NCBI GenBank assembly: GCA_013205085.1
Contig: JABMLH010000001.1
Location: 868,001-932,000 of the forward strand
DNA: 64,000 nucleotides
DNA from: Microbacteriaceae bacterium VKM Ac-2854
GTDB lineage: Bacteria > Actinomycetota > Actinomycetes > Actinomycetales > Microbacteriaceae
Direction: 5' to 3'
Every line of letters begins with the position of its first letter. Within the stretch, counting starts at the first letter, position 1. A program made the translations under genes and the position numbers. Below, one piece after another: positions 1 to 64,000 of this stretch. The notes below the pieces were generated by a model. It ran no database searches, was not told the DNA's origin, and saw only the letters and a program-made list of their open reading frames with translations.

Positions 1-156
1 ACCCGCGAGGTGACCAAGCGCGACCTGAAGAACAACGACGCCCTGCCGCGGATCGACATCCGCGCCGACACCTTCGCGATCTCGATCGACGGCGAGCCCG
101 TGGTGCCCGCCCCGGTCGACGTGCTCCCGCTCGCCCAGCTCTACACGCTGTTCTGA
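1..156 (+). CDS. ureC: Urease alpha subunit, C-terminal end (partial)
   Basis: Only the last 51 residues are in the window; the gene enters from the left edge and stops at 154-156. The tail, ending in DVLPLAQLYTLF, is characteristic of the C-terminus of the catalytic urease subunit, which hydrolyses urea to ammonia and carbamate at a dinuclear nickel centre. The following ureF, ureG, ureD and nickel transporter genes confirm the assignment. The nickel ligands lie outside the window, so catalytic competence cannot be judged here. Confidence 0.92.
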   Translation, partial: TREVTKRDLKNNDALPRIDIRADTFAISIDGEPVVPAPVDVLPLAQLYTLF

Positions 157-167
157 TGGCGTGTTCC

Positions 168-230
168 CCTTCGGTGGTTGAGCTTGCCGAAACCACCCGC
201 TCCCGTACCTGGTTCCGGCAGGCTCAATCA
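168..230. repeat. Family D palindromic element, copy 1 (ureC-ureF gap)
   Basis: An imperfect inverted repeat pairs 179-194 (TGAGCTTGCCGAAACC) with 211-226 (14 of 16 positions). It fills most of the 85-base gap between ureC and ureF. Related copies are at 36372-36425 and 37999-38052. Lying inside an operon, it may act as a processing or stability hairpin; that role is inference. Confidence 0.7.
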
Positions 231-241
231 GCGGTGGCGCA

Positions 242-985
242 ATGAACGCCTCCGTCACCGTCGCCATGCTGCTCGCGGATGCGCGGCTGCCCTCGGGCGG
301 GCACGCGCATTCCGCGGGCATGGAGCCCGCGATCGCGGGCGGTCTGTCCGTCGCCGACGTGCCTGCGTTCCTCCTCGGCCGCGCCCGCACGACCACGCTC
401 GTCGAGGCCGGCACCGCCGTCGTCACCCTGAAAAGGGTTGTCACTTCGTCGGAAACCCACCGACAAAGTGACAACCCTTCTGAGCCGGGCGTTGTCGATT
501 CTTCGACCGGTCACAGAATCGACAACCCGCTGGGGCAGATCGAGCGGGCGTGGGCGGCGCGCACGCCGAGCCCCGCGATGCGGGCGGCGTCGCGGGTGCT
601 GGGGCGCGGGTATCTGCGGCTCGCGGCGCGGATCTGGCCGGAGTCGGCGGCCCTGCAGATCGCGCGGGCCCGCCGCGACCCGCCGCCGCGCGCGGTCGTG
701 CTCGGCCTGATCGCCGCCGCGGCCGGCCTCGCCGCGGAGGACCTCGTGCGCCTGACGATCTACGACGAAGCGCAGAGCGCCGCCGCCGCCCTGCTCAAGC
801 TGGAGCCGCGCGATCCGGCCGACACCATCGCCTGGGTGCTGGCCACCTGCGCCGCCGTCGACCACCTCGTGCCGCTGCTGGCCGAACTGACCACCCCCGA
901 CGCGATCCCCGCGGCGGGAGCCCCCGAAGCCGAGGGCTGGGCCGAGGCCCACGCCCTCCTGAACCAGAGGTTGTTCCGTGCCTGA
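242..985 (+). CDS. ureF: Urease accessory protein UreF with palindrome-encoded insertion
   Basis: UreF (247 aa) works with UreG and UreD to load nickel into apo-urease in the cytoplasm. Family features visible are the start [18 protein letters not shown] and the segment [18 protein letters not shown]. Between them, residues about 64-95 are encoded by two back-to-back palindromes (433-479 and 491-526) with an unusual composition ([14 protein letters not shown] and following). By my recollection of actinobacterial UreF this stretch is about 20-25 residues longer than usual. The frame is kept and the rest of the protein looks intact. The ATG has no strong ribosome binding site, and the 3' end overlaps ureG by 8 bases, so translation is probably coupled. 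Confidence 0.9.
432..527. repeat. Family C palindromic element, copy 1, plus second hairpin, inside ureF
   Basis: First hairpin: 433-452 pairs with 460-479 (19 of 20, core AAGGGTTGTCACTTCGTCGG). Second hairpin: 491-502 (GTTGTCGATTCT) pairs perfectly with 515-526. The first matches the intergenic element at 43680-43730 almost exactly. Both read through in frame in ureF, which makes this a palindrome inserted into a protein-coding gene. Confidence 0.85.
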
Positions 986-1781
986 CAGTATCGAGACCCC
1001 CACCATCCCCGCCCGCTCCCTGCGCCTGGGCGTCGCCGGCCCCGTCGGCACCGGCAAGTCGTCGCTGATCGCGACTGTGTGCCGCGCCCTCGCCGACGAA
1101 CTGCGCCTCGGCGTGATCACCAACGACATCTACACGGATGAGGACGCCCGATTCCTCCGCTCCGCCGGCGTGCTCGAACCGGAGCGCATCCGCGCGGTCG
1201 AGACCGGTGCGTGCCCGCACACCGCCATCCGCGACGACGTGACCGCCAACCTGCTCGCCACGGAAGACCTGGAGCGCGACTTCGACCCGCTGGACGTCGT
1301 CATCATCGAGTCGGGCGGCGACAACCTCACCGCCACGTTCTCGCCGGCCCTCGTCGATGCGCAGATCTTCGTGCTCGACGTCGCCGGCGGCGGCGACGTC
1401 GCGCGCAAGGGCGGCCCCGGCATCGCCCGCGCCGACCTGCTCGTGGTGAACAAGACCGACCTCGCGCCCTACGTCGGCGTCGACGTGCCGCGGATGGTGA
1501 CGGATGCCGAGGCGGCCCGCGACGGCCGCGCCGTGCTCGCGCTCTCGCGCACGGATGCCGACTCGGTCGCGAGCCTGAAGGCCTGGGTGCTGCAGATGCT
1601 CGCCAAGCACCGTTCGGGGGAGCACACGCCGCAGGATCCGGGGCCGATGGCGCCGCACTCGCACCTGGACGAGGGCGGCCAGGCCGTGCTGCACACGCAC
1701 GACGAGGTTGAGCACACGCACGACGAGGCTGGGCACACGCACGACGAGCACAACGGCGTCGCGCACACGCACACGCACTGA
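978..1781 (+). CDS. ureG: Urease accessory GTPase UreG
   Basis: UreG (267 aa) is the SIMIBI-class GTPase that drives nickel delivery to urease. The P-loop GPVGTGKSS is at about residues 21-29, followed by [22 protein letters not shown] and NKTDLAP, all family hallmarks. The C-terminus (about 227-267) is a histidine-rich tail built of HTHDE-type repeats (DNA 1690-1778), probably a nickel store; many UreG proteins carry such a tract at the N-terminus instead. The GTG start at 978 overlaps ureF by 8 bases, and the stop overlaps the ureD ATG by one base. Confidence 0.95.
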
Positions 1782-2539
1782 TGTCGATCCGCCCCACCCG
1801 GATCGCGGTCGCCGCGGGGGAGTCGCGCGCCCGCGTCGAGCTCGCCGCCGGCACCATCGTGCCCCGGCTGATCGAACGCGGCCCTCGATCCGCCCGGATC
1901 GCGCTCGTCGCCGGCGGCGCGCTGCTGCTCGGCGGCGACCGCATCGACATCGCGGTCACGGTCGGCGACGGCTGCACGCTCGAGCTCGAGGACATCGGCG
2001 GCACGGTCGCCTACGGTGCCGACGGGGTCGCGTCGTTCTGGGAGGTCGAGATCACGGTCGGCGCAGATGCGCGGCTCAGCTGGGCGGGCCTCCCGCTGGT
2101 CGTTTCGGACGGAGCGGATGTGCACCGCTGCACCCGCATCCGGCTCGCTCCCGGCGCGGTCGCGCTGGTGCGCGAATCCCTGCTGCTGGGCCGCAGCGGT
2201 GAGCGAGGCGGGCGGGCGCGCATCCGCACCTCCGTGACCGATAGCGTCGGCCCGGTGCTGGAGGAGGCGCTCGACATCGACGGCGCACATCCGGTTCCCG
2301 GTGTGCTGGGCGGGCACCGGGTGTTCGACTCCATCGTGTGCGCCGGGTTGCGGCCCACCTCGGCGTCGGTGGTCGGGTCTAGCGTGATGGCATTGGACGA
2401 ACCCGGCGCCGTGGCCCGCTTCCTCGGCGCGGCGGCGCACGCCAGCACTCTCGCGCCGGTGTGGAACGAGTGGGCCGCCGAGGTGGCGGCGTTGGAAAGG
2501 AGCACGAGCGATGTCCTCTCACGCGACCGCATCGGATAG
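1781..2539 (+). CDS. ureD: Urease accessory protein UreD
   Basis: UreD (also called UreH; 252 aa) is the scaffold that binds apo-urease and recruits UreF and UreG. The sequence contains the beta-rich pattern of the family, including a tract around LRPTSASVVGSSVMALDEPGA near the C-terminus and the segment CTRIRLAPGAVALVRESLLLGR. Its ATG overlaps the ureG stop by one base, and its 3' end overlaps the nickel transporter by 29 bases, so the genes form one translationally coupled unit. It is somewhat shorter than proteobacterial UreD. Confidence 0.88.
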   Translation: MSIRPTRIAVAAGESRARVELAAGTIVPRLIERGPRSARIALVAGGALLLGGDRIDIAVTVGDGCTLELEDIGGTVAYGADGVASFWEVEITVGADARLSWAGLPLVVSDGADVHRCTRIRLAPGAVALVRESLLLGRSGERGGRARIRTSVTDSVGPVLEEALDIDGAHPVPGVLGGHRVFDSIVCAGLRPTSASVVGSSVMALDEPGAVARFLGAAAHASTLAPVWNEWAAEVAALERSTSDVLSRDRIG

Positions 2540-3521
2540 CCCGCGCCTGCGTCCCAGCAGCGTCGGCGTGATCGCCTTCATCCTGCTGCTGCATGGGCTG
2601 GGCTGGGGCGTTCTCGCCCTCGTGGTCGTGCCGGCCGGCATCCCGCTCGGCGGCGGCGACGGCGCCGCGCTGGTCACCCTGGGCATCGGTCTGACCGCGT
2701 ACGCCCTGGGCGTGCGGCACGCGTTCGACGCCGACCACATCGCCGCGATCGACAACACCACGCGCCGCCTCGCCGAGAGGGGCCGCCCGGCGAACACCGT
2801 GGGCTTCTGGTTTTCGCTGGGCCACTCCACGATCGTGGTGGTGCTGTGCATCCTGCTGACCTTCGGTATCAGCGCGGTCGGATCCGCCCTGGCCGACGAC
2901 TCCTCCGCCCTGCGCACCTGGACTGGGGCGATCGGCCCGACCGTCTCCGGCGTCTTCCTGTTGGTCATCGCGGCGATCAACGTCGCGTCGCTGCGCCGCC
3001 GGCACGGCCACTCCGGGGGGCCGGTGCTGCGCCTGCTCGGACCGTTCGAGAAGGCGGTCGATCGCCCCTCGCGGATGTACGCCGTCGGTCTGCTCTTCGG
3101 GCTCGGCTTCGACACGGCGACCGAGATCGGGCTGCTCGCCCTCGCCGGAGCGGCCACCCTCGCGGCCGTGCCGTGGTGGGCGGCTCTGACCCTCCCGATC
3201 CTGTTCGCGGCCGGGATGAGCGCGTTCGACACCACCCAGGGCGCCGTGATGCGTCGCGCCTACACCTGGCGGCCGGGGCGACGCGGCGCGGGCGAGCTCT
3301 ACGGCCTCGTGATGACCGGCCTCTCCGTCGTCGCCGCCGTGCTGATCGCCGTGGTGCAGCTCTCGGCCGTGCTCGTCGACACCCTCGGCCTCGGCGCCCC
3401 GTTCGCCTGGCTCGCGTCCGTCGGCGTGGACGACCTGGGCCTCGTGCTCACCGCGCTGCTGCTGCTCACCTGGCTCGCGGTCCTCGTCGCCACCCGCCGC
3501 CGCCCGATCCCCGCCCCTTAA
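2511..3521 (+). CDS. Nickel/cobalt permease, NiCoT family
   Basis: This 336-aa polytopic membrane protein carries the NiCoT signature HAFDADHIAAIDN (His70 to His76), the second family block LGFDTATEIGLLA and the block GMSAFDTTQG. These are the metal-selectivity regions of HoxN/NixA-type secondary transporters. As the last gene of the urease operon, overlapping ureD by 29 bases, it most likely imports Ni2+ for urease. About eight membrane segments can be seen. Nickel rather than cobalt is inferred from context. Confidence 0.93.
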   Translation: MSSHATASDSPRLRPSSVGVIAFILLLHGLGWGVLALVVVPAGIPLGGGDGAALVTLGIGLTAYALGVRHAFDADHIAAIDNTTRRLAERGRPANTVGFWFSLGHSTIVVVLCILLTFGISAVGSALADDSSALRTWTGAIGPTVSGVFLLVIAAINVASLRRRHGHSGGPVLRLLGPFEKAVDRPSRMYAVGLLFGLGFDTATEIGLLALAGAATLAAVPWWAALTLPILFAAGMSAFDTTQGAVMRRAYTWRPGRRGAGELYGLVMTGLSVVAAVLIAVVQLSAVLVDTLGLGAPFAWLASVGVDDLGLVLTALLLLTWLAVLVATRRRPIPAP

Positions 3522-3522
3522 T

Positions 3523-3569
3523 CGCGAAAAGTTGCAGCCCTCGGGCGTCGAGGGCTGCAACTTTTCGCG
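3523..3569. repeat. Family A palindromic element, copy 1
   Basis: A perfect 21-base stem (3523-3543 with 3549-3569) with a 5-base loop starts two bases after the permease stop and lies in the convergent gap before the desaturase. The stem ends are A-rich and T-rich, so it could terminate transcription from both sides. Five related copies occur in the window. Confidence 0.85.
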
Positions 3570-3584
3570 TAGGCAGGCGCCGGA

Positions 3585-4712
3585 TCAGCGCCCGAAGGCA
3601 CCGGCGGCCGGGCAGTCGAACGGGTCGCCGCCCGCCGAGAGGCCCACCCGGTTGAGGTAGCGGATGACGATGCCGTACGACTGCGCGAGCGTGGTCTCCG
3701 TGTAGAGGATGTTGTGGGTGTCGCAGTATTCCTTGGCGATGACCTGCGCGTGCTTGAGCGCGGGGCGCGGCATGTTCGGGAACAGGTGGTGCTCGACCTG
3801 GTAATTCAGCCCGCCCATAAAGACGTCGGTCATCCAGTTGCTCTTGATGTTGCGCGAGGTGAGCACCTGGCGGCGCAGGAAGTCGACCTTCGAGTCCTTC
3901 GGCAGCAGCGGCATGCCCTTGTGGTTCGGCGCGAACGAGGCGCCCATGTAGACGCCGAACACGGCCATCTGCACCCCGATGAAGGCGAACGCCATACCCA
4001 GCGGCAGCGCCCAGAAGATCACGGCGAAGTACAGTCCGACGCGGGCCGTGAGCATCACGACCTCGACCCAGCGCTTGTCGACCTTGCCGCGGCCGAAAAC
4101 GGTCTTGAAGCCGTGGATGTGCAGGTTGATGCCCTCGAGCATCAGCGCCGGGAAGAACAGGTAGCCCTGTCGGCGGGTCAGCCAGGCGTACAGACCGCGC
4201 GACTTGGCTGCGTCGTCCGTGGTGAACGAGATGAAGTCGCGCTCGATGTCGGGATCCTTGCCGATCACGTTCGGGTTGCCGTGGTGTCGGCTGTGCTTCG
4301 TCATCCACCAGGAGTAGCTGATGCCGACGAAGAGGTTCGCCAGCGTCCGGCCGGCGATGTCGTTCGCGCGGCCCGATTCGAACACCTGGCGGTGCGAAGC
4401 CTCGTGGGCGAGGAAGGCGAACTGCGTGAAGATGATGCCGAGCGCGGCGGCCATCAGCAGCTGGAACCAGGAGTCGCCCAGCAGCACGAAGCCGGTGACG
4501 ACCCCGCCGAAGGCGGCCGTGATGATGGCGAACATCATCCAGTAGAAGCCGGTGCGACGGCGCAGCAGGCCGGATTCGCGCACGGTGTGCAGCAGACCGG
4601 AGTACTCGGTGGTCGGATTCGCGCGAGTCGCGTCGCGGGGCTTGGTGCGGATGACCCGGCCGATGCGGCTGCTGCCGTCGGCGGGGACGAGGGCGGGGGA
4701 GGTGTTGCTCAT
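3585..4712 (-). CDS. Membrane fatty acid desaturase
   Basis: The 375-aa protein has the three histidine boxes of integral-membrane di-iron desaturases: HEASH (103-107), HSRHH (140-144) and QVEHH near residue 300. The Q-x-x-H-H third box places it with front-end-type/linoleoyl-CoA desaturase-like enzymes; there is no fused cytochrome b5 domain. It would insert a double bond into acyl chains at the membrane and so adjust fluidity. Membrane segments flank the boxes. The ATG at 4712 is preceded by AGCGAGGCTCCCC on the coding strand. Regiospecificity cannot be read from sequence. Confidence 0.9.
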   Translation of the reverse strand: MSNTSPALVPADGSSRIGRVIRTKPRDATRANPTTEYSGLLHTVRESGLLRRRTGFYWMMFAIITAAFGGVVTGFVLLGDSWFQLLMAAALGIIFTQFAFLAHEASHRQVFESGRANDIAGRTLANLFVGISYSWWMTKHSRHHGNPNVIGKDPDIERDFISFTTDDAAKSRGLYAWLTRRQGYLFFPALMLEGINLHIHGFKTVFGRGKVDKRWVEVVMLTARVGLYFAVIFWALPLGMAFAFIGVQMAVFGVYMGASFAPNHKGMPLLPKDSKVDFLRRQVLTSRNIKSNWMTDVFMGGLNYQVEHHLFPNMPRPALKHAQVIAKEYCDTHNILYTETTLAQSYGIVIRYLNRVGLSAGGDPFDCPAAGAFGR

Positions 4713-4933
4713 GGGGAGCCTCGCTCTGCTGGGCGGCCTGGAGTGGCCGGTCTGGCGAGCGGTTCCCGCGGTACGTCCTTTGGGCCGCTCGTTGGTTCAC
4801 CGCGCAGAGGGTGGGGGCCATCCGGCGCGGCGTACGGCGACCGGGATCAAGGGCTACCTGCGGCAAGACTACGTCCTGTCATATGCCGCAGCGCGTATCC
4901 GGCGGCACCTTGCCAGTAACGAGCGTGACTCAG

Positions 4934-5010
4934 CCTGCGAGGGACCCCCTCCGCGCGCGAGGGCGCCGCAGTCCGCGGCGCCCTCGTGTGCTGGAGGGGT
5001 CCCTCGCAGG
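4934..5010. repeat. Family B cruciform element, copy 1
   Basis: The outer stem 4934-4948 (CCTGCGAGGGACCCC) pairs perfectly with 4996-5010, and an inner stem (CGCGAGGGCGCCGC type) forms a nested hairpin. It lies just after the pspA stop codon (pspA is on the minus strand). Other copies are at 32326, 40874 and 46968. Confidence 0.85.
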
Positions 5011-5015
5011 AGAGG

Positions 5016-5753
5016 TCAGGAGGTCAGGGAGTCCTGGGCGCGGCCGGCCTTGAGGGCGGCGAGGCGGGCGTCGACCTCGGTGAGCTCGCCGAGGTCCTCG
5101 AGGCTCTCGAACTGGGCGTCCAGGCTGGAGGCGGCGAGTTCCTCGGCTCCGCGCACCCGAGCCTCCTCGCGGCGGATCTTGTCCTCGAAGCGGCTCACCT
5201 CGCTGGTCGGATCCATGATGTCGATGCTCTTGATCGCGTCCTGCACCTGGCTCTGCGCCTCGACGGTCTTCGAGCGCGCGATCAACTCGTCGCGCTTGGC
5301 GGAGAGCTGGTTCAGCTTCTCCTTCATCTGATTCAGCCCGGCCTTGAGCTTGTTCACGATCTCGGTCTGCGAGGCGATGGTCGGCTCGGCGTCCTTCGCC
5401 TCCTTCTCCGACTGGATCTGCCGCTGCAGGGCGACCTTCGCGAGAGCGTCGAACTTGTCGGCATCGGCGGCGTTGCCGGCGGCACGGAACTCGTCGCCCT
5501 TGCGGCTGGCGGCCAGGGCCTTGGTGCCCCAGTCGTTCGCGTTGTCGACGTCCTCGCGGTAGTCGTCCTCGAGCAGGCGCAGGTTGCCGATGGTCTGCGC
5601 GATGGCCGACTCGGCGTCGCGGATCGAGTCGGTGTAGTCGCGCACCATCTGATCGAGCATCAGTTTGGGATCTTCGGCCTGGTCGATCAGGGCGTTGATG
5701 TTCGCCTTGGCGAGCTGGGCGATGCGGCCGAAGATCGACTGCTTCTGGGACAT
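5016..5753 (-). CDS. pspA: PspA/IM30 family membrane-stress protein
   Basis: A 245-aa, almost wholly helical coiled-coil protein starting with the typical IFGRIAQLAKANINALID amphipathic helix and followed by EDPKLMLDQMVRDY, the conserved start of PspA/Vipp1 proteins. PspA is a peripheral membrane protein of the ESCRT-III superfamily that stabilises damaged membranes. The gene lies 80 bases downstream of the TPM-domain gene on the same strand, so the two are probably co-transcribed. A GAGAGAACC stretch precedes the ATG. Confidence 0.93.
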   Translation of the reverse strand: MSQKQSIFGRIAQLAKANINALIDQAEDPKLMLDQMVRDYTDSIRDAESAIAQTIGNLRLLEDDYREDVDNANDWGTKALAASRKGDEFRAAGNAADADKFDALAKVALQRQIQSEKEAKDAEPTIASQTEIVNKLKAGLNQMKEKLNQLSAKRDELIARSKTVEAQSQVQDAIKSIDIMDPTSEVSRFEDKIRREEARVRGAEELAASSLDAQFESLEDLGELTEVDARLAALKAGRAQDSLTS

Positions 5754-5833
5754 GGTTCTCTCCTTCTGGTTGCGTGCTGACGGGGATTGCGTGCTGACGG
5801 GGATGGCGTGCGTGCTGTCTGAGAAGTGACGCC

Positions 5834-7939
5834 TTAGAAGTGACCGCCGCCGCCGCGACGACCGCGGGTGGCGGAGCCGCCGAAGCTGCCGGTGCTACGG
5901 CGCGAGCTGGAGCGCGAGGAGCCGCCGAATCCGCCCGAGCGGCTCCCGCCGCCGAATCCGCCCGACGAGCGCCCGCCGCCGTAGCCGCCCGAGCGCGACG
6001 AGCCGCCGCCGAGCAGCTGGTCGAACAGGATGCCGCCGAGGAACGCGCCGGAGTTGCTGCGCCGCCCGCCGCCGAGCAGGCCGCCGAGGCTGCCGTCGTC
6101 GGAGGAGTACGCGCTCGCGTCGTTGCGTGCGGATTCGAGGCCCTGCTGGGCCAACTGGGAGGCGCGCTGTGCGGACGCGAGAGCGGCGGCCGCATCGCTC
6201 GGCGCGATCTGCTCGGCGTAGGCGAGCGAGCGGGCCGCTTCGGCGACCCGGGTGCGCGCCTCGGCGCCGACGGCGCCACGACGGGTCGAGATGAAGTCCT
6301 CGGCGGCCGCGATCCGGCTGCGCGCGGAGCCCAGCTCGGCCGCGAGTGCCGCGGCGTTGCGCGCGTTCTGGGCCTGCGCGTCGCGATAGCCGGCGACGGC
6401 GGTATCGATGGTGGTGTCGGCCGTGGCCAGTTGGTCCAGCAGTGCGAGCGGATCGTTCGGCTGCACGGCGGCGGCGCGCTCGACCTCGTCCAGGATGCCG
6501 GTGGTGCTGCCGATCGCGGCGGTCACGTTCGCCACGACCCCGGGGTCGACCGCCGCCCCGTTCGGCGATCCGTAGGCGGGGCTGCCGGCGGCGAGCGCCT
6601 GTGCCGCCGCGACGTCGGCACGGATCGCGGTGGCCTGCGCGCTCAGCCGGGCCCCGGCATCCGCGAGATCGACCCCGCGCTTGTCGATCGCGTCCAGCAG
6701 CTCGCTCGCCTGCTCGGCGGCCTGCTCCGCGGCGCGCAGCTGCACGGCGGCCTCGCCGGGTGCGCCCGCAGAGATCCGCTCGCGGGCCGACGCGATGCTG
6801 CTCGCGCCGAATTCGATCAGGAGCTGCGCCTGGTCGACGTTGTCGACGACGGAGGCCGTGGCCGAGGCCGCGTACCGGCCCGCGAGCGCCTGCACGGCGG
6901 ACTCGCTCGGCTCGATCCGCCCGGTCGCGTCGGCGAGTCGAGCGTTGATCCGTTCCAGCTCCGCCGGCGCGTTCTTCTCCAGATCCCGCAGCGCGTCGAA
7001 GTCGGCGGCCTGCTCGTCGAGGCCCTGCTCCGCCTCCGCGCACAGCTGCAGGATCTGGGTGTACCAGGTGCGGCGCTGCTCATCGCTGTCCGGCACGGCG
7101 TCGTCCAGCTGTTGCTGCAACGCGAACGCCTCGGCGAGCTTCGCCTTCGCGGCGTCGAGCGCCACGCGGAACGCGTGCGTCGACTCCGCGCCGAACTGCG
7201 CCTCCGCGAAGCCGAGTTCCTGCTCGCTGGTGCGCACGGCGTCGTCCGTGCCGACGAGCGCCGAGCCCGCGCGCTTGCGCAGCTCGTCGATCGACTGGGC
7301 GTTCGCGTCGGCAGCCTTCTTCCGCCGCGAGCGGCGCACCAGCAGCCAGATCACCACTCCGACCACGATCAGACCCACGAACAGCGCCGCCGTGATCAGC
7401 AGGCCGGAGGTGATCGAGCCGAGGAGCCCGGAGCCGGAGGAGGTCGACGAGCCGGTGCCGCCCAGTCGTTGCTCGATGCCGGTCGCGGCCGCCACGGCCG
7501 CGCCGCTCCAGTCGCTCTCGCTGAGGGCGGGCTCGATGTCCTCGCTCTGGAGCGAGGCGATCTGCGCGTCGCTGAGGGCGAAATCGGTCGCGACCGAGAG
7601 CTGGTACTGGCGCGAATCCACCGCGACGGCGAGCAGCACGTCGTCGGTGCCGAAGCCGTTGTTCGTCGCGGTGGTGTTCGCCCAGTCGGTGCGGTCGCTC
7701 GGATTGGTGAAGGAGTCGACGAACGTGACGTACAGCTGCACCCGGTTCTGGTCGTACAGGCCCTGGATCGCGTCCTCGACCTGCACGGTGTCGCCGCCGA
7801 GCGCGCCCGCGGAGTCGACGATGGAGCCGGCGCCGAAGGTGACGGGATCCTCTGCGAGCGCCGCGGGGGCGAGCATCGTGGTGAGGGCGAGCAGCAGCGC
7901 GGCGACGATGCCGCCCCGGAGTGTCTGTCTCGACGTCAT
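5834..7939 (-). CDS. TPM-domain membrane protein with long coiled coil and Gly/Ser tail
   Basis: 701 aa. An N-terminal signal peptide (cleavage near ALAEDP) leads into an extracytoplasmic TPM domain (about residues 35-160; the family also called YgcG/Psb32). A membrane helix near 180-205 is followed by RRSRRKK, then a long Ala-rich helical region and a C-terminal Gly/Ser/Arg-rich tail ending GRRGGGGHF. TPM proteins have been linked to membrane-protein turnover or phosphatase activity; function here is unknown. It is the first gene of an apparent operon with pspA, suggesting a membrane-stress role. Confidence 0.85.
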   Translation of the reverse strand: MTSRQTLRGGIVAALLLALTTMLAPAALAEDPVTFGAGSIVDSAGALGGDTVQVEDAIQGLYDQNRVQLYVTFVDSFTNPSDRTDWANTTATNNGFGTDDVLLAVAVDSRQYQLSVATDFALSDAQIASLQSEDIEPALSESDWSGAAVAAATGIEQRLGGTGSSTSSGSGLLGSITSGLLITAALFVGLIVVGVVIWLLVRRSRRKKAADANAQSIDELRKRAGSALVGTDDAVRTSEQELGFAEAQFGAESTHAFRVALDAAKAKLAEAFALQQQLDDAVPDSDEQRRTWYTQILQLCAEAEQGLDEQAADFDALRDLEKNAPAELERINARLADATGRIEPSESAVQALAGRYAASATASVVDNVDQAQLLIEFGASSIASARERISAGAPGEAAVQLRAAEQAAEQASELLDAIDKRGVDLADAGARLSAQATAIRADVAAAQALAAGSPAYGSPNGAAVDPGVVANVTAAIGSTTGILDEVERAAAVQPNDPLALLDQLATADTTIDTAVAGYRDAQAQNARNAAALAAELGSARSRIAAAEDFISTRRGAVGAEARTRVAEAARSLAYAEQIAPSDAAAALASAQRASQLAQQGLESARNDASAYSSDDGSLGGLLGGGRRSNSGAFLGGILFDQLLGGGSSRSGGYGGGRSSGGFGGGSRSGGFGGSSRSSSRRSTGSFGGSATRGRRGGGGHF

Positions 7940-8065
7940 CGTCCCTCGCTCTCGATGGCGGGCGGCGTGATGGCGCAGGGAGCGACGAGCCGACCGGAAC
8001 TGCGTTTCCCACTCTATGGGCGACCCCCGACATCGGGGTGTGAACGCGCGCTCGACCGGCAGGCG

Positions 8066-8545
8066 TCAGGCGAGTGAACCGCGCGGAACGATCCAGCGAT
8101 GCGAGAACTCGGGGATGACCGAGCGGATGTGCTCGAAATCGCTGTCGTAATGCAGCACCGTCGCAGAGTTGGCGATCGCGAAGGCGGCGATCACGACGTC
8201 CATGGCCCCGACCGCCCGTACCAGCCCGGCGTTCCAGAGCGCGTTCTGGATCCCCAGCACCTCGTGTGCCGTCGGCGCGAGGTCGGCCGCCCCGAACGCG
8301 CCGAGCTGTCGCATCATCTCGCTGTGCTCACGACCATCGCGGGCGCTGTAGCCGATCTCCGCTGACGTCGGCGCGCTGAAGAGGATGTTCGACGGGGAGA
8401 CGGTGAGCGCGATGGAGCGGAACGCGTTGTTGACCGCTTCGGAACGGGGCAGACGCGCCCAGGCGCTGTTGTCGACGAGGTATCGAATGGGCGGGCGTCG
8501 TGGCCTTCGCGGCCCGGGTCCCGGGTCGAACGCGTCCACGCTCAT
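8066..8545 (-). CDS. vapC: PIN-domain toxin, VapC type
   Basis: The 159-aa product contains IRYLVDNSAWARL, the PIN first-acidic-residue motif, then the conserved Glu in SAEIGYSAR, the Asp in GAMDVVIAAFA and the Asp in LHYDSDFEHI. PIN domains are Mg2+-dependent RNases, usually cutting tRNA or rRNA when released from the antitoxin. Its ATG overlaps the upstream antitoxin stop in an ATGA arrangement. The chosen start adds about 20 basic residues before the usual PIN start; it is supported by that overlap. Confidence 0.88.
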   Translation of the reverse strand: MSVDAFDPGPGPRRPRRPPIRYLVDNSAWARLPRSEAVNNAFRSIALTVSPSNILFSAPTSAEIGYSARDGREHSEMMRQLGAFGAADLAPTAHEVLGIQNALWNAGLVRAVGAMDVVIAAFAIANSATVLHYDSDFEHIRSVIPEFSHRWIVPRGSLA

Positions 8546-8751
8546 GCGTCACCCGGCATCGGGTACTCGATCCGTTGCGGATCCGGGTCGAGATCGAGAG
8601 AAGTGAAGTACTCGATGGCCTCCAGTTGTCGGCGACGTTGCACGACATCGCGCAGCGCCCGGTCGATGGCTTCACGATTCGTCCGGACTCCGTACATTTC
8701 CTTCGCCAGCATCAGCAACTCCGGGTCGATGTCGATGCTCGTCACGGTCAC
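8542..8751 (-). CDS. vapB: VapB-type antitoxin
   Basis: A 69-aa protein starting VTVTSIDIDPELLMLAKEMY, the ribbon-helix-helix pattern of VapB antitoxins (beta strand, then helix, then TNREAIDRALRDVVQRRR). The C-terminal acidic tail should wrap the PIN toxin. The GTG start at 8751 was preferred over an upstream ATG because GGAGG lies five bases ahead of it and because the length fits the family. It overlaps vapC by four bases and should autorepress the operon. Confidence 0.83.
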   Translation of the reverse strand: MTVTSIDIDPELLMLAKEMYGVRTNREAIDRALRDVVQRRRQLEAIEYFTSLDLDPDPQRIEYPMPGDA

Positions 8752-8762
8752 GTCAACCTCCG

Positions 8763-8795
8763 CCTGTATAGGAATGAGGGAAAGTCTATATAGAA
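8763..8795 (-). promoter_or_regulatory. Candidate vapBC promoter/operator
   Basis: A short AT-rich island in otherwise GC-rich DNA just upstream of vapB holds the 8-base palindrome CTATATAG (8786-8793) and, nearer the gene, TATACA on the coding strand. Such palindromes over the promoter are where VapBC complexes usually bind. This is position-based inference. Confidence 0.4.
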
Positions 8796-8918
8796 CCGCA
8801 GTGTTTTCGCCAGGACGTCCAGCAGCCTCCGGAAACGCCCGATCCGGAATGCCCGCCGCCTCGCTCCGGTTCGCCTCAGGGTGCGCCGCGATCCGGCGCC
8901 CGAAACCGGAAGGCACTG

Positions 8919-9992
8919 ATGGACCTCTTCTCTCCTCTCACCGCAGGCTCGCTCGACCTCGCCAACCGCGTCGTGATGGCGCCGCTCACCCGCACCCGGG
9001 CCGGAGCCGACGGCGTGCCGACCGCGCTGATGGCCGAGCACTACGCGCAGCGAGCGGGCCTGGGCCTGCTGATCACCGAGGGCACCTTCCCGAGCGCGGA
9101 GTCGAAGGCATACCCGGGGCAGCCCGGGATCGTCACCGACGCTCAGCAGGAGGGTTGGCGCGCCGTCGCCGCGGCCGTGCACGCCGCGGGCGGACGCATC
9201 GTGATGCAGCTGATGAACGGCGGTCGGGTCTCGCACACCGCGGTCACCGGCACCGCGCGGATCGTCGCGCCGAGCGCGATCGCGAACGTCGGCGAGGTGC
9301 GAACGCCCACCGGCAAGCTGCCCTACCCGGTGCCGCACGCACTGACGACCGAGGAGCTCTCCGACGTGCGCGACGAGTTCGTGGCGGCCGCGCGCCGGGC
9401 GATCGCGGCCGGCCTGGACGGCGTCGAGATCCACGGCGCCAACGGCTACCTGCTGCACGAGTTCCTCAGCCCCTCCTCGAATCACCGCGAGGACGGCTAC
9501 GGCGGCTCGCCGGCAGCCCGCGCCCGCTTCGTCGCCGAGGTGACCGCCGCCGTCGCGGATGCGATCGGTGCCGGCCGGGTGGGCATCCGGCTCTCGCCGG
9601 AGCACAACATCCAGGGCATCGCCGAAATCGATCCGATCGAGACCCGAGCCACGTACGACGCGCTGGTCGACGCCATCGCACCGCTCGGGCTCGCCTACCT
9701 CAGCGTGCTGCATGCCGAACCGGCTGGTTCCCTCGTACAGGACCTTCGCGCCCGCTTCGACGGCGTGTTCATCGCCAACAGCGGCTTCGGCGCCGTGACC
9801 ACGCGCGCAGAAGCCGTCGCTCTGGTCGCGGACGGCTTCGCGGATGCCGTGGCCGTCGGACGCGCGGCGATCGCCAACCCCGACCTTGTCGAGCGCTGGC
9901 AGGGCGGTCACCCCGAGAACGAGCCCGACCCGGCGACCTTCTACGGCCCGGGTGCCGAGGGCTACACGGACTATCCCCGCCTGGTCGCGTAA
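8919..9992 (+). CDS. Old Yellow Enzyme family NADH:flavin oxidoreductase
   Basis: This 357-aa FMN-dependent ene-reductase has the OYE active-site pair His172/Asn175 in EIHGANGYL, followed by Tyr177 and then the SPSSNHREDGYGGS motif. OYE enzymes reduce activated C=C bonds or nitro groups using NAD(P)H. The length is normal for the family. GGAAGG precedes the ATG. The gene stands alone and diverges from vapBC. The last bases and stop are part of a 23-base tandem duplication (9973-10018). The natural substrate cannot be told. Confidence 0.92.
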   Translation: MDLFSPLTAGSLDLANRVVMAPLTRTRAGADGVPTALMAEHYAQRAGLGLLITEGTFPSAESKAYPGQPGIVTDAQQEGWRAVAAAVHAAGGRIVMQLMNGGRVSHTAVTGTARIVAPSAIANVGEVRTPTGKLPYPVPHALTTEELSDVRDEFVAAARRAIAAGLDGVEIHGANGYLLHEFLSPSSNHREDGYGGSPAARARFVAEVTAAVADAIGAGRVGIRLSPEHNIQGIAEIDPIETRATYDALVDAIAPLGLAYLSVLHAEPAGSLVQDLRARFDGVFIANSGFGAVTTRAEAVALVADGFADAVAVGRAAIANPDLVERWQGGHPENEPDPATFYGPGAEGYTDYPRLVA

Positions 9993-10018
9993 CGCATCCC
10001 CGCCTGGTCGCGTAACGC
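9973..10018. repeat. 23-base exact tandem duplication over the OYE stop codon
   Basis: The unit ATCCCCGCCTGGTCGCGTAA plus CGC occurs twice in direct tandem (9973-9995 and 9996-10018). The first copy encodes the end of the OYE protein and its TAA stop; the second is untranslated. This is a recent slippage-type duplication. Confidence 0.9.
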
Positions 10019-10022
10019 GGCC

Positions 10023-10202
10023 CTAGCGTTCGCCGACCGCCTGGATGCTGGCGATCTCGTCGGCGAGATCGGTGTCGGCTCCCGCTGCGAGCGGCGACGG
10101 CTCCGCCGGCGCGGGCACCGTCGGCTCCGTCGGGTTCGGGAAGGTCGGTTCGCTCGGCGTCGGTGCGCCGGGCTCTGGCGTGGTCGGCTCTGGGGTGCTC
10201 AT
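10023..10202 (-). CDS. Small Pro/Thr/Glu-rich hypothetical protein
   Basis: 59 aa, starting MSTPEPTTPEPGAPTP; the first 40 residues are a low-complexity Pro/Thr/Glu tract and the C-terminus (ADEIASIQAVGER) looks helical. Reading further upstream would run through the family A palindrome at 10234-10277, so the ATG at 10202 is preferred. No membrane segment or signal peptide. Similar short Pro-rich proteins occur in Microbacteriaceae, but no function can be assigned. Confidence 0.55.
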   Translation of the reverse strand: MSTPEPTTPEPGAPTPSEPTFPNPTEPTVPAPAEPSPLAAGADTDLADEIASIQAVGER

Positions 10203-10233
10203 GGCCTCACCATACGCCGCATAAAAGGGCATC

Positions 10234-10277
10234 GCGAAAAGTTGCAGGACTACCGGAGTATTCCTGCAACTTTTCGC
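10234..10277. repeat. Family A palindromic element, copy 2
   Basis: A 16-base perfect stem (10234-10249 with 10262-10277) with a 12-base loop. It sits 24 bases beyond the stop of the ferritin-like gene and upstream of the small gene that ends at 10023. Confidence 0.85.
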
Positions 10278-10301
10278 CAAGGGATATCGGCCGATAAGCC
10301 C

Positions 10302-11228
10302 TTAGTTGGCCTGGCTGGTGCGGAAGTCGCCGTTGGTTCCGGCGGGGAAGAATCCGCCGGAGTTCACTGCTCCGCTGTTGAGGTAGACGACGTTCAGGAC
10401 CTGGCCGGGATTACGGCTGAAAGCGATTCCGTTGGCATCTGTCGGCTGGATGTTCGCGGCGCCGTTCACCTTGATGCCCTGGTCGAGATCGGTGCTGCCG
10501 TCGAGGCTGTCCCTTGCGTCCGAGAGCTTGCCGGCGGTCGCGTCGAGGCCGAGCGCGTACAGGCTCGAGCGGATGGCACCGGCGTGGTACGCCTCGACCG
10601 CGAGGATGCCGGCGGCCGCCTCCAGGTAGAGCTTGCTCGAGATGAGGGGAGCGGCGCCCTTGTACGCGGTAACCCCGACGTCCTCGAACACGAACGCGCC
10701 GAGCAGGAAGTTGCGCTCGTTCGCGTACGGGTCGAAGACCTCGCCCGGCTTGATCACGCCGGCAGCCGTCGCGGCGGCGGTGAACGCATCCGAGATGTTG
10801 ATGGCGGGCTCGGCCACGGCCGCGGCGCCCAGCTGGCTGCGCAGGAAGTTGACGTGCGCCTTCTCATCGTTCGCCACCTCGGTCGCGAACGACTTGAGCC
10901 ACGGCGTCTGGAAGTTGACCTTCTTGCCACCGGTGACCGTACCGCGCGTGCCGACGCCGCCGGTCATCGAGCTCGGCAGGCCGGCCCCCGTCACGGCCTT
11001 CAGGTAGAACTCGGCCTCGAGGTACTCGAGGTTGAGCGCGAAGTTGAGGATGGACGCGTCGCTCGGGCCGGACGCCGCGACCTCCTCCGCCGAGGCGAAC
11101 GGGGCGCCCATGGCGGCGGCACCGATGCCGAGACCGACGACGCCGGTCGCTTCGAAGAAGCGGCGGCGGTCGAGCGCCGTCTCGGAGCTCCGGACGATCG
11201 CGCTCCGGATGAATGACTTGTCGAACAT
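10302..11228 (-). CDS. Tat-exported ferritin-like domain protein
   Basis: 308 aa. The N-terminus has a twin-arginine leader (RRRFFEATG, residues 21-29, then a hydrophobic run ending ASAEEV), so folded export is expected. The body matches the ferritin-like 'desiccation-related protein' family: helical pairs with [13 protein letters not shown] and [16 protein letters not shown] supply the E...ExxH di-metal ligand pattern, with a second pair near FVFEDVGV and [14 protein letters not shown]. Its role is unknown; metal or oxidative protection at the cell surface is plausible. It stands alone on the minus strand. Confidence 0.87.
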
Positions 11229-12166
11229 GGCATATCTCCAGTGATAGGCGGGGGTGAAGAGTCGGGCTTTCTCGCGTCGGCCCGAGGCACAACGTACGCC
11301 TTAAAGGTGCGATGGAATAGGGGGAAATGGCTGATCCGAGCGATAAAAAGAATCTTTGCTTCTCGGGCAATCCGGTGAGGCGGAGGGCTCCGAATGCCTC
11401 TATTCCGATCCCGTTGATGCGACCGGAAAGCGCTGCCCCGTGCCCGCGGAGGGCCCAATAGTGAACACCCGACGCCGGTGCGCGAGAAGGCCCCACAACG
11501 GGGCGCGCGTGCAGGATCGGAGCCGGAGGTACGGTGCACCCAGCAGGGCGGGACGACCCGAATGTCCCGGCTCGCGAGCGTCGCCCCGTGTTCCTAGCGC
11601 GGGGTGGCGCGACCTGATCCCGAGCCGCCGGTGACCTGACCCGGCGCGGATACGTCGGCAGCGTCCCGATGGCGACGGGTCGTGCCCCCATTCCCCGGTA
11701 CAACCGGCCGTTTTCGACCCTTCCTCGACGGTGCGGAGCGATAGCTTGGCACTGTTCGGTGACCGGGTCGCCGAACCGACGTCCGGTTCTAGGAAAGCCG
11801 ATGACGTCGCGGCGCCGCCCGACCTCGTCGGGCGGTGCCGCCATTCTCTCCGTGTGCAGCCGGCCCCGGGCGCCGCCATCCCCGACCGCCACTCACCCCG
11901 TGGGGAGGGCGGCCGGCCCTGGTGGCCGACCGCCCTGCGGGGCGACGCGCGCATCCCGCCAGATGCGGCCGAAGCGGCCAGGGCGTCACCCGGGTCCCGA
12001 CTGTAGGGGCGCACGCGGCGATGCCGCCAGTCGAGCCGGAGACTGCCCGCGTTTCTGGCGCGAACAGTCGGATCCGGTTGCTCCGCCTCTGCGGTGCGGG
12101 ATTACTGTAGAGGCACCGGAGGGCGGCTGTTCGGCGTCCCCTCGCGGATCTGGAGAGGTCTTCGGC
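11229..12166. other. Intergenic stretch of about 0.94 kb, no convincing gene
   Basis: Open frames here are overlapping, Arg/Pro-rich and without family resemblance, so no gene is called. It holds the leader of the ferritin-like gene (less GC-rich part, about 11290-11370) and, nearer the GAF-ANTAR gene, two hairpins: 11815-11823 with 11827-11835 (CCGCCCGAC, perfect) and 11906-11918 with 11924-11936 (12 of 13). Neither has the hexaloop pair of a classic ANTAR target. Confidence 0.5.
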
Positions 12167-12823
12167 ATGGCAGCGAACGCGCTCTGCGAGCCGTACCTGC
12201 GCGAGTTGCCGCTCTCCGGGGCGGCCGTCTCCACGGTCGCCGGATTCTTCCGCGGTGAGACCATCGAGGCGAGCGATGCCGTCGCCGCGCGGCTCGACGA
12301 GATCCAGTTCGATCTCGGCGAGGGACCGTGCTGGGACGCGGTTCGAGCCAAGCGGCCGGTACTGGTGCCCGACGTGTACGCCTCCGCCCCCGCGCTCTGG
12401 CCGCACTTCTCCGCGGCAATCGATCACGAACGCGTCCGCTCGCTGTTCGCGTTCCCGCTCCGGCTGGGCTCGCTCGATGTCGGCTCGGTCGACCTCTACT
12501 CCGAACGACGCGTCGAATTGCGCCCGCCGGAGGTCAGCAGCCTCGCGGCCCTCGCCACCGCCACCGCGCTCGGTGTGCTCGGCCGCCTCCTGGAGACCTC
12601 GGCCGACGTCGATGACGATCACCCGTACTCGCGCCGGATCGTGCATCAGGCCACCGGGATGGTGCTCGCGAGCCTGCGGATCAGTCCCGAGGACGCGCTG
12701 TTGATCATCCGCGGCCACGCCTTCGCCCAGAACCGACCGGTCATCGACGTGGCCGGCGACATCGTTGCGCGCCGGCTCGACTTCTCCACCCTCGACTCCG
12801 CCGCTGCCGACCCCGAAATCTAG
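12167..12823 (+). CDS. GAF-ANTAR regulator (first of two)
   Basis: 218 aa. A GAF sensor domain (about 30-145, including DLGEGPCWDAVRAKRPVLVPD and LFAFPLRLGSLDVGSVDLYS) is followed by a C-terminal ANTAR RNA-binding domain (about 155-210, IVHQATGMVLASLRISPEDALLIIRGHAF). ANTAR proteins bind paired hairpins in nascent mRNA to prevent termination. The ATG at 12167 is preceded by GGAGAGG at a suitable distance and gives the usual family length. The ligand of the GAF domain and the RNA target are unknown. It ends nine bases before a paralogous gene. Confidence 0.88.
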   Translation: MAANALCEPYLRELPLSGAAVSTVAGFFRGETIEASDAVAARLDEIQFDLGEGPCWDAVRAKRPVLVPDVYASAPALWPHFSAAIDHERVRSLFAFPLRLGSLDVGSVDLYSERRVELRPPEVSSLAALATATALGVLGRLLETSADVDDDHPYSRRIVHQATGMVLASLRISPEDALLIIRGHAFAQNRPVIDVAGDIVARRLDFSTLDSAAADPEI

Positions 12824-12832
12824 GATGCTCTT

Positions 12833-13546
12833 ATGGTGACCACCTCGCGGGAACGGCGACTCGTCGAGACTTTCGTGACCCTCGCGGATACGTTGGTCGA
12901 CGATTACGACGTCGTTGATCTGCTGCAGCAACTCGTCGAGCGCTGCACCGAGCTGTTCGGCGCCTCGGCGGCCGGAATCGTCCTCACCGACCTCAACGGC
13001 GAGCTCGAGGTGATCGCGTCCAGCGACGAGGATGCTCGGCTGATCGAACTGCTGCAGCTCTCCTCCGGCAACGGGCCGTGCATCGAGGCGTTCCAGACCG
13101 GGGAGGTCGTTGTGGTGCCGGACGTGCTGCACGTCCCGGCCGAATCGTCCGAGTTCCGCGACCTCGCCGTGCAACTCGGCATCGCTTCCGCTCACGCCGT
13201 GCCGATGCGTCTGCGCACGCGCACGATCGGCTCGCTGAACGTCTTCGGCGCCTCGAGCGGGCGTCTGACCGAGGACGACGCCGTGGCCGTGCGGGCGCTG
13301 GCCGACGTCGCGACGATCGGCATCCTGCATCAGCGGGCACTCGCCGAGAGCGACATCATCCGCTCGCAGCTGCAGCGCGCGCTCGATAGCCGCATCATCA
13401 TCGAGCAGGCCAAGGGCGTGATCGCGTACACGAAGCAGATCGACGTGGAGCAGGCGTTCGCCATCCTCCGCGGGCACGCGCGACGGACGTCGACGGCGCT
13501 GACGGTCGTCGCCGAGCGTGTCGTGCGCTTCGAGCTCGAACTCTGA
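12833..13546 (+). CDS. GAF-ANTAR regulator (second of two)
   Basis: 237 aa. The GAF domain (about 25-165) contains SSGNGPCIEAFQTGEVVVVPD and HAVPMRLRTRTIGSLNVFG; the C-terminal ANTAR domain (about 175-232) contains LDSRIIIEQAKGVIAYTKQIDVEQAF. It directly follows the other GAF-ANTAR gene with nine bases between, so they are probably co-transcribed and may heterodimerise or respond to different signals. No histidine kinase lies nearby. ATG start. Confidence 0.9.
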   Translation: MVTTSRERRLVETFVTLADTLVDDYDVVDLLQQLVERCTELFGASAAGIVLTDLNGELEVIASSDEDARLIELLQLSSGNGPCIEAFQTGEVVVVPDVLHVPAESSEFRDLAVQLGIASAHAVPMRLRTRTIGSLNVFGASSGRLTEDDAVAVRALADVATIGILHQRALAESDIIRSQLQRALDSRIIIEQAKGVIAYTKQIDVEQAFAILRGHARRTSTALTVVAERVVRFELEL

Positions 13547-13596
13547 TCGGCACCCGGCGTCGAGGCCCGTGAGCCGCGACCCGGCAGAATAGGACC

Positions 13597-14469
13597 ATGT
13601 CAGACACTGCCGTCCTCCGCAGCTATCTCGATGCCTACGGCGTCGTCATCCACTACCGGACGTGGGCGGCGCCGCGTCCGCGCGCCGTGGTGCAGCTGCT
13701 GCACGGGGTCGGCGAGCACTCGGGACGCTACGAACACGTCGCCCGGGCTCTCGTCGCGGCCGGTTACACGGTCTACGCCGACGATCACCGCGGCCACGGC
13801 CTCACCGGCCGGGAGCAGCACGGCGGCGACGCATCGCAGCAGGGTCGACTCGGTGCCGGGGGTCTGCGGGCCACCGTGCTCGCCGCGCACCGGCTCACGC
13901 GGGTGATCGCGGACGAGGCCGGCCCGCTGCCGGTCATCCTGCTCGGGCACTCCTGGGGCTCCTTCCTCGCTCAGATGATCGTGAATCGGTTCTCCTCCGA
14001 CTACGCGGCGCTCATCCTCTCGGGCTCGGCCCTGCGGCTGCCGGGCTGGCTGAACGGCGGTGACCTCAACAAGAGGTGGCGCGGCGCGGGGGCGCACGGC
14101 CTCGAATGGCTCTCGCGCGATCCGGCCGTCTGGCACGGCTTCCGCGCCGATCCGCTCACCTTCGAGGAGACGCTGCAGGATCGCTTCGGGCTGCGCGACA
14201 CGCTGCGACTCGCGGGGATCCCCGGCCGCCGGCTCGCGAAGGATCTGCCGACGCTGATGATCGTCGGCGAGGACGATCCGGTCGGCGGTCCGCGCGCCGT
14301 GAACGCCCTCGCCACGCTCTACCGTCGTCGCTCCGGCTTCACCGATGTCACCGTGCGGGCGTATCCCGAGGCTCGGCACGAGCTCTTCAACGAGCTGAAC
14401 CAGGACGCGGTCCTCGCGGAGCTGATCGAGTGGCTCGACCAGAGGTTCGACGCCCCGCTGCCGGAATAG
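13597..14469 (+). CDS. Alpha/beta hydrolase, monoacylglycerol-lipase-like
   Basis: 290 aa with the alpha/beta fold order: the oxyanion-hole region LLHGVGEHSGRY, DDHRGHGLT, the nucleophile elbow GHSWGS with Ser in the third position, an Asp in VGEDDPVGG and the catalytic His in ARHELFNE. The HGxGEHSxRY and DHRGHG pattern is that of monoacylglycerol lipases/lysophospholipases. No signal peptide, so it should act in the cytoplasm. It is separated by ten bases from the lipoate ligase gene and is probably co-transcribed with it. Confidence 0.88.
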   Translation: MSDTAVLRSYLDAYGVVIHYRTWAAPRPRAVVQLLHGVGEHSGRYEHVARALVAAGYTVYADDHRGHGLTGREQHGGDASQQGRLGAGGLRATVLAAHRLTRVIADEAGPLPVILLGHSWGSFLAQMIVNRFSSDYAALILSGSALRLPGWLNGGDLNKRWRGAGAHGLEWLSRDPAVWHGFRADPLTFEETLQDRFGLRDTLRLAGIPGRRLAKDLPTLMIVGEDDPVGGPRAVNALATLYRRRSGFTDVTVRAYPEARHELFNELNQDAVLAELIEWLDQRFDAPLPE

Positions 14470-14479
14470 GCTGGTCGGT

Positions 14480-15529
14480 ATGCATGGTGAGTACAAGGTT
14501 CCCGGTGGCAAGCTCGTCGTCGTCGACCTGGACGTGATCGACGGGGCGTTCGCGAACTTCCGACTGGCCGGCGACTTCTTCTTGGAGCCCGACACCGCGC
14601 TGGACGACATCGACCGCGCCGTCGCCGGGCTGCCGGAGGAGAGCGACGCCAAGTCGATCGCCGCTGCCATCCGAGCCGCGCTGCCGAGCGACGCCGTGCT
14701 GCTCGGTTTCACGCCGGAGGCCGTCGCGGTCGCCATCCGCCGTTCGCTGCAGAAGGCCACGAGCTGGCGCGATTACGACTGGCAGATCGTGCACACGAAG
14801 GCGGTGTCGCCGCGGATGCACCTCGCGCTCGACGAGGTGCTCACGGCCGCGGTCGGCGAGGGCCGCCGCCAGCCCACGTTGCGGATCTGGGAGTGGAACG
14901 AGCCCGCCGTGGTGATCGGCAGCTTCCAGTCGCTGAAGAACGAGGTCGATCTCGACAACGCGCAGAAGTACGGCGTCGACGTCGTGCGCCGCGTCTCGGG
15001 CGGCGGCGCGATGTTCATGGAGGCGGGCAGCGTGATCACCTACTCGATCTCGGCACCGAGCGACCTCGTGCAGGGCCTGACCTTCGCCGACTCGTACGCG
15101 TTCTTGGACGAGTGGACGATCGTGGCCCTGCAGTCGCTCGGCATCGACGCGCAGTACGTGCCGCTGAACGACATCACCTCGCCGACCGGCAAGATCGGCG
15201 GCGCCGCGCAGAAGCGTCTCGGTTCGGGAGCGGTGCTGCACCACGTGACCATGAGCTACGACATCGACGGCGAGAAGATGGTGCAGGTTCTGCGGATCGG
15301 GCGCGAGAAGCTCAGTGACAAGGGCATCACCAGCGCCGTCAAGCGGGTGGATCCGCTGCGCAGCCAGACGGGCCTCTCACGCGGCGAGATCATCGAGAAG
15401 ATGAAGGCGACCTTCGTGCAGCTGCACGGCGGTACCGTCGGCGAGATCTCGGCCGAGGAGTACGCCGAGGCGGAGGCGCTGGTCGAGTCGAAGTTCGCGA
15501 CGCCGGAGTGGCTCAACCGCGTGCCGTAG
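14480..15529 (+). CDS. lplA: Lipoate-protein ligase with accessory domain at the N-terminus
   Basis: 349 aa. Residues 1 to about 88 (HGEYKVPGGKLVVVDLDV ... LAGDFFLEPD) resemble the separate accessory domain of lipoate ligases (the C-terminal LplA domain, or LplB of Thermoplasma). The catalytic domain follows, with VVRRVSGGGAMFM (about 169-180) and TGKIGGAAQKR, the lipoyl-AMP binding and lysine motifs. The enzyme would attach lipoate to 2-oxoacid dehydrogenase E2 or GcvH proteins in the cytoplasm. The order accessory-then-catalytic is permuted relative to E. coli LplA. Confidence 0.85.
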   Translation: MHGEYKVPGGKLVVVDLDVIDGAFANFRLAGDFFLEPDTALDDIDRAVAGLPEESDAKSIAAAIRAALPSDAVLLGFTPEAVAVAIRRSLQKATSWRDYDWQIVHTKAVSPRMHLALDEVLTAAVGEGRRQPTLRIWEWNEPAVVIGSFQSLKNEVDLDNAQKYGVDVVRRVSGGGAMFMEAGSVITYSISAPSDLVQGLTFADSYAFLDEWTIVALQSLGIDAQYVPLNDITSPTGKIGGAAQKRLGSGAVLHHVTMSYDIDGEKMVQVLRIGREKLSDKGITSAVKRVDPLRSQTGLSRGEIIEKMKATFVQLHGGTVGEISAEEYAEAEALVESKFATPEWLNRVP

Positions 15530-15568
15530 CGTCCGTTTCGCGCGGCGCGATTCGCATTCCACCCCCGT

Positions 15569-15600
15569 ACGGGGCACACTGAACTCGTTCTGTGTCCCGT
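15569..15600 (+). terminator. Candidate terminator hairpin after lplA
   Basis: 15569-15578 (ACGGGGCACA) pairs with 15591-15600 (TGTGTCCCGT), one mismatch, 12-base loop, 40 bases after the ligase stop. There is no T-run, so intrinsic termination is uncertain. Confidence 0.35.
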
Positions 15601-15616
15601 CCCGAAGGGGTCCCCG

Positions 15617-16219
15617 ATGGCTGCACGCCCCGAAGCGCGCCCTGAAGCGCGCCCTGATGCGAGCCCCGATGACGTGTCGCGTGGTGCGCTTTCGTGTGGT
15701 GCGCTGCCGCCTCCTGCGCTGCCCCGTCGTGCCCTGCTCTGGAGTGCCCCGGTGCTGGCGAGCGTGGTCGCCGCGCCTGCCGTCGCCGCCTCGAACGAGC
15801 CGGATCCGGGGCCGATGCAGGTCGAGGGGTCGGCCTCGTCGCCCACGCCGGCCGACACCCGCGGCCTCGTGCGGGTCACGGCGACCCCACCGGTCGTTCC
15901 GGCCGGCACCGTCTTCCCGGACATCCGGATCGCGCTGACCTTGATGGTCTCCGGTGAGACCGTCGAGACCGACACGGCGAGCGTCTGGATCGTGCTCGCC
16001 GACGGTTTCACCTGGGAGGACGGCACCGCACTGACGGATCCGCGGCTGATCGCGCCCGGGCCCGACGGTGTGGCACGGGGCGAGCTGCACCTGGTTCCCG
16101 GCCAGTACGGGGTGCGTTCGCCGCGGCTCGGCAGCACCCGCACGGGCACCATCCGGGCTAGTGCGACGGACTCGACTGCTCCGGCCGATCGGCCGACGAC
16201 GTACGAGCAGTCGGTCTAG
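15617..16219 (+). CDS. Hypothetical secreted protein with Tat-like leader
   Basis: 200 aa. A repetitive N-terminus (ARPEARPEARPDASPD) precedes RRALLWSAPVLASVVAAPAVAAS, a twin-arginine-like signal with an Ala-x-Ala cleavage site near residue 58. The mature part (about 140 aa) is rich in Thr, Val and Pro and probably beta-sandwich-like (VRVTATPPVVPAGTVFPDIRIALTLMV). I do not recognise a family. AAGGGG precedes the ATG. The gene converges on the acetyltransferase gene. Confidence 0.72.
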   Translation: MAARPEARPEARPDASPDDVSRGALSCGALPPPALPRRALLWSAPVLASVVAAPAVAASNEPDPGPMQVEGSASSPTPADTRGLVRVTATPPVVPAGTVFPDIRIALTLMVSGETVETDTASVWIVLADGFTWEDGTALTDPRLIAPGPDGVARGELHLVPGQYGVRSPRLGSTRTGTIRASATDSTAPADRPTTYEQSV

Positions 16220-16241
16220 CGGGTAGCTTCCGTCACGCCGA

Positions 16242-16532
16242 TCAACCCGCTGCGAGCAGTTCCTGGTAGTCGGGGTGCGTCTCGACGAAGTCGGCGACGA
16301 AGGGGCAGACCGGCACGATGTGGCCGCGGAATCGGGCTCGCGCGTCGTCGAGCGCGCCCTGCACCAGGGTCTCGCCGAGACCGTGGTGGCGGTGGGCCGG
16401 GTCGACCTCGGTGTGCAGGAAGACGATGTCCTCGCCCCGGACGGCGTAGTCGGCCAGTCCTACCGAGACCCCGTCGACCCACAGCGTGTATCGCGAATTC
16501 GTCGCCTCGTGGCGTACCTCTGCCTGCATCAT
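16242..16532 (-). CDS. GNAT-like N-acetyltransferase, short YidJ type
   Basis: A 96-aa protein of the short single-domain GNAT group. HTEVDPAHRHHGLGETLVQGALDDAR is the acetyl-CoA binding motif A, and VCPFVADFVETHPDYQELL is the family's conserved C-terminal signature. The ATG at 16532 was chosen because AGAGGA lies five bases upstream and because homologous proteins are about 95 residues; the open frame extends further but without support. The acceptor substrate is unknown. Confidence 0.88.
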   Translation of the reverse strand: MMQAEVRHEATNSRYTLWVDGVSVGLADYAVRGEDIVFLHTEVDPAHRHHGLGETLVQGALDDARARFRGHIVPVCPFVADFVETHPDYQELLAAG

Positions 16533-16633
16533 CGCTTTCCTCTCCGCTCGTCCTGCGTTCCGGAGGAGCCCGGGTCGAGACTTCGCGGTTCGACCCGGGC
16601 ACACCCTACGCCGCACCCTCTGGCAAGCCGCCC

Positions 16634-17596
16634 GTGAAACGCGCAGGATGCGCGATGAACGCTGGCAGAATGGACCGCGTGCCAGGCTCGATGAAGGCCG
16701 CGAAAGCGGAGGACGCGGCCATCGTCGAACCCGATTCGCCGCATCCCGACTTCGCGGCAGGGGCCCCGAGCCGGGTGTTGCACGCCGACAACCTGACGGT
16801 GCTGCCCACGCTGCCGGACGAGAGTTTCGCCGTCGTCTACCTCGATCCGCCGTTCAACACCGGGCGGGCGCAGACTCGGCGGACCACAACGTCCGTCCGC
16901 TCCGCGACCGGCACGGTGGCGGGCTTCAAGGGCCGCAGCTACGAGCGGATCAAAGGCGATCTGCTGCGCTACGACGACCGGTTCGAGGACTACTGGTCCT
17001 TCCTCGAGCCGCGCCTGGCCGAGGCGTGGCGGGTGCTCGCGGACGACGGCACGCTGTACCTGCACCTCGACTACCGTGAGGCGCACTACGCGAAGGTGCT
17101 CCTGGACGCCCTGTTCGGGCGTGAGAGTTTTCTCAACGAGATCATCTGGGCCTACGACTACGGCGCGAAGGCAACCCGCAAGTGGCCGACGAAGCACGAC
17201 ACCATCCTGGTGTACGTGAAGAATCCGGCGACCTACTACTTCGACTCCTCGGCCGTCGACCGCGAGCCGTACATGGCGCCGGGCCTCGTGACGCCCGAGA
17301 AGGCGGAGCTGGGCAAGCGGCCGACGGATGTGTGGTGGCACACGATCGTCTCGCCGACCGGTCGGGAGAAGACCGGTTACCCGACGCAGAAGCCCGAGGG
17401 GGTGCTGCGGCGGATCGTGCAGGCTTCCAGCCGCGAGGGCGACTGGGTGCTCGACTTCTTCGCCGGCTCGGGCACCACCGGCGCCGTCGCCCACACCCTC
17501 GGGCGCCGTTTTGTGCTCGTCGACGAGCATCCCGACGCCCTCGCCGTGATGCGCCGCCGCTTCGAGGCCTACGACCCGGCGCCGCTCTTCCCCTGA
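16634..17596 (+). CDS. Site-specific DNA methyltransferase, beta-class (N6-A or N4-C), solitary
   Basis: 320 aa. The catalytic motif IV DPPF (about 71-74) precedes the AdoMet-binding motif I FAGSGTTG (near 275), the order of beta-class amino-methyltransferases. DPPF fits either N6-adenine or N4-cytosine methylation. No restriction endonuclease gene is evident, so it may be an epigenetic orphan methyltransferase; the neighbour at 17761 has a nuclease-like fold and is the only candidate partner. The start is uncertain: internal methionines at residues 8, 13 and 20 are possible. The recognition site cannot be predicted. Confidence 0.87.
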   Translation: MKRAGCAMNAGRMDRVPGSMKAAKAEDAAIVEPDSPHPDFAAGAPSRVLHADNLTVLPTLPDESFAVVYLDPPFNTGRAQTRRTTTSVRSATGTVAGFKGRSYERIKGDLLRYDDRFEDYWSFLEPRLAEAWRVLADDGTLYLHLDYREAHYAKVLLDALFGRESFLNEIIWAYDYGAKATRKWPTKHDTILVYVKNPATYYFDSSAVDREPYMAPGLVTPEKAELGKRPTDVWWHTIVSPTGREKTGYPTQKPEGVLRRIVQASSREGDWVLDFFAGSGTTGAVAHTLGRRFVLVDEHPDALAVMRRRFEAYDPAPLFP

Positions 17597-17612
17597 CGGC
17601 CCCTCCCTCCCG

Positions 17613-17654
17613 CGAAAAGTTGCAGGTCAACGCGAGTTGTCCTGCAACTTTTCG
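17613..17654. repeat. Family A palindromic element, copy 3
   Basis: 17613-17626 (CGAAAAGTTGCAGG) pairs with 17641-17654, 14-base loop. It begins 16 bases after the methyltransferase stop. Its loop is nearly identical to that of copy 4 at 18670-18711, showing the two are recent duplicates. Confidence 0.85.
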
Positions 17655-17760
17655 GCATGGGGAGGGGGTCGGCTCCTCCACAGGGGCGAAACCGGAGCGA
17701 GTTGTGCGGTGAGGGCGGGGACGGCGTGCGGAGGCAACGCGGGCGGGTGAGGCTGGAGGC

Positions 17761-18660
17761 ATGGAACCAGAGGATCATCTCGGCGCGATCAGCCGCTCCC
17801 GCGCACTCAGCCTCGGCAAGACGGACGCGCAGTTGCGCTCCGTCGCGCTGAGCAAACCGTTTCACGGCGTTCGGACGTCGGTGGCTCCGGCCACACACCT
17901 CGACCTCGCTCGCGCCTACGTCGTTCGGATGCGGAAGGACCAGTTCTTCAGCCATCTGACCGCCCTCGTCGTGTGGGGAGCGTGGCTTTCCCGGCCCGTT
18001 CGTCTGGCGGACCCGCTTCACGTCGGCGCCATGCGTCCGCTGAAGCCACCGCAGACGCGCAATGTGATCGGGCATCAGTTCGCTCAGGACGCCGTCGAGG
18101 TGGTCGAGCGAAACGGCCTGCGGGTGTCCGATCCCGCCTCCACCTGGATCTCGTTGGCGTCCACGCTCTCACACCGCGAACTCGTCGCGACGGCCGACTA
18201 CTTCCTCCGAGTCGATCGCTCAGGGAGCGCCCTGGTGACGCTCGCCGAGCTCGAGGCGGCGGTCGAGGCCTGCCGCGGAGCGGGCGTCGACCATCTCCGG
18301 AACGCGCTGCCCTTGCTGTCGACCGCGTCGGCATCCCGCCCGGAGAGCCTGTTACGACTTCTTCTGCGGGAGAAAGGGTTCCCGGAGTTCGTCGTCAACG
18401 AGCCCATCCTCGGAGCCGACGGCGAGCAGATCGCGATCGGCGACCTGGTCAATCATCGCTACAAGCTCCTCGTCGAGTACGACGGCGGCCAACACCTCCG
18501 GAGCGAGGCGCAGCGAGCACGCGATCGCGCGCGGCGGCACGACCTCGAGGTCGCCGGCTGGATGCAGGTGATCGTCGTCTCCGGCGGCCTCGATCGCGAT
18601 CGCGCGCGCACCGTCCGCGAGGTCCGCGACGCGTTCCGCTCGCACGGCTGGGTAGGCTGA
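17761..18660 (+). CDS. DUF559-like protein, AbiEi-like N-terminus and PD-(D/E)XK-like C-terminus
   Basis: 299 aa. The N-terminal part resembles the AbiEi-antitoxin-like helix-turn-helix region seen in many actinobacterial proteins. The C-terminal part has RPESLLRLLLREKGFPEF, then GDLVNHRYKLLVEYDGGQH and a long basic helix, the E...D...ExDG layout of DUF559/Vsr-like nucleases. Such proteins are common and multi-copy in Actinobacteria and mostly uncharacterised. It lies between two nearly identical family A palindromes and after a solitary methyltransferase. Nuclease activity is inferred from fold only. Confidence 0.7.
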   Translation: MEPEDHLGAISRSRALSLGKTDAQLRSVALSKPFHGVRTSVAPATHLDLARAYVVRMRKDQFFSHLTALVVWGAWLSRPVRLADPLHVGAMRPLKPPQTRNVIGHQFAQDAVEVVERNGLRVSDPASTWISLASTLSHRELVATADYFLRVDRSGSALVTLAELEAAVEACRGAGVDHLRNALPLLSTASASRPESLLRLLLREKGFPEFVVNEPILGADGEQIAIGDLVNHRYKLLVEYDGGQHLRSEAQRARDRARRHDLEVAGWMQVIVVSGGLDRDRARTVREVRDAFRSHGWVG

Positions 18661-18669
18661 CCCTCCAGC

Positions 18670-18711
18670 CGAAAAGTTGCAGGTCGACGCGAGTTGTCCT
18701 GCAACTTTTCG
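18670..18711. repeat. Family A palindromic element, copy 4
   Basis: 18670-18683 pairs with 18698-18711 (14 bases, perfect). It lies between the converging 3' ends of the DUF559-like gene and the LacI gene. The loop TCGACGCGAGTTGT differs at one base from copy 3. Confidence 0.85.
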
Positions 18712-18759
18712 CCAGGGGGGAGGGGCGCCCCGAGCAGGGCGCGTGCCGCAGGGCGGCCG

Positions 18760-19776
18760 TCAGGAGGAGGCGCGGCGCACGAGGGTGGTCGGCATCAGGG
18801 TGACGCGCGGCGGGGTGGTGCCGTCGAGGAGGGCGACCAGGACTTCGGCCATCCGAGCGCCGAGTTCGGGCGGGCCCTGGTGCACCGAGGTGAGCGGCGG
18901 AGCGGCGGTGCGCGCGAAGAGGTCGTCGTCGAAGCCGACGATCGCCACGTCCTCCGGGATGCGCAGCCCGGCGGCGAGGATCGCGGAATAGGCGCCGATC
19001 GCCATCTGATCGTTCGCCGCGAACACCGCGTCGATGGGTTCGTCGCGGTCGAGAAGGCGCTGCATCGCCGCGGTGCCGCTCTCCGGCGAGAAGTCTCCGT
19101 GCTCCAGCAGCGTGTCCGCCAGCCCGGCGTCGGCGAGGGCGCGCCGCCATCCGCTCAGTCGATCGACACCCGGCGGCATGTCCTGCGGGCCGGCGATCGT
19201 GGCGATCGAGCGCCGCCCGCGCTCGATCAGGTGCGCCGTCGCGTCGTACGCCCCCGCGTCGTTGTCGACGTCGACGAAATAGGAGTCGCGCTCGTCGGGC
19301 GAGAGCGGTCGCCCGCCGAACACGATCGGCAGCGTGTTCGCCAGCTGCGCGTAGGAGTGATCGCCGGAGTGGTGCGAGACCACGAGGGCGCCGTCGACGT
19401 TGCCGCCGAGGAGGTAGCGCCGGGTCTTCTCGCCGTTGGTCTCGGACGCGATCAGCATGGTGAGCGTGTAGTCGGTGTGCGCCAGGCGCATCGCGATGCC
19501 CTGCACCACGGCCGCGAAGAACGGATCCGCGAACACCCGAGCCGTCGATTCCGGCACGATCAGGGCGATCGACTGGGTGCGACGCGAGGCGAGCATCCGC
19601 GCCGCACGGTTGGGCACGTAGTCGAGCTCGGCGACCGCCTTCTCCACCGCCGCGACGATGTCCGCTGCGACGCGCGGCGAACCGTTGACCACGCGCGAGA
19701 CGGTGGCCCGCGAGACCCCGGCCCGGGCCGCGACCATCTCCAGCGTCGGTGCCTGTCCGGCTGCGTGACCCGCCAT
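18760..19776 (-). CDS. LacI-family transcriptional regulator
   Basis: 338 aa. A LacI-type helix-turn-helix with hinge helix is at about residues 10-60 (TLEMVAARAGVSRATVSRVV, then YVPNRAARMLASRR), followed by a periplasmic-binding-protein-like sugar domain with VGFDDD and PLTSVHQ near the end. The ATG at 19776, preceded by AGGGGA, was chosen; an in-frame ATG at 19812 is possible. It is transcribed after the beta-glucosidase gene and most likely represses it at the palindrome 21423-21434, with a beta-glucoside or related sugar as inducer. Confidence 0.9.
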   Translation of the reverse strand: MAGHAAGQAPTLEMVAARAGVSRATVSRVVNGSPRVAADIVAAVEKAVAELDYVPNRAARMLASRRTQSIALIVPESTARVFADPFFAAVVQGIAMRLAHTDYTLTMLIASETNGEKTRRYLLGGNVDGALVVSHHSGDHSYAQLANTLPIVFGGRPLSPDERDSYFVDVDNDAGAYDATAHLIERGRRSIATIAGPQDMPPGVDRLSGWRRALADAGLADTLLEHGDFSPESGTAAMQRLLDRDEPIDAVFAANDQMAIGAYSAILAAGLRIPEDVAIVGFDDDLFARTAAPPLTSVHQGPPELGARMAEVLVALLDGTTPPRVTLMPTTLVRRASS

Positions 19777-19832
19777 GCTCGTCCCCTGCCTGCCCGAGGG
19801 CGTTGTGTTCATCCTAGGAGCCCGCCCCCTGG

Positions 19833-19875
19833 CGAAAAGTGGCAGCCCCGGCCCGCCTAGGGCTGCAACTTTTCG
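19833..19875. repeat. Family A palindromic element, copy 5
   Basis: 19833-19848 pairs with 19860-19875 with one mismatch (GTGG in place of GTTG). It lies 15 bases beyond the beta-glucosidase stop, between that gene and lacI on the same strand. Confidence 0.82.
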
Positions 19876-19889
19876 GTAGGACGGGAGGG

Positions 19890-21350
19890 TCAGCCGAGCG
19901 TCGACGCCGCCTCGCCGCCTAGGAGGGTCGCGTAGACGAGGGCGGAGTCCTTCGGGGTGCGCACGAAGGTGTCGTAGTCGACGCGGACGATGCCGAAGCG
20001 CTTGTCGTAGCCCCAGGCCCACTCGTAGTTGTCCAGCAGGCTCCAGACGAAGTAGCCGCGCACATCCGCACCCTGGTCGATCGCATCCGCGACCTTCTCC
20101 ACGTGGTCGAGGATGTACTGCGTGCGGTCGACGTCGTGCACACGACCGTCCGTCAGCACGTCCTCGTACGCGGCGCCGTTCTCGGTCACGAACAGCGGCG
20201 GCAGGTTCTCGTACTCGAGCCCGAGCCGGGTCAGCAGGTAGCGCAGACCGTCGGGGTTGACCTCCCAGTCCATCGCCGTTCGCGGCAGCCCGCGTGACGG
20301 GAAGGTGATGTACTCCGAGCCGACCCAGGGCGAGCCGACCGGGCGCTCGGTCGCGGCGGCGAAGTCGACGGCGTCCTCGGGCAGCGGATGCCCCGACACG
20401 TTGTCGTCGTGGTAGTGGTTCACGCCGAGGAAGTCCAGCGGGGCGGAGATCACGGCGAGGTCGCCATCGAGGATCAGCTCGTCCAGGCCGAGGCCCGCCA
20501 CATCCTCGAGCAGGTCCTCCGGGTACTCGCCGAGCAGGATCGGATCGAGGAAGATCCGGTTCTGCAGGGCGTCGAAGCGACGCGCGGCCTCCAGATCGGC
20601 CTCGTCCTCCGGGTCGTTCGGCACGGCGTTGGAGAGGTTGAGAGTGATGCCGAGATTCTGCGCGCCGCGCTCGCGCAGCGACTCGACCGTGAGCCCGTGG
20701 GCGAGGTGCTGGTGGTGCACCGCCGCGAGCGCGTCGCCCTGCGAGATCAGCCCGGGCGCGTGGATGCCCGCGCCGTAGGAGAGGAGCGAGGAGCAGAACG
20801 GCTCGTTGAAGGTGGTCCAGTGCTGCACGCGATCGCCGAGAGAGTCGTAGACCACCTCGGCGTAGTCTCGGAAGCGGTAGGCGGTGTCGCGGTTCGCCCA
20901 GCCGCCGGCCTCCTCGACCGCCTGCGGCAGGTCCCAGTGGTAGAGGGTCAGCCAGGGCAGGATGCCGGCCGCCAGCAGCTGATCGACGAGGCGCGAGTAG
21001 AAGTCGAGTCCCTCCTGGTTCACGTAACGATCGCCGGGCTTCACCCGCGACCAGCTCACCGAGAACCGGTAGGAGCCTAGGCCGAGGCGGCGCATGATCT
21101 CCACGTCCTCCGTCACCCGGTGGTAGTGGTCGACGGCGACCTCGGGGGTGTCGCCGTTCGCGACGGCACCGGGCACGCGGGAGAACGCATCCCAGATGCT
21201 GTCCTCCTTGCCGCCCTCGTGGCCGGCGCCCTCGATCTGCGCGGCGGCGGTGGCGGAGCCCCACAAGAAGCCGACGGGCCAGTCGCGCACGGCGAGGGCC
21301 GCGGCCCGATCGCGCTGCTCGGCGAGGGTGGGGGTGACGGCTTCGGTCAT
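19890..21350 (-). CDS. GH1 family beta-glucosidase
   Basis: 486 aa, normal for bacterial GH1. The acid/base motif TFNEP (180-184, Glu183) and the nucleophile motif VTENG (near 385) are both present, with the N-terminal FLWGSATAAAQIEG sugar-binding signature and W-SLLDNYEWAWGY near the C-terminus. There is no signal peptide, so it should cleave imported cellobiose or other beta-glucosides in the cytoplasm. The adjacent lacI gene and an upstream operator palindrome indicate sugar induction. No sugar transporter lies beside it. Confidence 0.95.
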   Translation of the reverse strand: MTEAVTPTLAEQRDRAAALAVRDWPVGFLWGSATAAAQIEGAGHEGGKEDSIWDAFSRVPGAVANGDTPEVAVDHYHRVTEDVEIMRRLGLGSYRFSVSWSRVKPGDRYVNQEGLDFYSRLVDQLLAAGILPWLTLYHWDLPQAVEEAGGWANRDTAYRFRDYAEVVYDSLGDRVQHWTTFNEPFCSSLLSYGAGIHAPGLISQGDALAAVHHQHLAHGLTVESLRERGAQNLGITLNLSNAVPNDPEDEADLEAARRFDALQNRIFLDPILLGEYPEDLLEDVAGLGLDELILDGDLAVISAPLDFLGVNHYHDDNVSGHPLPEDAVDFAAATERPVGSPWVGSEYITFPSRGLPRTAMDWEVNPDGLRYLLTRLGLEYENLPPLFVTENGAAYEDVLTDGRVHDVDRTQYILDHVEKVADAIDQGADVRGYFVWSLLDNYEWAWGYDKRFGIVRVDYDTFVRTPKDSALVYATLLGGEAASTLG

Positions 21351-21422
21351 CGTCGCAGGCTCCTTCGGGTTGCGGTTCGGCTCGATTCTAGGGGCCGCGC
21401 GCGTCGCTCGGCCGCAGCCGCG

Positions 21423-21434
21423 AGAGCGCTCTCA
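21423..21434. promoter_or_regulatory. LacI-type operator upstream of the beta-glucosidase gene
   Basis: GAGAGCGCTCTC is a perfect 12-base palindrome with a central CG, the form expected for LacI-family operators in Actinobacteria (GAGCGCTC core). It lies 73 bases upstream of the beta-glucosidase start and is the only such site seen near it. Confidence 0.65.
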
Positions 21435-21449
21435 CGCGCGCGCACGAAA

Positions 21450-21498
21450 AAGGGGGTCGTCACGGCGTCCCGCGGCGGGACGGAGTGACAACCCCCTT
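21450..21498. repeat. Family C palindromic element, diverged copy 3
   Basis: 21450-21463 (AAGGGGGTCGTCAC) pairs with 21485-21498 (GTGACAACCCCCTT, one G-T pair), with an inner GTCCCGC/GCGGGAC stem. It lies just beyond the stop of the drug exporter gene. The GGGTTGTCAC core relates it to copies at 433 and 43680. Confidence 0.7.
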
Positions 21499-21510
21499 CA
21501 GGGCGTGGCG

Positions 21511-23313
21511 CTACTTCTTCTCGGGCAACCGGATCGCGTCAGTGTTCACGTCGGGCTCGATGTGCGCGCCGACCATGTCGGCGGCGTGCTTCGCGATCAG
21601 CGCCGGATCCGTCGAGCGCAGCTCGGCGGCGGCCGCATCCGCGTCGTCCTGCGCCTCCTGCATGGCCGACTTCGCCCGCAGCGGCGGGGTCTTCAGGAAC
21701 CAGGAGAGCACGAACGCGACGAGGACCACGGCGAGGGCGACCCAGAACACGGTGATCGTCGCGTCGTTGAAGCCGGTGAGGAACGGGGCCGAGAGCGCCT
21801 TGTCCGCGCTGTTCAGGAACGAGGTGTCCCCGTTGAGCGAGTCGGCGATCGCCGACTGATCCTGCGACTGCAGCAGCTTCAGGATGCCCGCGTTGTTCGG
21901 GTCGGCCAGCACGGTCGGATCCGCGAGCGCCTTCTGCAGGTTCGCCAGCAGGGTGTTGTCCTTGAACGCGGAGGCGATCGTCTCGGGGATGCGGGTGAAC
22001 AGGACGGAGAAGATCACGGCGGTACCGAGCGTGCCGCCGATCTGGCGGAAGAACGTCGAGGCTGAAGTCGCCACGCCCATGTTCGCCACGTCGACCGAGT
22101 TCTGCGACGCCAGGGTCAGGGTCTGCATCATCTGGCCGAGGCCCAGGCCCAGCAGCAGCATGCCGCCCATCATGAAGATCACGGGCTTGTCGATCGAGGC
22201 GAAGGTGAAGTAGAAGAACGCGGCCGACATCAGGAAGGTGCCCACGATCGGGAACATCCGGTACTTGCCGGTGCGCGAGATGATCTGGCCGGACACGATC
22301 GAGGAGATCATCAGGCCGAGGATCATCGGCAGCATCAGGAAGCCCGACTCGGTCGGCGTCGCGCCGTTGACCAGCTGCAGGTACAGCGGGATCGCCATCA
22401 TGCCGCCGAACATGCCGAAGCCGACCAGCACACCCAGGACGGTGGCCATCGAGAACGTGGGGGAGCGGAACAGCTTCAGCGGGATCAGCGCGTCGTCACC
22501 CATCATCCGCTCGGCGAAGATGAAGCCGATGATGCCCAGCGCGCCCACGATGTAGCAGGCCCAGGAGCCGAGCGAGCCCCACCCCCAGGTGCGGCCCTGC
22601 TCGGCGACCAGCAGCAGCGGGCCGGCGGCGACGATGACGAGGGTCGCGCCCCACCAGTCGATGCGGACGCTGCGCTTGATCGGCGACGTCGGCAGGTGCA
22701 GGAAGCGCCACACGATGAACAGCGCGACGGCGCCGATCGGCAGGTTGATCAGGAACACCCAGCGCCAGCCGGTGATGAACAGGATCTCGGGAGTACCGGC
22801 GAGTAGGCCGCCGATGAGGGGGCCGACGACGCTGGAGATGCCGAAGACGGCGAGGAAGTAGCCCTGGTACTTGGCGCGCTCGCGCGGCGGGAGGATGTCG
22901 CCCATCACGGTGAGCGCGAGGGACATCAGGCCACCGGCGCCGAGACCCTGCACGGCGCGGTAGCCGGCGAGACCGAGCATCGACGTGGCGGTGCCGGCCA
23001 GTAGCGAGCCGAGCAGGAACAGCACGATCGCGATCAGGTAGAGGGGGCGGCGACCGAAGATGTCGGAGAGCTTGCCGTAGATCGGCGTGGCGATCGTGGA
23101 GACGATGAGGTACGCGGTGGTGACCCAGGCCTGCTCGGAGAGCCCGTGCAGGTCATCCGCGATCGTGCGCATCGAGGTGCCGACGATCGTCTGATCGAGG
23201 GAGGAGAGGAACATTCCGGCCATCAGGCCGAAGATCACGAACAGGATCTGTCGGTGCGTCATAACGGCGCCCGGTGCGGATGCGCCGGGTGCTGTGGGTG
23301 CGGCGTCGGCCAT
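21511..23313 (-). CDS. DHA2-family MFS multidrug exporter
   Basis: 600 aa, with about 14 membrane segments. Signatures are LSSLDQTIVGTSMRTI (the DHA2 motif in helix 1), GKLSDIFGRRPLY (motif A) and AVFGISSVVGPLIGG (motif C of antiporters). Proteins of this type (EmrB/QacA) export drugs using the proton gradient. The extracytoplasmic loop before the last helix is long, and the cytoplasmic tail is charged. The ATG at 23313 is preceded by AGAGGGG; an in-frame TTG 15 bases upstream is less likely. No TetR gene adjoins it. Confidence 0.93.
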   Translation of the reverse strand: MADAAPTAPGASAPGAVMTHRQILFVIFGLMAGMFLSSLDQTIVGTSMRTIADDLHGLSEQAWVTTAYLIVSTIATPIYGKLSDIFGRRPLYLIAIVLFLLGSLLAGTATSMLGLAGYRAVQGLGAGGLMSLALTVMGDILPPRERAKYQGYFLAVFGISSVVGPLIGGLLAGTPEILFITGWRWVFLINLPIGAVALFIVWRFLHLPTSPIKRSVRIDWWGATLVIVAAGPLLLVAEQGRTWGWGSLGSWACYIVGALGIIGFIFAERMMGDDALIPLKLFRSPTFSMATVLGVLVGFGMFGGMMAIPLYLQLVNGATPTESGFLMLPMILGLMISSIVSGQIISRTGKYRMFPIVGTFLMSAAFFYFTFASIDKPVIFMMGGMLLLGLGLGQMMQTLTLASQNSVDVANMGVATSASTFFRQIGGTLGTAVIFSVLFTRIPETIASAFKDNTLLANLQKALADPTVLADPNNAGILKLLQSQDQSAIADSLNGDTSFLNSADKALSAPFLTGFNDATITVFWVALAVVLVAFVLSWFLKTPPLRAKSAMQEAQDDADAAAAELRSTDPALIAKHAADMVGAHIEPDVNTDAIRLPEKK

Positions 23314-23380
23314 GGGACCCCTCTTCAAGGCTGTGCCCGCTCGCGTCGATGTCCGCGACAGCGAGCGTGGGATGCAGAAT

Positions 23381-23397
23381 TTTGCGGACTGCGCAAA
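23381..23397. promoter_or_regulatory. Candidate operator upstream of the drug exporter
   Basis: TTTGCG at 23381-23386 and CGCAAA at 23392-23397 form an inverted repeat with a 5-base spacer, 68 bases upstream of the exporter start. It is an AT-containing palindrome in a divergent promoter region; the regulator is unknown. Confidence 0.4.
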
Positions 23398-23594
23398 GTT
23401 ACACCCTCGGCAAAGCGGGAGCCAGCCAGAACGGCGCGTCTGAACGGGATCTCAGAGAGCGACTTTGAGACTAAATGTCTCTATCTCTATCCGTCGTCCG
23501 GGGCGTGAATGAGGATCAGTCCGTCGAGCGATCCCGATCACCAGGATCACTCGATGGAGCCGTTCGCTCCCCGCTTCGTTCTCAGAGGAATCCG

Positions 23595-24875
23595 ATGTCC
23601 CGCCGCATCGTCGCATCCGTCATCGCCATCGCCGTGATCGGGTTCGGGCTCGCACTGGGCCCGTCCGCCGCCGCCGCGACCGATACCGTCAAGCCGGTGA
23701 CCGCGATCACGGCGCCGGCGACCGGCTCGACCGTCGCGGGCACCGTCACGATCATCGCGACCGCCACTGACGCCGTAGGGGTGACGGGAGTCGCGTTCCG
23801 CTCGGGCGCCGTCACCATCGGCTCGGGCGTCAAGCAGAGCGACGGCACCTGGAGGCTCTCCGTCGACTCCCGCGGCTGGGCGAACGGACGCTACGCAGTG
23901 ACATCGCGCGCGACGGATGCGGCGGGCAACGTAGGCGTGAGCGCGTCCGTCGTGATCACGGTGAAGAACGTGACCACGCCGACGCCGACCCCCACGCCGA
24001 CCCCCACTCCGACTCGGACGCCGACACCCACCGCGACCCCCACGCGGTCCTCAACGCCCACGGCGATGCCCACTCCCACGCGGTCCTCGACACCCACGCC
24101 CACCCCGACCCCCATTCCCACGCTCACCCCCACCCCTCGCGCCCCCATCGCCGAGTGGAACTTCACCGAGCCGTCCGGTCCGTACTACTCCAGTGCCGGT
24201 GACCTGCCGCTGCTGCAGGCCGGCCAGGATCCGGCGACTCGGGTCGTAACGCCGTTCGGTACAGGCGTGAACCTCGCCGGGCTGAGCTTCCTGAAGATCC
24301 CCGCCGCCTCGGTGGGGCGGCTCAACGTCGGTGCGTCGACCGGCGCCGTGACCGTGGCCGCCTGGGTGTACATGACCGATACGAACGCCGGCTTCGTCGC
24401 AGGATCCTGGGAGGAGGACACCCTCGACCCCCGTCGCTCCTACGGGATGTTCTACGACTTGAGCATGTTCGGCGGCGACGAGCGCAGCAATTTCCACGTC
24501 TCCAAGACCGGCGGGCCGACGCCCGGCTACTCCTACTCCCGCGACTACTCCGCCTCGGGGCAGACCTTCTCCCGCAACGCCTGGCAGCTGCACGTCGGCA
24601 CCTACGACGGCACCAAGGCCGTCTCCTACCTCGACGGCACCGCGGTGTCGTACCTCGGCTTCACGGATAAGACGGGCGCTCGCTACGACAAGAATCCCTA
24701 TGTGTTCCTCGACGGCCTGAACGCGAATCCGAGCGACTTCACCGTGGGGGCAGTCGAACTCACGTCGGGACCCGGCAACTTTGCAAAGGGCACCTTCGCC
24801 AAGCTCCGGGTGTGGGACCGCGCGCTCAGCGCGGCGGAGGTCGCCGCGCTGTACGCAGCCGAGAAGCCGCGGTGA
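23595..24875 (+). CDS. Secreted Ig-like/LamG-domain protein with Thr-Pro linker
   Basis: 426 aa. A signal peptide ([20 protein letters not shown] ... AAAAT) is followed by an Ig-like domain (about 30-120, [20 protein letters not shown]; the common 'chromosome-partition-like Big' type found in surface proteins), a Thr-Pro repeat linker (about 125-183) and a concanavalin-like LamG/laminin-G_3 domain to the end ([11 protein letters not shown] ... [19 protein letters not shown]). It is probably a secreted or wall-associated glycan-binding protein. AGAGGA precedes the ATG. No catalytic motif and no sortase signal are seen. Confidence 0.85.
23971..24145 (+). repeat. Thr-Pro linker-coding tandem repeat
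   Basis: Degenerate 6-base units (ACGCCG/ACCCCC/ACTCCG) encode the Thr-Pro linker of the LamG protein, interrupted twice by RSSTPT. It is in frame and prone to length change. Confidence 0.85.
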
Positions 24876-24985
24876 GCCGGGGCGATGGCTGCGCACGTCG
24901 GTGTTGATGGACCTCGTGACCGGCTCCGCGTGCCCTCGATTCCGCGGATCGCGCTGCTGGCCGGAGCGGGCTGCGGGGCGCGGGG

Positions 24986-25105
24986 GAACATCTGGGCTGG
25001 GCTCAGCGCATCGCACCCCCTCCGGGTGAGCCTCGACCCGCGCAATTCCGCGGACGGCATCGGTCCACAGCGGGGTGCCGCCCGCTCACGCCAGCCCACA
25101 TGTTC
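24986..25105. repeat. About 120-base inverted-repeat element
   Basis: 24986-25000 (GAACATCTGGGCTGG) pairs with 25091-25105 (14 of 15). The ~90 bases between are non-coding. It fills most of the gap between the converging LamG and MurE-like genes. Its length resembles the inverted-repeat element at 49159-49280, though the termini differ. Confidence 0.5.
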
Positions 25106-25116
25106 GCGGGCGAGCC

Positions 25117-26682
25117 TCAGCCCGCCAGGAGCGGCGTGGTCGCGGCGTCCCAGCCGGCCTCGCTCAGCGCGGCTCGGGCTTCGGCTCGTGCGGAGTACGG
25201 CGTGCGCACCCCTCGGATGTCGCGGTAGTTCTGGTGGCCGGGGCCGGCCCACAGGATGGCGTCGCCCTCATCGGCCAGGGAGATCGCGTAGCGGATGGCG
25301 CGCTTGGGGTCGCCGACCTCGTGGATCTCGCCGTCCGGGCGCGCGGCTCGGGCGGACTCGACGAGCACCCGCCGGATCGCATCCGGATCCTCGAAGCGCG
25401 GGTGGTGGTCCGTGACGACGAGGATGTCACTGCCGAGCACGGCGGCGGCGGCCATCGCGGGCCGCTTCAGCGTGTCCCGGTCTCCGTCGGCGCCGAACAG
25501 CATGATCACTCGGCCGGTGGTCACCCGTCGCACCGCCGCGAGGGTGTTCTCGAACGCGTCCGGGCTGTGGCCGAAGTCGACGTAGACGTGCGGGCCGAGC
25601 TCGCCCGACACCAATTCGGTGCGGCCGGGTAGGCGCACGTCGATCCCGCCGTCGCGGTGCAGCACGGCGCGGATCTCATCCATCGCCCAGCCGGCCTCGA
25701 CCAGCATCGCGATGGCGAGCCCCGCATCCGCGGCCATGTGTCGCCCGATCACCGGCACGAAGGTCGTGATCGCACGACCGTCGCGACGGGTGACGGTGAA
25801 CCGCGCGCCCGCCGGCTCCTCGGCCACGATGGTGACGGTCCAGTCCGCGTCGGCTGCGGGGTCGGACGCGATGGTCGCCACGGGCACGCCGGCGCGCTCG
25901 ACCATCCGGTAGCCCGCGGGGGAGTCGAGCGAGATCACCGCACGCCGCGACCGGTCGGGCTGGAACAGCGGGGCCTTCGCCTCGAAGTAGGTGTCCATGT
26001 CGCCGTAGTCGTCGAGGTGATCGTGCGAGAGGTTGGTGAAGCCGGCGACATCGAAGACCACGCCGTCCACGCGGTGCCGGGTCAGCGCCTGCGCGCTGAC
26101 CTCGATCGCCGCGGCCGTGACGCCGCGCTGGTTCATCGTGGCGAGCATCGCGTGCAACTCGGTGGCCTCGGGAGTGGTCAACCCGCTGATCACCGACTCG
26201 CCGCCGATGTGGCGTTCGGCGGTCGAGCTGAGGCCGGCCGTGACTCCCATCTGGCGCAGGATCGCCTCGGTCATGTGCACCGTCGACGTCTTCCCGTTCG
26301 TGCCGGTGACTCCGAAGAGCGTCGGAGTGCGCACGGAGGTGCCGTAGACGTAGGCAGAGACGTCGCCCAACTCGGCGCGCGGGTCGGCGGTGACGATCAC
26401 GGGGATGGAGGCGGACTGCGCGAGTTCGGCGCCGCGCGCGTCGGTCAGGATCGCGGCCGCTCCGGCCTGCTCCGCCTCCTCGGCGAGCTCGGCGCCGTGC
26501 CGACGGGCGCCGCTGATGCCGACGAACAGATCGCCGGGACGAACGTCGGTGGAGTCCAGGGTGACTCCGGCGACATCGGTGGTGGTCGCGGCGTGATCGT
26601 CGTCATCCGTGCGCTCGAAGCCGAAGCGCTCGGTGAGTTCGGCGAGGGTGTTGGTGGGTCCGTCGGTGGGGCGCAGCATCAT
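25117..26682 (-). CDS. murE: MurE-like UDP-MurNAc-peptide ligase
   Basis: 521 aa. The Mur-ligase P-loop GVTGTNGKTSTVH, the middle-domain VSAQALTRHR and the C-terminal FGADGDRDTLKRPAMA identify an ATP-dependent Mur ligase of the MurE type, which adds residue 3 of the peptidoglycan stem peptide. The motif that in E. coli MurE reads DNPR (recognition of diaminopimelate) reads HHPR here (DHHPRFEDP), so the residue added may differ. The ATG at 26682 has AAAGGA upstream. No other wall-synthesis genes adjoin it; it may be a second copy outside the division and cell wall cluster. Confidence 0.82.
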   Translation of the reverse strand: MMLRPTDGPTNTLAELTERFGFERTDDDDHAATTTDVAGVTLDSTDVRPGDLFVGISGARRHGAELAEEAEQAGAAAILTDARGAELAQSASIPVIVTADPRAELGDVSAYVYGTSVRTPTLFGVTGTNGKTSTVHMTEAILRQMGVTAGLSSTAERHIGGESVISGLTTPEATELHAMLATMNQRGVTAAAIEVSAQALTRHRVDGVVFDVAGFTNLSHDHLDDYGDMDTYFEAKAPLFQPDRSRRAVISLDSPAGYRMVERAGVPVATIASDPAADADWTVTIVAEEPAGARFTVTRRDGRAITTFVPVIGRHMAADAGLAIAMLVEAGWAMDEIRAVLHRDGGIDVRLPGRTELVSGELGPHVYVDFGHSPDAFENTLAAVRRVTTGRVIMLFGADGDRDTLKRPAMAAAAVLGSDILVVTDHHPRFEDPDAIRRVLVESARAARPDGEIHEVGDPKRAIRYAISLADEGDAILWAGPGHQNYRDIRGVRTPYSARAEARAALSEAGWDAATTPLLAG

Positions 26683-26858
26683 GGGGATCCTTTCGTCGCC
26701 GAACGATCCAGCCGAGGGGGGAGCCGGTTCGTCGACTTCGCCTGCGAAGCACACCCGTTCCGCGGGGGACGGTCGGGTGAAGCCTCGCTCTCACCGAGGC
26801 ACTCTCTGAGAGTACGTGGAGAACATATGTCTTTTATTTACGAACATTGGCAGTTGCT

Positions 26859-27701
26859 ATGAGAACCGCACTTGGCGTAGGGAGCCGCCCCGGGCCGTCC
26901 CGATACTTAAGCGTGCTCACCGATTCCGGACGTCCGGCGGCCGACCCGACCGAGACCGAGCCCGCCCGACGGCGGGCCGTTCTCGCGCGCCTGCCGCGGA
27001 TCCGTCGGCCGGACGGTTCGCAGATCCGCGTCCTCGTCGTCGACGACGAGCCGGCGCTGACCGACCTTGTCAGCCTCGCCCTCGCGTACGAGGACTGGAC
27101 GGTGGACATCGCCGTCGATGGTCGCGAGGCCGTGCGCCGTTTCGCCGAGGCGACGCCGGATCTGGTGGTGCTCGACATCATGCTGCCGGACACCGACGGC
27201 TTGAGTCTGCTGCGCGAGTTCCGCCGGATGAGCGAGAGCACGCCGGTGCTGTTCCTCACCGCGCGCGACTCGGTCGATGACCGGATCATCGGGCTCACCG
27301 CCGGCGGCGACGACTACATGACCAAGCCGTTCAACCTCGAGGAGCTCGTCGCCCGCCTGCGCGGGCTGCTGCGCCGCTCCGCGCACGCCGTGACCAGCGA
27401 ATCCGAGCTGGTCGTGGGCGATCTCTCGCTCGACGAGGACAGCTACGAGGTGCGCCGTGCGGGCGATCGGATCACCTTGACGACCACCGAGTTCGAGCTG
27501 CTGCGGTTCTTGATGCGCAACGCGCGCCGTGTGGTCAGCCGCGCGCAGATCCTCGACCGGGTCTGGAACTACGACTTCGGCGGTCGGCCCGGCATCGTGG
27601 AGATCTACGTGTCCTACCTGCGCAAGAAGATCGACGCGGGGCGGGAGCCGATGATCCACACGGTCCGCGGCGTCGGCTACGTGCTCAGGCCCGCGGAATG
27701 A
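26859..27701 (+). CDS. OmpR-family response regulator
   Basis: About 280 aa. The receiver domain begins at IRVLVVDDEPAL (about 57) with the phospho-acceptor Asp106 in VVLDIMLPDTDG and the Lys in MTKPFN; a winged-helix DNA-binding domain follows (VVSRAQILDRVWNYDFGG, YLRKKI, VRGVGYVLR). An unusual N-terminal extension of about 55 residues rich in Pro and Arg precedes the receiver, so the true start may be further in. It overlaps the sensor kinase gene by four bases (ATGA). Confidence 0.92.
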   Translation: MRTALGVGSRPGPSRYLSVLTDSGRPAADPTETEPARRRAVLARLPRIRRPDGSQIRVLVVDDEPALTDLVSLALAYEDWTVDIAVDGREAVRRFAEATPDLVVLDIMLPDTDGLSLLREFRRMSESTPVLFLTARDSVDDRIIGLTAGGDDYMTKPFNLEELVARLRGLLRRSAHAVTSESELVVGDLSLDEDSYEVRRAGDRITLTTTEFELLRFLMRNARRVVSRAQILDRVWNYDFGGRPGIVEIYVSYLRKKIDAGREPMIHTVRGVGYVLRPAE

Positions 27702-29218
27702 TCCGCGCGAACTGGACGCTTCGGCGCCGCCTGGTCACCGGCGTCGCCGCTGTGGTGGGTCTCGCGGTGATCGTCGTGGGGCTGCTCAGCGTGCTCACGT
27801 TGCGCGCGACGCTGACCACGATGGTCGACAACCGCATCCAGGCGTCGATGTCGGCGTTCGAGACCGCGGTGCAGAAGTACGACGTCGACAATCAGCCCTT
27901 CGGCGCGCGGGCGCCTGAGGTGCACGCCGGAGCGGCCGAGGGATTCACCAAACCGTTCAGCGAGTTCTTCGGCCAGGCGCCGGGAACCGTGATCGGCCTG
28001 GTGCGGGGTGGCGAGCTGGTCGACTCCGCCCTGTTCTCCTCCGATGCGGCCGCGCGGCTGGCCCCCGCGGCGGCGGATGCGATGGTCTCGGTCGCCGGCG
28101 GAGCCGTCGACAACGAGACCATCGACCTGCCGGGCCTGGGCTCCTATCGGATGATGAGCTCCCTCGGGCTCGACGGGGCGACGCTTGTGGCCGGCATCCC
28201 GCTCGCCTCGACGGATGCGGCGGTCGCGCAGACCTCCTGGGCGGTCGGCGGCATCGCCCTGCTGGTGATCGCGCTGACCGTGGTCGGCGCGATCGTTGTG
28301 ATCCGCTTCGCCCTGCGCCCGCTCGGCACGGTCGTCGCGGCGGCGCAGGAGGTGACCACGATGCGGCTGGACCACGGCGCCACCGCGATCACCACGCGGG
28401 TGCCGGCCGAGTTCACCGACCCGCGTACCGAGGTCGGGCAGGTGGGCGAGGCGTTGAACCGGCTGCTCAGCCACGTCGACGACGCCCTCGCGGTGCGTCA
28501 GGCGACCGACGAGCGGATGCGGCGCTTCGTCACCGACGCCAGCCACGAACTGCGCACGCCGCTCGCGTCCATCCAGGGCTACGCCGAGTTGACGCGGCAG
28601 GGCAACGCAGAACTGCCGGACATGATCGAGCACGCCTTGGCGCGCATCGAGTCGGAGTCGACCCGGATGAGTTCGCTCGTGGGCGAGCTGCTGCTGCTGG
28701 CGCGCCTGGACGAGGGGAACGGCCTGCACCTCGCGGAGACCGACCTGTCGCTGATCGTGCTCGACGCGGTCAGCGATGCGCTCGCCGCGGATCCCGCTCG
28801 CAGCTGGGTCCTCGACATCCCCGAGACCAGTGTCTTCGTCGAGGGCGACGAGGAGCGGCTGCATCAGGTGGTCGCGAACATCCTCAGCAACGCCAGCCGG
28901 CACACGCCGCCCGGCACGCGGGTGACCACGGCGCTCGCCGTCGAGGGCGCGCAGGCGGTCCTGACGATCTCCGACGACGGGCCGGGCGTCGACCCTGGCG
29001 TGTTGCCCGTGCTGTTCGAGCGCTTCGCCCGCGGCGACGACTCCCGCTCGCGGCGCTCCGGCAGCACCGGCCTGGGCTTGGCGATCGTGCAGTCGATCGT
29101 CGACGGCCACGGCGGTAGCATCACGGTCGAGTCCAGCTCGGCCGGTGCGTCGTTCCGCATCGCCCTGGCCGGTCGGCTGGAGCCCGCGCCGGCGGCCGAG
29201 GACGCACTGGCGCGGTGA
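27698..29218 (+). CDS. Sensor histidine kinase
   Basis: 506 aa. Two membrane helices (about 12-34 and 183-203) bracket an extracytoplasmic sensor domain of about 150 residues; a HAMP domain (about 204-262) precedes the HisKA motif DASHELRTPLA (phospho-acceptor His283) and an ATPase domain with N box (NILSNASRHTPP), G1 (DDGPGVDP) and G2 (GSTGLGLAIV). It pairs with the response regulator through the four-base overlap. The domain order resembles TcrY/MprB-like kinases. The signal is unknown. Confidence 0.94.
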   Translation: MIRANWTLRRRLVTGVAAVVGLAVIVVGLLSVLTLRATLTTMVDNRIQASMSAFETAVQKYDVDNQPFGARAPEVHAGAAEGFTKPFSEFFGQAPGTVIGLVRGGELVDSALFSSDAAARLAPAAADAMVSVAGGAVDNETIDLPGLGSYRMMSSLGLDGATLVAGIPLASTDAAVAQTSWAVGGIALLVIALTVVGAIVVIRFALRPLGTVVAAAQEVTTMRLDHGATAITTRVPAEFTDPRTEVGQVGEALNRLLSHVDDALAVRQATDERMRRFVTDASHELRTPLASIQGYAELTRQGNAELPDMIEHALARIESESTRMSSLVGELLLLARLDEGNGLHLAETDLSLIVLDAVSDALAADPARSWVLDIPETSVFVEGDEERLHQVVANILSNASRHTPPGTRVTTALAVEGAQAVLTISDDGPGVDPGVLPVLFERFARGDDSRSRRSGSTGLGLAIVQSIVDGHGGSITVESSSAGASFRIALAGRLEPAPAAEDALAR

Positions 29219-29227
29219 ACCCGGCCG

Positions 29228-29596
29228 CTACGGGCGCAGCTGGATCGAGTTGATCGGCGTCAGGTTGTAGTTGACCGCCGTGCCCGCGTTCACAACGGCG
29301 GAGCCGCCGGTCGCTCCGAAACCGGTGTACAGGCGCAGCTTGGCCCCTCCGGTCTGGTTGTTCAGCACCCAGTGCTGGCCGTACTGGCCGCTCAGGTTGT
29401 AGCTGCCGTAGTTGTAGTACCTCAGCGACGGCCGATCGTTGTTCCAGCCGGCGTTCTGCGGATAGATGCAGACGTATCCGGTCGGGCAGCCGTGCCAGGT
29501 GGCCGCCTCGGCGGCGGGCGCCGCGACGAGTCCGACGGTGAGCATCGCCCCGGTGGCGAGGGCGGCCGCGGCGGCGCGGCGGGTGATCTTCGACAT
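29228..29596 (-). CDS. Small secreted peptidase-inhibitor-like (I36 type) protein
   Basis: 122 aa with a signal peptide (MSKITRRAAAAALATGAMLT, cleavage near AEAAT). The mature part opens WHGCPTGYVCIYPQNAGWNN, the two-cysteine CPxGYVCxY pattern of the peptidase inhibitor I36 (SMPI-like) family. Such proteins are secreted by Actinobacteria and may inhibit proteases or simply be stable extracellular beta-proteins. The ATG at 29596 gives the signal peptide; the longer open frame does not. Activity is not shown by sequence. Confidence 0.78.
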   Translation of the reverse strand: MSKITRRAAAAALATGAMLTVGLVAAPAAEAATWHGCPTGYVCIYPQNAGWNNDRPSLRYYNYGSYNLSGQYGQHWVLNNQTGGAKLRLYTGFGATGGSAVVNAGTAVNYNLTPINSIQLRP

Positions 29597-29768
29597 GGGT
29601 TCATCCTTCTCTGCGGATCTCTGGGTGGATCCGCGATGAAGAAGCCTCGCATTCAGCCGGCGGCCGTCGACCGGGTCCGACCCGGATCGGTCGCGGTCGG
29701 CGCTGTTCCTGGCGCGTGTCGCTCCCGCTCCGGGAGGGGGCGACGCGGCGGCACGTAGCATTGCCCGG

Positions 29769-30608
29769 GTGAGTCAGCCGTCGCGCAAGGTCATCATCCG
29801 TCGTCGTCAGGTGGTCGCCGGGGGAGCGGCGGTGCTGCTGGGCGGCGCAGCGGTGGGCGTCGGCGCGTGGCTCGGCCGGCCGGCCGCGGGGGCATCCGAA
29901 GCGGGAGCAGCCGAGGCCGGAGCGACATCGACCCCGGAGCCGCCGCGACCGAGCGCGACCAGCACGCCCGAGCCGGTGGCGACGTTCGACCTCGCGGCGA
30001 ACTCGATCGACGACCCGACGAGTCCCTGGGTCGTGGTGAACAAGCTGCGCAGCCTCGATCCGCAGGACTACGAGCCCGACGACCTCACCTATCCCGACGT
30101 GCCGTACGTGAACCGACAGCCGATGCGCGCGGCGACGGCGGACGCGCTGGTGCAGCTCTTCGACGCGGCCCAGAGCGAGGCCGGGTTGACCCTGCGCGTG
30201 CAGAGCGCGTACCGCTCCTACGACACCCAGGTCAGCGTCTACGCGGGCTGGGTCTCCTCGCGCGGCCAGGCCGGGGCGGATGCGACCAGCGCGCGGCCGG
30301 GACACAGCGAGCACCAGACCGGCTGGGCGGTCGACGTCACCGGTGCATCCGGCGAGTGCGCGCTGGAGATCTGTTGGGGCGAGACGGCGGAGGGCGTCTG
30401 GGTCGGCGAGAACGCGCACCGCTTCGGACTGATCGTGCGCTATCGCGCCGACACCACCCCGATCACCGGCTACGAATCGGAGCCGTACCATCTGCGCTAC
30501 GTCGGCCCCGAGCTCGCCGCGTACATGCAGGAGCAGGGCATCACCACGCTCGAGCAGCTGTTCTCGCTGCCCGACGCCCCCGACTACGCCCCGGGCACGA
30601 CCGACTGA
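29769..30608 (+). CDS. VanY-type D-alanyl-D-alanine carboxypeptidase
   Basis: 279 aa. An RRR-containing leader and hydrophobic segment (about 10-36) anchor or export the protein; a Ser/Thr/Pro-rich linker follows. The catalytic domain has the zinc motif SEHQTGWAVD (180-189; His182 and Asp189) and the third ligand His240 in EPYHLRYVG, the LAS/VanY peptidase arrangement. It would trim the terminal D-Ala from wall peptides outside the membrane. Alone in transcription unit; a short tandem repeat and a family A palindrome follow its stop. Confidence 0.9.
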   Translation: MSQPSRKVIIRRRQVVAGGAAVLLGGAAVGVGAWLGRPAAGASEAGAAEAGATSTPEPPRPSATSTPEPVATFDLAANSIDDPTSPWVVVNKLRSLDPQDYEPDDLTYPDVPYVNRQPMRAATADALVQLFDAAQSEAGLTLRVQSAYRSYDTQVSVYAGWVSSRGQAGADATSARPGHSEHQTGWAVDVTGASGECALEICWGETAEGVWVGENAHRFGLIVRYRADTTPITGYESEPYHLRYVGPELAAYMQEQGITTLEQLFSLPDAPDYAPGTTD

Positions 30609-30610
30609 CG

Positions 30611-30664
30611 CCGCCCTCCTTGGCGAACCCGCCCTTCTTGGCGAACCCGCCCTCCTTGGCGAAA
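30611..30664. repeat. Three 18-base tandem repeats running into the family A palindrome
   Basis: The unit CCGCCCTCCTTGGCGAAC occurs three times in tandem (30611, 30629, 30647; one base differs in copy 2). The last unit ends in the GGCGAAAA that starts the left arm of the palindrome at 30659, so the array probably grew from the palindrome edge. Confidence 0.85.
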
Positions 30665-30703
30665 AGTTGCAGCCCTGGCGCGGCGAGGGCTGCAACTTTT
30701 CGC
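30659..30703. repeat. Family A palindromic element, copy 6
   Basis: 30659-30675 pairs perfectly with 30687-30703 (17 bases, 11-base loop). It lies 50 bases after the carboxypeptidase stop. Confidence 0.85.
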
Positions 30704-30721
30704 AAGGGATGGGGCCGATTG

Positions 30722-30738
30722 CGTTATCAGAACGTTAT
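30722..30738 (+). promoter_or_regulatory. Direct-repeat regulator site (MtrA-box-like) upstream of an amidase-domain gene
   Basis: CGTTAT is repeated with an 11-base period (30722-30727 and 30733-30738), one helical turn, the layout of sites for OmpR-family regulators. MtrA is known to control wall hydrolase genes in Actinobacteria, which suits the gene downstream. Naming MtrA is inference; the exact local consensus is not known to me. Confidence 0.4.
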
Positions 30739-30857
30739 TCGGAGGGGATTGCAAGGTTGTGTGCACGGGTTTGCCATGTTCGGTTGGTGAGGTGGTGCCT
30801 TCCCCCGTTTGATACGTACGTAACTAACTCCCCGCGTCCTGACCGTGAGATATCTCT

Positions 30858-32321
30858 GTGCCCCGTAGCTCCACCCGTTCCGCCCCGTACATCCCCCAGA
30901 ACACCCGGTCCACCCACCCGAATCGCCTCGAGACCGGCCCCGTCCCCGTCATCCCCCAGCCGCTGACCCGCCGCGAGGCGAGGATGCTGGAGGCGCTCGC
31001 CGCCGAAACCGCGCCGGTCGCCGTCGTCGCGGCACCGATCGAGGCTCCCGTTACCGCTCCCGTCGCGGCTCCCGCATCGGCTCCCGTGACGGCCGCCCCC
31101 GAGGCGTTCGCCTCGCGGCGCGACCGCCGTGCCGCCGAGCGTGCCGTGCCCACCCCGCGTGCCCGTCGGATGGGCGCCGCCCGTCGAGTGACGCTGGCCG
31201 TGCCCCGCAAGCACCTCGTGCTCGCCGTGTCGGGCGGACTCGTGATCGCGGCGATGGCCGCCGGCGCGAGCCTGACTTTCGGCGCCACGCCGAACACCGA
31301 GTCGGCCGCCGCCGACACGACGGCTCCCACCGCGACGGCCCTGCCGACGGTGGCCTCCTCGGCGCGCGTTGTGCTGAACGCTGTCTCGGCCACCTCCGGA
31401 ACCGTGGTCGGCGGCACCAGCGTCACCCTCAGCGGCGCGAACCTCGACTCGATCGCCGCCGTCCGCTTCGGCGGCATCGACGGCACCGTCGCGGTCGCGA
31501 ATTCCGGCGAGGTCACCATCACGGCGCCGCCGTCACCGGATCAGAGCGAGGGCACGGTCGACGTCGCCTTCTTCGACGCCTCCGGTGCGCAGATCAGCTT
31601 CGACGCGGTGACCGACACCGCCGCCTCCGCGACGAGCGACGGCACGCCGGTGGCCGAGACGACCACCGCCTCCACCGGCTCGACTCCTCTGGAGACCAGT
31701 GACGCCGCGCAGACCGCAACGGCCGAGCCGGCCGCGGAGGCCGAGGTCGCGACGGATGAGGCGACCACCGCCACGGGGCCGATCGCGACCACCAAGGTGA
31801 TCGCCACCGCCCTCGCCTTCTCATACACCCCCGACCCGGCGATCGAGGCCGCGAAGGCCGCCGCCGCGCTCAAGGCGCAGCAGCTCGACGCGCAGCTGGC
31901 GTACGTGGATGCGCACTGGAGCGACTACAACTCCGCCGAATACGGTGTGATCTCGGGCAACGACTGCATGAACTTCACCAGTCAGTCCCTGATCGCCCGC
32001 GGCTGGGCCATGGACTCCGAGTGGTCGTACTCCGCCTCCGGCGGCTACAGCTCGGCGTGGGCGTCGTCGACGGCTTTCGCGAACTACATGGCCGCGCACC
32101 CCGAGCGCGGCACCGCGCTGAGCAACACCGAGCGCGATCAGGTGAAGGTCGGCGACGTCGTGCAGTTCGACTGGGACGGCTCGGGCGACTGGGATCACAC
32201 CGGCATCGTCACCCGCATCGACGGTGGCACGATCTACTACTCGTCGCACACCTCCGACAACAACGACCAGTCGATCGACTCCGCGAGCGCCGGCCGCATC
32301 GGCTTCTGGAGCATCGCGTAG
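30858..32321 (+). CDS. Membrane-anchored/exported amidase-domain protein with IPT/TIG domain
   Basis: 487 aa. A charged, Ala/Pro-rich N-terminal region (about 1-115) precedes a membrane segment (HLVLAVSGGLVIAAMAAGA). Outside it come an IPT/TIG-like domain (VSATSGTVVGGTSVTLSGANL), a Thr/Ala-rich linker and a C-terminal amidase_6-type domain with NDCMNFTSQ (catalytic Cys), WDHTGIV (His) and HTSDNNDQS. It probably cuts or binds peptidoglycan. Start GTG at 30858 is uncertain because the N-terminus is low-complexity. Stop is five bases before a family B element. Confidence 0.8.
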   Translation: MPRSSTRSAPYIPQNTRSTHPNRLETGPVPVIPQPLTRREARMLEALAAETAPVAVVAAPIEAPVTAPVAAPASAPVTAAPEAFASRRDRRAAERAVPTPRARRMGAARRVTLAVPRKHLVLAVSGGLVIAAMAAGASLTFGATPNTESAAADTTAPTATALPTVASSARVVLNAVSATSGTVVGGTSVTLSGANLDSIAAVRFGGIDGTVAVANSGEVTITAPPSPDQSEGTVDVAFFDASGAQISFDAVTDTAASATSDGTPVAETTTASTGSTPLETSDAAQTATAEPAAEAEVATDEATTATGPIATTKVIATALAFSYTPDPAIEAAKAAAALKAQQLDAQLAYVDAHWSDYNSAEYGVISGNDCMNFTSQSLIARGWAMDSEWSYSASGGYSSAWASSTAFANYMAAHPERGTALSNTERDQVKVGDVVQFDWDGSGDWDHTGIVTRIDGGTIYYSSHTSDNNDQSIDSASAGRIGFWSIA

Positions 32322-32325
32322 CTCT

Positions 32326-32400
32326 CTGCGAGGGACCCGCGCAGCGCGCGAGGGCGCCGCGGACCGCGGGTCCCTCGCGCGCTGGTGGGGTCCCTCGCAG
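32326..32400. repeat. Family B cruciform element, copy 2
   Basis: CTGCGAGGGACCC (32326-32338) pairs with 32388-32400. The inner arm is rearranged: a second GGGTCCCTCGCG occurs within, so alternative pairings exist. It fills the gap between two converging genes. Confidence 0.82.
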
Positions 32401-32402
32401 GA

Positions 32403-33032
32403 TTACTGGACGCGTTCCTCGCGGGCGACGGACGCGCGGGTGCTGGAGGCGATCTCGAGGACGACGGGGAGGCGGGCGCCGAGCAGCTCGTCCAGGGCGA
32501 GCACGGACTCGCGGACGCTGTCCACCACGGCGCGCGGCGAGACGCCGCCGCGGGGCAGCACCCGCACCTTCAGCGCGGTCGCGGCCCGGTGCCGGTACGC
32601 GCTGACCGACACCGAGAGGATGTCGGGTCGCGAACGCAGCGCATCCTGCAACGCCGACTGCGCGAATCCGGTGCCGATCGTGACCGCGCCGGCGGGGCCA
32701 TCGACGGCTGCGTCGGTCAGCACTGTTCCGGTGCGACCGTGGCCGCGGCGGAAGATCAGCACAACGCAGACGATCGCGACGACGAGGCCGAACGCGGCGA
32801 TGACCAGCAGCGGCCAGAGCACCGGCAGGGCATCCGGCGCCGTCACCGTCACCCCGTCGGGCGGGGTGAACCGAGAGGCCAGCGTCGGTGCGAGCGCACC
32901 GACCGTGTCGCCGAACCACGAGCGCGCGGCGTCCCACGTGCCTACGAGCACCGCGCCGACGCCGGCGGCGAGCACGATCAGCCCGAGCAGGGCGAGAAGG
33001 AGACGATTGCCGAAACGATTGCTGGTGGTCAT
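32403..33032 (-). CDS. AmaP-like membrane protein of the Asp23 cluster
   Basis: 209 aa. Two membrane helices (about 11-31 and 78-100) are followed by a cytoplasmic domain (VDGPAGAVTIGTGFAQSALQDALRSRPDILSVSVSAYR) similar in layout to Asp23-like folds. In Firmicutes AmaP anchors Asp23 to the membrane; this protein has the same topology and operon position. Last gene of the minus-strand cluster; its ATG overlaps the preceding stop by one base. Sequence similarity to Firmicutes AmaP is weak, so the call rests on topology and context. Confidence 0.7.
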   Translation of the reverse strand: MTTSNRFGNRLLLALLGLIVLAAGVGAVLVGTWDAARSWFGDTVGALAPTLASRFTPPDGVTVTAPDALPVLWPLLVIAAFGLVVAIVCVVLIFRRGHGRTGTVLTDAAVDGPAGAVTIGTGFAQSALQDALRSRPDILSVSVSAYRHRAATALKVRVLPRGGVSPRAVVDSVRESVLALDELLGARLPVVLEIASSTRASVAREERVQ

Positions 33033-33610
33033 CAGATCCTCCCGGATGCTGCGATGCGGACGGTGCTGCGCGGTCGCGGCTGCGCGTCGATCCGATCGAG
33101 TTCCGCGGCGACCGCGTCGTCGACATCGGACTTCTCGACCGCGGTGCCGGAGACCGGCGTGACGTCGATCACCGCACTGGAGCGCGAAACCGAGGCGCGG
33201 GTGCGCTCCCCGGGGGTGCGTGCGGCCGTGCGGGCGGCGCGGGCGAGCGCCGAGGCGATCACGCCGTCGTCGACGACCACCGCGAGCCTGTCGTCGGCGA
33301 CCGTGTGTCGACCCCGGCGACCAGGAGCGAGCGCCAGGGCGAGCAGCGCGAGCCCGATCAGGGCGGCGACGACGCCCGCGGCGATCAGGATGCCCGGTGC
33401 GACGGCGTCGAGCGCGGCTGCGCCCTCGATCATCGTGGCCGGGGCGAGCAGCAGCGGGGCGACGCCGAGGGCGGCGAGCACCGCCTCCGTTCCCAGCCAC
33501 AGCGCGACGAGGGCGACGAGGGCCAGCACCACGATGGCGGCGCCGGATCGGGACCGGTGCGTCTCGCGGCGCAGCAGGCGCCGGTAGACCCGGGTGGTGT
33601 CGGTGCTCAT
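33032..33610 (-). CDS. DUF6286-type membrane protein
   Basis: 192 aa. Basic N-terminus (RRLLRRETHRSRS), two membrane helices (about 24-46 and 70-92), then a cytoplasmic domain with DGVIASALARAARTAARTPGERTRASV. This matches the layout of DUF6286 proteins, which occur with Asp23 genes in Actinobacteria. It overlaps the upstream Asp23-like gene by four bases and the downstream gene by one. The function is unknown. Confidence 0.72.
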   Translation of the reverse strand: MSTDTTRVYRRLLRRETHRSRSGAAIVVLALVALVALWLGTEAVLAALGVAPLLLAPATMIEGAAALDAVAPGILIAAGVVAALIGLALLALALAPGRRGRHTVADDRLAVVVDDGVIASALARAARTAARTPGERTRASVSRSSAVIDVTPVSGTAVEKSDVDDAVAAELDRIDAQPRPRSTVRIAASGRI

Positions 33611-34005
33611 CGCAGGGTCCTCTTCGTGGAGCGGATGCGGCTCCCGGTGACCCGGATGTCGACACGGCTGACGCGGCGCCCGGTCAGGGCGCCCATCCGC
33701 TCGACCAGGGCCGAACGGGCTTCGTGCAGTCGCTCCAACACGGGGGTTCCGCTGGAACCCGAGCCGAGCGGCTCGATGGTGATCGGGGTCTCGACGGAGA
33801 CGGCCAGGCCGCCCGCGTCATCCCCCAGGCTGATCCGGACATCGCTCACGGCGACCTCGAGCAGTTCGTGCACGATCGCGGTCGCCGTGCGCTCCAGGGC
33901 GCGCGAGCCGATGCTGACCGAGCCGAGGACGGGGCGCACGGAACGCGTCGGCGCGGAGGCCGTGAGTCCCGGTGCCGTGAGGGCGGATGCGGTGAGGGCG
34001 GTCAT
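33607..34005 (-). CDS. Asp23/Gls24-like protein (short)
   Basis: 132 aa without signal or membrane segment. RALERTATAIVHELLEVAVSDVRISLGDD followed by GLAVSVETPITIEPL and a long helix, ending RVDIRVTGSRI, fits the alternating helix/strand pattern of Asp23/Gls24 proteins. It lies in the middle of the envelope-stress cluster, with coupled translation to the DUF6286 gene. Divergent from the main Asp23 at 34278. Confidence 0.7.
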   Translation of the reverse strand: MTALTASALTAPGLTASAPTRSVRPVLGSVSIGSRALERTATAIVHELLEVAVSDVRISLGDDAGGLAVSVETPITIEPLGSGSSGTPVLERLHEARSALVERMGALTGRRVSRVDIRVTGSRIRSTKRTLR

Positions 34006-34032
34006 CCGGCCCTCCTTTCGTCAGTCATGCGG

Positions 34033-34281
34033 CTAGCGGGAGCTCGAGCGGCCGCGCAGCACGTCGCCGAGGCTGCGCAGGTCGAGCGAGCCGTCGAGTA
34101 CCCGGCCGACGACGGCGCCGACGGCCATAAGAACGGCCGTGAGCAGGAAGCCCCAGAAGCCGAAGAGCAGCGCGGCGAACGCCAGGACCGCGCCGACCGC
34201 GAGGCCGATCACGGTGAGGGAGCCGCGCTGCTTCGCGGGCCTCTCGGCGGTACGGGGATCGAAGCCGTATCCGGTGCTCAC
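34033..34281 (-). CDS. DUF2273 small membrane protein
   Basis: 82 aa with two hydrophobic helices (LTVIGLAVGAVLAFAALLF and a second ending AVGAVVGRVLD). Small two-helix DUF2273 proteins are regular partners of Asp23 in Gram-positive bacteria. The start overlaps the Asp23 stop by four bases, so the two are translated together. Confidence 0.82.
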   Translation of the reverse strand: MSTGYGFDPRTAERPAKQRGSLTVIGLAVGAVLAFAALLFGFWGFLLTAVLMAVGAVVGRVLDGSLDLRSLGDVLRGRSSSR

Positions 34282-34775
34282 AGCACGCGGCTCTCGGTCT
34301 CGGCCTGGCTGTCGTCCTCACCGGGGATGTGCACGTCGTTGATCGCGACGTTGATCTCGGCGACCTCCATGCCGACCAGGTTCTCGATCGCCGCGGCGAT
34401 GGAGGAGCGGACGCCATCGGCGACCTGCTGCATGGGGGTGGGGTACTGGACGACGATGGTCACGTCGACGGCGACCTGGGTCTCGCCGACCTCGACGCGC
34501 ACGCCCTGGGCGAGGTCGGTGCCGCCGACCACCTGGCGGATGGCGCCGAAGGCCCGGGCGGCGTTGCCGCCCAGAGCGAAGACACCCGCGACCTCGCGGG
34601 CGGCGATGCCGGCGACCTTGGCGATCACGGCGTCCTCGATCACGGTCTTGCCCTGGGCCAGACCGGAGGCGCCGGTGCTGCTGCCCAGCGTGGTGACGCG
34701 GTCGGCGGTGGGCGCCTTGTCGACGCGCGGCTTGCTGACGCCGGCGGTGGCGGGGGTGACGGTGGTGTCGGCCAT
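34278..34775 (-). CDS. Asp23/Gls24 family envelope stress protein
   Basis: 165 aa. GKTVIEDAVIAKVAGIAAREVAGVFALGG is the diagnostic Asp23 block, followed by VAVDVTIVVQYPTPMQQVADGVR and VEINV-type strands with NDVHIPGED at the C-terminus. Asp23 proteins are abundant cytoplasmic proteins at the membrane linked to wall stress. The ATG at 34775 is preceded by GAAGGAG. It is the first gene of the minus-strand operon and is divergent from the ECF sigma gene. Confidence 0.92.
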   Translation of the reverse strand: MADTTVTPATAGVSKPRVDKAPTADRVTTLGSSTGASGLAQGKTVIEDAVIAKVAGIAAREVAGVFALGGNAARAFGAIRQVVGGTDLAQGVRVEVGETQVAVDVTIVVQYPTPMQQVADGVRSSIAAAIENLVGMEVAEINVAINDVHIPGEDDSQAETESRVL

Positions 34776-34916
34776 GATGGCTCCTTCGGTGAGAATCAAG
34801 CCCACCGGATGTACGGCGGGCTGTGCTTACATGAGTGAGACGCATCGGCCCGGCCGATCGTCACGGAATTGCTCCAGAATCTTTTCGGAGCGGCCGGTTG
34901 AGCGGATCGGAGTGGC
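34776..34916. promoter_or_regulatory. Divergent control region between asp23 and the ECF sigma gene
   Basis: This 141-base region must hold promoters for both operons. An inverted repeat GCTCC (34871-34875) / GGAGC (34887-34891) follows GGAATT at 34865, which could form the -35 element of an ECF-type promoter reading toward the sigma gene. Autoregulation by the neighbouring sigma factor is inference. Confidence 0.45.
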
Positions 34917-35465
34917 GTGAGCGACCTCGCCGACGCATCCGACGCTCTGCTCGCCGAGCGCGCCGCCGACGGCGACGTCCGCGCGTTCGAGACGCTGGTC
35001 AAGCGGCACCTGAGCATCCTGCGCGCCTACGCCTGGCGCCTCACCGGGTCGCAGGCGGATGCGGCGGATGCGGTGCAGGTGGCGCTGATCACGGTGTGGC
35101 AGCAGTTGCCGCAGCTGCGTGAGCCCGCCAGTGTGCGCAGCTGGATGATGCGGATCGTCAGCCGATCGAGTACGGATCTGCTGCGGGCCCGCAAGCCGAC
35201 CGACGACGTGGACGCGGGTCCGCATCCCGAGTCCACCTGGGCCGGCCCGCTCGAATCCGCCCAGAGCAGCGAGGCGATGCGAGCGCTGGCGAAGGCGCTG
35301 GCCGCACTGCCGGAGTCGCAGCGGCAGTGCTGGATTCTCAAGGAGGTCGGCGGTGAGTCGTACAGTGAGATCGCCGAGCATCTCGGCATCACGGCCACGG
35401 CCGTGCGGGGCAAGTTGGCCCGAGCGCGGGAATCCCTGATGGCGGCGATGGAGGAGTGGCGATGA
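34917..35465 (+). CDS. ECF-type RNA polymerase sigma factor
   Basis: 182 aa with only sigma regions 2 and 4. Region 2 is at about 18-92 (DVRAFETLVKRHLSILRAYAWRLTG ... ADAVQVALITVWQQL ... VRSWMMRIVSRSSTDLLR) and region 4 at about 122-178 (LPESQRQCWILKEVGGESYSEIAEHLGITATAVRGKLARAR). The GTG start at 34917 opens the plus-strand half of the Asp23 cluster. No classic anti-sigma gene follows; instead the next gene, overlapping by four bases, is an Asp23-like protein with an extra N-terminal domain. Confidence 0.92.
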   Translation: MSDLADASDALLAERAADGDVRAFETLVKRHLSILRAYAWRLTGSQADAADAVQVALITVWQQLPQLREPASVRSWMMRIVSRSSTDLLRARKPTDDVDAGPHPESTWAGPLESAQSSEAMRALAKALAALPESQRQCWILKEVGGESYSEIAEHLGITATAVRGKLARARESLMAAMEEWR

Positions 35466-36034
35466 GCGACGAACCCCGCGTCTTCACAACGGAGCAGCTC
35501 GGCGAGTACTTGGACGCCGGCCGGCTGCCCTACGACCCCGAGATCGAGGAGTCGCCCGAGAACCTGAGCACCCTGCGCGCGCTGGAGCGCATCCGCGATC
35601 TCTCCGGCGAGTTGATCGCCGGAGACGCGCGCTCGCTGCCGGCGCTCGACGAGGGCTGGCTCGGCGGAGTGCTGGCCGATGTGCGCCGTGAGGCGCGGGC
35701 CGGGCGCGACATCCCGCTCTCGAGCCCGGCGCCGGAGCTGAGCCTCAGCATCACCGAGGGTGCGGTGCGCGGGCTGGTGCGCGATGCGGGCGACGGCGTG
35801 CCGGGGGTGCTGATCGGACGCTGTCGGCTGATCGGCGACGTGGCCGATCGCGACGCCGAGATCACGATCGAGGTCACCGCATCCGTGTTCTGGGGCGTTC
35901 CGATCGCCTCCGCCGCGCAGCAGGTGCGCGAGCGGATCTACTCGCGGCTGCTCACCCAGACCGAGCTGAGGATCGCCGCGATCGACGTGCACATCAGCGA
36001 CGTGCACCTGCCGGAACCGGAGGTCGGAGGATGA
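35462..36034 (+). CDS. Asp23-like protein with N-terminal extension, coupled to sigma
   Basis: 190 aa. Residues about 1-85 form an acidic, helical region (TTEQLGEYLDAGRLPYDPEIEESPENLSTLRALERI); about 90-185 follow the Asp23 pattern (LSITEGAVRGLVRDAGDGVPGV ... EITIEVTASVFWGVP ... IDVHISDVHLPE). The ATG at 35462 overlaps the sigma stop by four bases. Position suggests it may control the sigma factor, but no zinc motif or membrane segment of known anti-sigmas is present. Confidence 0.68.
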   Translation: MSDEPRVFTTEQLGEYLDAGRLPYDPEIEESPENLSTLRALERIRDLSGELIAGDARSLPALDEGWLGGVLADVRREARAGRDIPLSSPAPELSLSITEGAVRGLVRDAGDGVPGVLIGRCRLIGDVADRDAEITIEVTASVFWGVPIASAAQQVRERIYSRLLTQTELRIAAIDVHISDVHLPEPEVGG

Positions 36035-36354
36035 GCGACATCGAGTTGCCGGTGGATCCGGCCGTCGAGCTGGCCGAACGCGTGCGCGCGATCACCGGGG
36101 TGCGGGGAGTGTACGGCGCCCGTCCGGCGCTGCTCGGGGCGGTTGTGCACGTGGTGAAGCGCGCCGAACCGAGTCCGGTGCTGCTCACGGTGACGGCGGA
36201 GGAGGTGCGCGTCGCGGTCGAGATCGCGGTCTCGGCGGCCGGCACCGCGCCGACCACCGCCCGCGCGGTGGGCGACGCCGTGCGTGCGTGGTGCGCGGAG
36301 GCGTATCCGCTGCTGCAACCCTCCGTCGCCGTCCGCGTCTCCTTCGTGGAGTGA
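36031..36354 (+). CDS. Small Asp23-cluster protein, unknown
   Basis: 107 aa. LAERVRAITGVRGVYGARPALLG and VLLTVTAEEVRVAVEIAVSAAG give a strand-helix pattern like a truncated Asp23 fold. It overlaps the previous gene by four bases, so sigma, Asp23-like and this gene form one unit. No membrane segment. I do not recognise a named family. Confidence 0.65.
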   Translation: MSDIELPVDPAVELAERVRAITGVRGVYGARPALLGAVVHVVKRAEPSPVLLTVTAEEVRVAVEIAVSAAGTAPTTARAVGDAVRAWCAEAYPLLQPSVAVRVSFVE

Positions 36355-36368
36355 CCGGCACGCCCTTC

Positions 36369-36427
36369 GGTGGTTGAGCCTGCCGAAACCACCAGTCGAT
36401 CGGGGTAGTTTCCGCAGGCTCAACTAG
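36369..36427. repeat. Family D palindromic element, copy 2
   Basis: 36372-36389 (GGTTGAGCCTGCCGAAAC) pairs with 36408-36425 (16 of 18). It lies between converging genes (Asp23 cluster and the permease). Confidence 0.75.
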
Positions 36428-36434
36428 CGGCGAA

Positions 36435-37313
36435 CTAGATCGTGTTCGGGGCGAGGCGGGCGTTCTCGCGGGCGGCCTCGCGGTCGCGGCGGCGTGCCAG
36501 CTGCTGGCCGCCGCGGCGACCCTGGCGCTGCTCGAGGTAACGGGCGAGCTGCGAGAGCAGCAGGTTGATCACGATGTAGATCACCGAGATCACCAGGTAG
36601 GTCTGGATGAGGTGACCGGTGTAGGCGGTCAGGTTCTTGCCCGACTTCATCAGCTCGGGGTAGCTCGCGGCGTAACCGAGGGTCGAGTCCTTGAGCAGGC
36701 TGACCACCTGGGTGACCAAGCTCGGCACGGCGAGGCGGATCGCCTGCGGCAGCACCACCTTGCGCATCGCCTGCCCGCGCGACAGGCCCAGCGCGAGCGC
36801 CGCCTCCGTCTGGCCTTTCGGCAGCGCGAGGATCGCCGCACGGAACACCTCGGCGATCACCGCGGAGGCGCAGACGATGATCGGCACCACGAGCTTCCAG
36901 AACAGCGGCAGATTCACGCCGATCGAGGGTAGGCCGCCCACGAAGACGTAGACCACCAGCAGCAGCGGGATGGAGCGGAAGAACTCCACCCAGGCGCCGG
37001 AGAGCTTCGAGACCCAGCGGGTCCGGCTGAGCCGGCCGAGCGCGAGCAGCACCGCGAACGGGAATGCGACGACCCCCGCGACCACGGTGCACAGCAGCGT
37101 GTTGCCCAGGCCGCCGATCAGGAACTGCACGTACGGCCACTGGGTGAACTCCGCCCAGCGCTCCGGCGCGAGCTGACCCTTCTGGGCGAACAGCCACACG
37201 GCCCATCCGATCGCGGCGGCGAGCACCAGCACGGTGATCACGGTGACGATCAGGATGGTGCGCCGACCGCGCGGGCCGGGCACGTCGAAGAGGACGCGGT
37301 TCACGGAGCTCAT
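36435..37313 (-). CDS. Amino acid ABC transporter permease (GluD-like)
   Basis: 292 aa with an N-terminal helix, then the His/Glu/Gln/Arg-family permease core of five helices and the EAA loop EAALALGLSRGQAMRKVVLPQAIR. It forms the channel with the permease encoded upstream at 37310. Length and extra N- and C-terminal regions match GluD of glutamate transporters in Actinobacteria. Coding ATG overlaps the other permease stop by four bases. Confidence 0.92.
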   Translation of the reverse strand: MSSVNRVLFDVPGPRGRRTILIVTVITVLVLAAAIGWAVWLFAQKGQLAPERWAEFTQWPYVQFLIGGLGNTLLCTVVAGVVAFPFAVLLALGRLSRTRWVSKLSGAWVEFFRSIPLLLVVYVFVGGLPSIGVNLPLFWKLVVPIIVCASAVIAEVFRAAILALPKGQTEAALALGLSRGQAMRKVVLPQAIRLAVPSLVTQVVSLLKDSTLGYAASYPELMKSGKNLTAYTGHLIQTYLVISVIYIVINLLLSQLARYLEQRQGRRGGQQLARRRDREAARENARLAPNTI

Positions 37314-37954
37314 CGGAGGATCGCCACCTTGCGTTCGATGAAGCCGCCCAGCGCGCCCGCGCCGAGGGCGATGGAGGAGTAGATCGCGGCGGCCGCGGCG
37401 TACAGGCCGATGCCCCAGGCCTCGACCAGGTTGATCTTCTGCGCGACGCCGAGCAGGTCCATCACCCCGATCGCGGAGGCGAGGGAGGAGCCCAGCAGCA
37501 CGCCGATGAAAACGTTGACCAGCGGCTGCACCATCGAACCGAACGCCTGCGGCAGGATCACCCGGCGGACCGACTGCCCGAAGGTCAGGCCCAGCGCGCG
37601 CGACGCCTCGGCCTGGCCGACCGGCACCGTGTTGATGCCGGTGCGGATCGCCTCGCAAACGAAGGCGGCGTTGAAGATCGCCAGACAGATCGCGGCGGTG
37701 GAGTAGAGGTCGAAGACGATGCCGATGTCGGGCAGCCCGAAGGTGAACAGGATCAGCAGGCACAGCAGCGGGATGTTGCGCAGCACCTCCACGTAGACGC
37801 TGCCGAAGGCGCGCAGCGGGGTGATCGGCGAGACCCGGCAGACCGCGATTAGGGTGCCGAGAACGACCGCGCCGGCGAAGCCGAGCCCCGTCAGCGAGAC
37901 GGCGACCCAGATCCCGCTCAGGATCTGGGGGAGGTAGAGCGTGAGCGTATCCAT
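37310..37954 (-). CDS. Amino acid ABC transporter permease (GluC-like)
   Basis: 214 aa, five membrane helices and the EAA loop EASRALGLTFGQSVRRVILPQAF. LRNIPLLCLLILFTFGLP is the conserved region of polar amino acid permeases. The start ATG 37954 was chosen where the membrane domain begins; the longer open frame reads through the family D palindrome. Gene order binding protein, GluC, GluD matches the glutamate uptake operon of Corynebacterium, where the ATPase comes first. Confidence 0.92.
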   Translation of the reverse strand: MDTLTLYLPQILSGIWVAVSLTGLGFAGAVVLGTLIAVCRVSPITPLRAFGSVYVEVLRNIPLLCLLILFTFGLPDIGIVFDLYSTAAICLAIFNAAFVCEAIRTGINTVPVGQAEASRALGLTFGQSVRRVILPQAFGSMVQPLVNVFIGVLLGSSLASAIGVMDLLGVAQKINLVEAWGIGLYAAAAAIYSSIALGAGALGGFIERKVAILR

Positions 37955-37998
37955 GCGGCGCCTTTCGAGGAAATCCTTCGGCCGAGCCCGAACCCCTC

Positions 37999-38052
37999 CG
38001 CTGGTTGAGCCTGCCGAAACCAGAGCTGTGGTTTCGGCGGACTCAACCAGCG
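37999..38052. repeat. Family D palindromic element, copy 3
   Basis: 37999-38022 (CGCTGGTTGAGCCTGCCGAA and four more bases) pairs with 38029-38052, 22 of 24, loop 6 bases. It sits inside the transporter operon between binding-protein and permease genes, where a stable hairpin would favour higher binding-protein mRNA. Confidence 0.82.
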
Positions 38053-38081
38053 AGGTGCAGTCTCGACCAGCGAGAACGGGA

Positions 38082-39047
38082 TCAGGATCCGGGAACGGAC
38101 CCAATCTCGGGGAAGTCAGGAGCGTCGCCCTCGACCACGGTGCCGACGGTGGCCTTCCAGAGCTTCGCCCAGGAGCCGTCCTTCTCGATCTCCTCCAGGA
38201 AGGAGTTCACGAACTCCTTCGCGGCCGGGTCGTCCTTGGTGACGCCGACGCCGTACGGGTCGGAGGTGAACGGCTCGCCGACGACCTTGAGGTCGGGGTT
38301 CTGCACTGCGTTCGAGAGCAGGATCGACTCGTCGATCACGTAGGCGTCGGCGCGGCCCTGCTGCACGGCCGCGACGCAGTCGGCGTTCTCGGTGAACAGC
38401 ACCTGCTCCGCATCCGGCGCGAACTCGTCCAGCGCGGTGACGGCGGTCGAGTTGGACTCGGTGGTCACCTTCGTGCCGGAGGTGAGGTCCTTGACGGATG
38501 TGATCGTGTCGTTGTCCTTCTTCACCATCACCGAGGCGCCGGAGGAGTAGTACGGGCCGGCGAAGGCGATCTTCTCGGCGCGCGGCTCGGTGATCGAGTA
38601 GGTCGCGATCACGACGTCGACCGAGTCGTTCTGCAGCAGGGTCTCGCGGGTGTCCACGGTGGTCTGCGTGAGGTCGACCTTGGCGTCGTCGCCCAGGATG
38701 TAGCGGGCGAGCAGGTCGCCGATGCCGGCGTCGAAGCCGGTGATCTTGCCGGTGGCCGGATCCTGGATCGAGAACAGCGCGCCGGTGTCGGTGCCGCCGC
38801 GGCGCAGCACGCCGGACTCCTTGATCTTAGTGGCCCAGTCGTTGTCGGCGACGACCGAGTCGTCGGCGACGGGGCCCGCCGAGATCACGGCGTCGTAGGC
38901 GTCGACCTCGGCCGCGGCGGAGGAGGAGGTGTCGCCCGGCACGGCACCGCTGGAGCACGCGGTGAGGGCGATGGCGAGGCCGGCCGCGGCAGCGGCTCCG
39001 GCGAGGAGACGGCGGATCCGAGGAGTCCGCACGGGGGAGAGGGTCAT
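38082..39047 (-). CDS. Glutamate-type ABC transporter substrate-binding lipoprotein
   Basis: 321 aa. The leader ends in LTACSSG, a lipobox, so the protein is anchored outside the membrane. The body has the type-3 solute-binding fold: GFDAGIGDLLARYILGDD, SVDVVIATYSITEPRAEKIAFAGPYY (the polar amino acid signature) and DADAYVIDES-like lobes. GluB-like by gene order. ATG at 39047. Confidence 0.92.
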   Translation of the reverse strand: MTLSPVRTPRIRRLLAGAAAAAGLAIALTACSSGAVPGDTSSSAAAEVDAYDAVISAGPVADDSVVADNDWATKIKESGVLRRGGTDTGALFSIQDPATGKITGFDAGIGDLLARYILGDDAKVDLTQTTVDTRETLLQNDSVDVVIATYSITEPRAEKIAFAGPYYSSGASVMVKKDNDTITSVKDLTSGTKVTTESNSTAVTALDEFAPDAEQVLFTENADCVAAVQQGRADAYVIDESILLSNAVQNPDLKVVGEPFTSDPYGVGVTKDDPAAKEFVNSFLEEIEKDGSWAKLWKATVGTVVEGDAPDFPEIGSVPGS

Positions 39048-39102
39048 GGTGATCTCTTTCCTTGATTGCTGTGTGGTGCTGGATGTGGCGGGTCTGGACA
39101 GC

Positions 39103-39849
39103 TCAGTGGCTGAGGATCTTGGAGAGGAAGTCGCGCGCCCGCTCCGATTTCGCGGCGGTGAAGAACTCCTCGGGCGTGCCGGTCTCGACGATCGCGCCGG
39201 CATCCATGTACACGACGCGGTCCGCGGCCTTGCGGGCGAAGCCCATCTCGTGCGTGACGACGACCATCGTCATGCCGTCCTTCGCCAGGGCGGTCATCAC
39301 GTCGAGCACCTCGCTGACCATCTCGGGGTCCAGCGCCGAGGTCGGCTCGTCGAAGAGCAGCAGCTTGGGCTTCATCGCCAGAGCGCGGGCGATGGCGACG
39401 CGCTGCTGCTGGCCACCGGAGAGTTCGGCGGGCTTGCTCTGCGCCTTGTCAGCGAGTCCCACGCGCGCCAGCAGCGCCAGCGCCTCCGACTCCGCCTGCT
39501 TCTTCGGGGTCTTGCGCACGGTCATCGGCGCGAGGGTCACGTTCTCCAGCGCGGTGAGGTGCGAGAACAGGTTGAAGGACTGGAAGACCATGCCGACGTC
39601 GGCCCGCAGCGCGGCGAGGGCCCTCCCCTCTTCGGGGAGGGGGGTGCCGTCGATCTCGACGACCCCCTCGTCGTGCTTCTCCATCCGGTTGATGCAGCGG
39701 CACAGCGTGGACTTGCCGGAGCCGGACGCGCCGACGACCACCACCACTTCGCCCGGCGCGACGTCGAGAGACACGTCGTTCAGGGCGGTGAAGTCTCCGA
39801 ATCGCTTGCTGAGGTGTTCGATGTGGAGCAGGGGTGCCGACGGTGCCAT
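39103..39849 (-). CDS. Amino acid ABC transporter ATP-binding protein (GluA-like)
   Basis: 248 aa with Walker [11 protein letters not shown]-loop [12 protein letters not shown], signature [15 protein letters not shown], Walker [14 protein letters not shown] and the H-loop VVTHE. This energises the glutamate-type importer whose other parts lie downstream (38082, 37310, 36435). First gene of the operon, directly facing the divergent LysR gene. Confidence 0.94.
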
Positions 39850-39888
39850 GTTCGTAACTGTAGGAATCCGGCATCCAGAAGTCGAATA

Positions 39889-39909
39889 GATAGTGTTTCG
39901 GCACATATC
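39889..39909. promoter_or_regulatory. Candidate LysR binding site in the divergent promoter
   Basis: GATA (39889-39892) and TATC (39906-39909) form a 13-base-spaced inverted repeat in an AT-rich patch between the ATPase gene and lysR. LysR proteins usually bind interrupted palindromes in such shared regions. Confidence 0.4.
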
Positions 39910-39930
39910 AGATTCTCTTATTCTCGAAGC

Positions 39931-40866
39931 ATGCTCGAAACACGTCAGTTGCACCTGATCCAGGTGATCGCCGCGACCGGTTCGTACTCCGCGGCGGGCC
40001 GCGCGCTCGGCTTGACTCAGCCCGCCGTCACGTACCAGATGCGCCAGCTCGAACTCGCGCTCGGGGTCGCACTGACCGTACGGCGCGGCCGGATGATGCG
40101 GCTCACACCGGCGGGGGAAGTCCTGCTCACGCACGCGGAGAGGGTGCTGGTCGCCATCCGGGCGGCGGAGGAGGAACTCGGCAGCTTCGTGGGCCGAGAT
40201 GTGGGCGCCGTGCGGATCGCGACCTTCCCCTCCGCATCCGCGACCATCGTCGCCGACGCGATGGCGGTCGTCTCCGCGCTGCGACCGGATGTGGAGATCA
40301 CGCACGTGCAGGCCGAGCCGGATGAGGCTCGGGCGCTGGTGCGTCGCGGCGACGCGGACATCGCGGTCACCTACGGCTTCGACGCGTCGCCGTTCTACCC
40401 GGACGCGGTGGAGAACGAGATCGGCGCGATGCTGCGCCGGGAGCCGCTGTTCCGCGACGAGATGTGGTTGCTGCTGCCGGTCGGGCATCCCGCGGCCGCG
40501 CTCGGCGAGATCACGATGGCGGATCTGCGCGCCGAGACCTGGAACCTCGCCAGCGACAGGTTCCGGTCGATGGCGCGTGGCCTCGCCGCTGAGGCGGGAT
40601 TCGAGCCGAAGCTCGCGCACGTGGCCGACGACTTCGTGCTGATGCAGTCGCTCGTGGCGCGTCGACTCGGCGTCGCGATCGTGCCCGGCCTCGCGCTCGC
40701 CGCGCATCGCAATCCGCGCACGGTCGCGCGCCGCATGGCCGGTTGGCCCGCACGGCAGGTGCAACTCGAGGTGTGGCCCGACCTCGTGCGGGTGCCCTCG
40801 ATCGCCTCGATGCTCGCCGTGCTGGCCGACGCCGCCTTGCGCGTCAAACTCCCTCGCCGCCGCTGA
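39931..40866 (+). CDS. LysR-family regulator, divergent from the glutamate transporter
   Basis: 311 aa. The N-terminal winged helix-turn-helix reads [37 protein letters not shown]; the effector-binding domain follows with [21 protein letters not shown] and a C-terminal [16 protein letters not shown]. It probably regulates the divergent amino acid transporter and its own gene in response to an amino acid. The ATG at 39931 follows an AT-rich leader. Confidence 0.92.
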
Positions 40867-40873
40867 CTCTCCT

Positions 40874-40944
40874 GCGAGGGACCCCTCCAGCGCGCGAGGG
40901 CGCCGCGCACCGGGGCGCCCTCGCGCGCTGCGCGGGTCCCTCGC
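40874..40944. repeat. Family B cruciform element, copy 3
   Basis: Outer arms 40874-40884 (GCGAGGGACCC) and 40934-40944 pair perfectly; the inner stem CAGCGCGCGAGGGCGCC pairs with GGCGCCCTCGCGCGCTG. It separates the converging lysR and ribokinase genes and ends four bases from the ribokinase stop. Confidence 0.85.
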
Positions 40945-40947
40945 GGG

Positions 40948-41838
40948 CTAGAGCAGCGCGCGGATGGCGGACTCGTGCGGGATGGACGGGACGGCGCCCG
41001 GATACTGCACGGAGAGAGCGGCGGCGGCGGTGGCGAACCGGGATGCCTCGACGAGGGCGGCCAAGGCCGTTCCGGTGAGGACGGCGACGAGGGCGCCGCA
41101 GAAGGTGTCGCCGGCGCCGGTGGTGTCGACGGCGTCGACCGTCAGCCCGGCGATGCGCTCGCTGCCCTCGCGCGTGGCGATGAGCGCGCCGGCGGAGCCC
41201 AGCGTGATGATCAGCGCCGGAACCCGCTCGAGCAGGGTGGCCGCGAGCGCATCCGGATCGGCGGGGTCGCCGTCGGCCAGAACGGCGGCCTCGTGCTCGT
41301 TCACGATCAGCAGGTCGAGTTCGGCGAGCAGCTCGTCGGGCAGCGGCTGGATCGGCGCGGCGTTCAGGGCGGTGAGCGTGCCGGCCGCGCGGGCCGTGCG
41401 CGCGGCGTCGAGCACCGTAGGCAGTGGAGTCTCCAACTGCAGCAGCAGGGCGTCGGCGCCGGCGATGGCGTCGCGCTCCTGTCCGCTGAGGTCAAGGAGG
41501 GTCGCGTTGGCGCCCGAGTCGACGACGATCGTGTTCTCCGCCGCGGAATCGACCGTGATCAGGGCCGTGCCGGTGCGCTCGGTGACGCGACGGACCAGCA
41601 TCCGCACGCCTGCCTCCGCCAGTGTCGCGGTGAGGGTGTCACCGGCAGCATCCGAGCCGATCGCGGCGATGAACGTCGCGTCGGCGCCGGCGCGTGCGGC
41701 CGCGATCACCTGATTGTTGCCCTTGCCGCCCGGGTGCTGCTCCGCCGCGGTCGCGAGCAGGGTCTCGCCGGGCTTCGGGATGCGTTCGACGCGGTAGACG
41801 AGGTCGAGATTGGCGCTTCCGAGGACGACGACGGTCAT
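40948..41838 (-). CDS. Ribokinase-like PfkB-family sugar kinase
   Basis: 296 aa. The PfkB motif 1 HPGGKGNNQVIAAARAG (about 36-52) and motif 2 DTTGAGDTFCGALV near the C-terminus are present, with VVVLGSANLDLVYRVERIPKPGET at the start typical of ribokinase. It phosphorylates ribose or a similar sugar at O5 in the cytoplasm. No ribose transporter lies nearby. ATG at 41838. Confidence 0.9.
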   Translation of the reverse strand: MTVVVLGSANLDLVYRVERIPKPGETLLATAAEQHPGGKGNNQVIAAARAGADATFIAAIGSDAAGDTLTATLAEAGVRMLVRRVTERTGTALITVDSAAENTIVVDSGANATLLDLSGQERDAIAGADALLLQLETPLPTVLDAARTARAAGTLTALNAAPIQPLPDELLAELDLLIVNEHEAAVLADGDPADPDALAATLLERVPALIITLGSAGALIATREGSERIAGLTVDAVDTTGAGDTFCGALVAVLTGTALAALVEASRFATAAAALSVQYPGAVPSIPHESAIRALL

Positions 41839-41876
41839 GAGTCGAGGGTAGTCGGCGCGCGCGGGCCGGCTTTCGA

Positions 41877-42659
41877 TCAACAGTGCTCGTACACGTACCC
41901 GGGGTGCTCCGCCGGCACCAGTTCGCGGTCGCGCAGCAGGCTGATCGGTGGGGTGGCCGGATCCGCGCAGACATCGGCGAAGTCGCCGCGAAGGTCGTCG
42001 GTGTATTCGATGTCGATCACGTCCGCCCCGTAGGCGTCCGTGTACGCCGCGCACTCGTCGAACGTGAAGCACTCCTCCGACACGGCGAAGTCGAAGCCCG
42101 GATCGTCGGCGTACTCCTCGGCGCGATCCGCCGTGTTCTTCTGCCCGATCGCGAGGCCGGCGGCATGGGCGCGCTGAACGTAGAGCGTGGCCAGGGCGCG
42201 GTTGTCCTCGTCGGTCAGCGCGCCGTTCGATCGGGTGTCGGAGTCGAGGTTGTCGATCTCGACCGCGTCGAAGCCCTTCTCGGCGCACGAATCGATCACG
42301 GCCCCGATCCGCTCGGCGATGGCGGCGCGTGCCTGCGGCGTCGACGTATCGAGCAGCATCTCGTCCGGCCAGTTCTCGTCGATCACGGCTTCGCCGTCGG
42401 CCAGCAGTACGAGTCCGGCGTCGAGCCATTCCTCGCCCTGCCCCGGCTGGCTCTGGAACCCGTTCACGTAGCAGATCGAGTAGCGCCCCTCGGCGGGCTC
42501 GGCGTCGCTGTCGCGTTCGACGATCGTGACGCCAGCCGGCGGGTCGTACGCACCGCCGAGTTGGTAGTCGGCGACGCCGTCGGCGGGGAAGGCGGTGGGT
42601 GCGGCGGAGCAGGCCGTCAAGCCCAGGGCGCAGAACAGGATCAGGGCGAGGCGACGCAT
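41877..42659 (-). CDS. GH114-like lipoprotein (endo alpha-1,4-polygalactosaminidase family)
   Basis: 260 aa. A lipoprotein leader (MRRLALILFCALGLTACSAA) is followed by a TIM-barrel-like domain: DYQLGGAYDPPAGVTIVERD, SICYVNGFQSQPG, KGFDAVEIDNLDS and GLAIGQKNTAD are the blocks of the GH114/TM1410 family, whose members cut galactosamine-containing polysaccharides. Acidic residues in the VEIDN motif are likely catalytic. It would act at the outer membrane face. The true substrate is unknown. It faces the divergent aldo/keto reductase. Confidence 0.85.
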   Translation of the reverse strand: MRRLALILFCALGLTACSAAPTAFPADGVADYQLGGAYDPPAGVTIVERDSDAEPAEGRYSICYVNGFQSQPGQGEEWLDAGLVLLADGEAVIDENWPDEMLLDTSTPQARAAIAERIGAVIDSCAEKGFDAVEIDNLDSDTRSNGALTDEDNRALATLYVQRAHAAGLAIGQKNTADRAEEYADDPGFDFAVSEECFTFDECAAYTDAYGADVIDIEYTDDLRGDFADVCADPATPPISLLRDRELVPAEHPGYVYEHC

Positions 42660-42682
42660 CCGACAACCGTAGGCTTTCGAGC

Positions 42683-43669
42683 ATGCAGACCAACACCCTC
42701 GGACGCACCGGCGCGGCCGTCTCCGTCATCTCCCTCGGCACCTGGCAGCTCGGCGCGGACTGGGGCGAGGTGAGCGAAGCCGACGCGCACGCCGTCCTCG
42801 ATGCCGCGGTCGAGTCGGGCGTCACCCTGTTCGACACCGCCGACGTCTACGGCGACGGCCGCAGCGAGCAGCTGATCGGCTCGTACCGCGCCGCGCATCC
42901 GGACTCGTCCGTCTTCGTGGCGACGAAGATGGGCCGCCGGATGGATCAGGTGCCGGAGAACTACACCCTCGCCAACTTCCGCGCGTGGACGGATCGATCG
43001 CGCGCGAACCTCGCGGTCGACACGCTCGACCTGGTGCAGCTGCACTGCCCGCCGACCGCGGTCTACAGGGATGACGCGGTCTTCGATGCCCTCGACACCC
43101 TCGTCGCCGAGGGGGCCATCGCCGCCTACGGCGTCTCCGTCGAGACGGTCGAGGAGGCGCTCGCCGCGATCGCGCGACCGAACGTCGCAACGGTGCAGAT
43201 CATCCTGAACGCGTTCCGGCTGAAGCCGCTGGACGAGGTCGTGCCGGCCGCGATCGCCGCCGGCGTCGGCATCATCGCGCGCGTTCCGCTCGCCTCCGGA
43301 CTCCTCAGCGGCAAGTACACGAACGAGACCGTCTTCGCGGCGAACGACCACCGCAGCTACAACCGCGACGGCTCCGCGTTCGACGTCGGCGAGACCTTCA
43401 GCGGCGTCGACTACACCGAGGGTGTGATCGCGGCGCAGGAGTTCGCGGCGCTCGCCGAGGGGCACGGCCTCACGCCCGCCGCGGCCGCTCTCGCCTGGCT
43501 CGCGCAGACCGAGGGCGTCTCCACCGTCATCCCCGGTGCCCGCTCGGCCGAGCAGGCGCGAGCGAACGCGGTGGCCGGCGCCGCGGATCCGCTCGGCCCC
43601 GCCTTCTCCGAGGCGGTCGTCGCGCTCTACGACACCCACTTCCGCGCGGCGGTGCACCCCCGCTGGTGA
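42683..43669 (+). CDS. Aldo/keto reductase
   Basis: 328 aa. The catalytic tetrad is visible as Asp51 and Tyr56 in LFDTADVYG, Lys in FVATKMG and His in LVQLHCPP. The C-terminus has the NADP-binding STVIPGARSAEQARAN. The enzyme reduces aldehydes or ketones with NADPH; its substrate is unknown. The ATG at 42683 fits the family's N-terminus MQTNTLGRTG. It converges on pgm, with a family C palindrome between. Confidence 0.92.
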   Translation: MQTNTLGRTGAAVSVISLGTWQLGADWGEVSEADAHAVLDAAVESGVTLFDTADVYGDGRSEQLIGSYRAAHPDSSVFVATKMGRRMDQVPENYTLANFRAWTDRSRANLAVDTLDLVQLHCPPTAVYRDDAVFDALDTLVAEGAIAAYGVSVETVEEALAAIARPNVATVQIILNAFRLKPLDEVVPAAIAAGVGIIARVPLASGLLSGKYTNETVFAANDHRSYNRDGSAFDVGETFSGVDYTEGVIAAQEFAALAEGHGLTPAAAALAWLAQTEGVSTVIPGARSAEQARANAVAGAADPLGPAFSEAVVALYDTHFRAAVHPRW

Positions 43670-43679
43670 CGCCGCGCGA

Positions 43680-43730
43680 AAAAGGGTTGTCACTTTGTCG
43701 GTGGGTAACCGACAAAGTGACAACCCTTTT
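43680..43730. repeat. Family C palindromic element, copy 2
   Basis: A perfect 23-base stem (43680-43702 with 43708-43730) with a 5-base loop lies between two converging genes. It is the intact intergenic form of the element found inside ureF. Confidence 0.9.
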
Positions 43731-43739
43731 CGATCGGGG

Positions 43740-45362
43740 TCAGGAGCCGAGGGCGGCGTCCACGATCGTGCGGGCCGCGGCCTGCACCGCGTGCAGGTGA
43801 GCGATGCCCTTGAAGGACTCGGCATAGATCTTGTAGACGTCCTCGGTGCCGGAGGGGCGCGCGGCGAACCACGCGTCGGCCGTGACCACCTTGACGCCGC
43901 CGACGGCCGCGTCGTTGCCCGGCGCCTTCGAGAGCTTGGCGATGATCGGGTCGCCCGCGAGCTCGGTCGCCGTGATCGCGTCACCGTCGAGCTTGCCCAG
44001 CGCCGCCTTCTGCGCCTTCGACGCCGCGGCATCCACGCGCTCGTAGACCGGGTCGCCGAACTTCTCGGTCAGCTCGCGGTACAGCACCGAGGGGGTCTTG
44101 CCGGTCACCGCGATGATCTCCGAGGCGAGTAGGGCCAGCAGGATGCCGTCCTTGTCGGTGGTCCACACGGTGCCGTCGAAGCGGAGGAACGACGCGCCCG
44201 CCGACTCCTCGCCGCCGAAGCCGACGGATCCGTCGACCAGGCCGGGCACGAACCACTTGAAGCCGACCGGCACCTCCCAGAGCCGGCGGCCGAGCGACTC
44301 GGCGACCTTGTCGATGATCGACGAGGACACAAGCGTCTTGCCGATCGCGGCGTCCGGCTTCCAGCCGTTGCGGTTGCGGTACAGGTAGTCGATCGCGACC
44401 GCGAGGTAGTGGTTCGGGTTCATCAGCCCGCCGTCGGGCGTGACGATGCCGTGCCGGTCCGCATCCGCGTCGTTGCCGGTGAGCACGTCGAAGTCGCCGC
44501 TCCTCGCCACCACGGAGGCCATCGCGGAGGGGGAGGACGGATCCATCCGGATCTTCTCGTCCCAGTCCAGCGTCATGAAGCCCCACTGCGGATCCACGGC
44601 GCCGTTCACCACGGTCAGGTCGAGGTCGTACATCTCGCCGATCAACGCCCAGTAGTGCACCGACGCGCCACCCAGCGGGTCGGCGCCGATCTTCACGCCG
44701 GCCTTCTTGATGGCCTCGACGTCGATGATGTTCTTCAGGTCCGCGACGTAGTTGTAGCGGTAGTCGTAGGTCTCCACGCCGCTCGGCTCGGCCATCTTCA
44801 CGGCGCGCAGCTCGTCGGCGATGATCTCGTTCGCGCGATTGGCGATCCAGCCGGTCGCGTCCGAATCCGCAGGTCCGCCGTGCGGCGGGTTGTACTTGAA
44901 GCCGCCGTCGCGCGGCGGGTTGTGCGAGGGGGTGACCACGATGCCGTCGGCCTCGTCGGTGTTCGCCGGGTCGTTGTTGTACTTCAGGATCGCGTGGCTG
45001 AGCGCCGGCGTCGGCACGAAGTCGTCGAACTCGTCCACGAGAACGCGCACCTCGTTGGCGACCAGCACCTCCAACGCGGTGGTCAGCGCCGGGCGCGAGA
45101 GCCCGTGCGTGTCGGCGCCGATGAACAGCGGACCGGTGATGCCCTGCGCCGTGCGGTACTCCACGATCGCCTGCGTCACCGCGGCGATGTGGTTCTCGTT
45201 GAACGCGGTGTCGAACGACGAGCCGCGGTGGCCGGACGTGCCGAAGACCACCTTCTGCTCGGGGATGCTGACATCGGGTTTGAGTTCGTAGTACGCCTTG
45301 ATGAGGGCTTCGACGTCGATGAGGTCGGACGCCTGAGCGGGCGTCCCTGCGCGATCAGTCAT
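43740..45362 (-). CDS. pgm: Phosphoglucomutase, alpha-D-glucose specific
   Basis: 540 aa. The phospho-serine loop TPSHNPPRDGG, the metal-binding loop DADADRHG, the sugar loop GGEESAG and the phosphate loop RPSGTEDVYKIYAES are all present, as in the alpha-phosphohexomutase family. It interconverts glucose 1-phosphate and 6-phosphate for glycogen and wall polymers. The ATG at 45362 is used; an in-frame ATG at 45371 is equally possible. Divergent from pheA. Confidence 0.94.
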   Translation of the reverse strand: MTDRAGTPAQASDLIDVEALIKAYYELKPDVSIPEQKVVFGTSGHRGSSFDTAFNENHIAAVTQAIVEYRTAQGITGPLFIGADTHGLSRPALTTALEVLVANEVRVLVDEFDDFVPTPALSHAILKYNNDPANTDEADGIVVTPSHNPPRDGGFKYNPPHGGPADSDATGWIANRANEIIADELRAVKMAEPSGVETYDYRYNYVADLKNIIDVEAIKKAGVKIGADPLGGASVHYWALIGEMYDLDLTVVNGAVDPQWGFMTLDWDEKIRMDPSSPSAMASVVARSGDFDVLTGNDADADRHGIVTPDGGLMNPNHYLAVAIDYLYRNRNGWKPDAAIGKTLVSSSIIDKVAESLGRRLWEVPVGFKWFVPGLVDGSVGFGGEESAGASFLRFDGTVWTTDKDGILLALLASEIIAVTGKTPSVLYRELTEKFGDPVYERVDAAASKAQKAALGKLDGDAITATELAGDPIIAKLSKAPGNDAAVGGVKVVTADAWFAARPSGTEDVYKIYAESFKGIAHLHAVQAAARTIVDAALGS

Positions 45363-45459
45363 GACGCCCATCCTGGCACCATCCCGGGCCGCGCGATGCG
45401 GCTTTGCGCCCGGTTCGGCGACGCGGTAGGCGGATGCGCAGGTCGGTAGGCTCGAGTCC

Positions 45460-46419
45460 ATGTCAGCCAGCGCCGCGCAGCCCCGTGTCTACAGCTACCT
45501 GGGCCCCGCCGGAACCTTCACGGAGGCGGCGCTGAAACAGGTTCCGGAGGCGCAGGGGCAGAGTTGGCGCAGCGTGAACAACGTCGGCGAGGCGCTCGAC
45601 GACGTGGTCTCCGGCCGCAGCATCGGTGCGGTGATCGCGATCGAGAACTCGATCGAGGGCGGCGTGACCGCGACCCAGGATGCGCTGGCGAACATCCCGA
45701 ATCTGCGGATCGTGGGCGAGTACCTGGTGCCGGTGAACTTCGTGCTGGTCGCCCGGCCCGGGATGACCCTGGATCGGGTGAAGGTCGTCGCCGCGCATCC
45801 GGTCGCCTATGCGCAGTGCCACCACTGGCTCGACGCGCACGTGCCCAGTCACGGCCACCTGCCCGCCACCAGCAACGTCGCCGCGGCGGCGGACCTCTTC
45901 GAGAACTCGCTGGCGGATGCGGCGGTCGCGCCGCCCGGGATCGTCGAGCGCTACGCCGTCGACGTGCTCGCGGAGACGATCGGCGACAACCCCAACGCGG
46001 TGACTCGCTTCGTGCACGTGGCGCGCACCCGGGCCCTGCCCGAGCCGACCGGAGCGGATAAGACCAGCATCATCGCCGAGCTGCCGGACGACCAGCCCGG
46101 CACGCTGCTGGAAATGCTCGAGCAGTTCGCCACCCGGGGCGTCAACATGAGCATGATCCAGTCGCGACCGATCGGCGATGCGCTCGGGCGGTACCGCTTC
46201 GTGATCGACCTCGACGGCCACATCCGCGATGAGCGAGTGGCCGACGCGATGATGGGTCTGCGGCGTTTCAGCCCGAAGGTCATCTTCCTCGGCTCGTATC
46301 CGCGTGCCGACCGCCAGCCCATCGACTACATCAAGCGATACGACGACGATGTCTTCATCGAAGCCCGCGACTGGCTGCGCGCCATCGTCACGGGGGAGCC
46401 GGAGGCCGACCATGACTGA
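45460..46419 (+). CDS. pheA: Prephenate dehydratase
   Basis: 319 aa. The PDT domain (about 8-190: YLGPAGTFTEAAL, IAIENSIEGGV, the TRF motif in NPNAVTRFVHV) converts prephenate to phenylpyruvate in phenylalanine synthesis. A C-terminal ACT domain (about 203-280, KTSIIAELPDDQPGTLLEML) gives feedback control; its usual ESRP motif reads QSRP here. The next gene overlaps by eight bases. Confidence 0.95.
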   Translation: MSASAAQPRVYSYLGPAGTFTEAALKQVPEAQGQSWRSVNNVGEALDDVVSGRSIGAVIAIENSIEGGVTATQDALANIPNLRIVGEYLVPVNFVLVARPGMTLDRVKVVAAHPVAYAQCHHWLDAHVPSHGHLPATSNVAAAADLFENSLADAAVAPPGIVERYAVDVLAETIGDNPNAVTRFVHVARTRALPEPTGADKTSIIAELPDDQPGTLLEMLEQFATRGVNMSMIQSRPIGDALGRYRFVIDLDGHIRDERVADAMMGLRRFSPKVIFLGSYPRADRQPIDYIKRYDDDVFIEARDWLRAIVTGEPEADHD

Positions 46420-47008
46420 TGAGAGCGTCGATCCGCGCTTCGACGCCGCGTTCCAGCGCGGTTTCGAGGGGCGGGTCGAGGCCCGTCCGGAGCAGCTGAA
46501 CGCGTTCGCGCGGCCGGATGCGGCGCAGCCGGATGCACCCCGGCGGGCCCGGCGGGCGGCGCCGGTCGTGGCGGACGGTGCTGCCGCCGAGCGGGCGCTC
46601 GGCCCCGTGATCCCCGCCCCGATCGCGCCGCGCGTGCTCGAGCCGCGGGTCGAGGAGCCGCAGGCGGTCGAGGACGCGCCGGGCGCGGAGGAGCCGGAGC
46701 GGCCCGAGAGATCCGCCGGCGCTCTCGTGCCGCTGCGCTCGAACCCCTGGTTCCTCGCACTGCTCGGTTGCGGTGCCGTGCTCTCCATCGTCGGCTACGC
46801 GCTGCTCTACTGGGCGTTGGCGACGCCGCTCGCCTCCTTCACCGGATCCGACGACTCCACCAACGCCTACGTGCTGCACCAGATGGCGTTCTACATCTCC
46901 GTACCCCTGCTGGCCGGCCTCCCGACCGCCGTCTTGCTGGCCTTGGCCCTCCTCGCCGCACGTTGGTCGCGAGGGACCCGCGCAGCGCGCGAGGGCGCCG
47001 CGCGCTGA
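46412..47008 (+). CDS. Hypothetical membrane protein ending inside a family B element
   Basis: 198 aa. The N-terminal half (about 1-105) is an acidic, Pro/Ala/Glu-rich cytoplasmic region; two membrane helices follow (about 110-130 and 150-175). The last 13 residues ([12 protein letters not shown] type) are encoded by the family B palindrome beginning at 46968, and the stop codon TGA lies in the palindrome's inner loop, so the original C-terminus seems to have been replaced. It overlaps pheA by eight bases. No family is recognised. Confidence 0.75.
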   Translation: MTDESVDPRFDAAFQRGFEGRVEARPEQLNAFARPDAAQPDAPRRARRAAPVVADGAAAERALGPVIPAPIAPRVLEPRVEEPQAVEDAPGAEEPERPERSAGALVPLRSNPWFLALLGCGAVLSIVGYALLYWALATPLASFTGSDDSTNAYVLHQMAFYISVPLLAGLPTAVLLALALLAARWSRGTRAAREGAAR

Positions 47009-47040
47009 GGCGCCCTCGCGCGCTGGAGGGGTCCCTCGCG
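46968..47040. repeat. Family B cruciform element, copy 4
   Basis: CGCGAGGGACCC (46968-46979) pairs with 47029-47040; inner stem GCGCGCGAGGGCGCC pairs with GGCGCCCTCGCGCGC. The left half is translated as the C-terminus of the preceding gene; the right end is two bases from the stop of the gene at 47043. Confidence 0.87.
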
Positions 47041-47042
47041 GA

Positions 47043-48128
47043 TTACAGGCCGCTCGCGCCGAACAGCAACCCCAGGAGGTACGTGACGGCGGCGGCGCCG
47101 TAGCCGATCAGGAGCTGGCGCATGGCGCGGGCGAGCGGAGGGGCGCCCGAGAGCAGGCCGACGACGGCGCCGGTCGCGAGCAGGGCGAGGCCGACGAGCA
47201 CCGCGGCGAGGATCACGGCGACCAGACCGGACATCCCGAGCAGGTAGGGCAGCACCGGGATGATCGCTCCCGAGGCGAAGAAGCAGAAGCTCGACAGCGC
47301 GGCACCCAGCCCGGTGCCGAGGGCCTCGTGCTCGTCCACGTCGGGCTTGCCCTTGCCGATCGTGATCGGCGAGGTCGTCGGGGCGTCGCCACGCAGCCCT
47401 TGGAAGACGTACTCCGCGCGCGCCTTCGCCTCCTCCTCCGAGAGTCCGCGGGCTCGGTAGACCAGGGTCAGCTCGTTCGCGTCGACGTCGAGGTCCGGCA
47501 CGACCCGGTTGGTGTCGAGATCTGGCGTGGAGGCGTTCAGCAGCTCGCGCTGCGAGCGCACGGAGACGAACTCGCCGGCCCCCATCGACAGCGCGCCGGC
47601 GAGCAGCCCCGCGATTCCGGTGAACAACACCACCTGGGTCGGCACCCCGCTCGCCCCGACGCCGAGCACCAGCGCGAGGTTCGAGACCAGGCCGTCGTTC
47701 GCGCCGAACACGGCCGCGCGGAAGGTGCCCGAGAGTCGGCTCCGCCCGCGTTCGGCCAGGCCCCGGACGACCTCGCCGTGGATCCGCTCGTCGGCGGCCA
47801 TCGCATCCGTGGCGTCCGCATCCGTCGCGTACGGCGAGCGCGCCTCGGCTCGTTGAATCAGCGCGAGCACGAAGACCGAACCGAAGCGCCGGGTGAGGAA
47901 GCCGAGCAGGCGCGAGGCCGCGTCGGGCTTGGGCGCCGGATCCGCGGCGGGGCCGAGCTTGTCGCGCCAGTGGTTCTCGTGCCGCACCTCGGCGGCCGCG
48001 AGGGCGAGCAGGATCTCGCGCTCCTCGCCGGAGCGCCGCTCGGCCAGGTCCCGGTAGGTCGCCGCCTCGGCCAACTCGTCGGCGAGGTAGCGGCGCCAGC
48101 GGCGGATCTGCGCGGGGGTCGGGGTCAT
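47043..48128 (-). CDS. MbfA-like protein: ferritin-like domain fused to VIT1/CCC1 transporter
   Basis: 361 aa. The N-terminal about 90 residues form a rubrerythrin/ferritin-like domain (ELAEAATYRDLAER ... AAAEVRHENHW, with the ExxH iron ligands). The rest is a VIT1/CCC1 membrane domain (FGANDGLVSNLALVLGVGASG, GALSMGAGEFVSVRSQRE), with five helices. This architecture matches MbfA, an iron exporter. The ATG at 48128 has GGGAG five bases upstream; an in-frame ATG at 48140 overlaps the lipid kinase stop. Either way translation is coupled to that gene. Confidence 0.88.
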   Translation of the reverse strand: MTPTPAQIRRWRRYLADELAEAATYRDLAERRSGEEREILLALAAAEVRHENHWRDKLGPAADPAPKPDAASRLLGFLTRRFGSVFVLALIQRAEARSPYATDADATDAMAADERIHGEVVRGLAERGRSRLSGTFRAAVFGANDGLVSNLALVLGVGASGVPTQVVLFTGIAGLLAGALSMGAGEFVSVRSQRELLNASTPDLDTNRVVPDLDVDANELTLVYRARGLSEEEAKARAEYVFQGLRGDAPTTSPITIGKGKPDVDEHEALGTGLGAALSSFCFFASGAIIPVLPYLLGMSGLVAVILAAVLVGLALLATGAVVGLLSGAPPLARAMRQLLIGYGAAAVTYLLGLLFGASGL

Positions 48129-48139
48129 GGTCTCTCCCA

Positions 48140-49117
48140 TCAGCGCGGCACCTTCACACGCAACGCGCCGGGATCGACCCAGCCGTGCACCGCGATCGCC
48201 TCGCCGAACTCGTCGCCGTCGAGCTGGAACTCCTGCGGCTCCTCCATGCGGATCCGGAAATCGCGGCCCTTCACGTAGATCACGTCGCGGGCGTCCTGCT
48301 GCAGGTCGATCAGTTTGCGGCCGGCGGCGGATTTGCGCAGCACGCCGTTCTCGAACGTGATGGTGTTCCAGACCTTGAGCCAGCCGAAGGCGCCGCGCGG
48401 GCGCAGGGCGACGATGTCGAGCAGACCGTCGTCGGGCCGCGCATCCGGGATCAGCAGGATGCCGCCGGGCAGCACTCCGCAGTTACCGAGCATCACGGAG
48501 TGCGCGGTTGCGCTGCGCTCGGGCTGGCCGTCGAGCGAGAAGCGCAGCTTGATCGGCTTGAGCTCCGCGAGCGCGCGCATCCCGCCGTCGACGTACGCGA
48601 GCCAGCCGACCGCCTTCTTCAGCTTGGCGTTGGTCTTCGCGATCATCTTGGCGTCGATGCCCAGGCCCGCCATCACCAGGAAGACGTGCTCCTCGTGCGA
48701 TCCGTCGGCGCGGCGGATGTCGGCCCGGCCGACGTCGATCGTGCGGACTCCGCCGGTGAACGCGGTGCGGATCGCGTCTTCGAAGCCCAGCCCGAGGTCG
48801 AGATTGCGGGCGAGCAGATTGCCGGTGCCCAGCGGCACCAGCGCCAGCGGCACCCCGGAGTCGCTCAGGCCCTCGGCGACGGCGCGGACGGTGCCGTCAC
48901 CGCCCACAGCGAGCACCACATCCGCACCCTGCGCGACGGCCTCGCGGGCCTGCTGCTGGCCGGCCTGCTCGACGGTGGTCTCGAACCACAGCGAGTCGGC
49001 CCAGAGCGCCGTCTCGGCCGCATCCGCCACCAGGGTGTGCAGCCGCAGGGCGTCGACCTTGATCGGGTTGTAGATCACGGCGGCGCGCTTCGTGCGGGTC
49101 TCGGCCGTCTGCTCCAC
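48140..49117 (-). CDS. Diacylglycerol-kinase-family lipid kinase
   Basis: 325 aa with the DAGK catalytic motif AVGGDGTVRAVAEGL (GGDGT at 72-76) and PLGTGNLLARNLDL. These are the nucleotide- and lipid-binding blocks of the DagK/YegS family, which phosphorylates diacylglycerol or related lipids at the membrane. The GTG start at 49117 fits the family N-terminus; upstream lies a 122-base inverted-repeat element. The stop abuts the MbfA-like gene. Confidence 0.9.
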   Translation of the reverse strand: MEQTAETRTKRAAVIYNPIKVDALRLHTLVADAAETALWADSLWFETTVEQAGQQQAREAVAQGADVVLAVGGDGTVRAVAEGLSDSGVPLALVPLGTGNLLARNLDLGLGFEDAIRTAFTGGVRTIDVGRADIRRADGSHEEHVFLVMAGLGIDAKMIAKTNAKLKKAVGWLAYVDGGMRALAELKPIKLRFSLDGQPERSATAHSVMLGNCGVLPGGILLIPDARPDDGLLDIVALRPRGAFGWLKVWNTITFENGVLRKSAAGRKLIDLQQDARDVIYVKGRDFRIRMEEPQEFQLDGDEFGEAIAVHGWVDPGALRVKVPR

Positions 49118-49158
49118 AGTGCCAACGGTAGGGCATCAGGTCTGTGAGCCGGGCTCGG

Positions 49159-49280
49159 TGTATGAAACGAAGGACGGGAGCGCAGGCCACCTCCCCGGCG
49201 GTCGACCGATTCCGCGGAATCATGCGGATTTTGATAGGGGCGACTCGGGTGGCGATTCGCGCCGTCCTTCGTTTCACACA
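49159..49280. repeat. 122-base element with 19-base terminal inverted repeats
   Basis: TGTATGAAACGAAGGACGG (49159-49177) and CCGTCCTTCGTTTCACACA (49262-49280) are inverted repeats, 18 of 19 matched, around 84 bases of non-coding DNA in the divergent gap between the lipid kinase and serS. This is MITE-like in form. No clear target-site duplication is seen. Confidence 0.7.
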
Positions 49281-49328
49281 TCCCGGCGCCCTGACCGCCC
49301 CGCCGCGCACCCTGGGTAGGCTGTACGG

Positions 49329-50600
49329 GTGATCGATCCCGTACTGCTGCGCGAGAATCCCGATGTCCTGAAGCGTTCGCAGGAGGCCCGCGGCGATTCC
49401 GTCGAACTCGTCGACGACGCGCTCGCCGCCGACCGCGAGCGCCGCGCGCACATCACCGAGTCGGAGCGGCTGCGCGCCGAGCAGAACGCTTTCGGCAAGA
49501 TCATCGCGAAGGCGCCGAAGGACGAGAAGCCGGAACTGCTCAAGCAGGCCGGCGCGATCGCCGCGGGCGTCAAGCACGCCCAGCAGCTCGCGGCGGATGC
49601 CGACGCGCTGTTCACCTCGCTGGTGAAGCGGATCGCGAACCCGATCATCGACGGCGTGCCCGCCGGCGGCGAGGACAAGTTCGAGCTGGTGAAGACCGTC
49701 GGCGAGCGGCCGAGCTTCGACTTCGAGCCCCGCGACCACCTCGAGATCGGTGAACTGCTCGGCGGCATCGACATGGCCCGCGGCGCCAAGGTCAGCGGCT
49801 CGCGCTTCTACTTCCTCAAGGGCGTCGTCGCCCGCCTCGAGATCGCGCTGATGAACCTCGGGCTCGACCGCGCCCTCGAGGCCGGCTTCACCCCGATGAT
49901 CACGCCGACGCTGGTCAAGCCCGAGATCATGGACGGCACCGGTTTCCTCGGCGAGCACAGCGACGAGATCTACTACCTGCCCGCCGACGACGTCTACCTC
50001 ACGGGCACCAGCGAGGTGGCGCTGGCCGGCTACCACAGCGGCGAGATCCTCGACCTGAACGTGGGTCCGCTGCGCTACGCCGGCTGGAGCACCTGCTACC
50101 GCCGCGAGGCCGGCTCGGGCGGCAAGGACACCCGCGGCATCATCCGGGTGCACCAGTTCAACAAGCTGGAGATGTTCGTCTACACCCTGCCGGAGCAGGC
50201 GGAGGCGGAGCATGCGCGCCTGCTCGCCTGGCAGGAGGGCATGCTGCAGAGCCTCGGCCTGCACTACCGCGTGATCGACGTCGCGGCGGGCGACCTCGGC
50301 TCCAGCGCCGCCCGCAAGTTCGACGTCGAGGCCTGGGTGCCCACGCAGGATGCGTACCGCGAGCTCACCTCGACCTCGAACTGCACCACCTTCCAGGCGC
50401 GCCGCCTCGACACGCGCTACCGCACGGAGTCGGGCAAGACCACCCCCGTCGCCACCTTGAACGGCACCCTCGCGACCACCCGCTGGCTGGTCGCGATCCT
50501 CGAGACGCATCAGCAGAGCGACGGCTCGGTGATCGTGCCGGAGGCGCTGCGTCCCTACCTCGGCGGCCTCGAGGTGCTCACCCCGATCGTGAGCGCATGA
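49329..50600 (+). CDS. serS: Seryl-tRNA synthetase
   Basis: 423 aa. The N-terminal coiled-coil arm (about 30-105) that grips the tRNA is followed by a class II core: motif 2 [22 protein letters not shown] and motif 3 [15 protein letters not shown]. It charges tRNA-Ser, one of which (UGA anticodon) lies about 1 kb downstream. The GTG start at 49329 gives the expected [13 protein letters not shown]-terminus. It overlaps the HAD phosphatase gene by four bases. Confidence 0.96.
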
Positions 50601-51418
50601 GCGTCGACGTGCCGACGACGACGCGCACGCGCCGCCTGGTCGCGCTCGACATCGACGGCACGGTCATGCACGAGGACGGTGTGATCGGCGAGGCCGTCAC
50701 GCGCGAGATCCAGCGCGTCTTCGCGTTGGGCGATGAGGTCATGCTCGCCACCGGCCGCTCGCCCGGCTCCACCCTGCCGGTGCTGGAGCGGCTCGGCATC
50801 GAGCCCGAGTACCTCGTCTGCTGCAACGGTGCGGTGACCCTGCGCCGTGAGGGCGGCGGCTACGTTCCCGATCTGATCGAGACGTTCGATCCGAGCAGCG
50901 TCCTGATCAACATCCGCTCGTTCCTGCCGGATGCGCTGTACGCGGTCGAGGACGAGCACGGCACCTTCTTCCACACCGACGAGTTCCCGGGTGGTGCCGT
51001 GATGGGGCTGGAGTCGCACCGCGTCGACTTCGACGAGCTGCTGGGCCGCCTGGTCACCCGCGTCGTGGTGATCTCGCCCGGCACCGACATGGACGAATTC
51101 CTCGGTCTCGTCGAGCAGATGGGTCTGCACCAGGTCAGCTACGCGATCGGCTGGACCGCCTGGCTCGACATCGCGCCGGAGGGCGTGAACAAGTCGACCG
51201 CGCTGGAGCAGATCCGCGTGCGGCTCGGAGTCGAGCGCGCGGATGTGCTCGCCTTCGGCGACGGCCGCAACGACATCGAGATGCTGCAGTGGGCGGCCGC
51301 GGAGGGTCGCGGCTACGCCATGGGCCAGGCACCGGACGAGGTGCGCGCGGTCGCATCCGCCGTCGTCCCGTCGGTCGACGACGACGGCGTCGCCTCCGTT
51401 CTGGCCGACCTCGCCTGA
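50597..51418 (+). CDS. Cof-type HAD-family hydrolase
   Basis: 273 aa. HAD motif [14 protein letters not shown] near the N-terminus, motif II in [10 protein letters not shown] and motif [13 protein letters not shown] near the C-terminus define a Cof-type sugar-phosphate phosphatase. It overlaps serS by four bases (ATGA). The substrate is unknown. A strong hairpin element follows. Confidence 0.92.
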
Positions 51419-51443
51419 GGTTCGGCCCGCCGGATCCGTTCTG

Positions 51444-51509
51444 CCGCGCTGTCGTTTTCGCCGCGCGCGGGTGGCATGCCGGCAGCGCGCGGCTTAAACG
51501 ACAGCGCGG
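51444..51509. terminator. 25-base-stem hairpin after the HAD gene
   Basis: CCGCGCTGTCGTTTTCGCCG and five more bases (51444-51468) pair with 51485-51509, 23 of 25, loop 16 bases. It lies 26 bases after the HAD stop and before the tRNA. It resembles the other palindromes in form, but its core (CGCTGTCGTTT) is unique in this window. Terminator or repeat. Confidence 0.65.
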
Positions 51510-51559
51510 GCGAGCGGGGCCGGGCCTCGCGTTATGATCGAGCGTCCGCGTGCGGGCAT

Positions 51560-51647
51560 GGAGGGCTGTCCGAGCGGCCGATGGAGCCAGTCTTGAAAAC
51601 TGGTGGGCAGAAATGTCTCGTGGGTTCGAATCCCACGCCCTCCGCCA
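51560..51647 (+). tRNA. tRNA-Ser (UGA anticodon)
   Basis: An 88-base class II tRNA: acceptor GGAGGGC pairs with GCCCTCC, discriminator G, encoded CCA at 51645-51647, anticodon stem CCAGT/ACTGG with loop CTTGAAA (anticodon TGA), a long variable arm and TTCGAAT in the T loop. The long variable arm and discriminator G fit serine. Confidence 0.96.
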
Positions 51648-51655
51648 AAGGCGAA

Positions 51656-51694
51656 CCCCCTCGATCCGCGGAATCCGGCGGATCGAGAGGGTTT
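51656..51694 (+). terminator. Terminator hairpin after tRNA-Ser
   Basis: CTCGATCCGC (51660-51669) pairs with GCGGATCGAG (51678-51687), extended by CCC/GGG with a bulge, and followed by GTTTC. It starts nine bases after the tRNA CCA end. Confidence 0.65.
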
Positions 51695-51728
51695 CACTCG
51701 TCTTCTGGCCTAGGTCGTGGCTGACTGC

Positions 51729-52304
51729 TCAGGCGCGGTAACCGGCCTCGCGGTCGCGAACCGCCTCCGCCTCGGTCAGGACCGCGTCCGCTTCGTCGGC
51801 ACGCACGATCACGACTCCGTCCGCGTCGCCGATGACCAGGTCGCCGGGCGAGACGACGACACCGCCGATCGAGACAGGGCGCTGGAGTCGACCAGGGCCG
51901 TGTTTGAACGGTCCGGCGGGAGTCACGCCGCGGGCGAAGACGGGCAGACCGATCTCCGCGAGGGTGTCAGCGTCTCGCACGGCTCCGTCGATGACGAAGC
52001 CCGCCAGGCCGAGCCGACGAGCTCGGGCCCCGATCAGGTCGCCGATGAGCGCGCGGGTGATGTCGCCACCGCCGTCGACGACGATGACGTCGCCGGGCTG
52101 GGCGTCGTCGAGCGCGGCGATCACGGTCTTGTTGTCGCCCGGTCGGGTGAGCACGGTGTAGGCGGGTCCCGCGGTGCGCGCGGAGCCCCAGATCGGACGG
52201 ATGCCGGTGGCGACGCCGAGGCGGTCCTGCGCATCGGCGATGTTCGCCGTCGGCAGCGCGGCCAGGCGGGCCACGGTGCTGGCTGTGCTCAGCGTTTCGG
52301 TCAC
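51729..52304 (-). CDS. RraA-like class II aldolase/decarboxylase
   Basis: 191 aa. The RraA/HMG-aldolase fold is shown by DVIVVDGGGDITRALIGDLIGARARRLG and GFVIDGAVRDADTL, the glycine/Arg-Asp/acidic pattern that binds the divalent metal and substrate in 4-hydroxy-4-methyl-2-oxoglutarate aldolases. The GTG at 52304, with AAGGAG six bases upstream, was preferred to an ATG at 52319. It probably cleaves or decarboxylates an oxo-acid. Downstream of the binding protein gene at 52319, likely co-transcribed. Confidence 0.85.
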   Translation of the reverse strand: MTETLSTASTVARLAALPTANIADAQDRLGVATGIRPIWGSARTAGPAYTVLTRPGDNKTVIAALDDAQPGDVIVVDGGGDITRALIGDLIGARARRLGLAGFVIDGAVRDADTLAEIGLPVFARGVTPAGPFKHGPGRLQRPVSIGGVVVSPGDLVIGDADGVVIVRADEADAVLTEAEAVRDREAGYRA

Positions 52305-52318
52305 AGTTCTCTCCTTCA

Positions 52319-53959
52319 TCAGGACTGGCTGAGCCAGATGTCGTTGGCTCGGAGCATGGACTCGCTGGTGAGCGCGAAGCCGTGCACCGCTTCGGAGCGG
52401 GCGAGGTACAGCACGCGTTCCTGGTAGGGGAAGACGACGCCCTGCTCGATCAGGTAGCTCTGCAGTTCGGCGTAGACCGTGTCGCGCTCGGCGCTCTCGA
52501 CGGCGGCGAAGCCCTCGTCGAAGAGGCGGCTGACCTCGGCGGCGGTGGCCGCATCCTGGCTGTTCTGCGCGATCGGCGCCTTCGAGATGGACTGGTCCAG
52601 CACGGAGGCGAGCACGCTCGGGTCGGCGCGGGTCTGGTAACGGACGGTCAGGTCGTAGTCGCCGGCGGCGAGACGTTCGGTCGCGACGGCCTGGGTGACG
52701 ACGTCGAGCACGAGGTCGATGCCGACCTCCTTCAGCTGCGCCTGGATGAGCTGGTCGCCGATGCCGGCCGCCGTGGTGGGGAAGACGAGGGTCAGCTTCT
52801 CGCCGTCCTTGTAGCGGTAGCCGTCGTCGCCGACGCGCCAACCGGCGTCGTCGAGGAGCTCCGCGGCGCCCTCGGGGTCGAAGGCCAGCAGTTCGGAGTT
52901 GTCCGCGTAGGACGGCGTCGAGGTGTCGTAGGCGGAGCTGACGACGGGGTAGCCGTCCCAGAAGACGGTGCTGGCGTAGCTGTCGTAGTCGATCGCCTTC
53001 GTGATGGCGCCGCGTACCTTCACATCCGCGAGCGGGCCGCCGTTCTTCACATTCGGGATGTAGCCCTGCGCGTTGCCGGGCAGCGAGCGCGACTCGATCG
53101 TGCCGCCCTCGGCCTCGATCCGGGCCTGGTCGGCCTCCGAGATCGGGGTGCGCGGCCAGGCGAGGTCGGTGCCCCCGCTGATCAGGTTGCCGACCCGGAC
53201 GCTGTCCTCCGGCACGTAGGAGACCTGGATGCCGTCCAGGTACGACTCGCCCTGGTTCTCGACGAGTGCCGAGGGCCAGGCGTAACCGTCGCGGCGCGAG
53301 AGCACCGCCTCGGTGTTCGCGACGTAGCTGTCCAGCACGAACAGGCCGGAGCCGACGAGGTCGCCCGCGCACCGCTCCTCCGCGGTCTTCGCGTAGGTGG
53401 CGGGGGAGAGGATGCCGAGGGTCGTGGTGGACGTCGCCTGCAGGAAGGACACGTTCGGGGTCGCGAAGGTCACCTTGACCGTGTCGTCGTCGACGACCTC
53501 GGTCGACTGATACCCCGCGAGGTAGGAGATGCCGAGATACGACGCGGCGCCGAGCGCGACGATGCCGTCGTACGCGGTCTTGACCGCGGTGGCGTCGAGG
53601 GCCGTGCCATCGCTGAAGGTGACGCCGTCGCGCAGGGTGAACACGAACTCGGTGGCGTCGTCACTCACCGTCCAGTCGGTCGCGAGCCACGGCACGATCT
53701 CGCCCGTCTCCGGGTCCTGGTCGGTGAGCGAGTCGGTGAAGTTGCGGGTGATACCGCGGTTCTCGATGAACGACACCTGGTTGGGGTCGATGCAGGATGC
53801 GGTGTCGGCGGAGTAGGACAACCGAAGCGTGCCGCCGGGAACCGGGCTCTCCGGCGTCGATTCGGTGGTGCTCGCGGCGGCGCTGCAGGCCGAGAGCAGC
53901 AAGGTGGCGGCGACGAGCACGGCGGGGGCGGCCAGGCGTCGACGGTGGGAGATGGGCAC
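52319..53959 (-). CDS. Oligopeptide/dipeptide-type substrate-binding lipoprotein (orphan)
   Basis: 546 aa. A lipobox (LLLSACSAA) leader and the family 5 extracellular solute-binding domain, with the usual FTDSLTDQDPETGEIVPWLATDW and DGVTFSDGTALDATAVKTAYD blocks. Family 5 proteins feed peptide, nickel or sugar-acid ABC importers. No permease or ATPase genes adjoin it, so its transporter must be elsewhere. The RraA-like gene 15 bases downstream suggests the ligand is a carboxylic acid or its conjugate. ATG at 53959. Confidence 0.9.
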   Translation of the reverse strand: MPISHRRRLAAPAVLVAATLLLSACSAAASTTESTPESPVPGGTLRLSYSADTASCIDPNQVSFIENRGITRNFTDSLTDQDPETGEIVPWLATDWTVSDDATEFVFTLRDGVTFSDGTALDATAVKTAYDGIVALGAASYLGISYLAGYQSTEVVDDDTVKVTFATPNVSFLQATSTTTLGILSPATYAKTAEERCAGDLVGSGLFVLDSYVANTEAVLSRRDGYAWPSALVENQGESYLDGIQVSYVPEDSVRVGNLISGGTDLAWPRTPISEADQARIEAEGGTIESRSLPGNAQGYIPNVKNGGPLADVKVRGAITKAIDYDSYASTVFWDGYPVVSSAYDTSTPSYADNSELLAFDPEGAAELLDDAGWRVGDDGYRYKDGEKLTLVFPTTAAGIGDQLIQAQLKEVGIDLVLDVVTQAVATERLAAGDYDLTVRYQTRADPSVLASVLDQSISKAPIAQNSQDAATAAEVSRLFDEGFAAVESAERDTVYAELQSYLIEQGVVFPYQERVLYLARSEAVHGFALTSESMLRANDIWLSQS

Positions 53960-54134
53960 GGTGCAGGGTCCTTTCGGGCGGTGATCGACCTCACCGTACG
54001 AGCCGGTTCACCCTCAGCGCGCCTCGGATCCGGACTGCGTGTCAACGTTTCTCCGCATGACGATTCGCGTTGCGACAGCTGAGCACGGTGTGATTTAACG
54101 GGACGCTGTCCAACTTTCGAAAGGCCCGCGCCGG

Positions 54135-55112
54135 ATGAACACGGTCTACGTCTCCGACCCCATCGATCGAGAAGCCCTGGCCGCGATCCGCGCCGAGGCG
54201 TCGGTGCTGCTCGGCTTCGGAGCGGGCGCGACGCCCTATCCGGCGGTCGCCGCGCGGGTCGACGCGGTGCTCACCCGGGGCCTGCGCGTCGATCGCGCTG
54301 CGATCGACGCCTCCCCGCGGCTGCGCATCATCGCCCGGCACGGGGTCGGCTTCGACGGCGTCGATGTCGTCGCCGCGACCGAACGAGGCATCTGGGTGAC
54401 CACAACACCCGGCTCCAATGCGGTCGCCGTCGCTGAGCACGTCTTCGCCCTCCTGCTCGAACTCGCCCGCGGCGTCGGCGCGGCGGACGCCGCCCTGCGC
54501 TGCGAGGGGCGACGATCGACGGCCGTCGGCTTCGAGCTGCGCGGAAAGCGGATCGGCATCGTCGGATTCGGTGCGATCGGCGGCCGCGTCGCGGCGATCG
54601 CGCACGGCTTCGGCCTCGAGGTGCTGGCGCACGACCCGCTCGCGTCCGGCGACGCCATCCGGGCCGCCGGCGCCGAGCCGCTGCCCCTCGCCGCGCTGCT
54701 GGCCGCATCCGATGTGCTGACTGTGCACGTCCCGCTGACGTCCTCGACCCGGTACCTCATCGACGTCGGGGCCATGAAGCCGGGAGCGATCCTGGTGAAC
54801 ACCTCGCGGGGTGGCGTGGTCGACGATCGAGCCGTCGTGGCCGCGATCCGGTCCGGTCACCTCGCGGGTGCCGCCCTGGACGTCCTCGAATCCGAGCACT
54901 GCCGCGGGGTTCATCCGCTCGCCCACCTCGGTTCGCCGCTGCCCGATCCGCGTCGGCTCGTCCTCACGCCGCACATCGCCGGCCAGACCGAGCAGGCCCT
55001 GCGACAGACCGGTCTGCGCGCGTGGGCGTCGATCCAGGCGGTGCTCGCGGGCCGAGAGCCGGCCGACGCGGTGAACCGTCCCGTCAGGGCGTCGTCGTCA
55101 GCAGAGCGGTGA
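54135..55112 (+). CDS. D-isomer-specific 2-hydroxyacid dehydrogenase
   Basis: 325 aa. The NAD-binding motif GIVGFGAIGG (about 141-150), the catalytic Arg in NTSRGGVVDD, Glu in ALDVLESEH and His in TPHIAGQT fit D-2-hydroxyacid dehydrogenases. It would oxidise a 2-hydroxy acid or reduce a 2-oxo acid. It diverges from the binding-protein gene and converges on the double-IclR gene, overlapping its end by 29 bases. Confidence 0.92.
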   Translation: MNTVYVSDPIDREALAAIRAEASVLLGFGAGATPYPAVAARVDAVLTRGLRVDRAAIDASPRLRIIARHGVGFDGVDVVAATERGIWVTTTPGSNAVAVAEHVFALLLELARGVGAADAALRCEGRRSTAVGFELRGKRIGIVGFGAIGGRVAAIAHGFGLEVLAHDPLASGDAIRAAGAEPLPLAALLAASDVLTVHVPLTSSTRYLIDVGAMKPGAILVNTSRGGVVDDRAVVAAIRSGHLAGAALDVLESEHCRGVHPLAHLGSPLPDPRRLVLTPHIAGQTEQALRQTGLRAWASIQAVLAGREPADAVNRPVRASSSAER

Positions 55113-56559
55113 TCCGCCCGGTCGTGGCGCTCACGGCCTGACCGATCGACTCGACGGCCGAGCGGTCGACGCGGCGGCGGGGCATCGTCACGGTCACCGA
55201 TCCGGCAACGGCGCCGTCGACGAAGTACGGCGCCGCGATGCCGAACGCCTCGGGGTAGCGCTCGCCCTCGCCGATGGCCCAGCCGCGTCGGCGGATCTCG
55301 GCGAGTTCCCGGAGCAGCTCCTCGCGGCCGGCGATCGTGCGCTCGGTCAGCCGACGCTTCGGCAGAGCGTCCACGAGCTCGGGCACCTGCGCCAGGATCG
55401 CCTTGCCGGATGCGCCCGCGTGTAACGGAACGTCCGTCTCGAGCACCGGCACGTAGCGGACGAAGCCTTGCCCGGGCGCGTTCCGGACGAGTCGAGCCCT
55501 GCGGCCGTCGAAGGCGATGAAGCCGACGGTCTCGCCCACGATCGCCGCCAATGAGGCGAGTTCATCGGCGACGAGGTCCTCATCACGGACCTCCGCACCC
55601 AGGATCGCCGCCCAGCGGAGCAGGAGTGACCCGGCGCTGAGCAGATCCTCGTTCTCTTCAGCGAGCAGCCCGAGCCGCTGACCGGCATCGACCAGCGAAG
55701 CCGTTGCGGCGGGTCCGGCGCCGATCGCCCGAGCGAGCGACCGTGATGACGCGCGCGTGACGGGCGTCCGCGCCAGCCGGGTGATCAGCCGATCGACGCG
55801 CTGCACGAACGTCGAGGCGGGCGTCGATTCCCGTGGGCCCGGCTCGACCGCCGCATCCCGCGCGGCGCGCATCGACGTCTGCAGCTCCTGAGCCACCGAC
55901 GAAGCGTGTTCGAGACCCGCCTCGATCGGTGCCGGGGTCTCGGCATCGATCGGTCGTGCGATCGAGACGGCGGCGGTGAGATCAGGCCCGAGGGCGATGC
56001 CGACCGCCAGAGCGGCCACGTCGGGCGCATGGCCACCCACGCTGACGGCAGCCCCGCGAGCGCGCGCCTCCTCGATGTCGGGACCGGTCCCCGGGTCGCG
56101 GATCGCGCGAATCGCGGTGCCCACCGGGTCCGCATGGAGCGCGAGGAGGTGGCCCGGCCGGATCGAGAACCGCAGAAAGGTGTCCGGCTCCCGGACGACG
56201 AGCACCGTGCCGCTCGTGTCGGCGCGCCCGGCCAGCGTCAGGAACGCGGTCGCGCCCTCCTGGTCGCGCAGCGCGGCGAGCTGAGACTGCGCCGTCACGA
56301 ACAGCGGATGATTGCGCTGCATCGCGCGGGCGATCACCCGGAGGCGAGGGCCGAGGCGGTACTGCGCCCGGTCGTCCTGTTGGGCGTAGTTGATCTCGAC
56401 CAGGCCGACCAGCGTCCGATGCGCGCTGGAACGGCTGGTGCCGACGTGCTCGGCGATCTCGCGGACACCCCAGGAACGAGACTGCGTGATCAGAGCATCG
56501 AGGATGCCGATCACGTCGCCGAGGCCGCGGCGTCGATCGTCTTCGCTGGCGGCTGGCAC
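55084..56559 (-). CDS. Double IclR-family regulator
   Basis: About 491 aa, twice the usual IclR length. The first module has a winged HTH (GVREIAEHVGTSRSSAHRTL) and effector domain; a second module has a degenerate HTH (about 250-320, LARAIGAGPAATASLVDAG) and a complete effector domain with LHAGASGKAILA and EAFGIAAPYFVDGAVAGSV-type motifs. Probably controls the neighbouring 2-hydroxyacid genes. The start is uncertain: GTG at 56559 or 56604. Confidence 0.8.
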   Translation of the reverse strand: MPAASEDDRRRGLGDVIGILDALITQSRSWGVREIAEHVGTSRSSAHRTLVGLVEINYAQQDDRAQYRLGPRLRVIARAMQRNHPLFVTAQSQLAALRDQEGATAFLTLAGRADTSGTVLVVREPDTFLRFSIRPGHLLALHADPVGTAIRAIRDPGTGPDIEEARARGAAVSVGGHAPDVAALAVGIALGPDLTAAVSIARPIDAETPAPIEAGLEHASSVAQELQTSMRAARDAAVEPGPRESTPASTFVQRVDRLITRLARTPVTRASSRSLARAIGAGPAATASLVDAGQRLGLLAEENEDLLSAGSLLLRWAAILGAEVRDEDLVADELASLAAIVGETVGFIAFDGRRARLVRNAPGQGFVRYVPVLETDVPLHAGASGKAILAQVPELVDALPKRRLTERTIAGREELLRELAEIRRRGWAIGEGERYPEAFGIAAPYFVDGAVAGSVTVTMPRRRVDRSAVESIGQAVSATTGRITALLTTTP

Positions 56560-56626
56560 GCGAGCAGTATTCCACGGCCGACGTCGACGATCGGTCCCGG
56601 CCACGACACGCGACGTTACCGGCGCA

Positions 56627-57595
56627 TCAGGACCCGCGCGGGGATCGCTTCGCGCCGCGTGGAACCAGTGGTCCGTCTTGCCGGGCCGACACCTGCTGGA
56701 TGACTTTCCGCGCGAGGCGCATGAACTCGCGGGTCGCGGGCGAGATCGCGGCGTTGCGCCGGGTGACGAACGCGTAGTGCTCGACGATCGGCGGGTCGAG
56801 CAGTGCCCAGTGCAGGCCGCGCTCCTGGATGACGGATCGGCCGACGAAGTAGGACACGAGGGAGTCGCCGACGCCCTGCGCGGCGAGTTCGAGGGCGTGC
56901 GTCTGGAACTCGACCTCGATCATCGGGTCCAACGTGACGCCCGCCTGCTGCGCGTTGGCGAGGAGTGAGACGCGCAGCGGATCGTCCGTCGACCATCGCG
57001 CCTCCGACAGGATCAGGGGGCGCGTCGCCAAGGTCTTGATGCCGATCGGGCCGCGGGCGCGTTCCTCGTCGACGGAGACGTAGACCACGGAATCGGTGAA
57101 GACCGGCGGCGTCAGATCCAGTTCGCGATCATCGACCGGGAGTTGCACGATGCCGGCCTCGAGCTCGCCCGAGCGGACCGCGTCGGCGACCTCCGCGGAG
57201 TTCAGACCGATCACGCGGATGCGGACCGAGGGGTGCAGCTCGTGGAATTCCCTGATCAGATCGGTCAACAAGTAGAGGTGCGCGCTGTTGAAGGTGCCGA
57301 ACGAGACGGTTCCCTCCTCGAGCGCCTGAACGCCGCGGCCGGATTCCGCGAAGCGCTCGGCCTCCGCCAGCACGCGTTCCGCCAGGGGGAGCAACTGCTT
57401 GCCGGCATCCGTGAGCAGGAGTCGCCGAGAGGTGCGGGTGAACAGGGTGAGGTCGAGGCTGCGTTCGAGCACGCCGATCTGCTCGGACAGGCTCGGCTGG
57501 GCGATGTGGCGCTCGTTCGCGGCGGCGGCGAACGTGCCGAGTCGGGCGGCGCAGACGAAGTAGTCGAGCTGGCGCAGGGTCGGCATCGACGGCAT
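56627..57595 (-). CDS. LysR-family regulator of the SDR/ABC/monooxygenase cluster
   Basis: 322 aa. HTH LRQLDYFVCAARLGTFAAAANERHIAQPSLSEQIGVLE; effector domain with GTVSFGTFNSAHLYLLTDLIREF. CynR/OxyR-like organisation. Divergent from the SDR genes, so likely their activator. The ATG at 57595 is preceded by AAAGGGG. Confidence 0.91.
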   Translation of the reverse strand: MPSMPTLRQLDYFVCAARLGTFAAAANERHIAQPSLSEQIGVLERSLDLTLFTRTSRRLLLTDAGKQLLPLAERVLAEAERFAESGRGVQALEEGTVSFGTFNSAHLYLLTDLIREFHELHPSVRIRVIGLNSAEVADAVRSGELEAGIVQLPVDDRELDLTPPVFTDSVVYVSVDEERARGPIGIKTLATRPLILSEARWSTDDPLRVSLLANAQQAGVTLDPMIEVEFQTHALELAAQGVGDSLVSYFVGRSVIQERGLHWALLDPPIVEHYAFVTRRNAAISPATREFMRLARKVIQQVSARQDGPLVPRGAKRSPRGS

Positions 57596-57633
57596 TCGGC
57601 CGCCCCTTTCAATAGCTTTTTCCTTGAGTAGGC

Positions 57634-57651
57634 CAATCGTAATGAGTATTG
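57634..57651. promoter_or_regulatory. Candidate LysR site
   Basis: CAAT (57634-57637) and ATTG (57648-57651) form an inverted repeat with a 10-base spacer in the AT-richer part of the gap between lysR and the first SDR gene. Position and form fit a LysR target; not verified. Confidence 0.35.
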
Positions 57652-57725
57652 CCCTGATTCTGAGCCGCTGGTGTGCTGTTCCCACACCGAAAGCGGTGCA
57701 CGAGTCACGAGGAGACAGCGATCAG

Positions 57726-58445
57726 ATGAGCCACACGAGAGAACGCGTCGCCGTGGTCACGGGCGCCGGCAGCGGCATGGGCAGCAGCGCCGCCGCCGTG
57801 TTCCTGCGCGAGGGATGGACCGTCGTCGCGCTGGACGTCGCCCCGGTCGACGAGAACGTCGTCGGCCCCGGTCGGTTGATCTCCGCGGTGGCCGATGTGC
57901 GCTCGCGCGACGCCGTGCGCGCGGCGATCACGGAGGCGCTGCCCGCGGGGCAGGCCATCGACGTCGTCGCGAACATCGCCGGGATCTATCCGCCATCGAC
58001 CCTCGCCGACTTCGCGGAGGACACCTACCGCCGGATCTTCGACATCAACGTCCTCGGCGTCCTCAACGTGATCGCCGAGGCGGTGCCGCGGATGAGTGCC
58101 GGCGGCGCCGTCGTGAACTTCGCCTCCGTCGACGCGTTCACGGTCTCGCCCGGTCAGCTGCTCTACGGCGCGTCCAAGGCCGCCGTCGTGATGCTGACCA
58201 AGGAGCTCGCGCTCGAACTCGCTCCCCAGGGAATCCGCGTGAATGCGATCGCGCCCGGCTGGGTCGCGACCCCGGGCAACGCCGCGACCGGGCGGATGGA
58301 CGCCGCCGCCGCGTCGATCCCGCTCGGCCGCGTCGCGCAGCCCGAAGAGATCGCCGAGTGGGTGTGGCTCCTCTCGCACGGCGAGCACGCGGCCTTTATG
58401 ACGGGGGAGACCCTCGTGCTCTCCGGCGGGGACGTGATGCGCTGA
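57726..58445 (+). CDS. Short-chain dehydrogenase/reductase (first)
   Basis: 239 aa. NAD(P)-binding [14 protein letters not shown] (10-23), catalytic Ser134, Tyr147 and Lys151 (YGASK). Classical SDR; acidic residue after the second strand (ALDVAP) suggests NAD. First of the plus-strand cluster and coupled to the second SDR by a one-base overlap. The substrate is unknown but is probably an alcohol or ketone. Confidence 0.92.
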
Positions 58446-59143
58446 TGACGATCGTGATCACCGGGGCCGCTCGCGGCCAGGGTGCCGCGCACGCCCGGCA
58501 CCTCGCCTCGCTCGGCCACGCGGTCGTGCTCACCGACGTCCTCGACGGGGCCGGCGCATCGACCGCAGCCGAGATCCGAGCCGCGGGCGGCGACGCCCAC
58601 TACCGCCACCTCGACGTGTCCGACGAGGACGCCTGGGCAGCCCTCGCGGCCGAACTCGACACCGTCACCGGCCTGGTGAACAACGCCGGCGTCCTCCGCT
58701 ACGCGCCGCTGGGCGAGACCACCCTCGCCGCGTGGGAGCTGCACCACCGCATCAACACCGTCGGACCGTTCCTCGGGATCAAGCACCTGGCTGCGCGGAT
58801 GGGCGCGGGCGGGTCCATCGTCAACGTGGCGTCGACGGCCGCGCTGTCCGGAGCTGCCGGCTACGGCGCCTACAGCTCCTCGAAGGCGGCGCTGCTCGGC
58901 CTGACCCGCGTCGCCGCCGCGGAGTACGCCCCGCTGGTTCGGGTGAACGCGATCTGCCCCGGTGGCGTCGCGACGCCGATGAACGATGACGAACCGGCCG
59001 GCGGCAGCAGCAGTTCCGCCCCGCTCGGGCGTCGCGCCCAGCCCGATGAGATCTCACCCCTCATCGCCTTCCTCCTCTCCGACGCCGCGTCGTTCGTCAC
59101 GGGGGCCGTCTGGCCCATCGACGGCGGACTCACCGCGGTCTGA
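58445..59143 (+). CDS. Short-chain dehydrogenase/reductase (second)
   Basis: 232 aa with [16 protein letters not shown] (5-20), the NNAG motif, Ser130 and Tyr143/Lys147 (YSSSK). Asp31 in LTDVLD after the second strand favours NAD. It resembles 3-alpha/beta-hydroxysteroid or cyclohexanol-type SDRs. Its start overlaps the preceding stop. Confidence 0.92.
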
Positions 59144-59144
59144 A

Positions 59145-59189
59145 CCTTCCTCCCTCACCTTCCTCCCTCCCTCACCTCCCTCCCTCACA
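59145..59189. repeat. Short CTCCCT-rich tandem repeat
   Basis: Imperfect repeats of CTTCCTCCCTCAC type (three units of 13-17 bases) fill the gap between the second SDR and the binding protein gene. Pyrimidine-rich on the coding strand; a simple repeat prone to slippage. Confidence 0.7.
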
Positions 59190-59211
59190 GCACCAAGAAA
59201 CGGACCCGATC

Positions 59212-60084
59212 ATGTTCCGCTCCCGCCTCACCCGTCGCCTGACCACCGCGTTCGCCGTCGCCGGCGTCGCCACGCTCGCCCTCGCCGGCTGCTCCTCCGC
59301 CAGCATCGCCTCGGCCGTCGCCGACGACTGCACGCCGGCGGATGCCGGGCTCACCACCTACACGGAGGGCACGCTCACGGTCGGCGTCCCCGAGAACCCG
59401 CCGTACACGCAGACCTCCGGCTCCGACGCCTCCGGCCTCGAGATCGAGATCGTGAAGAAACTCGCCGCCGCGGAGTGCCTCGACCTCGCCTACGTGCCGA
59501 TCACCTACGCGAACGGCATCCCGATGATCAGCGAGCAGAAGAAGACCGACATGATCACCGGCGGCTGGTACGTCACCGAGGCGCGCGCCGAGCAGGTCGG
59601 TTTCACCACGCCGACCTACTACGACTCGATGGCGATCATCTCGAAGGACGGCATCGACACCGTCGACGGCCTCGAAGGCATCGGCGCCGTCGGCAGCGGC
59701 GCCGGTTTCTCCTGGGAGGCCGACATGAGCGCGATCCTCGGCGGCGAATTCTCGAACTACCCCGGCACCGTCGAGATGAAGCAGGACCTGCAGAGCGGTC
59801 GCATCCAGGCCGCGCTCGACGGCTACGCGGTCGCCAAGTACGCGTACAAGGACACCGACTTCCAGGTCGAGGTCGCGCAGCCGGATGACCGGGTCGCCAT
59901 CACCACGAGCGCCCCCGTCGCCGCCTTCCCGATCGCCAAGGAGAACACCGCCCTCTCGGACGCGTTCAGTGCGCTGATCGACCAGTACCGCGAGGACGGC
60001 ACTCTGGCCGGCTTCCTCGCCGACTACGACCTCGACGCCTCGCTGCTGATCCCGGCCGACGTGGCCGCCACCTCCCTCCGCTAG
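59212..60084 (+). CDS. Amino-acid-type ABC transporter substrate-binding lipoprotein
   Basis: 290 aa. The leader ends in LALAGCSSA, a lipobox. The family 3 domain has GTLTVGVPENPPYTQ, GLEIEIVKKLAAAE and TGGWYVTEARAEQVGFTTPTYYDS. It binds the substrate for the importer encoded by the next three genes. The ligand need not be an amino acid. A perfect hairpin follows the stop. Confidence 0.92.
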   Translation: MFRSRLTRRLTTAFAVAGVATLALAGCSSASIASAVADDCTPADAGLTTYTEGTLTVGVPENPPYTQTSGSDASGLEIEIVKKLAAAECLDLAYVPITYANGIPMISEQKKTDMITGGWYVTEARAEQVGFTTPTYYDSMAIISKDGIDTVDGLEGIGAVGSGAGFSWEADMSAILGGEFSNYPGTVEMKQDLQSGRIQAALDGYAVAKYAYKDTDFQVEVAQPDDRVAITTSAPVAAFPIAKENTALSDAFSALIDQYREDGTLAGFLADYDLDASLLIPADVAATSLR

Positions 60085-60094
60085 ACCTCTCCCC

Positions 60095-60130
60095 GCGGGG
60101 TGCCCGGATCGATGGATCCGGGCACCCCGC
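60095..60130 (+). terminator. 16-base perfect hairpin between binding protein and ATPase genes
   Basis: 60095-60110 (GCGGGGTGCCCGGATC) pairs perfectly with 60115-60130, with a GATG loop. Such a hairpin within an ABC operon probably gives partial termination or protects the upstream mRNA, raising binding-protein yield. Confidence 0.7.
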
Positions 60131-60151
60131 CCGACACCGAGGAGAGACCCC

Positions 60152-60937
60152 ATGGGCGTCCCCCTGCTCACCAAGCCGAACGAGCTCCCGCTCGCCGGCG
60201 TCCAGCTCACGAACATCTCCAAGAGCTTCGGCGACAACCTGGTGCTCGACGACATCTCGATGACCGTCGCCCCCGGCAGCGTCACCGCGCTGATCGGTCC
60301 GTCCGGCTCCGGCAAGAGCACCCTGCTGCGCTGCGTGAACCTGCTGGAGATCCCGGACGCGGGCACCATCACGGTCGGCTCGAAGTCCGTCGAGGCCGGT
60401 CACCGCCTCGCCGAGCGCGACCTGCTCGCCCTGCGTCGCCAGGTGGGCATGGTGTTCCAGTCCTTCAACCTGTTCCCGCACTTCAGCGTGCTGCGCAACA
60501 TCGCCTTCCCGCAGGAGAAGATCCTCGGCCGCAGCCGCGAGGAGGCGGAAGCGCGAGCGCTCACGCTGCTCGAGCGCGTAGGCCTGAAGGACAAGGCGCA
60601 CCAGCACCCCGGCAAGTGCTCCGGCGGCCAGCAGCAGCGGATCGCGATCGTGCGCGCGCTCGCCTTAGATCCGAAGGCGATGCTGTTCGACGAGCCCACC
60701 AGTGCGCTCGACCCCGAGGTCGGCATCGAGGTGCTCGCCGTGATGCGCGAGCTCGCCGATACCGGCATGACCATGATCGTCGTCACCCATGAGATGCAGT
60801 TCGCTCGCGACGTCGGCGACCACCTGGTGGTGATGGCGGACGGGCACATCATCGAGGAGGGCGAGCCGAACGCCGTGATGTCCGACCCGCGCGAGGAACG
60901 CACCCGCCGCTTCCTCAGTGCCGTGCTGGAACGCTGA
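60152..60937 (+). CDS. Amino-acid-type ABC transporter ATP-binding protein
   Basis: 261 aa with Walker A GPSGSGKST, Q-loop [12 protein letters not shown], Walker [14 protein letters not shown] and H-loop VVTHE. The ABC signature reads CSGGQQQR instead of LSGGQQQR, a first-position change that is tolerated in this group. Energises the importer with the two permeases that follow. Confidence 0.93.
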   Translation: MGVPLLTKPNELPLAGVQLTNISKSFGDNLVLDDISMTVAPGSVTALIGPSGSGKSTLLRCVNLLEIPDAGTITVGSKSVEAGHRLAERDLLALRRQVGMVFQSFNLFPHFSVLRNIAFPQEKILGRSREEAEARALTLLERVGLKDKAHQHPGKCSGGQQQRIAIVRALALDPKAMLFDEPTSALDPEVGIEVLAVMRELADTGMTMIVVTHEMQFARDVGDHLVVMADGHIIEEGEPNAVMSDPREERTRRFLSAVLER

Positions 60938-60938
60938 G

Positions 60939-61577
60939 ATGGAGTTGCTCCTCGCCGTCCTGGCCGGGCTGCCGCTCACCCTGCTCGTGACCGCCGCGGC
61001 GTTCCTGATCGGGCTCGTGCTCGGTGTGCCGATCATGCTCGGGCTGCGCTCGCGCCTGGTCCCGGTGCGTCTGGCGACGCGCCTCCTGGTCGATCTGATC
61101 CGGGGCGTGCCGACCATCGTCTGGCTGTTCCTGCTCTACTTCGGCGTCTCGATCGGAACGTTCCGCTTCGACTCGCTGACCGCGGCGATCGTGGGTCTCG
61201 GCATCATCTCCGCCGCGTACCTCGCCGAGATCTACCGCGGCGCGTTCCAGACACTGGCGAAGGGGCAGAGCGAGGCCGCGCAGGCCCTCGGCTTCGGCCG
61301 CGGCACCACCTTCGTTCGCATCCTCGCGCCGCAGGCGATCCGCACGGCGCTGCCTTCGCTGACCTCTTACTTGCTCGCGCTGGTGAAGGACTCGTCGATC
61401 GCCTCCACCATCGGCGTCGCCGAGATCGTCTTCACCGCGACCACCGTCGCCCGGCAGAACCCCGATTCCGCCGGCCTCACCCCGTTCTTCCTGGCCGCGG
61501 CCGTCTACCTCGTGGTGAGCATCCCGCTCGCCGTGGTCGCCCGCCGGCTCGATACCCGCCTGCGGAGGTCGTTCTGA
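60939..61577 (+). CDS. Amino-acid-type ABC transporter permease (first)
   Basis: 212 aa, five helices and EAA loop EAAQALGFGRGTTFVRILAPQAIR. IRGVPTIVWLFLLYFGV is the polar amino acid permease block. It starts one base after the ATPase stop and overlaps the second permease by one base. Confidence 0.92.
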   Translation: MELLLAVLAGLPLTLLVTAAAFLIGLVLGVPIMLGLRSRLVPVRLATRLLVDLIRGVPTIVWLFLLYFGVSIGTFRFDSLTAAIVGLGIISAAYLAEIYRGAFQTLAKGQSEAAQALGFGRGTTFVRILAPQAIRTALPSLTSYLLALVKDSSIASTIGVAEIVFTATTVARQNPDSAGLTPFFLAAAVYLVVSIPLAVVARRLDTRLRRSF

Positions 61578-62221
61578 TGGATCTCGCGAGCTACCTGCCC
61601 AAGCTGCTCGACGGCCTCGCCGTCAGCCTCCAGCTCACCGTCATCTCGGTCGTCGGAGGCTACCTGATCGGCCTCGTCTTCGCCCTCGGTGGCGCCTCGG
61701 TCCGGCCCTGGCTGCGCTGGCCGACCATCGTCGTCATCGAGATCGGCCGCGGCATCCCCGCGCTCGTCGTCCTCTACATCGCCTACTACGGTCTGCCGTC
61801 GATCGGCATCCTGCTGGAAAGCTTCACCGCGGCGGCGTGCGCCCTGACCTTCACGGTCGCCGCCTACTCGTCCGAGACGATCCGCGCGGGTCTGCAATCC
61901 GTGCCGGCCGCTCAACGCGAGGCGTCGGCCGCGCTCGGACTTTCGGCGTTCACGACCTTCGGCCGGATCGTGCTGCCGCAAGGGATGCGATCCGCGGTCC
62001 CGGCGCTGATGGGCCTGGCGATCCAGTCCTTCCAGGGCACGTCACTGGCGTACTCGATCTCGGTGAACGAGCTGATGAGCCAGTCGTATCAGGTCAGCAA
62101 CACCACCTTCGAATACCTGAACACCTACGCCGTCACCGGACTCATCTACGTCGTCATCGCGGTCCCCGCGACCTGGCTCTCGATGCTCGTCGAGCGCCGG
62201 CTCGCCCGCGGCCACGTGTGA
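61577..62221 (+). CDS. Amino-acid-type ABC transporter permease (second)
   Basis: 214 aa, five helices and EAA loop EASAALGLSAFTTFGRIVLPQGMR. Paralogous to the preceding permease, with which it forms a heterodimer channel. It is followed after 35 bases by the monooxygenase gene. Confidence 0.92.
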   Translation: MDLASYLPKLLDGLAVSLQLTVISVVGGYLIGLVFALGGASVRPWLRWPTIVVIEIGRGIPALVVLYIAYYGLPSIGILLESFTAAACALTFTVAAYSSETIRAGLQSVPAAQREASAALGLSAFTTFGRIVLPQGMRSAVPALMGLAIQSFQGTSLAYSISVNELMSQSYQVSNTTFEYLNTYAVTGLIYVVIAVPATWLSMLVERRLARGHV

Positions 62222-62256
62222 CCCCCCTTCATCCGCATTCGAAAGGAACCATTTCC

Positions 62257-63576
62257 ATGCCCCGCTATTGCGTGATCGGTGCCGGCGCCGCCGGCATCTC
62301 CGCCCTGCAGAAGCTCCGCGCCGCCGGCTACGACGTCGATTGCTACGAGAAGACCGACCGCGTCGGCGGCCACTGGCACACCGACTACGACGCCTTGCAC
62401 CTGATCACCTCGCGCGACATGACGCACTTCGAGGACTTCCCGATGCCGGCGGACTACCCGCCGTTCCCGCGGCGCGACCAGGTGCGCAGCTACCTCGAGT
62501 CGTACGCCGCGGCGAACGGTCTGTACGACGTGATCCGCTTCGAGACGCCCGTCTCCTCCGTCCGGCCGATCGAGTCGGACGGCCCGATCGGCTCGCTCGG
62601 CTGGCGCGTCACCCTGGAGAACGGCGAGGTGCACGCGTACGACGGCGTCCTCGTGGCGAACGGACACCTGTGGGATCAGAAGGTGCCGACAGTCCCGGGC
62701 GTGTTCACCGGCACGCAGATCCACTCCGGCTCCTACCGCAACACCGGCGACATCGTCGGCGATCGTGTGCTCGTCGTCGGCGCCGGGAACTCCGGCTGCG
62801 ACCTCGCCGTCGACGCGGCCCAGCACCGGTTCGACGTCGACATCGTGATCCGGCAGGGCACGTTCTTCCAGCCCAAGAGCTACTTCGGCGTGCCGCGCCA
62901 GGAGGTGGCGTGGCTGGCCGAGTTCGCGCCGGAGGAGCAGGACCTGATCTCGCGCCTCCTGGCTCGGGTCACCATCGGCGAGTGGCACAACTATCCGGGC
63001 CTGCCCGAGCCCAAGGCCAAGACCCTCGCGGAAGGGCGCACCGTCGTGAACAACCTGCTGCTGTACTGGCTGCAGCACGGCCGCGTCCGGGTTGTGCCGG
63101 GGATCAGCGGCTTCGATGGCAACACCGTGCACTTCAGCGACGGCAGCTCCCGCGACTACGACACCATCCTGTGGGCGACGGGATTCCACGCCAGTGTGCC
63201 GTTCCTCGACGAGAGCCTCATCGCAAGGCGCAACGGCACCCCGCTGCGTTACGCGGGCGGCATCGTCCCCGTCGGCCTGGAGAAGCTGTACTACATCGGT
63301 CTCGCAGCGCCGCGCGGCCCGCAGATCCCGGTGTACGGCGAGCAGACGAAGCTCGCGCTGCGCATCATCGAGCTGCACGAGCAGGCGGAGCGCGGCGGCG
63401 CCGGGATCGAGGCGTACCTCGCGGGGTTGCAGGAGTCCGACGACCGGATCGACATCGTCCGCGCCGTCTGGAACGAGCAGATGGCGGACACCGCCCGGCT
63501 GCTCGACGCCTTCGGCCTCGCGCGGACGAGCGCGATGGGGGAGGCGCACGAGGTGATGGGGAGCGCCGTTTCGTGA
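62257..63576 (+). CDS. Flavin-containing monooxygenase (class B type)
   Basis: 439 aa. FAD motif GAGAAG (8-13), the FMO fingerprint FTGTQIHSGSY (150-160, FxGxxxHxxxY), the NADPH motif GAGNSG (175-180) and ATGFH in the C-terminal half. Such enzymes N- or S-oxygenate or perform Baeyer-Villiger reactions. AAAGGA precedes the ATG. Its place after an importer and two SDRs suggests oxidation of the imported compound. Confidence 0.92.
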   Translation: MPRYCVIGAGAAGISALQKLRAAGYDVDCYEKTDRVGGHWHTDYDALHLITSRDMTHFEDFPMPADYPPFPRRDQVRSYLESYAAANGLYDVIRFETPVSSVRPIESDGPIGSLGWRVTLENGEVHAYDGVLVANGHLWDQKVPTVPGVFTGTQIHSGSYRNTGDIVGDRVLVVGAGNSGCDLAVDAAQHRFDVDIVIRQGTFFQPKSYFGVPRQEVAWLAEFAPEEQDLISRLLARVTIGEWHNYPGLPEPKAKTLAEGRTVVNNLLLYWLQHGRVRVVPGISGFDGNTVHFSDGSSRDYDTILWATGFHASVPFLDESLIARRNGTPLRYAGGIVPVGLEKLYYIGLAAPRGPQIPVYGEQTKLALRIIELHEQAERGGAGIEAYLAGLQESDDRIDIVRAVWNEQMADTARLLDAFGLARTSAMGEAHEVMGSAVS

Positions 63577-63665
63577 CCGAGCCGCAGACGGATGGGGCCG
63601 TGGCGGCGTCCGACGCCGCGACGGCCCCGGTCACCGAGGCCGTCGTCATCCTCGGCGACAACTGA
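63573..63665 (+). CDS. Possible 30-residue coupled peptide
   Basis: A GTG overlapping the monooxygenase stop (GTGA) opens a 30-codon frame (VTEPQTDGAVAASDAATAPV and ten more residues ending VVILGDN). It may be a small protein or the remnant start of a lost gene. No clear ribosome binding site. Confidence 0.35.
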   Translation: MTEPQTDGAVAASDAATAPVTEAVVILGDN

Positions 63666-63747
63666 GCGGCTACGAACGGCGGGCGGGCTTGCGTCGCGGC
63701 TCGGCCGCCGTCCCCTCCGTGACTCGGAGCGGCGCGGGCGACTCGTG

Positions 63748-64000
63748 TCAGGGCACAACGACGGGCTTGCCGACGGTGTGCCCGCGTTGGACCTTCTCGT
63801 GCGCGATCGCCGCTTCCTCCAGGGTGTAGCGGTGCTCGATGTTCAGGGCGAACCCGGGGAGCGCGGCGGCTTCGGCGAAGCCGTCGCGCGGATTCGTGGC
63901 GCGGGTGGCGCCGGCGGAGACTCGGGCTCCGAGTCGCGGGGCGGTGAAGTCGGAGATCGAGATCACCTTCGTCGGGTCGCCCGTCAGTTCGATGAGGTCG
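63748..64000 (-). CDS. Zinc-type alcohol dehydrogenase/quinone reductase, C-terminal end (partial)
   Basis: The last 83 residues are in the window; the gene enters from the right edge. DLIELTGDPTKVISISDF and the C-terminal YTLEEAAIAHEKVQRGHTVGKPVVVP are typical of MDR-superfamily NADPH:quinone reductases, the last being the classic A-H-x-x-x-x-G-K-x-V tail. The catalytic part is outside the window. Confidence 0.88.
   Translation of the reverse strand, partial: DLIELTGDPTKVISISDFTAPRLGARVSAGATRATNPRDGFAEAAALPGFALNIEHRYTLEEAAIAHEKVQRGHTVGKPVVVP

Follow-up and report, generated by a model that had tools for sequence, protein, structure and literature searches.

The urease accessory gene ureF of Microbacteriaceae bacterium VKM Ac-2854 raises the question whether a protein-coding stretch that can fold into two hairpins was built by dispersed palindromic repeats that entered the gene, or whether it reflects a regulatory RNA structure, a displaced terminator or the local growth of a repeat-rich loop. 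Coordinates refer to the window, i.e. the whole stretch of 64,000 nucleotides that was analysed (contig JABMLH010000001.1, positions 868,001 to 932,000), unless a locus or contig is named.

The two hairpins within ureF

The original prediction had placed two hairpins in the codons for UreF residues 64–95 or thereabouts, and both their positions and their frame were confirmed by an inverted-repeat search, the open reading frame and the match of its product to PF01730 (table 1). In the inverted-repeat search, the arms of the first hairpin (H1; 428-452/460-484) are 25 nt long, 88% complementary and separated by a 7 nt spacer, and those of the second (H2; 491-508/509-526) are 18 nt long and 89% complementary. 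As RNA, H1 is predicted to fold with -32.5 kcal/mol (z -7.5; equalled by none of 200 shuffles) and H2 with -24.3 kcal/mol (z -3.5; equalled by one of 200).

Table 1. Features discussed in the text and sites in the nearest relative, VKM Ac-2855 (G010), that correspond to family A sites of VKM Ac-2854.
Feature	Position	Strand	Description
ureF	242..985	+	247 codons, single open frame spanning both hairpins; Pfam UreF PF01730, E 9.5e-14
ureG	978..1781	+	overlaps ureF end; cobW/HypB/UreG domain, E 2e-32
H1, palindrome of dispersed family A	432..480	+	ureF codons 64-80, 17 residues
H2, palindrome resembling family C	491..526	+	ureF codons 84-95, 12 residues
Intergenic family A copy	43680..43730		between two convergent genes; arms of 23 nt, perfectly matched
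Family A copy in kinase-like protein of VKM Ac-2854	L045, 2496-2544		in frame
G010 counterpart of the 43680 site			B copy and several C' copies
G010 counterpart of the ureF site			one C' arm
G010 counterpart of a third site			B copy alone
G010 counterpart of a fourth site			2.4-kb longer stretch with a C' copy at its end
G010 counterparts of the remaining two sites			imperfect palindromes, other sequence (read by eye)

The insert at 432-526 lies in frame in ureF and adds about 33 residues (codons 64-96). Its codon make-up is foreign to the host gene: third-position GC is 0.58, as against 0.95 in the rest of ureF, where no 33-codon stretch falls below 0.88. Over the 209 ureF codons outside the loop, comparison with the nearest relative, Microbacteriaceae bacterium VKM Ac-2855 (G010), gave a dN of 0.026 and a dS of 0.36, so UreF outside the loop is under purifying selection. 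As had been claimed, H1 is nearly identical to an intergenic element, which lies on the other strand of the same window (94% identity across 50 bases). This intergenic copy is 11 nt away from one neighbouring gene end and 10 nt from the other, and is predicted to fold with -42.1 and -39.9 kcal/mol on its two strands. The T run seen 3' of intergenic copies is interrupted in the ureF copy (CCCTTCTGAG).

Palindrome families in the genome of VKM Ac-2854

H1 belongs to a family, termed A here, whose members consist of AAAGGGTTGTCACTTTGTCGG, seven bases and the reverse complement, i.e. a symmetric element of about 48 bp. A search of the genome for its arm, as the original prediction had proposed, turned up many copies besides the one at 43680. 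A 43-base pattern has 47 copies within three mismatches, and none was found in 298 other sampled genomes of the taxonomic family. That sample excluded G010, which was covered by a separate search of VKM Ac-2854 and 14 further genomes of its genus; apart from VKM Ac-2854, family A matches occurred there in G010 only, at two sites that are both diverged and intergenic. With up to three mismatches, the 16-base arm gave 71+71 half-sites in the genome and 2+4 for the reversed control, and a palindrome search of the 450 kb around the window gave 53, as against none in a single equally long sequence from an order-3 Markov model.

A consensus was drawn from a stack of 54 copies, the two of the window among them. 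It ends in AAAGGG and CCCTTT, and is flanked by an A run on one side and a T run on the other, both fading outward. The arms are near-invariant, whereas the seven-base loop takes 46 forms, with mean pairwise differences of 0.073 for arms, 0.62 for loops and 0.69 for the left flank. When loops were turned by their middle base, which was possible for 49 of the 54, their difference fell from 0.62 to 0.48, and the loops thus have a weak common consensus. Their 46 forms notwithstanding, they also fit the symmetric pattern YNRSYNR. Simple recent copying is no explanation for this combination of near-invariant arms and widely differing loops. A search of Rfam returned only matches far under the gathering scores (best E 0.68).

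Family A copies have a preference for certain gene contexts, as judged by a home-made codon-usage gene finder that was trained on VKM Ac-2854 and does not represent curated annotation. Of the 54 copies, 27 are flanked by convergent genes, 24 by genes of the same direction and one by divergent genes, and two are intragenic; a slightly stricter run gave 27, 23, one and two, with one copy at an edge. Convergent gaps are enriched (p 8e-6, against a background of 49 convergent gaps among 241) and divergent gaps avoided (p 1.3e-5), and the median distance to the closest gene end is 6 nt, with 44 of the 50 intergenic copies at 30 nt or less. With such an anatomy, terminator activity of the intergenic copies is plausible. 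In the 24 same-direction copies, however, the upstream A run is kept as well as the downstream T run (80 versus 87 bases, p 0.16), and the runs are thus independent of gene direction; a terminator tuned to gene direction is not supported by these counts.

The second intragenic copy is read in frame in a sugar-kinase-like protein of VKM Ac-2854 (L045), where it reads RRVVTFSGDSGRTDNPFE and where the element uses the same reading frame as in ureF. This protein has an SBD_N domain (4-210) and a partial NBD_C match (318-403), and the copy sits in the linker between SBD_N and the matched part of NBD_C. No homologue was found in the 14 other genomes of the genus; among ten homologues from other genera that display the stretch, the linker is shorter in nine, and that of L143 is long and unrelated.

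The 17-base arm pattern of H2, with up to three mismatches, occurs 11+22 times, as against 0+1 in the control, and the closest full-length copy seen is that at locus L086. In the 450 kb around the window, a search with the whole element returned only H2 itself and one match with seven mismatches, and in the absence of a close full copy there the family assignment of H2 is weaker than that of H1; less certainly, H2 would be a divergent member of family C at best. The original prediction of a palindromic element in ureF stands as regards its palindromic nature and its frame, with the qualification that its two hairpins are assigned to two different families.

These are not the only families. In 850 kb of the two genomes (VKM Ac-2854 C1:600001-1050748 and G010 C20:1-400000), at least eight could be distinguished (A, B, C and F4-F8, all working names), and three of 92 palindromes were scored as lying in predicted genes: that in ureF, another right at a gene's end and a third in a G010 frame with a weak score. 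On C1 near 700899, the predicted 3' end of a gene is overlapped by a palindrome of family B, which may thus supply the last residues and the stop of the encoded protein. The spacer between ureC and ureF (window 170-235) carries inverted repeats of the GGTTGAGC/GAAACCAC type (family F8), and the same spacer of G010 a different palindrome, F6.

The UreF loop in related genomes

A UreF search had matches in 72 of 396 genomes, VKM Ac-2854 included, and gave loci for the best 30 places (VKM Ac-2854 and 29 others). The loop, defined as A59 to A106, was compared among 42 UreF sequences, i.e. that of VKM Ac-2854 and 41 others. This set does not include L010, which holds the G010 ureF already represented by L011, nor L014, nor L024-L028, which are further pieces of the genomes of L019-L023. 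In VKM Ac-2854 the loop is 48 residues long, and the commonest length is 23, found in 15 of the 42, in agreement with the claim, and the alignment proposed to check it, that UreF of relatives is without this segment. The alternative that all relatives carry the same segment in diverged DNA was looked for in the UreF alignment and not found. Overall, loop length varies between 22 and 60 residues, with 40 in G010 and 60 in two sequences, and the loop thus tolerates changes in length. Three long loops (60, 60 and 54 residues) contain no comparable palindrome; the loop also lengthens in other ways, therefore, and length alone proves nothing. The palindrome score of the loop, by contrast, is 17 in VKM Ac-2854, a value equalled only by one other genome (G498) and not exceeding 10 in the other 40 of the 42. 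A search of the PDB with the single UreF sequence matched no UreF structure, and a profile of alignment A3 matched the UreF structures 6jc4, 2wgl, 3cxn and 8hc1; the putative position of the loop in UreF is that given by sequence alignment alone.

G498, which belongs to a different family of the same order, is the clearest independent case of a palindrome in the UreF loop, where it has a perfect 34-base palindrome. Among 21 loci examined, this palindrome occurs in 13 separate copies with at most four mismatches in 32 positions, plus one shifted overlap. Its half-sites (58 and 70, versus 41 and 48 for the reversed control) show only a moderate excess, and it is the paired copies of fixed spacing, rather than half-site counts, that argue for a dispersed repeat. 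According to the gene finder, here applied outside its training genome, three of the 13 copies lie in predicted genes, namely ureF, the gene of phosphoenolpyruvate carboxylase and the tail of that of a PadR-like regulator. In the carboxylase, the palindrome is in frame at residues 423-434, directly ahead of the GYSDS motif, and the alignment with chain 1fiy, the E. coli enzyme, is interrupted, with query residues 417-437 unmatched. G498 also has a second copy of its palindrome shortly upstream of ureF.

The ureF gene of G010 carries yet another sequence. At the same codon column begins GGGTTGCCGTTTCTTTGAC, an exact 19-base arm of an abundant palindrome of this genome: the exact string occurs 18 times in 400 kb of G010, the ureF copy counted, and its reverse not at all, and there is no exact occurrence in 450 kb of VKM Ac-2854. 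The second arm is absent from G010 ureF, and tandem 15-mers (GTCTCGTCGACGGAG-like) follow directly after the first. The two ureF genes may go back to a single ancestral insertion whose sequence was later replaced, or to two arrivals.

Differences in family at a shared site are not confined to ureF. Out of 32 palindromes of VKM Ac-2854 that were compared with G010, 20 have both flanks in order there. Six of these 20 are family A copies, and G010 has no A copy at any of the six; the sequences found there are listed in table 1. Other shared sites carry the same family in both genomes (F4, F5, F7 or B), and a few, as judged by eye, are without a palindrome in G010. Family switches at shared sites indicate that replacement between VKM Ac-2854 and G010 is frequent in this sample; it may reflect conversion, or else the loss of one element followed by the arrival of another.

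Movement, known systems and rival explanations

The original prediction also held that a mobile palindrome had landed in ureF without breaking its frame. The intact frame and the copies elsewhere stand; movement itself we infer from the distribution of family A, which is abundant in VKM Ac-2854 and has two diverged sites in G010. A search of the VKM Ac-2854 genome for RAYT (PF01797) gave no match, the control search being positive in five of 14 known genomes. At 36 boundary settings, flanking direct repeats of at least four bases were not above those of re-paired flanks, the best setting giving 2 versus 0.42 expected (p 0.07). Among the 100 of 142 half-sites listed, no arm pair surrounds a transposase gene save for an IS481-like element inside a palindrome, and a pair of exact arms 1.4 kb apart on C16, the only distant pair noticed, was considered as a parent transposon and rejected as being this element. 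Named from its open reading frame and ends, the IS481-like element (L029 2000-3400, C16) lies inside a family A palindrome whose centre is repeated on both sides.

Likeness to the Rickettsia palindromic elements (RPE), also part of the original prediction, holds in principle and not by sequence. RPE are described, in passages of PMC10969869 and PMC3733652, as dispersed palindromes between and inside genes that are translated in frame in unrelated proteins, just as family A is dispersed and read in frame in ureF and in the kinase-like gene. The same sources give RPE a size of about 150 bp (PMC10969869) and, for those compared in PMC3733652, CGTC ends, whereas family A is shorter and symmetric, has other ends and is intragenic in only two of 54 copies, and is thus set apart by description. 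REPs, in the relevant part of PMC3733652, are found for the most part close to gene ends, where the neighbouring genes converge or run in the same direction, with some inside open reading frames. Family A shares the short palindrome and all of this placement; its consensus, however, has neither a GTAG nor a CGTC tag, and it is therefore not filed among described REPs. The genome also differs in having no RAYT match, and RAYT are expected for GTAG REPs and not for CGTC REPs. Another resemblance is to MITEs, which PMC10969869 describes, in the section concerned, as multi-copy inverted repeats, short and non-coding, that are at times fused in frame to genes; family A is likewise a short, many-copy inverted repeat that is in frame in genes, but has no target duplications and no parent transposon among the half-sites listed. 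Finally, an intergenic family A copy looks like a bidirectional intrinsic terminator, i.e. a stable hairpin just beyond stop codons with an A run before and a T run after it, from which it differs in having arms near-identical throughout the genome and in the ureF copy being without an intact T run. The word Actinobacteria is absent from the text of PMC3733652, and the portions of the literature that were covered contain no such repeats in Microbacteriaceae and no UreF inserts, which is no proof of absence.

In our view it is very probable that members of family A and of a C-like family, both of them dispersed and REP-like, entered a ureF loop of variable length and are read through in a UreF that is in use. 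This reading is supported by the further copies in the genome, the uninterrupted frame, the foreign codons, purifying selection, the shorter loops of most relatives examined and the different repeated palindromes in the loop of two other genomes. Against it speak the single arm in G010 ureF, followed by tandem 15-mers, the missing target duplications and RAYT match, the three long loops without a comparable palindrome, the moderate half-site excess in G498 and the contrast between near-invariant arms and differing loops. Half of the copies between convergent genes and a single one between divergent genes, A and T runs bracketing the stem and very stable folds would suit bidirectional terminators that are alike through selection, in which case the ureF copy would have arisen or been displaced by recombination, without a mobile element. 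We regard this as unlikely, because terminator function needs neither identical arms genome-wide nor absence from 298 other sampled genomes, the A and T runs do not track gene direction, and the placement is just as described for REPs in parts of PMC3733652.

Still less probable, though suggested by the stable fold of H1 with its largely intact arms and by the resemblance of intergenic copies to transcript-end hairpins, is a role at the RNA level, in which the ureF hairpins would determine the UreF:UreG ratio by attenuation within the gene or by slowing ribosomes, and the added residues would be a by-product: the T run is broken in ureF, G010 has a single arm there, and no result obtained here points to regulation. 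That the segment is merely a repeat-rich loop that grew in place, with hairpins arising by chance and without insertion, could appeal to the wide range of loop lengths among the 42 UreF and to the tandem 15-mers of G010. It has to contend, however, with the near-identity of H1 to an intergenic copy, half-sites far over control, a codon make-up that differs from that of the gene and a palindrome score far above that of 40 of the 42 UreF. Local growth is very unlikely for H1, which belongs to a dispersed family, and is less excluded for H2; it is only because the family of H2 is less certain that we leave this explanation a sliver of probability.

If palindromes did enter ureF, their source would be mobile or convertible hairpins that were copied into it, and the UreF loop would receive such elements repeatedly owing to its tolerance of added residues, which would form an exposed flexible loop. 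The intergenic copies may serve as 3'-end hairpins or may sit there harmlessly. Most likely, hairpin repeats spread separately within lineages and survive at sites where their presence costs little, i.e. beyond gene ends and, rarely, in tolerant loops and linkers.

There is a precedent for different repeats at one site, since REPs that differ between two Xanthomonas species occupy roughly one position in recB, as reported in PMC3733652, which makes UreF one more example of something already described, here with new families. In-frame palindromes, as far as the relevant passages of PMC10969869 and PMC3733652 go, come from Rickettsia and from other REP-rich genomes outside Actinobacteria. More tentatively, and with less than even confidence, we propose that in Micrococcales species-specific hairpin families supply protein segments, the UreF loop having been hit by different families in three genomes and the same elements also being read in frame in a PEP carboxylase and a kinase-like protein, and that these families replace each other at shared sites between close species by copying that involves neither RAYT nor target duplication. 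Untagged palindromes in a high-GC actinobacterial genome without RAYT show the same in-frame behaviour as the Rickettsia and REP cases. A single UreF loop, whose repeat differs among the three genomes, could serve as a natural repeated experiment on protein segments added by repeats, and the same sites may also inform us how hairpin families displace one another.
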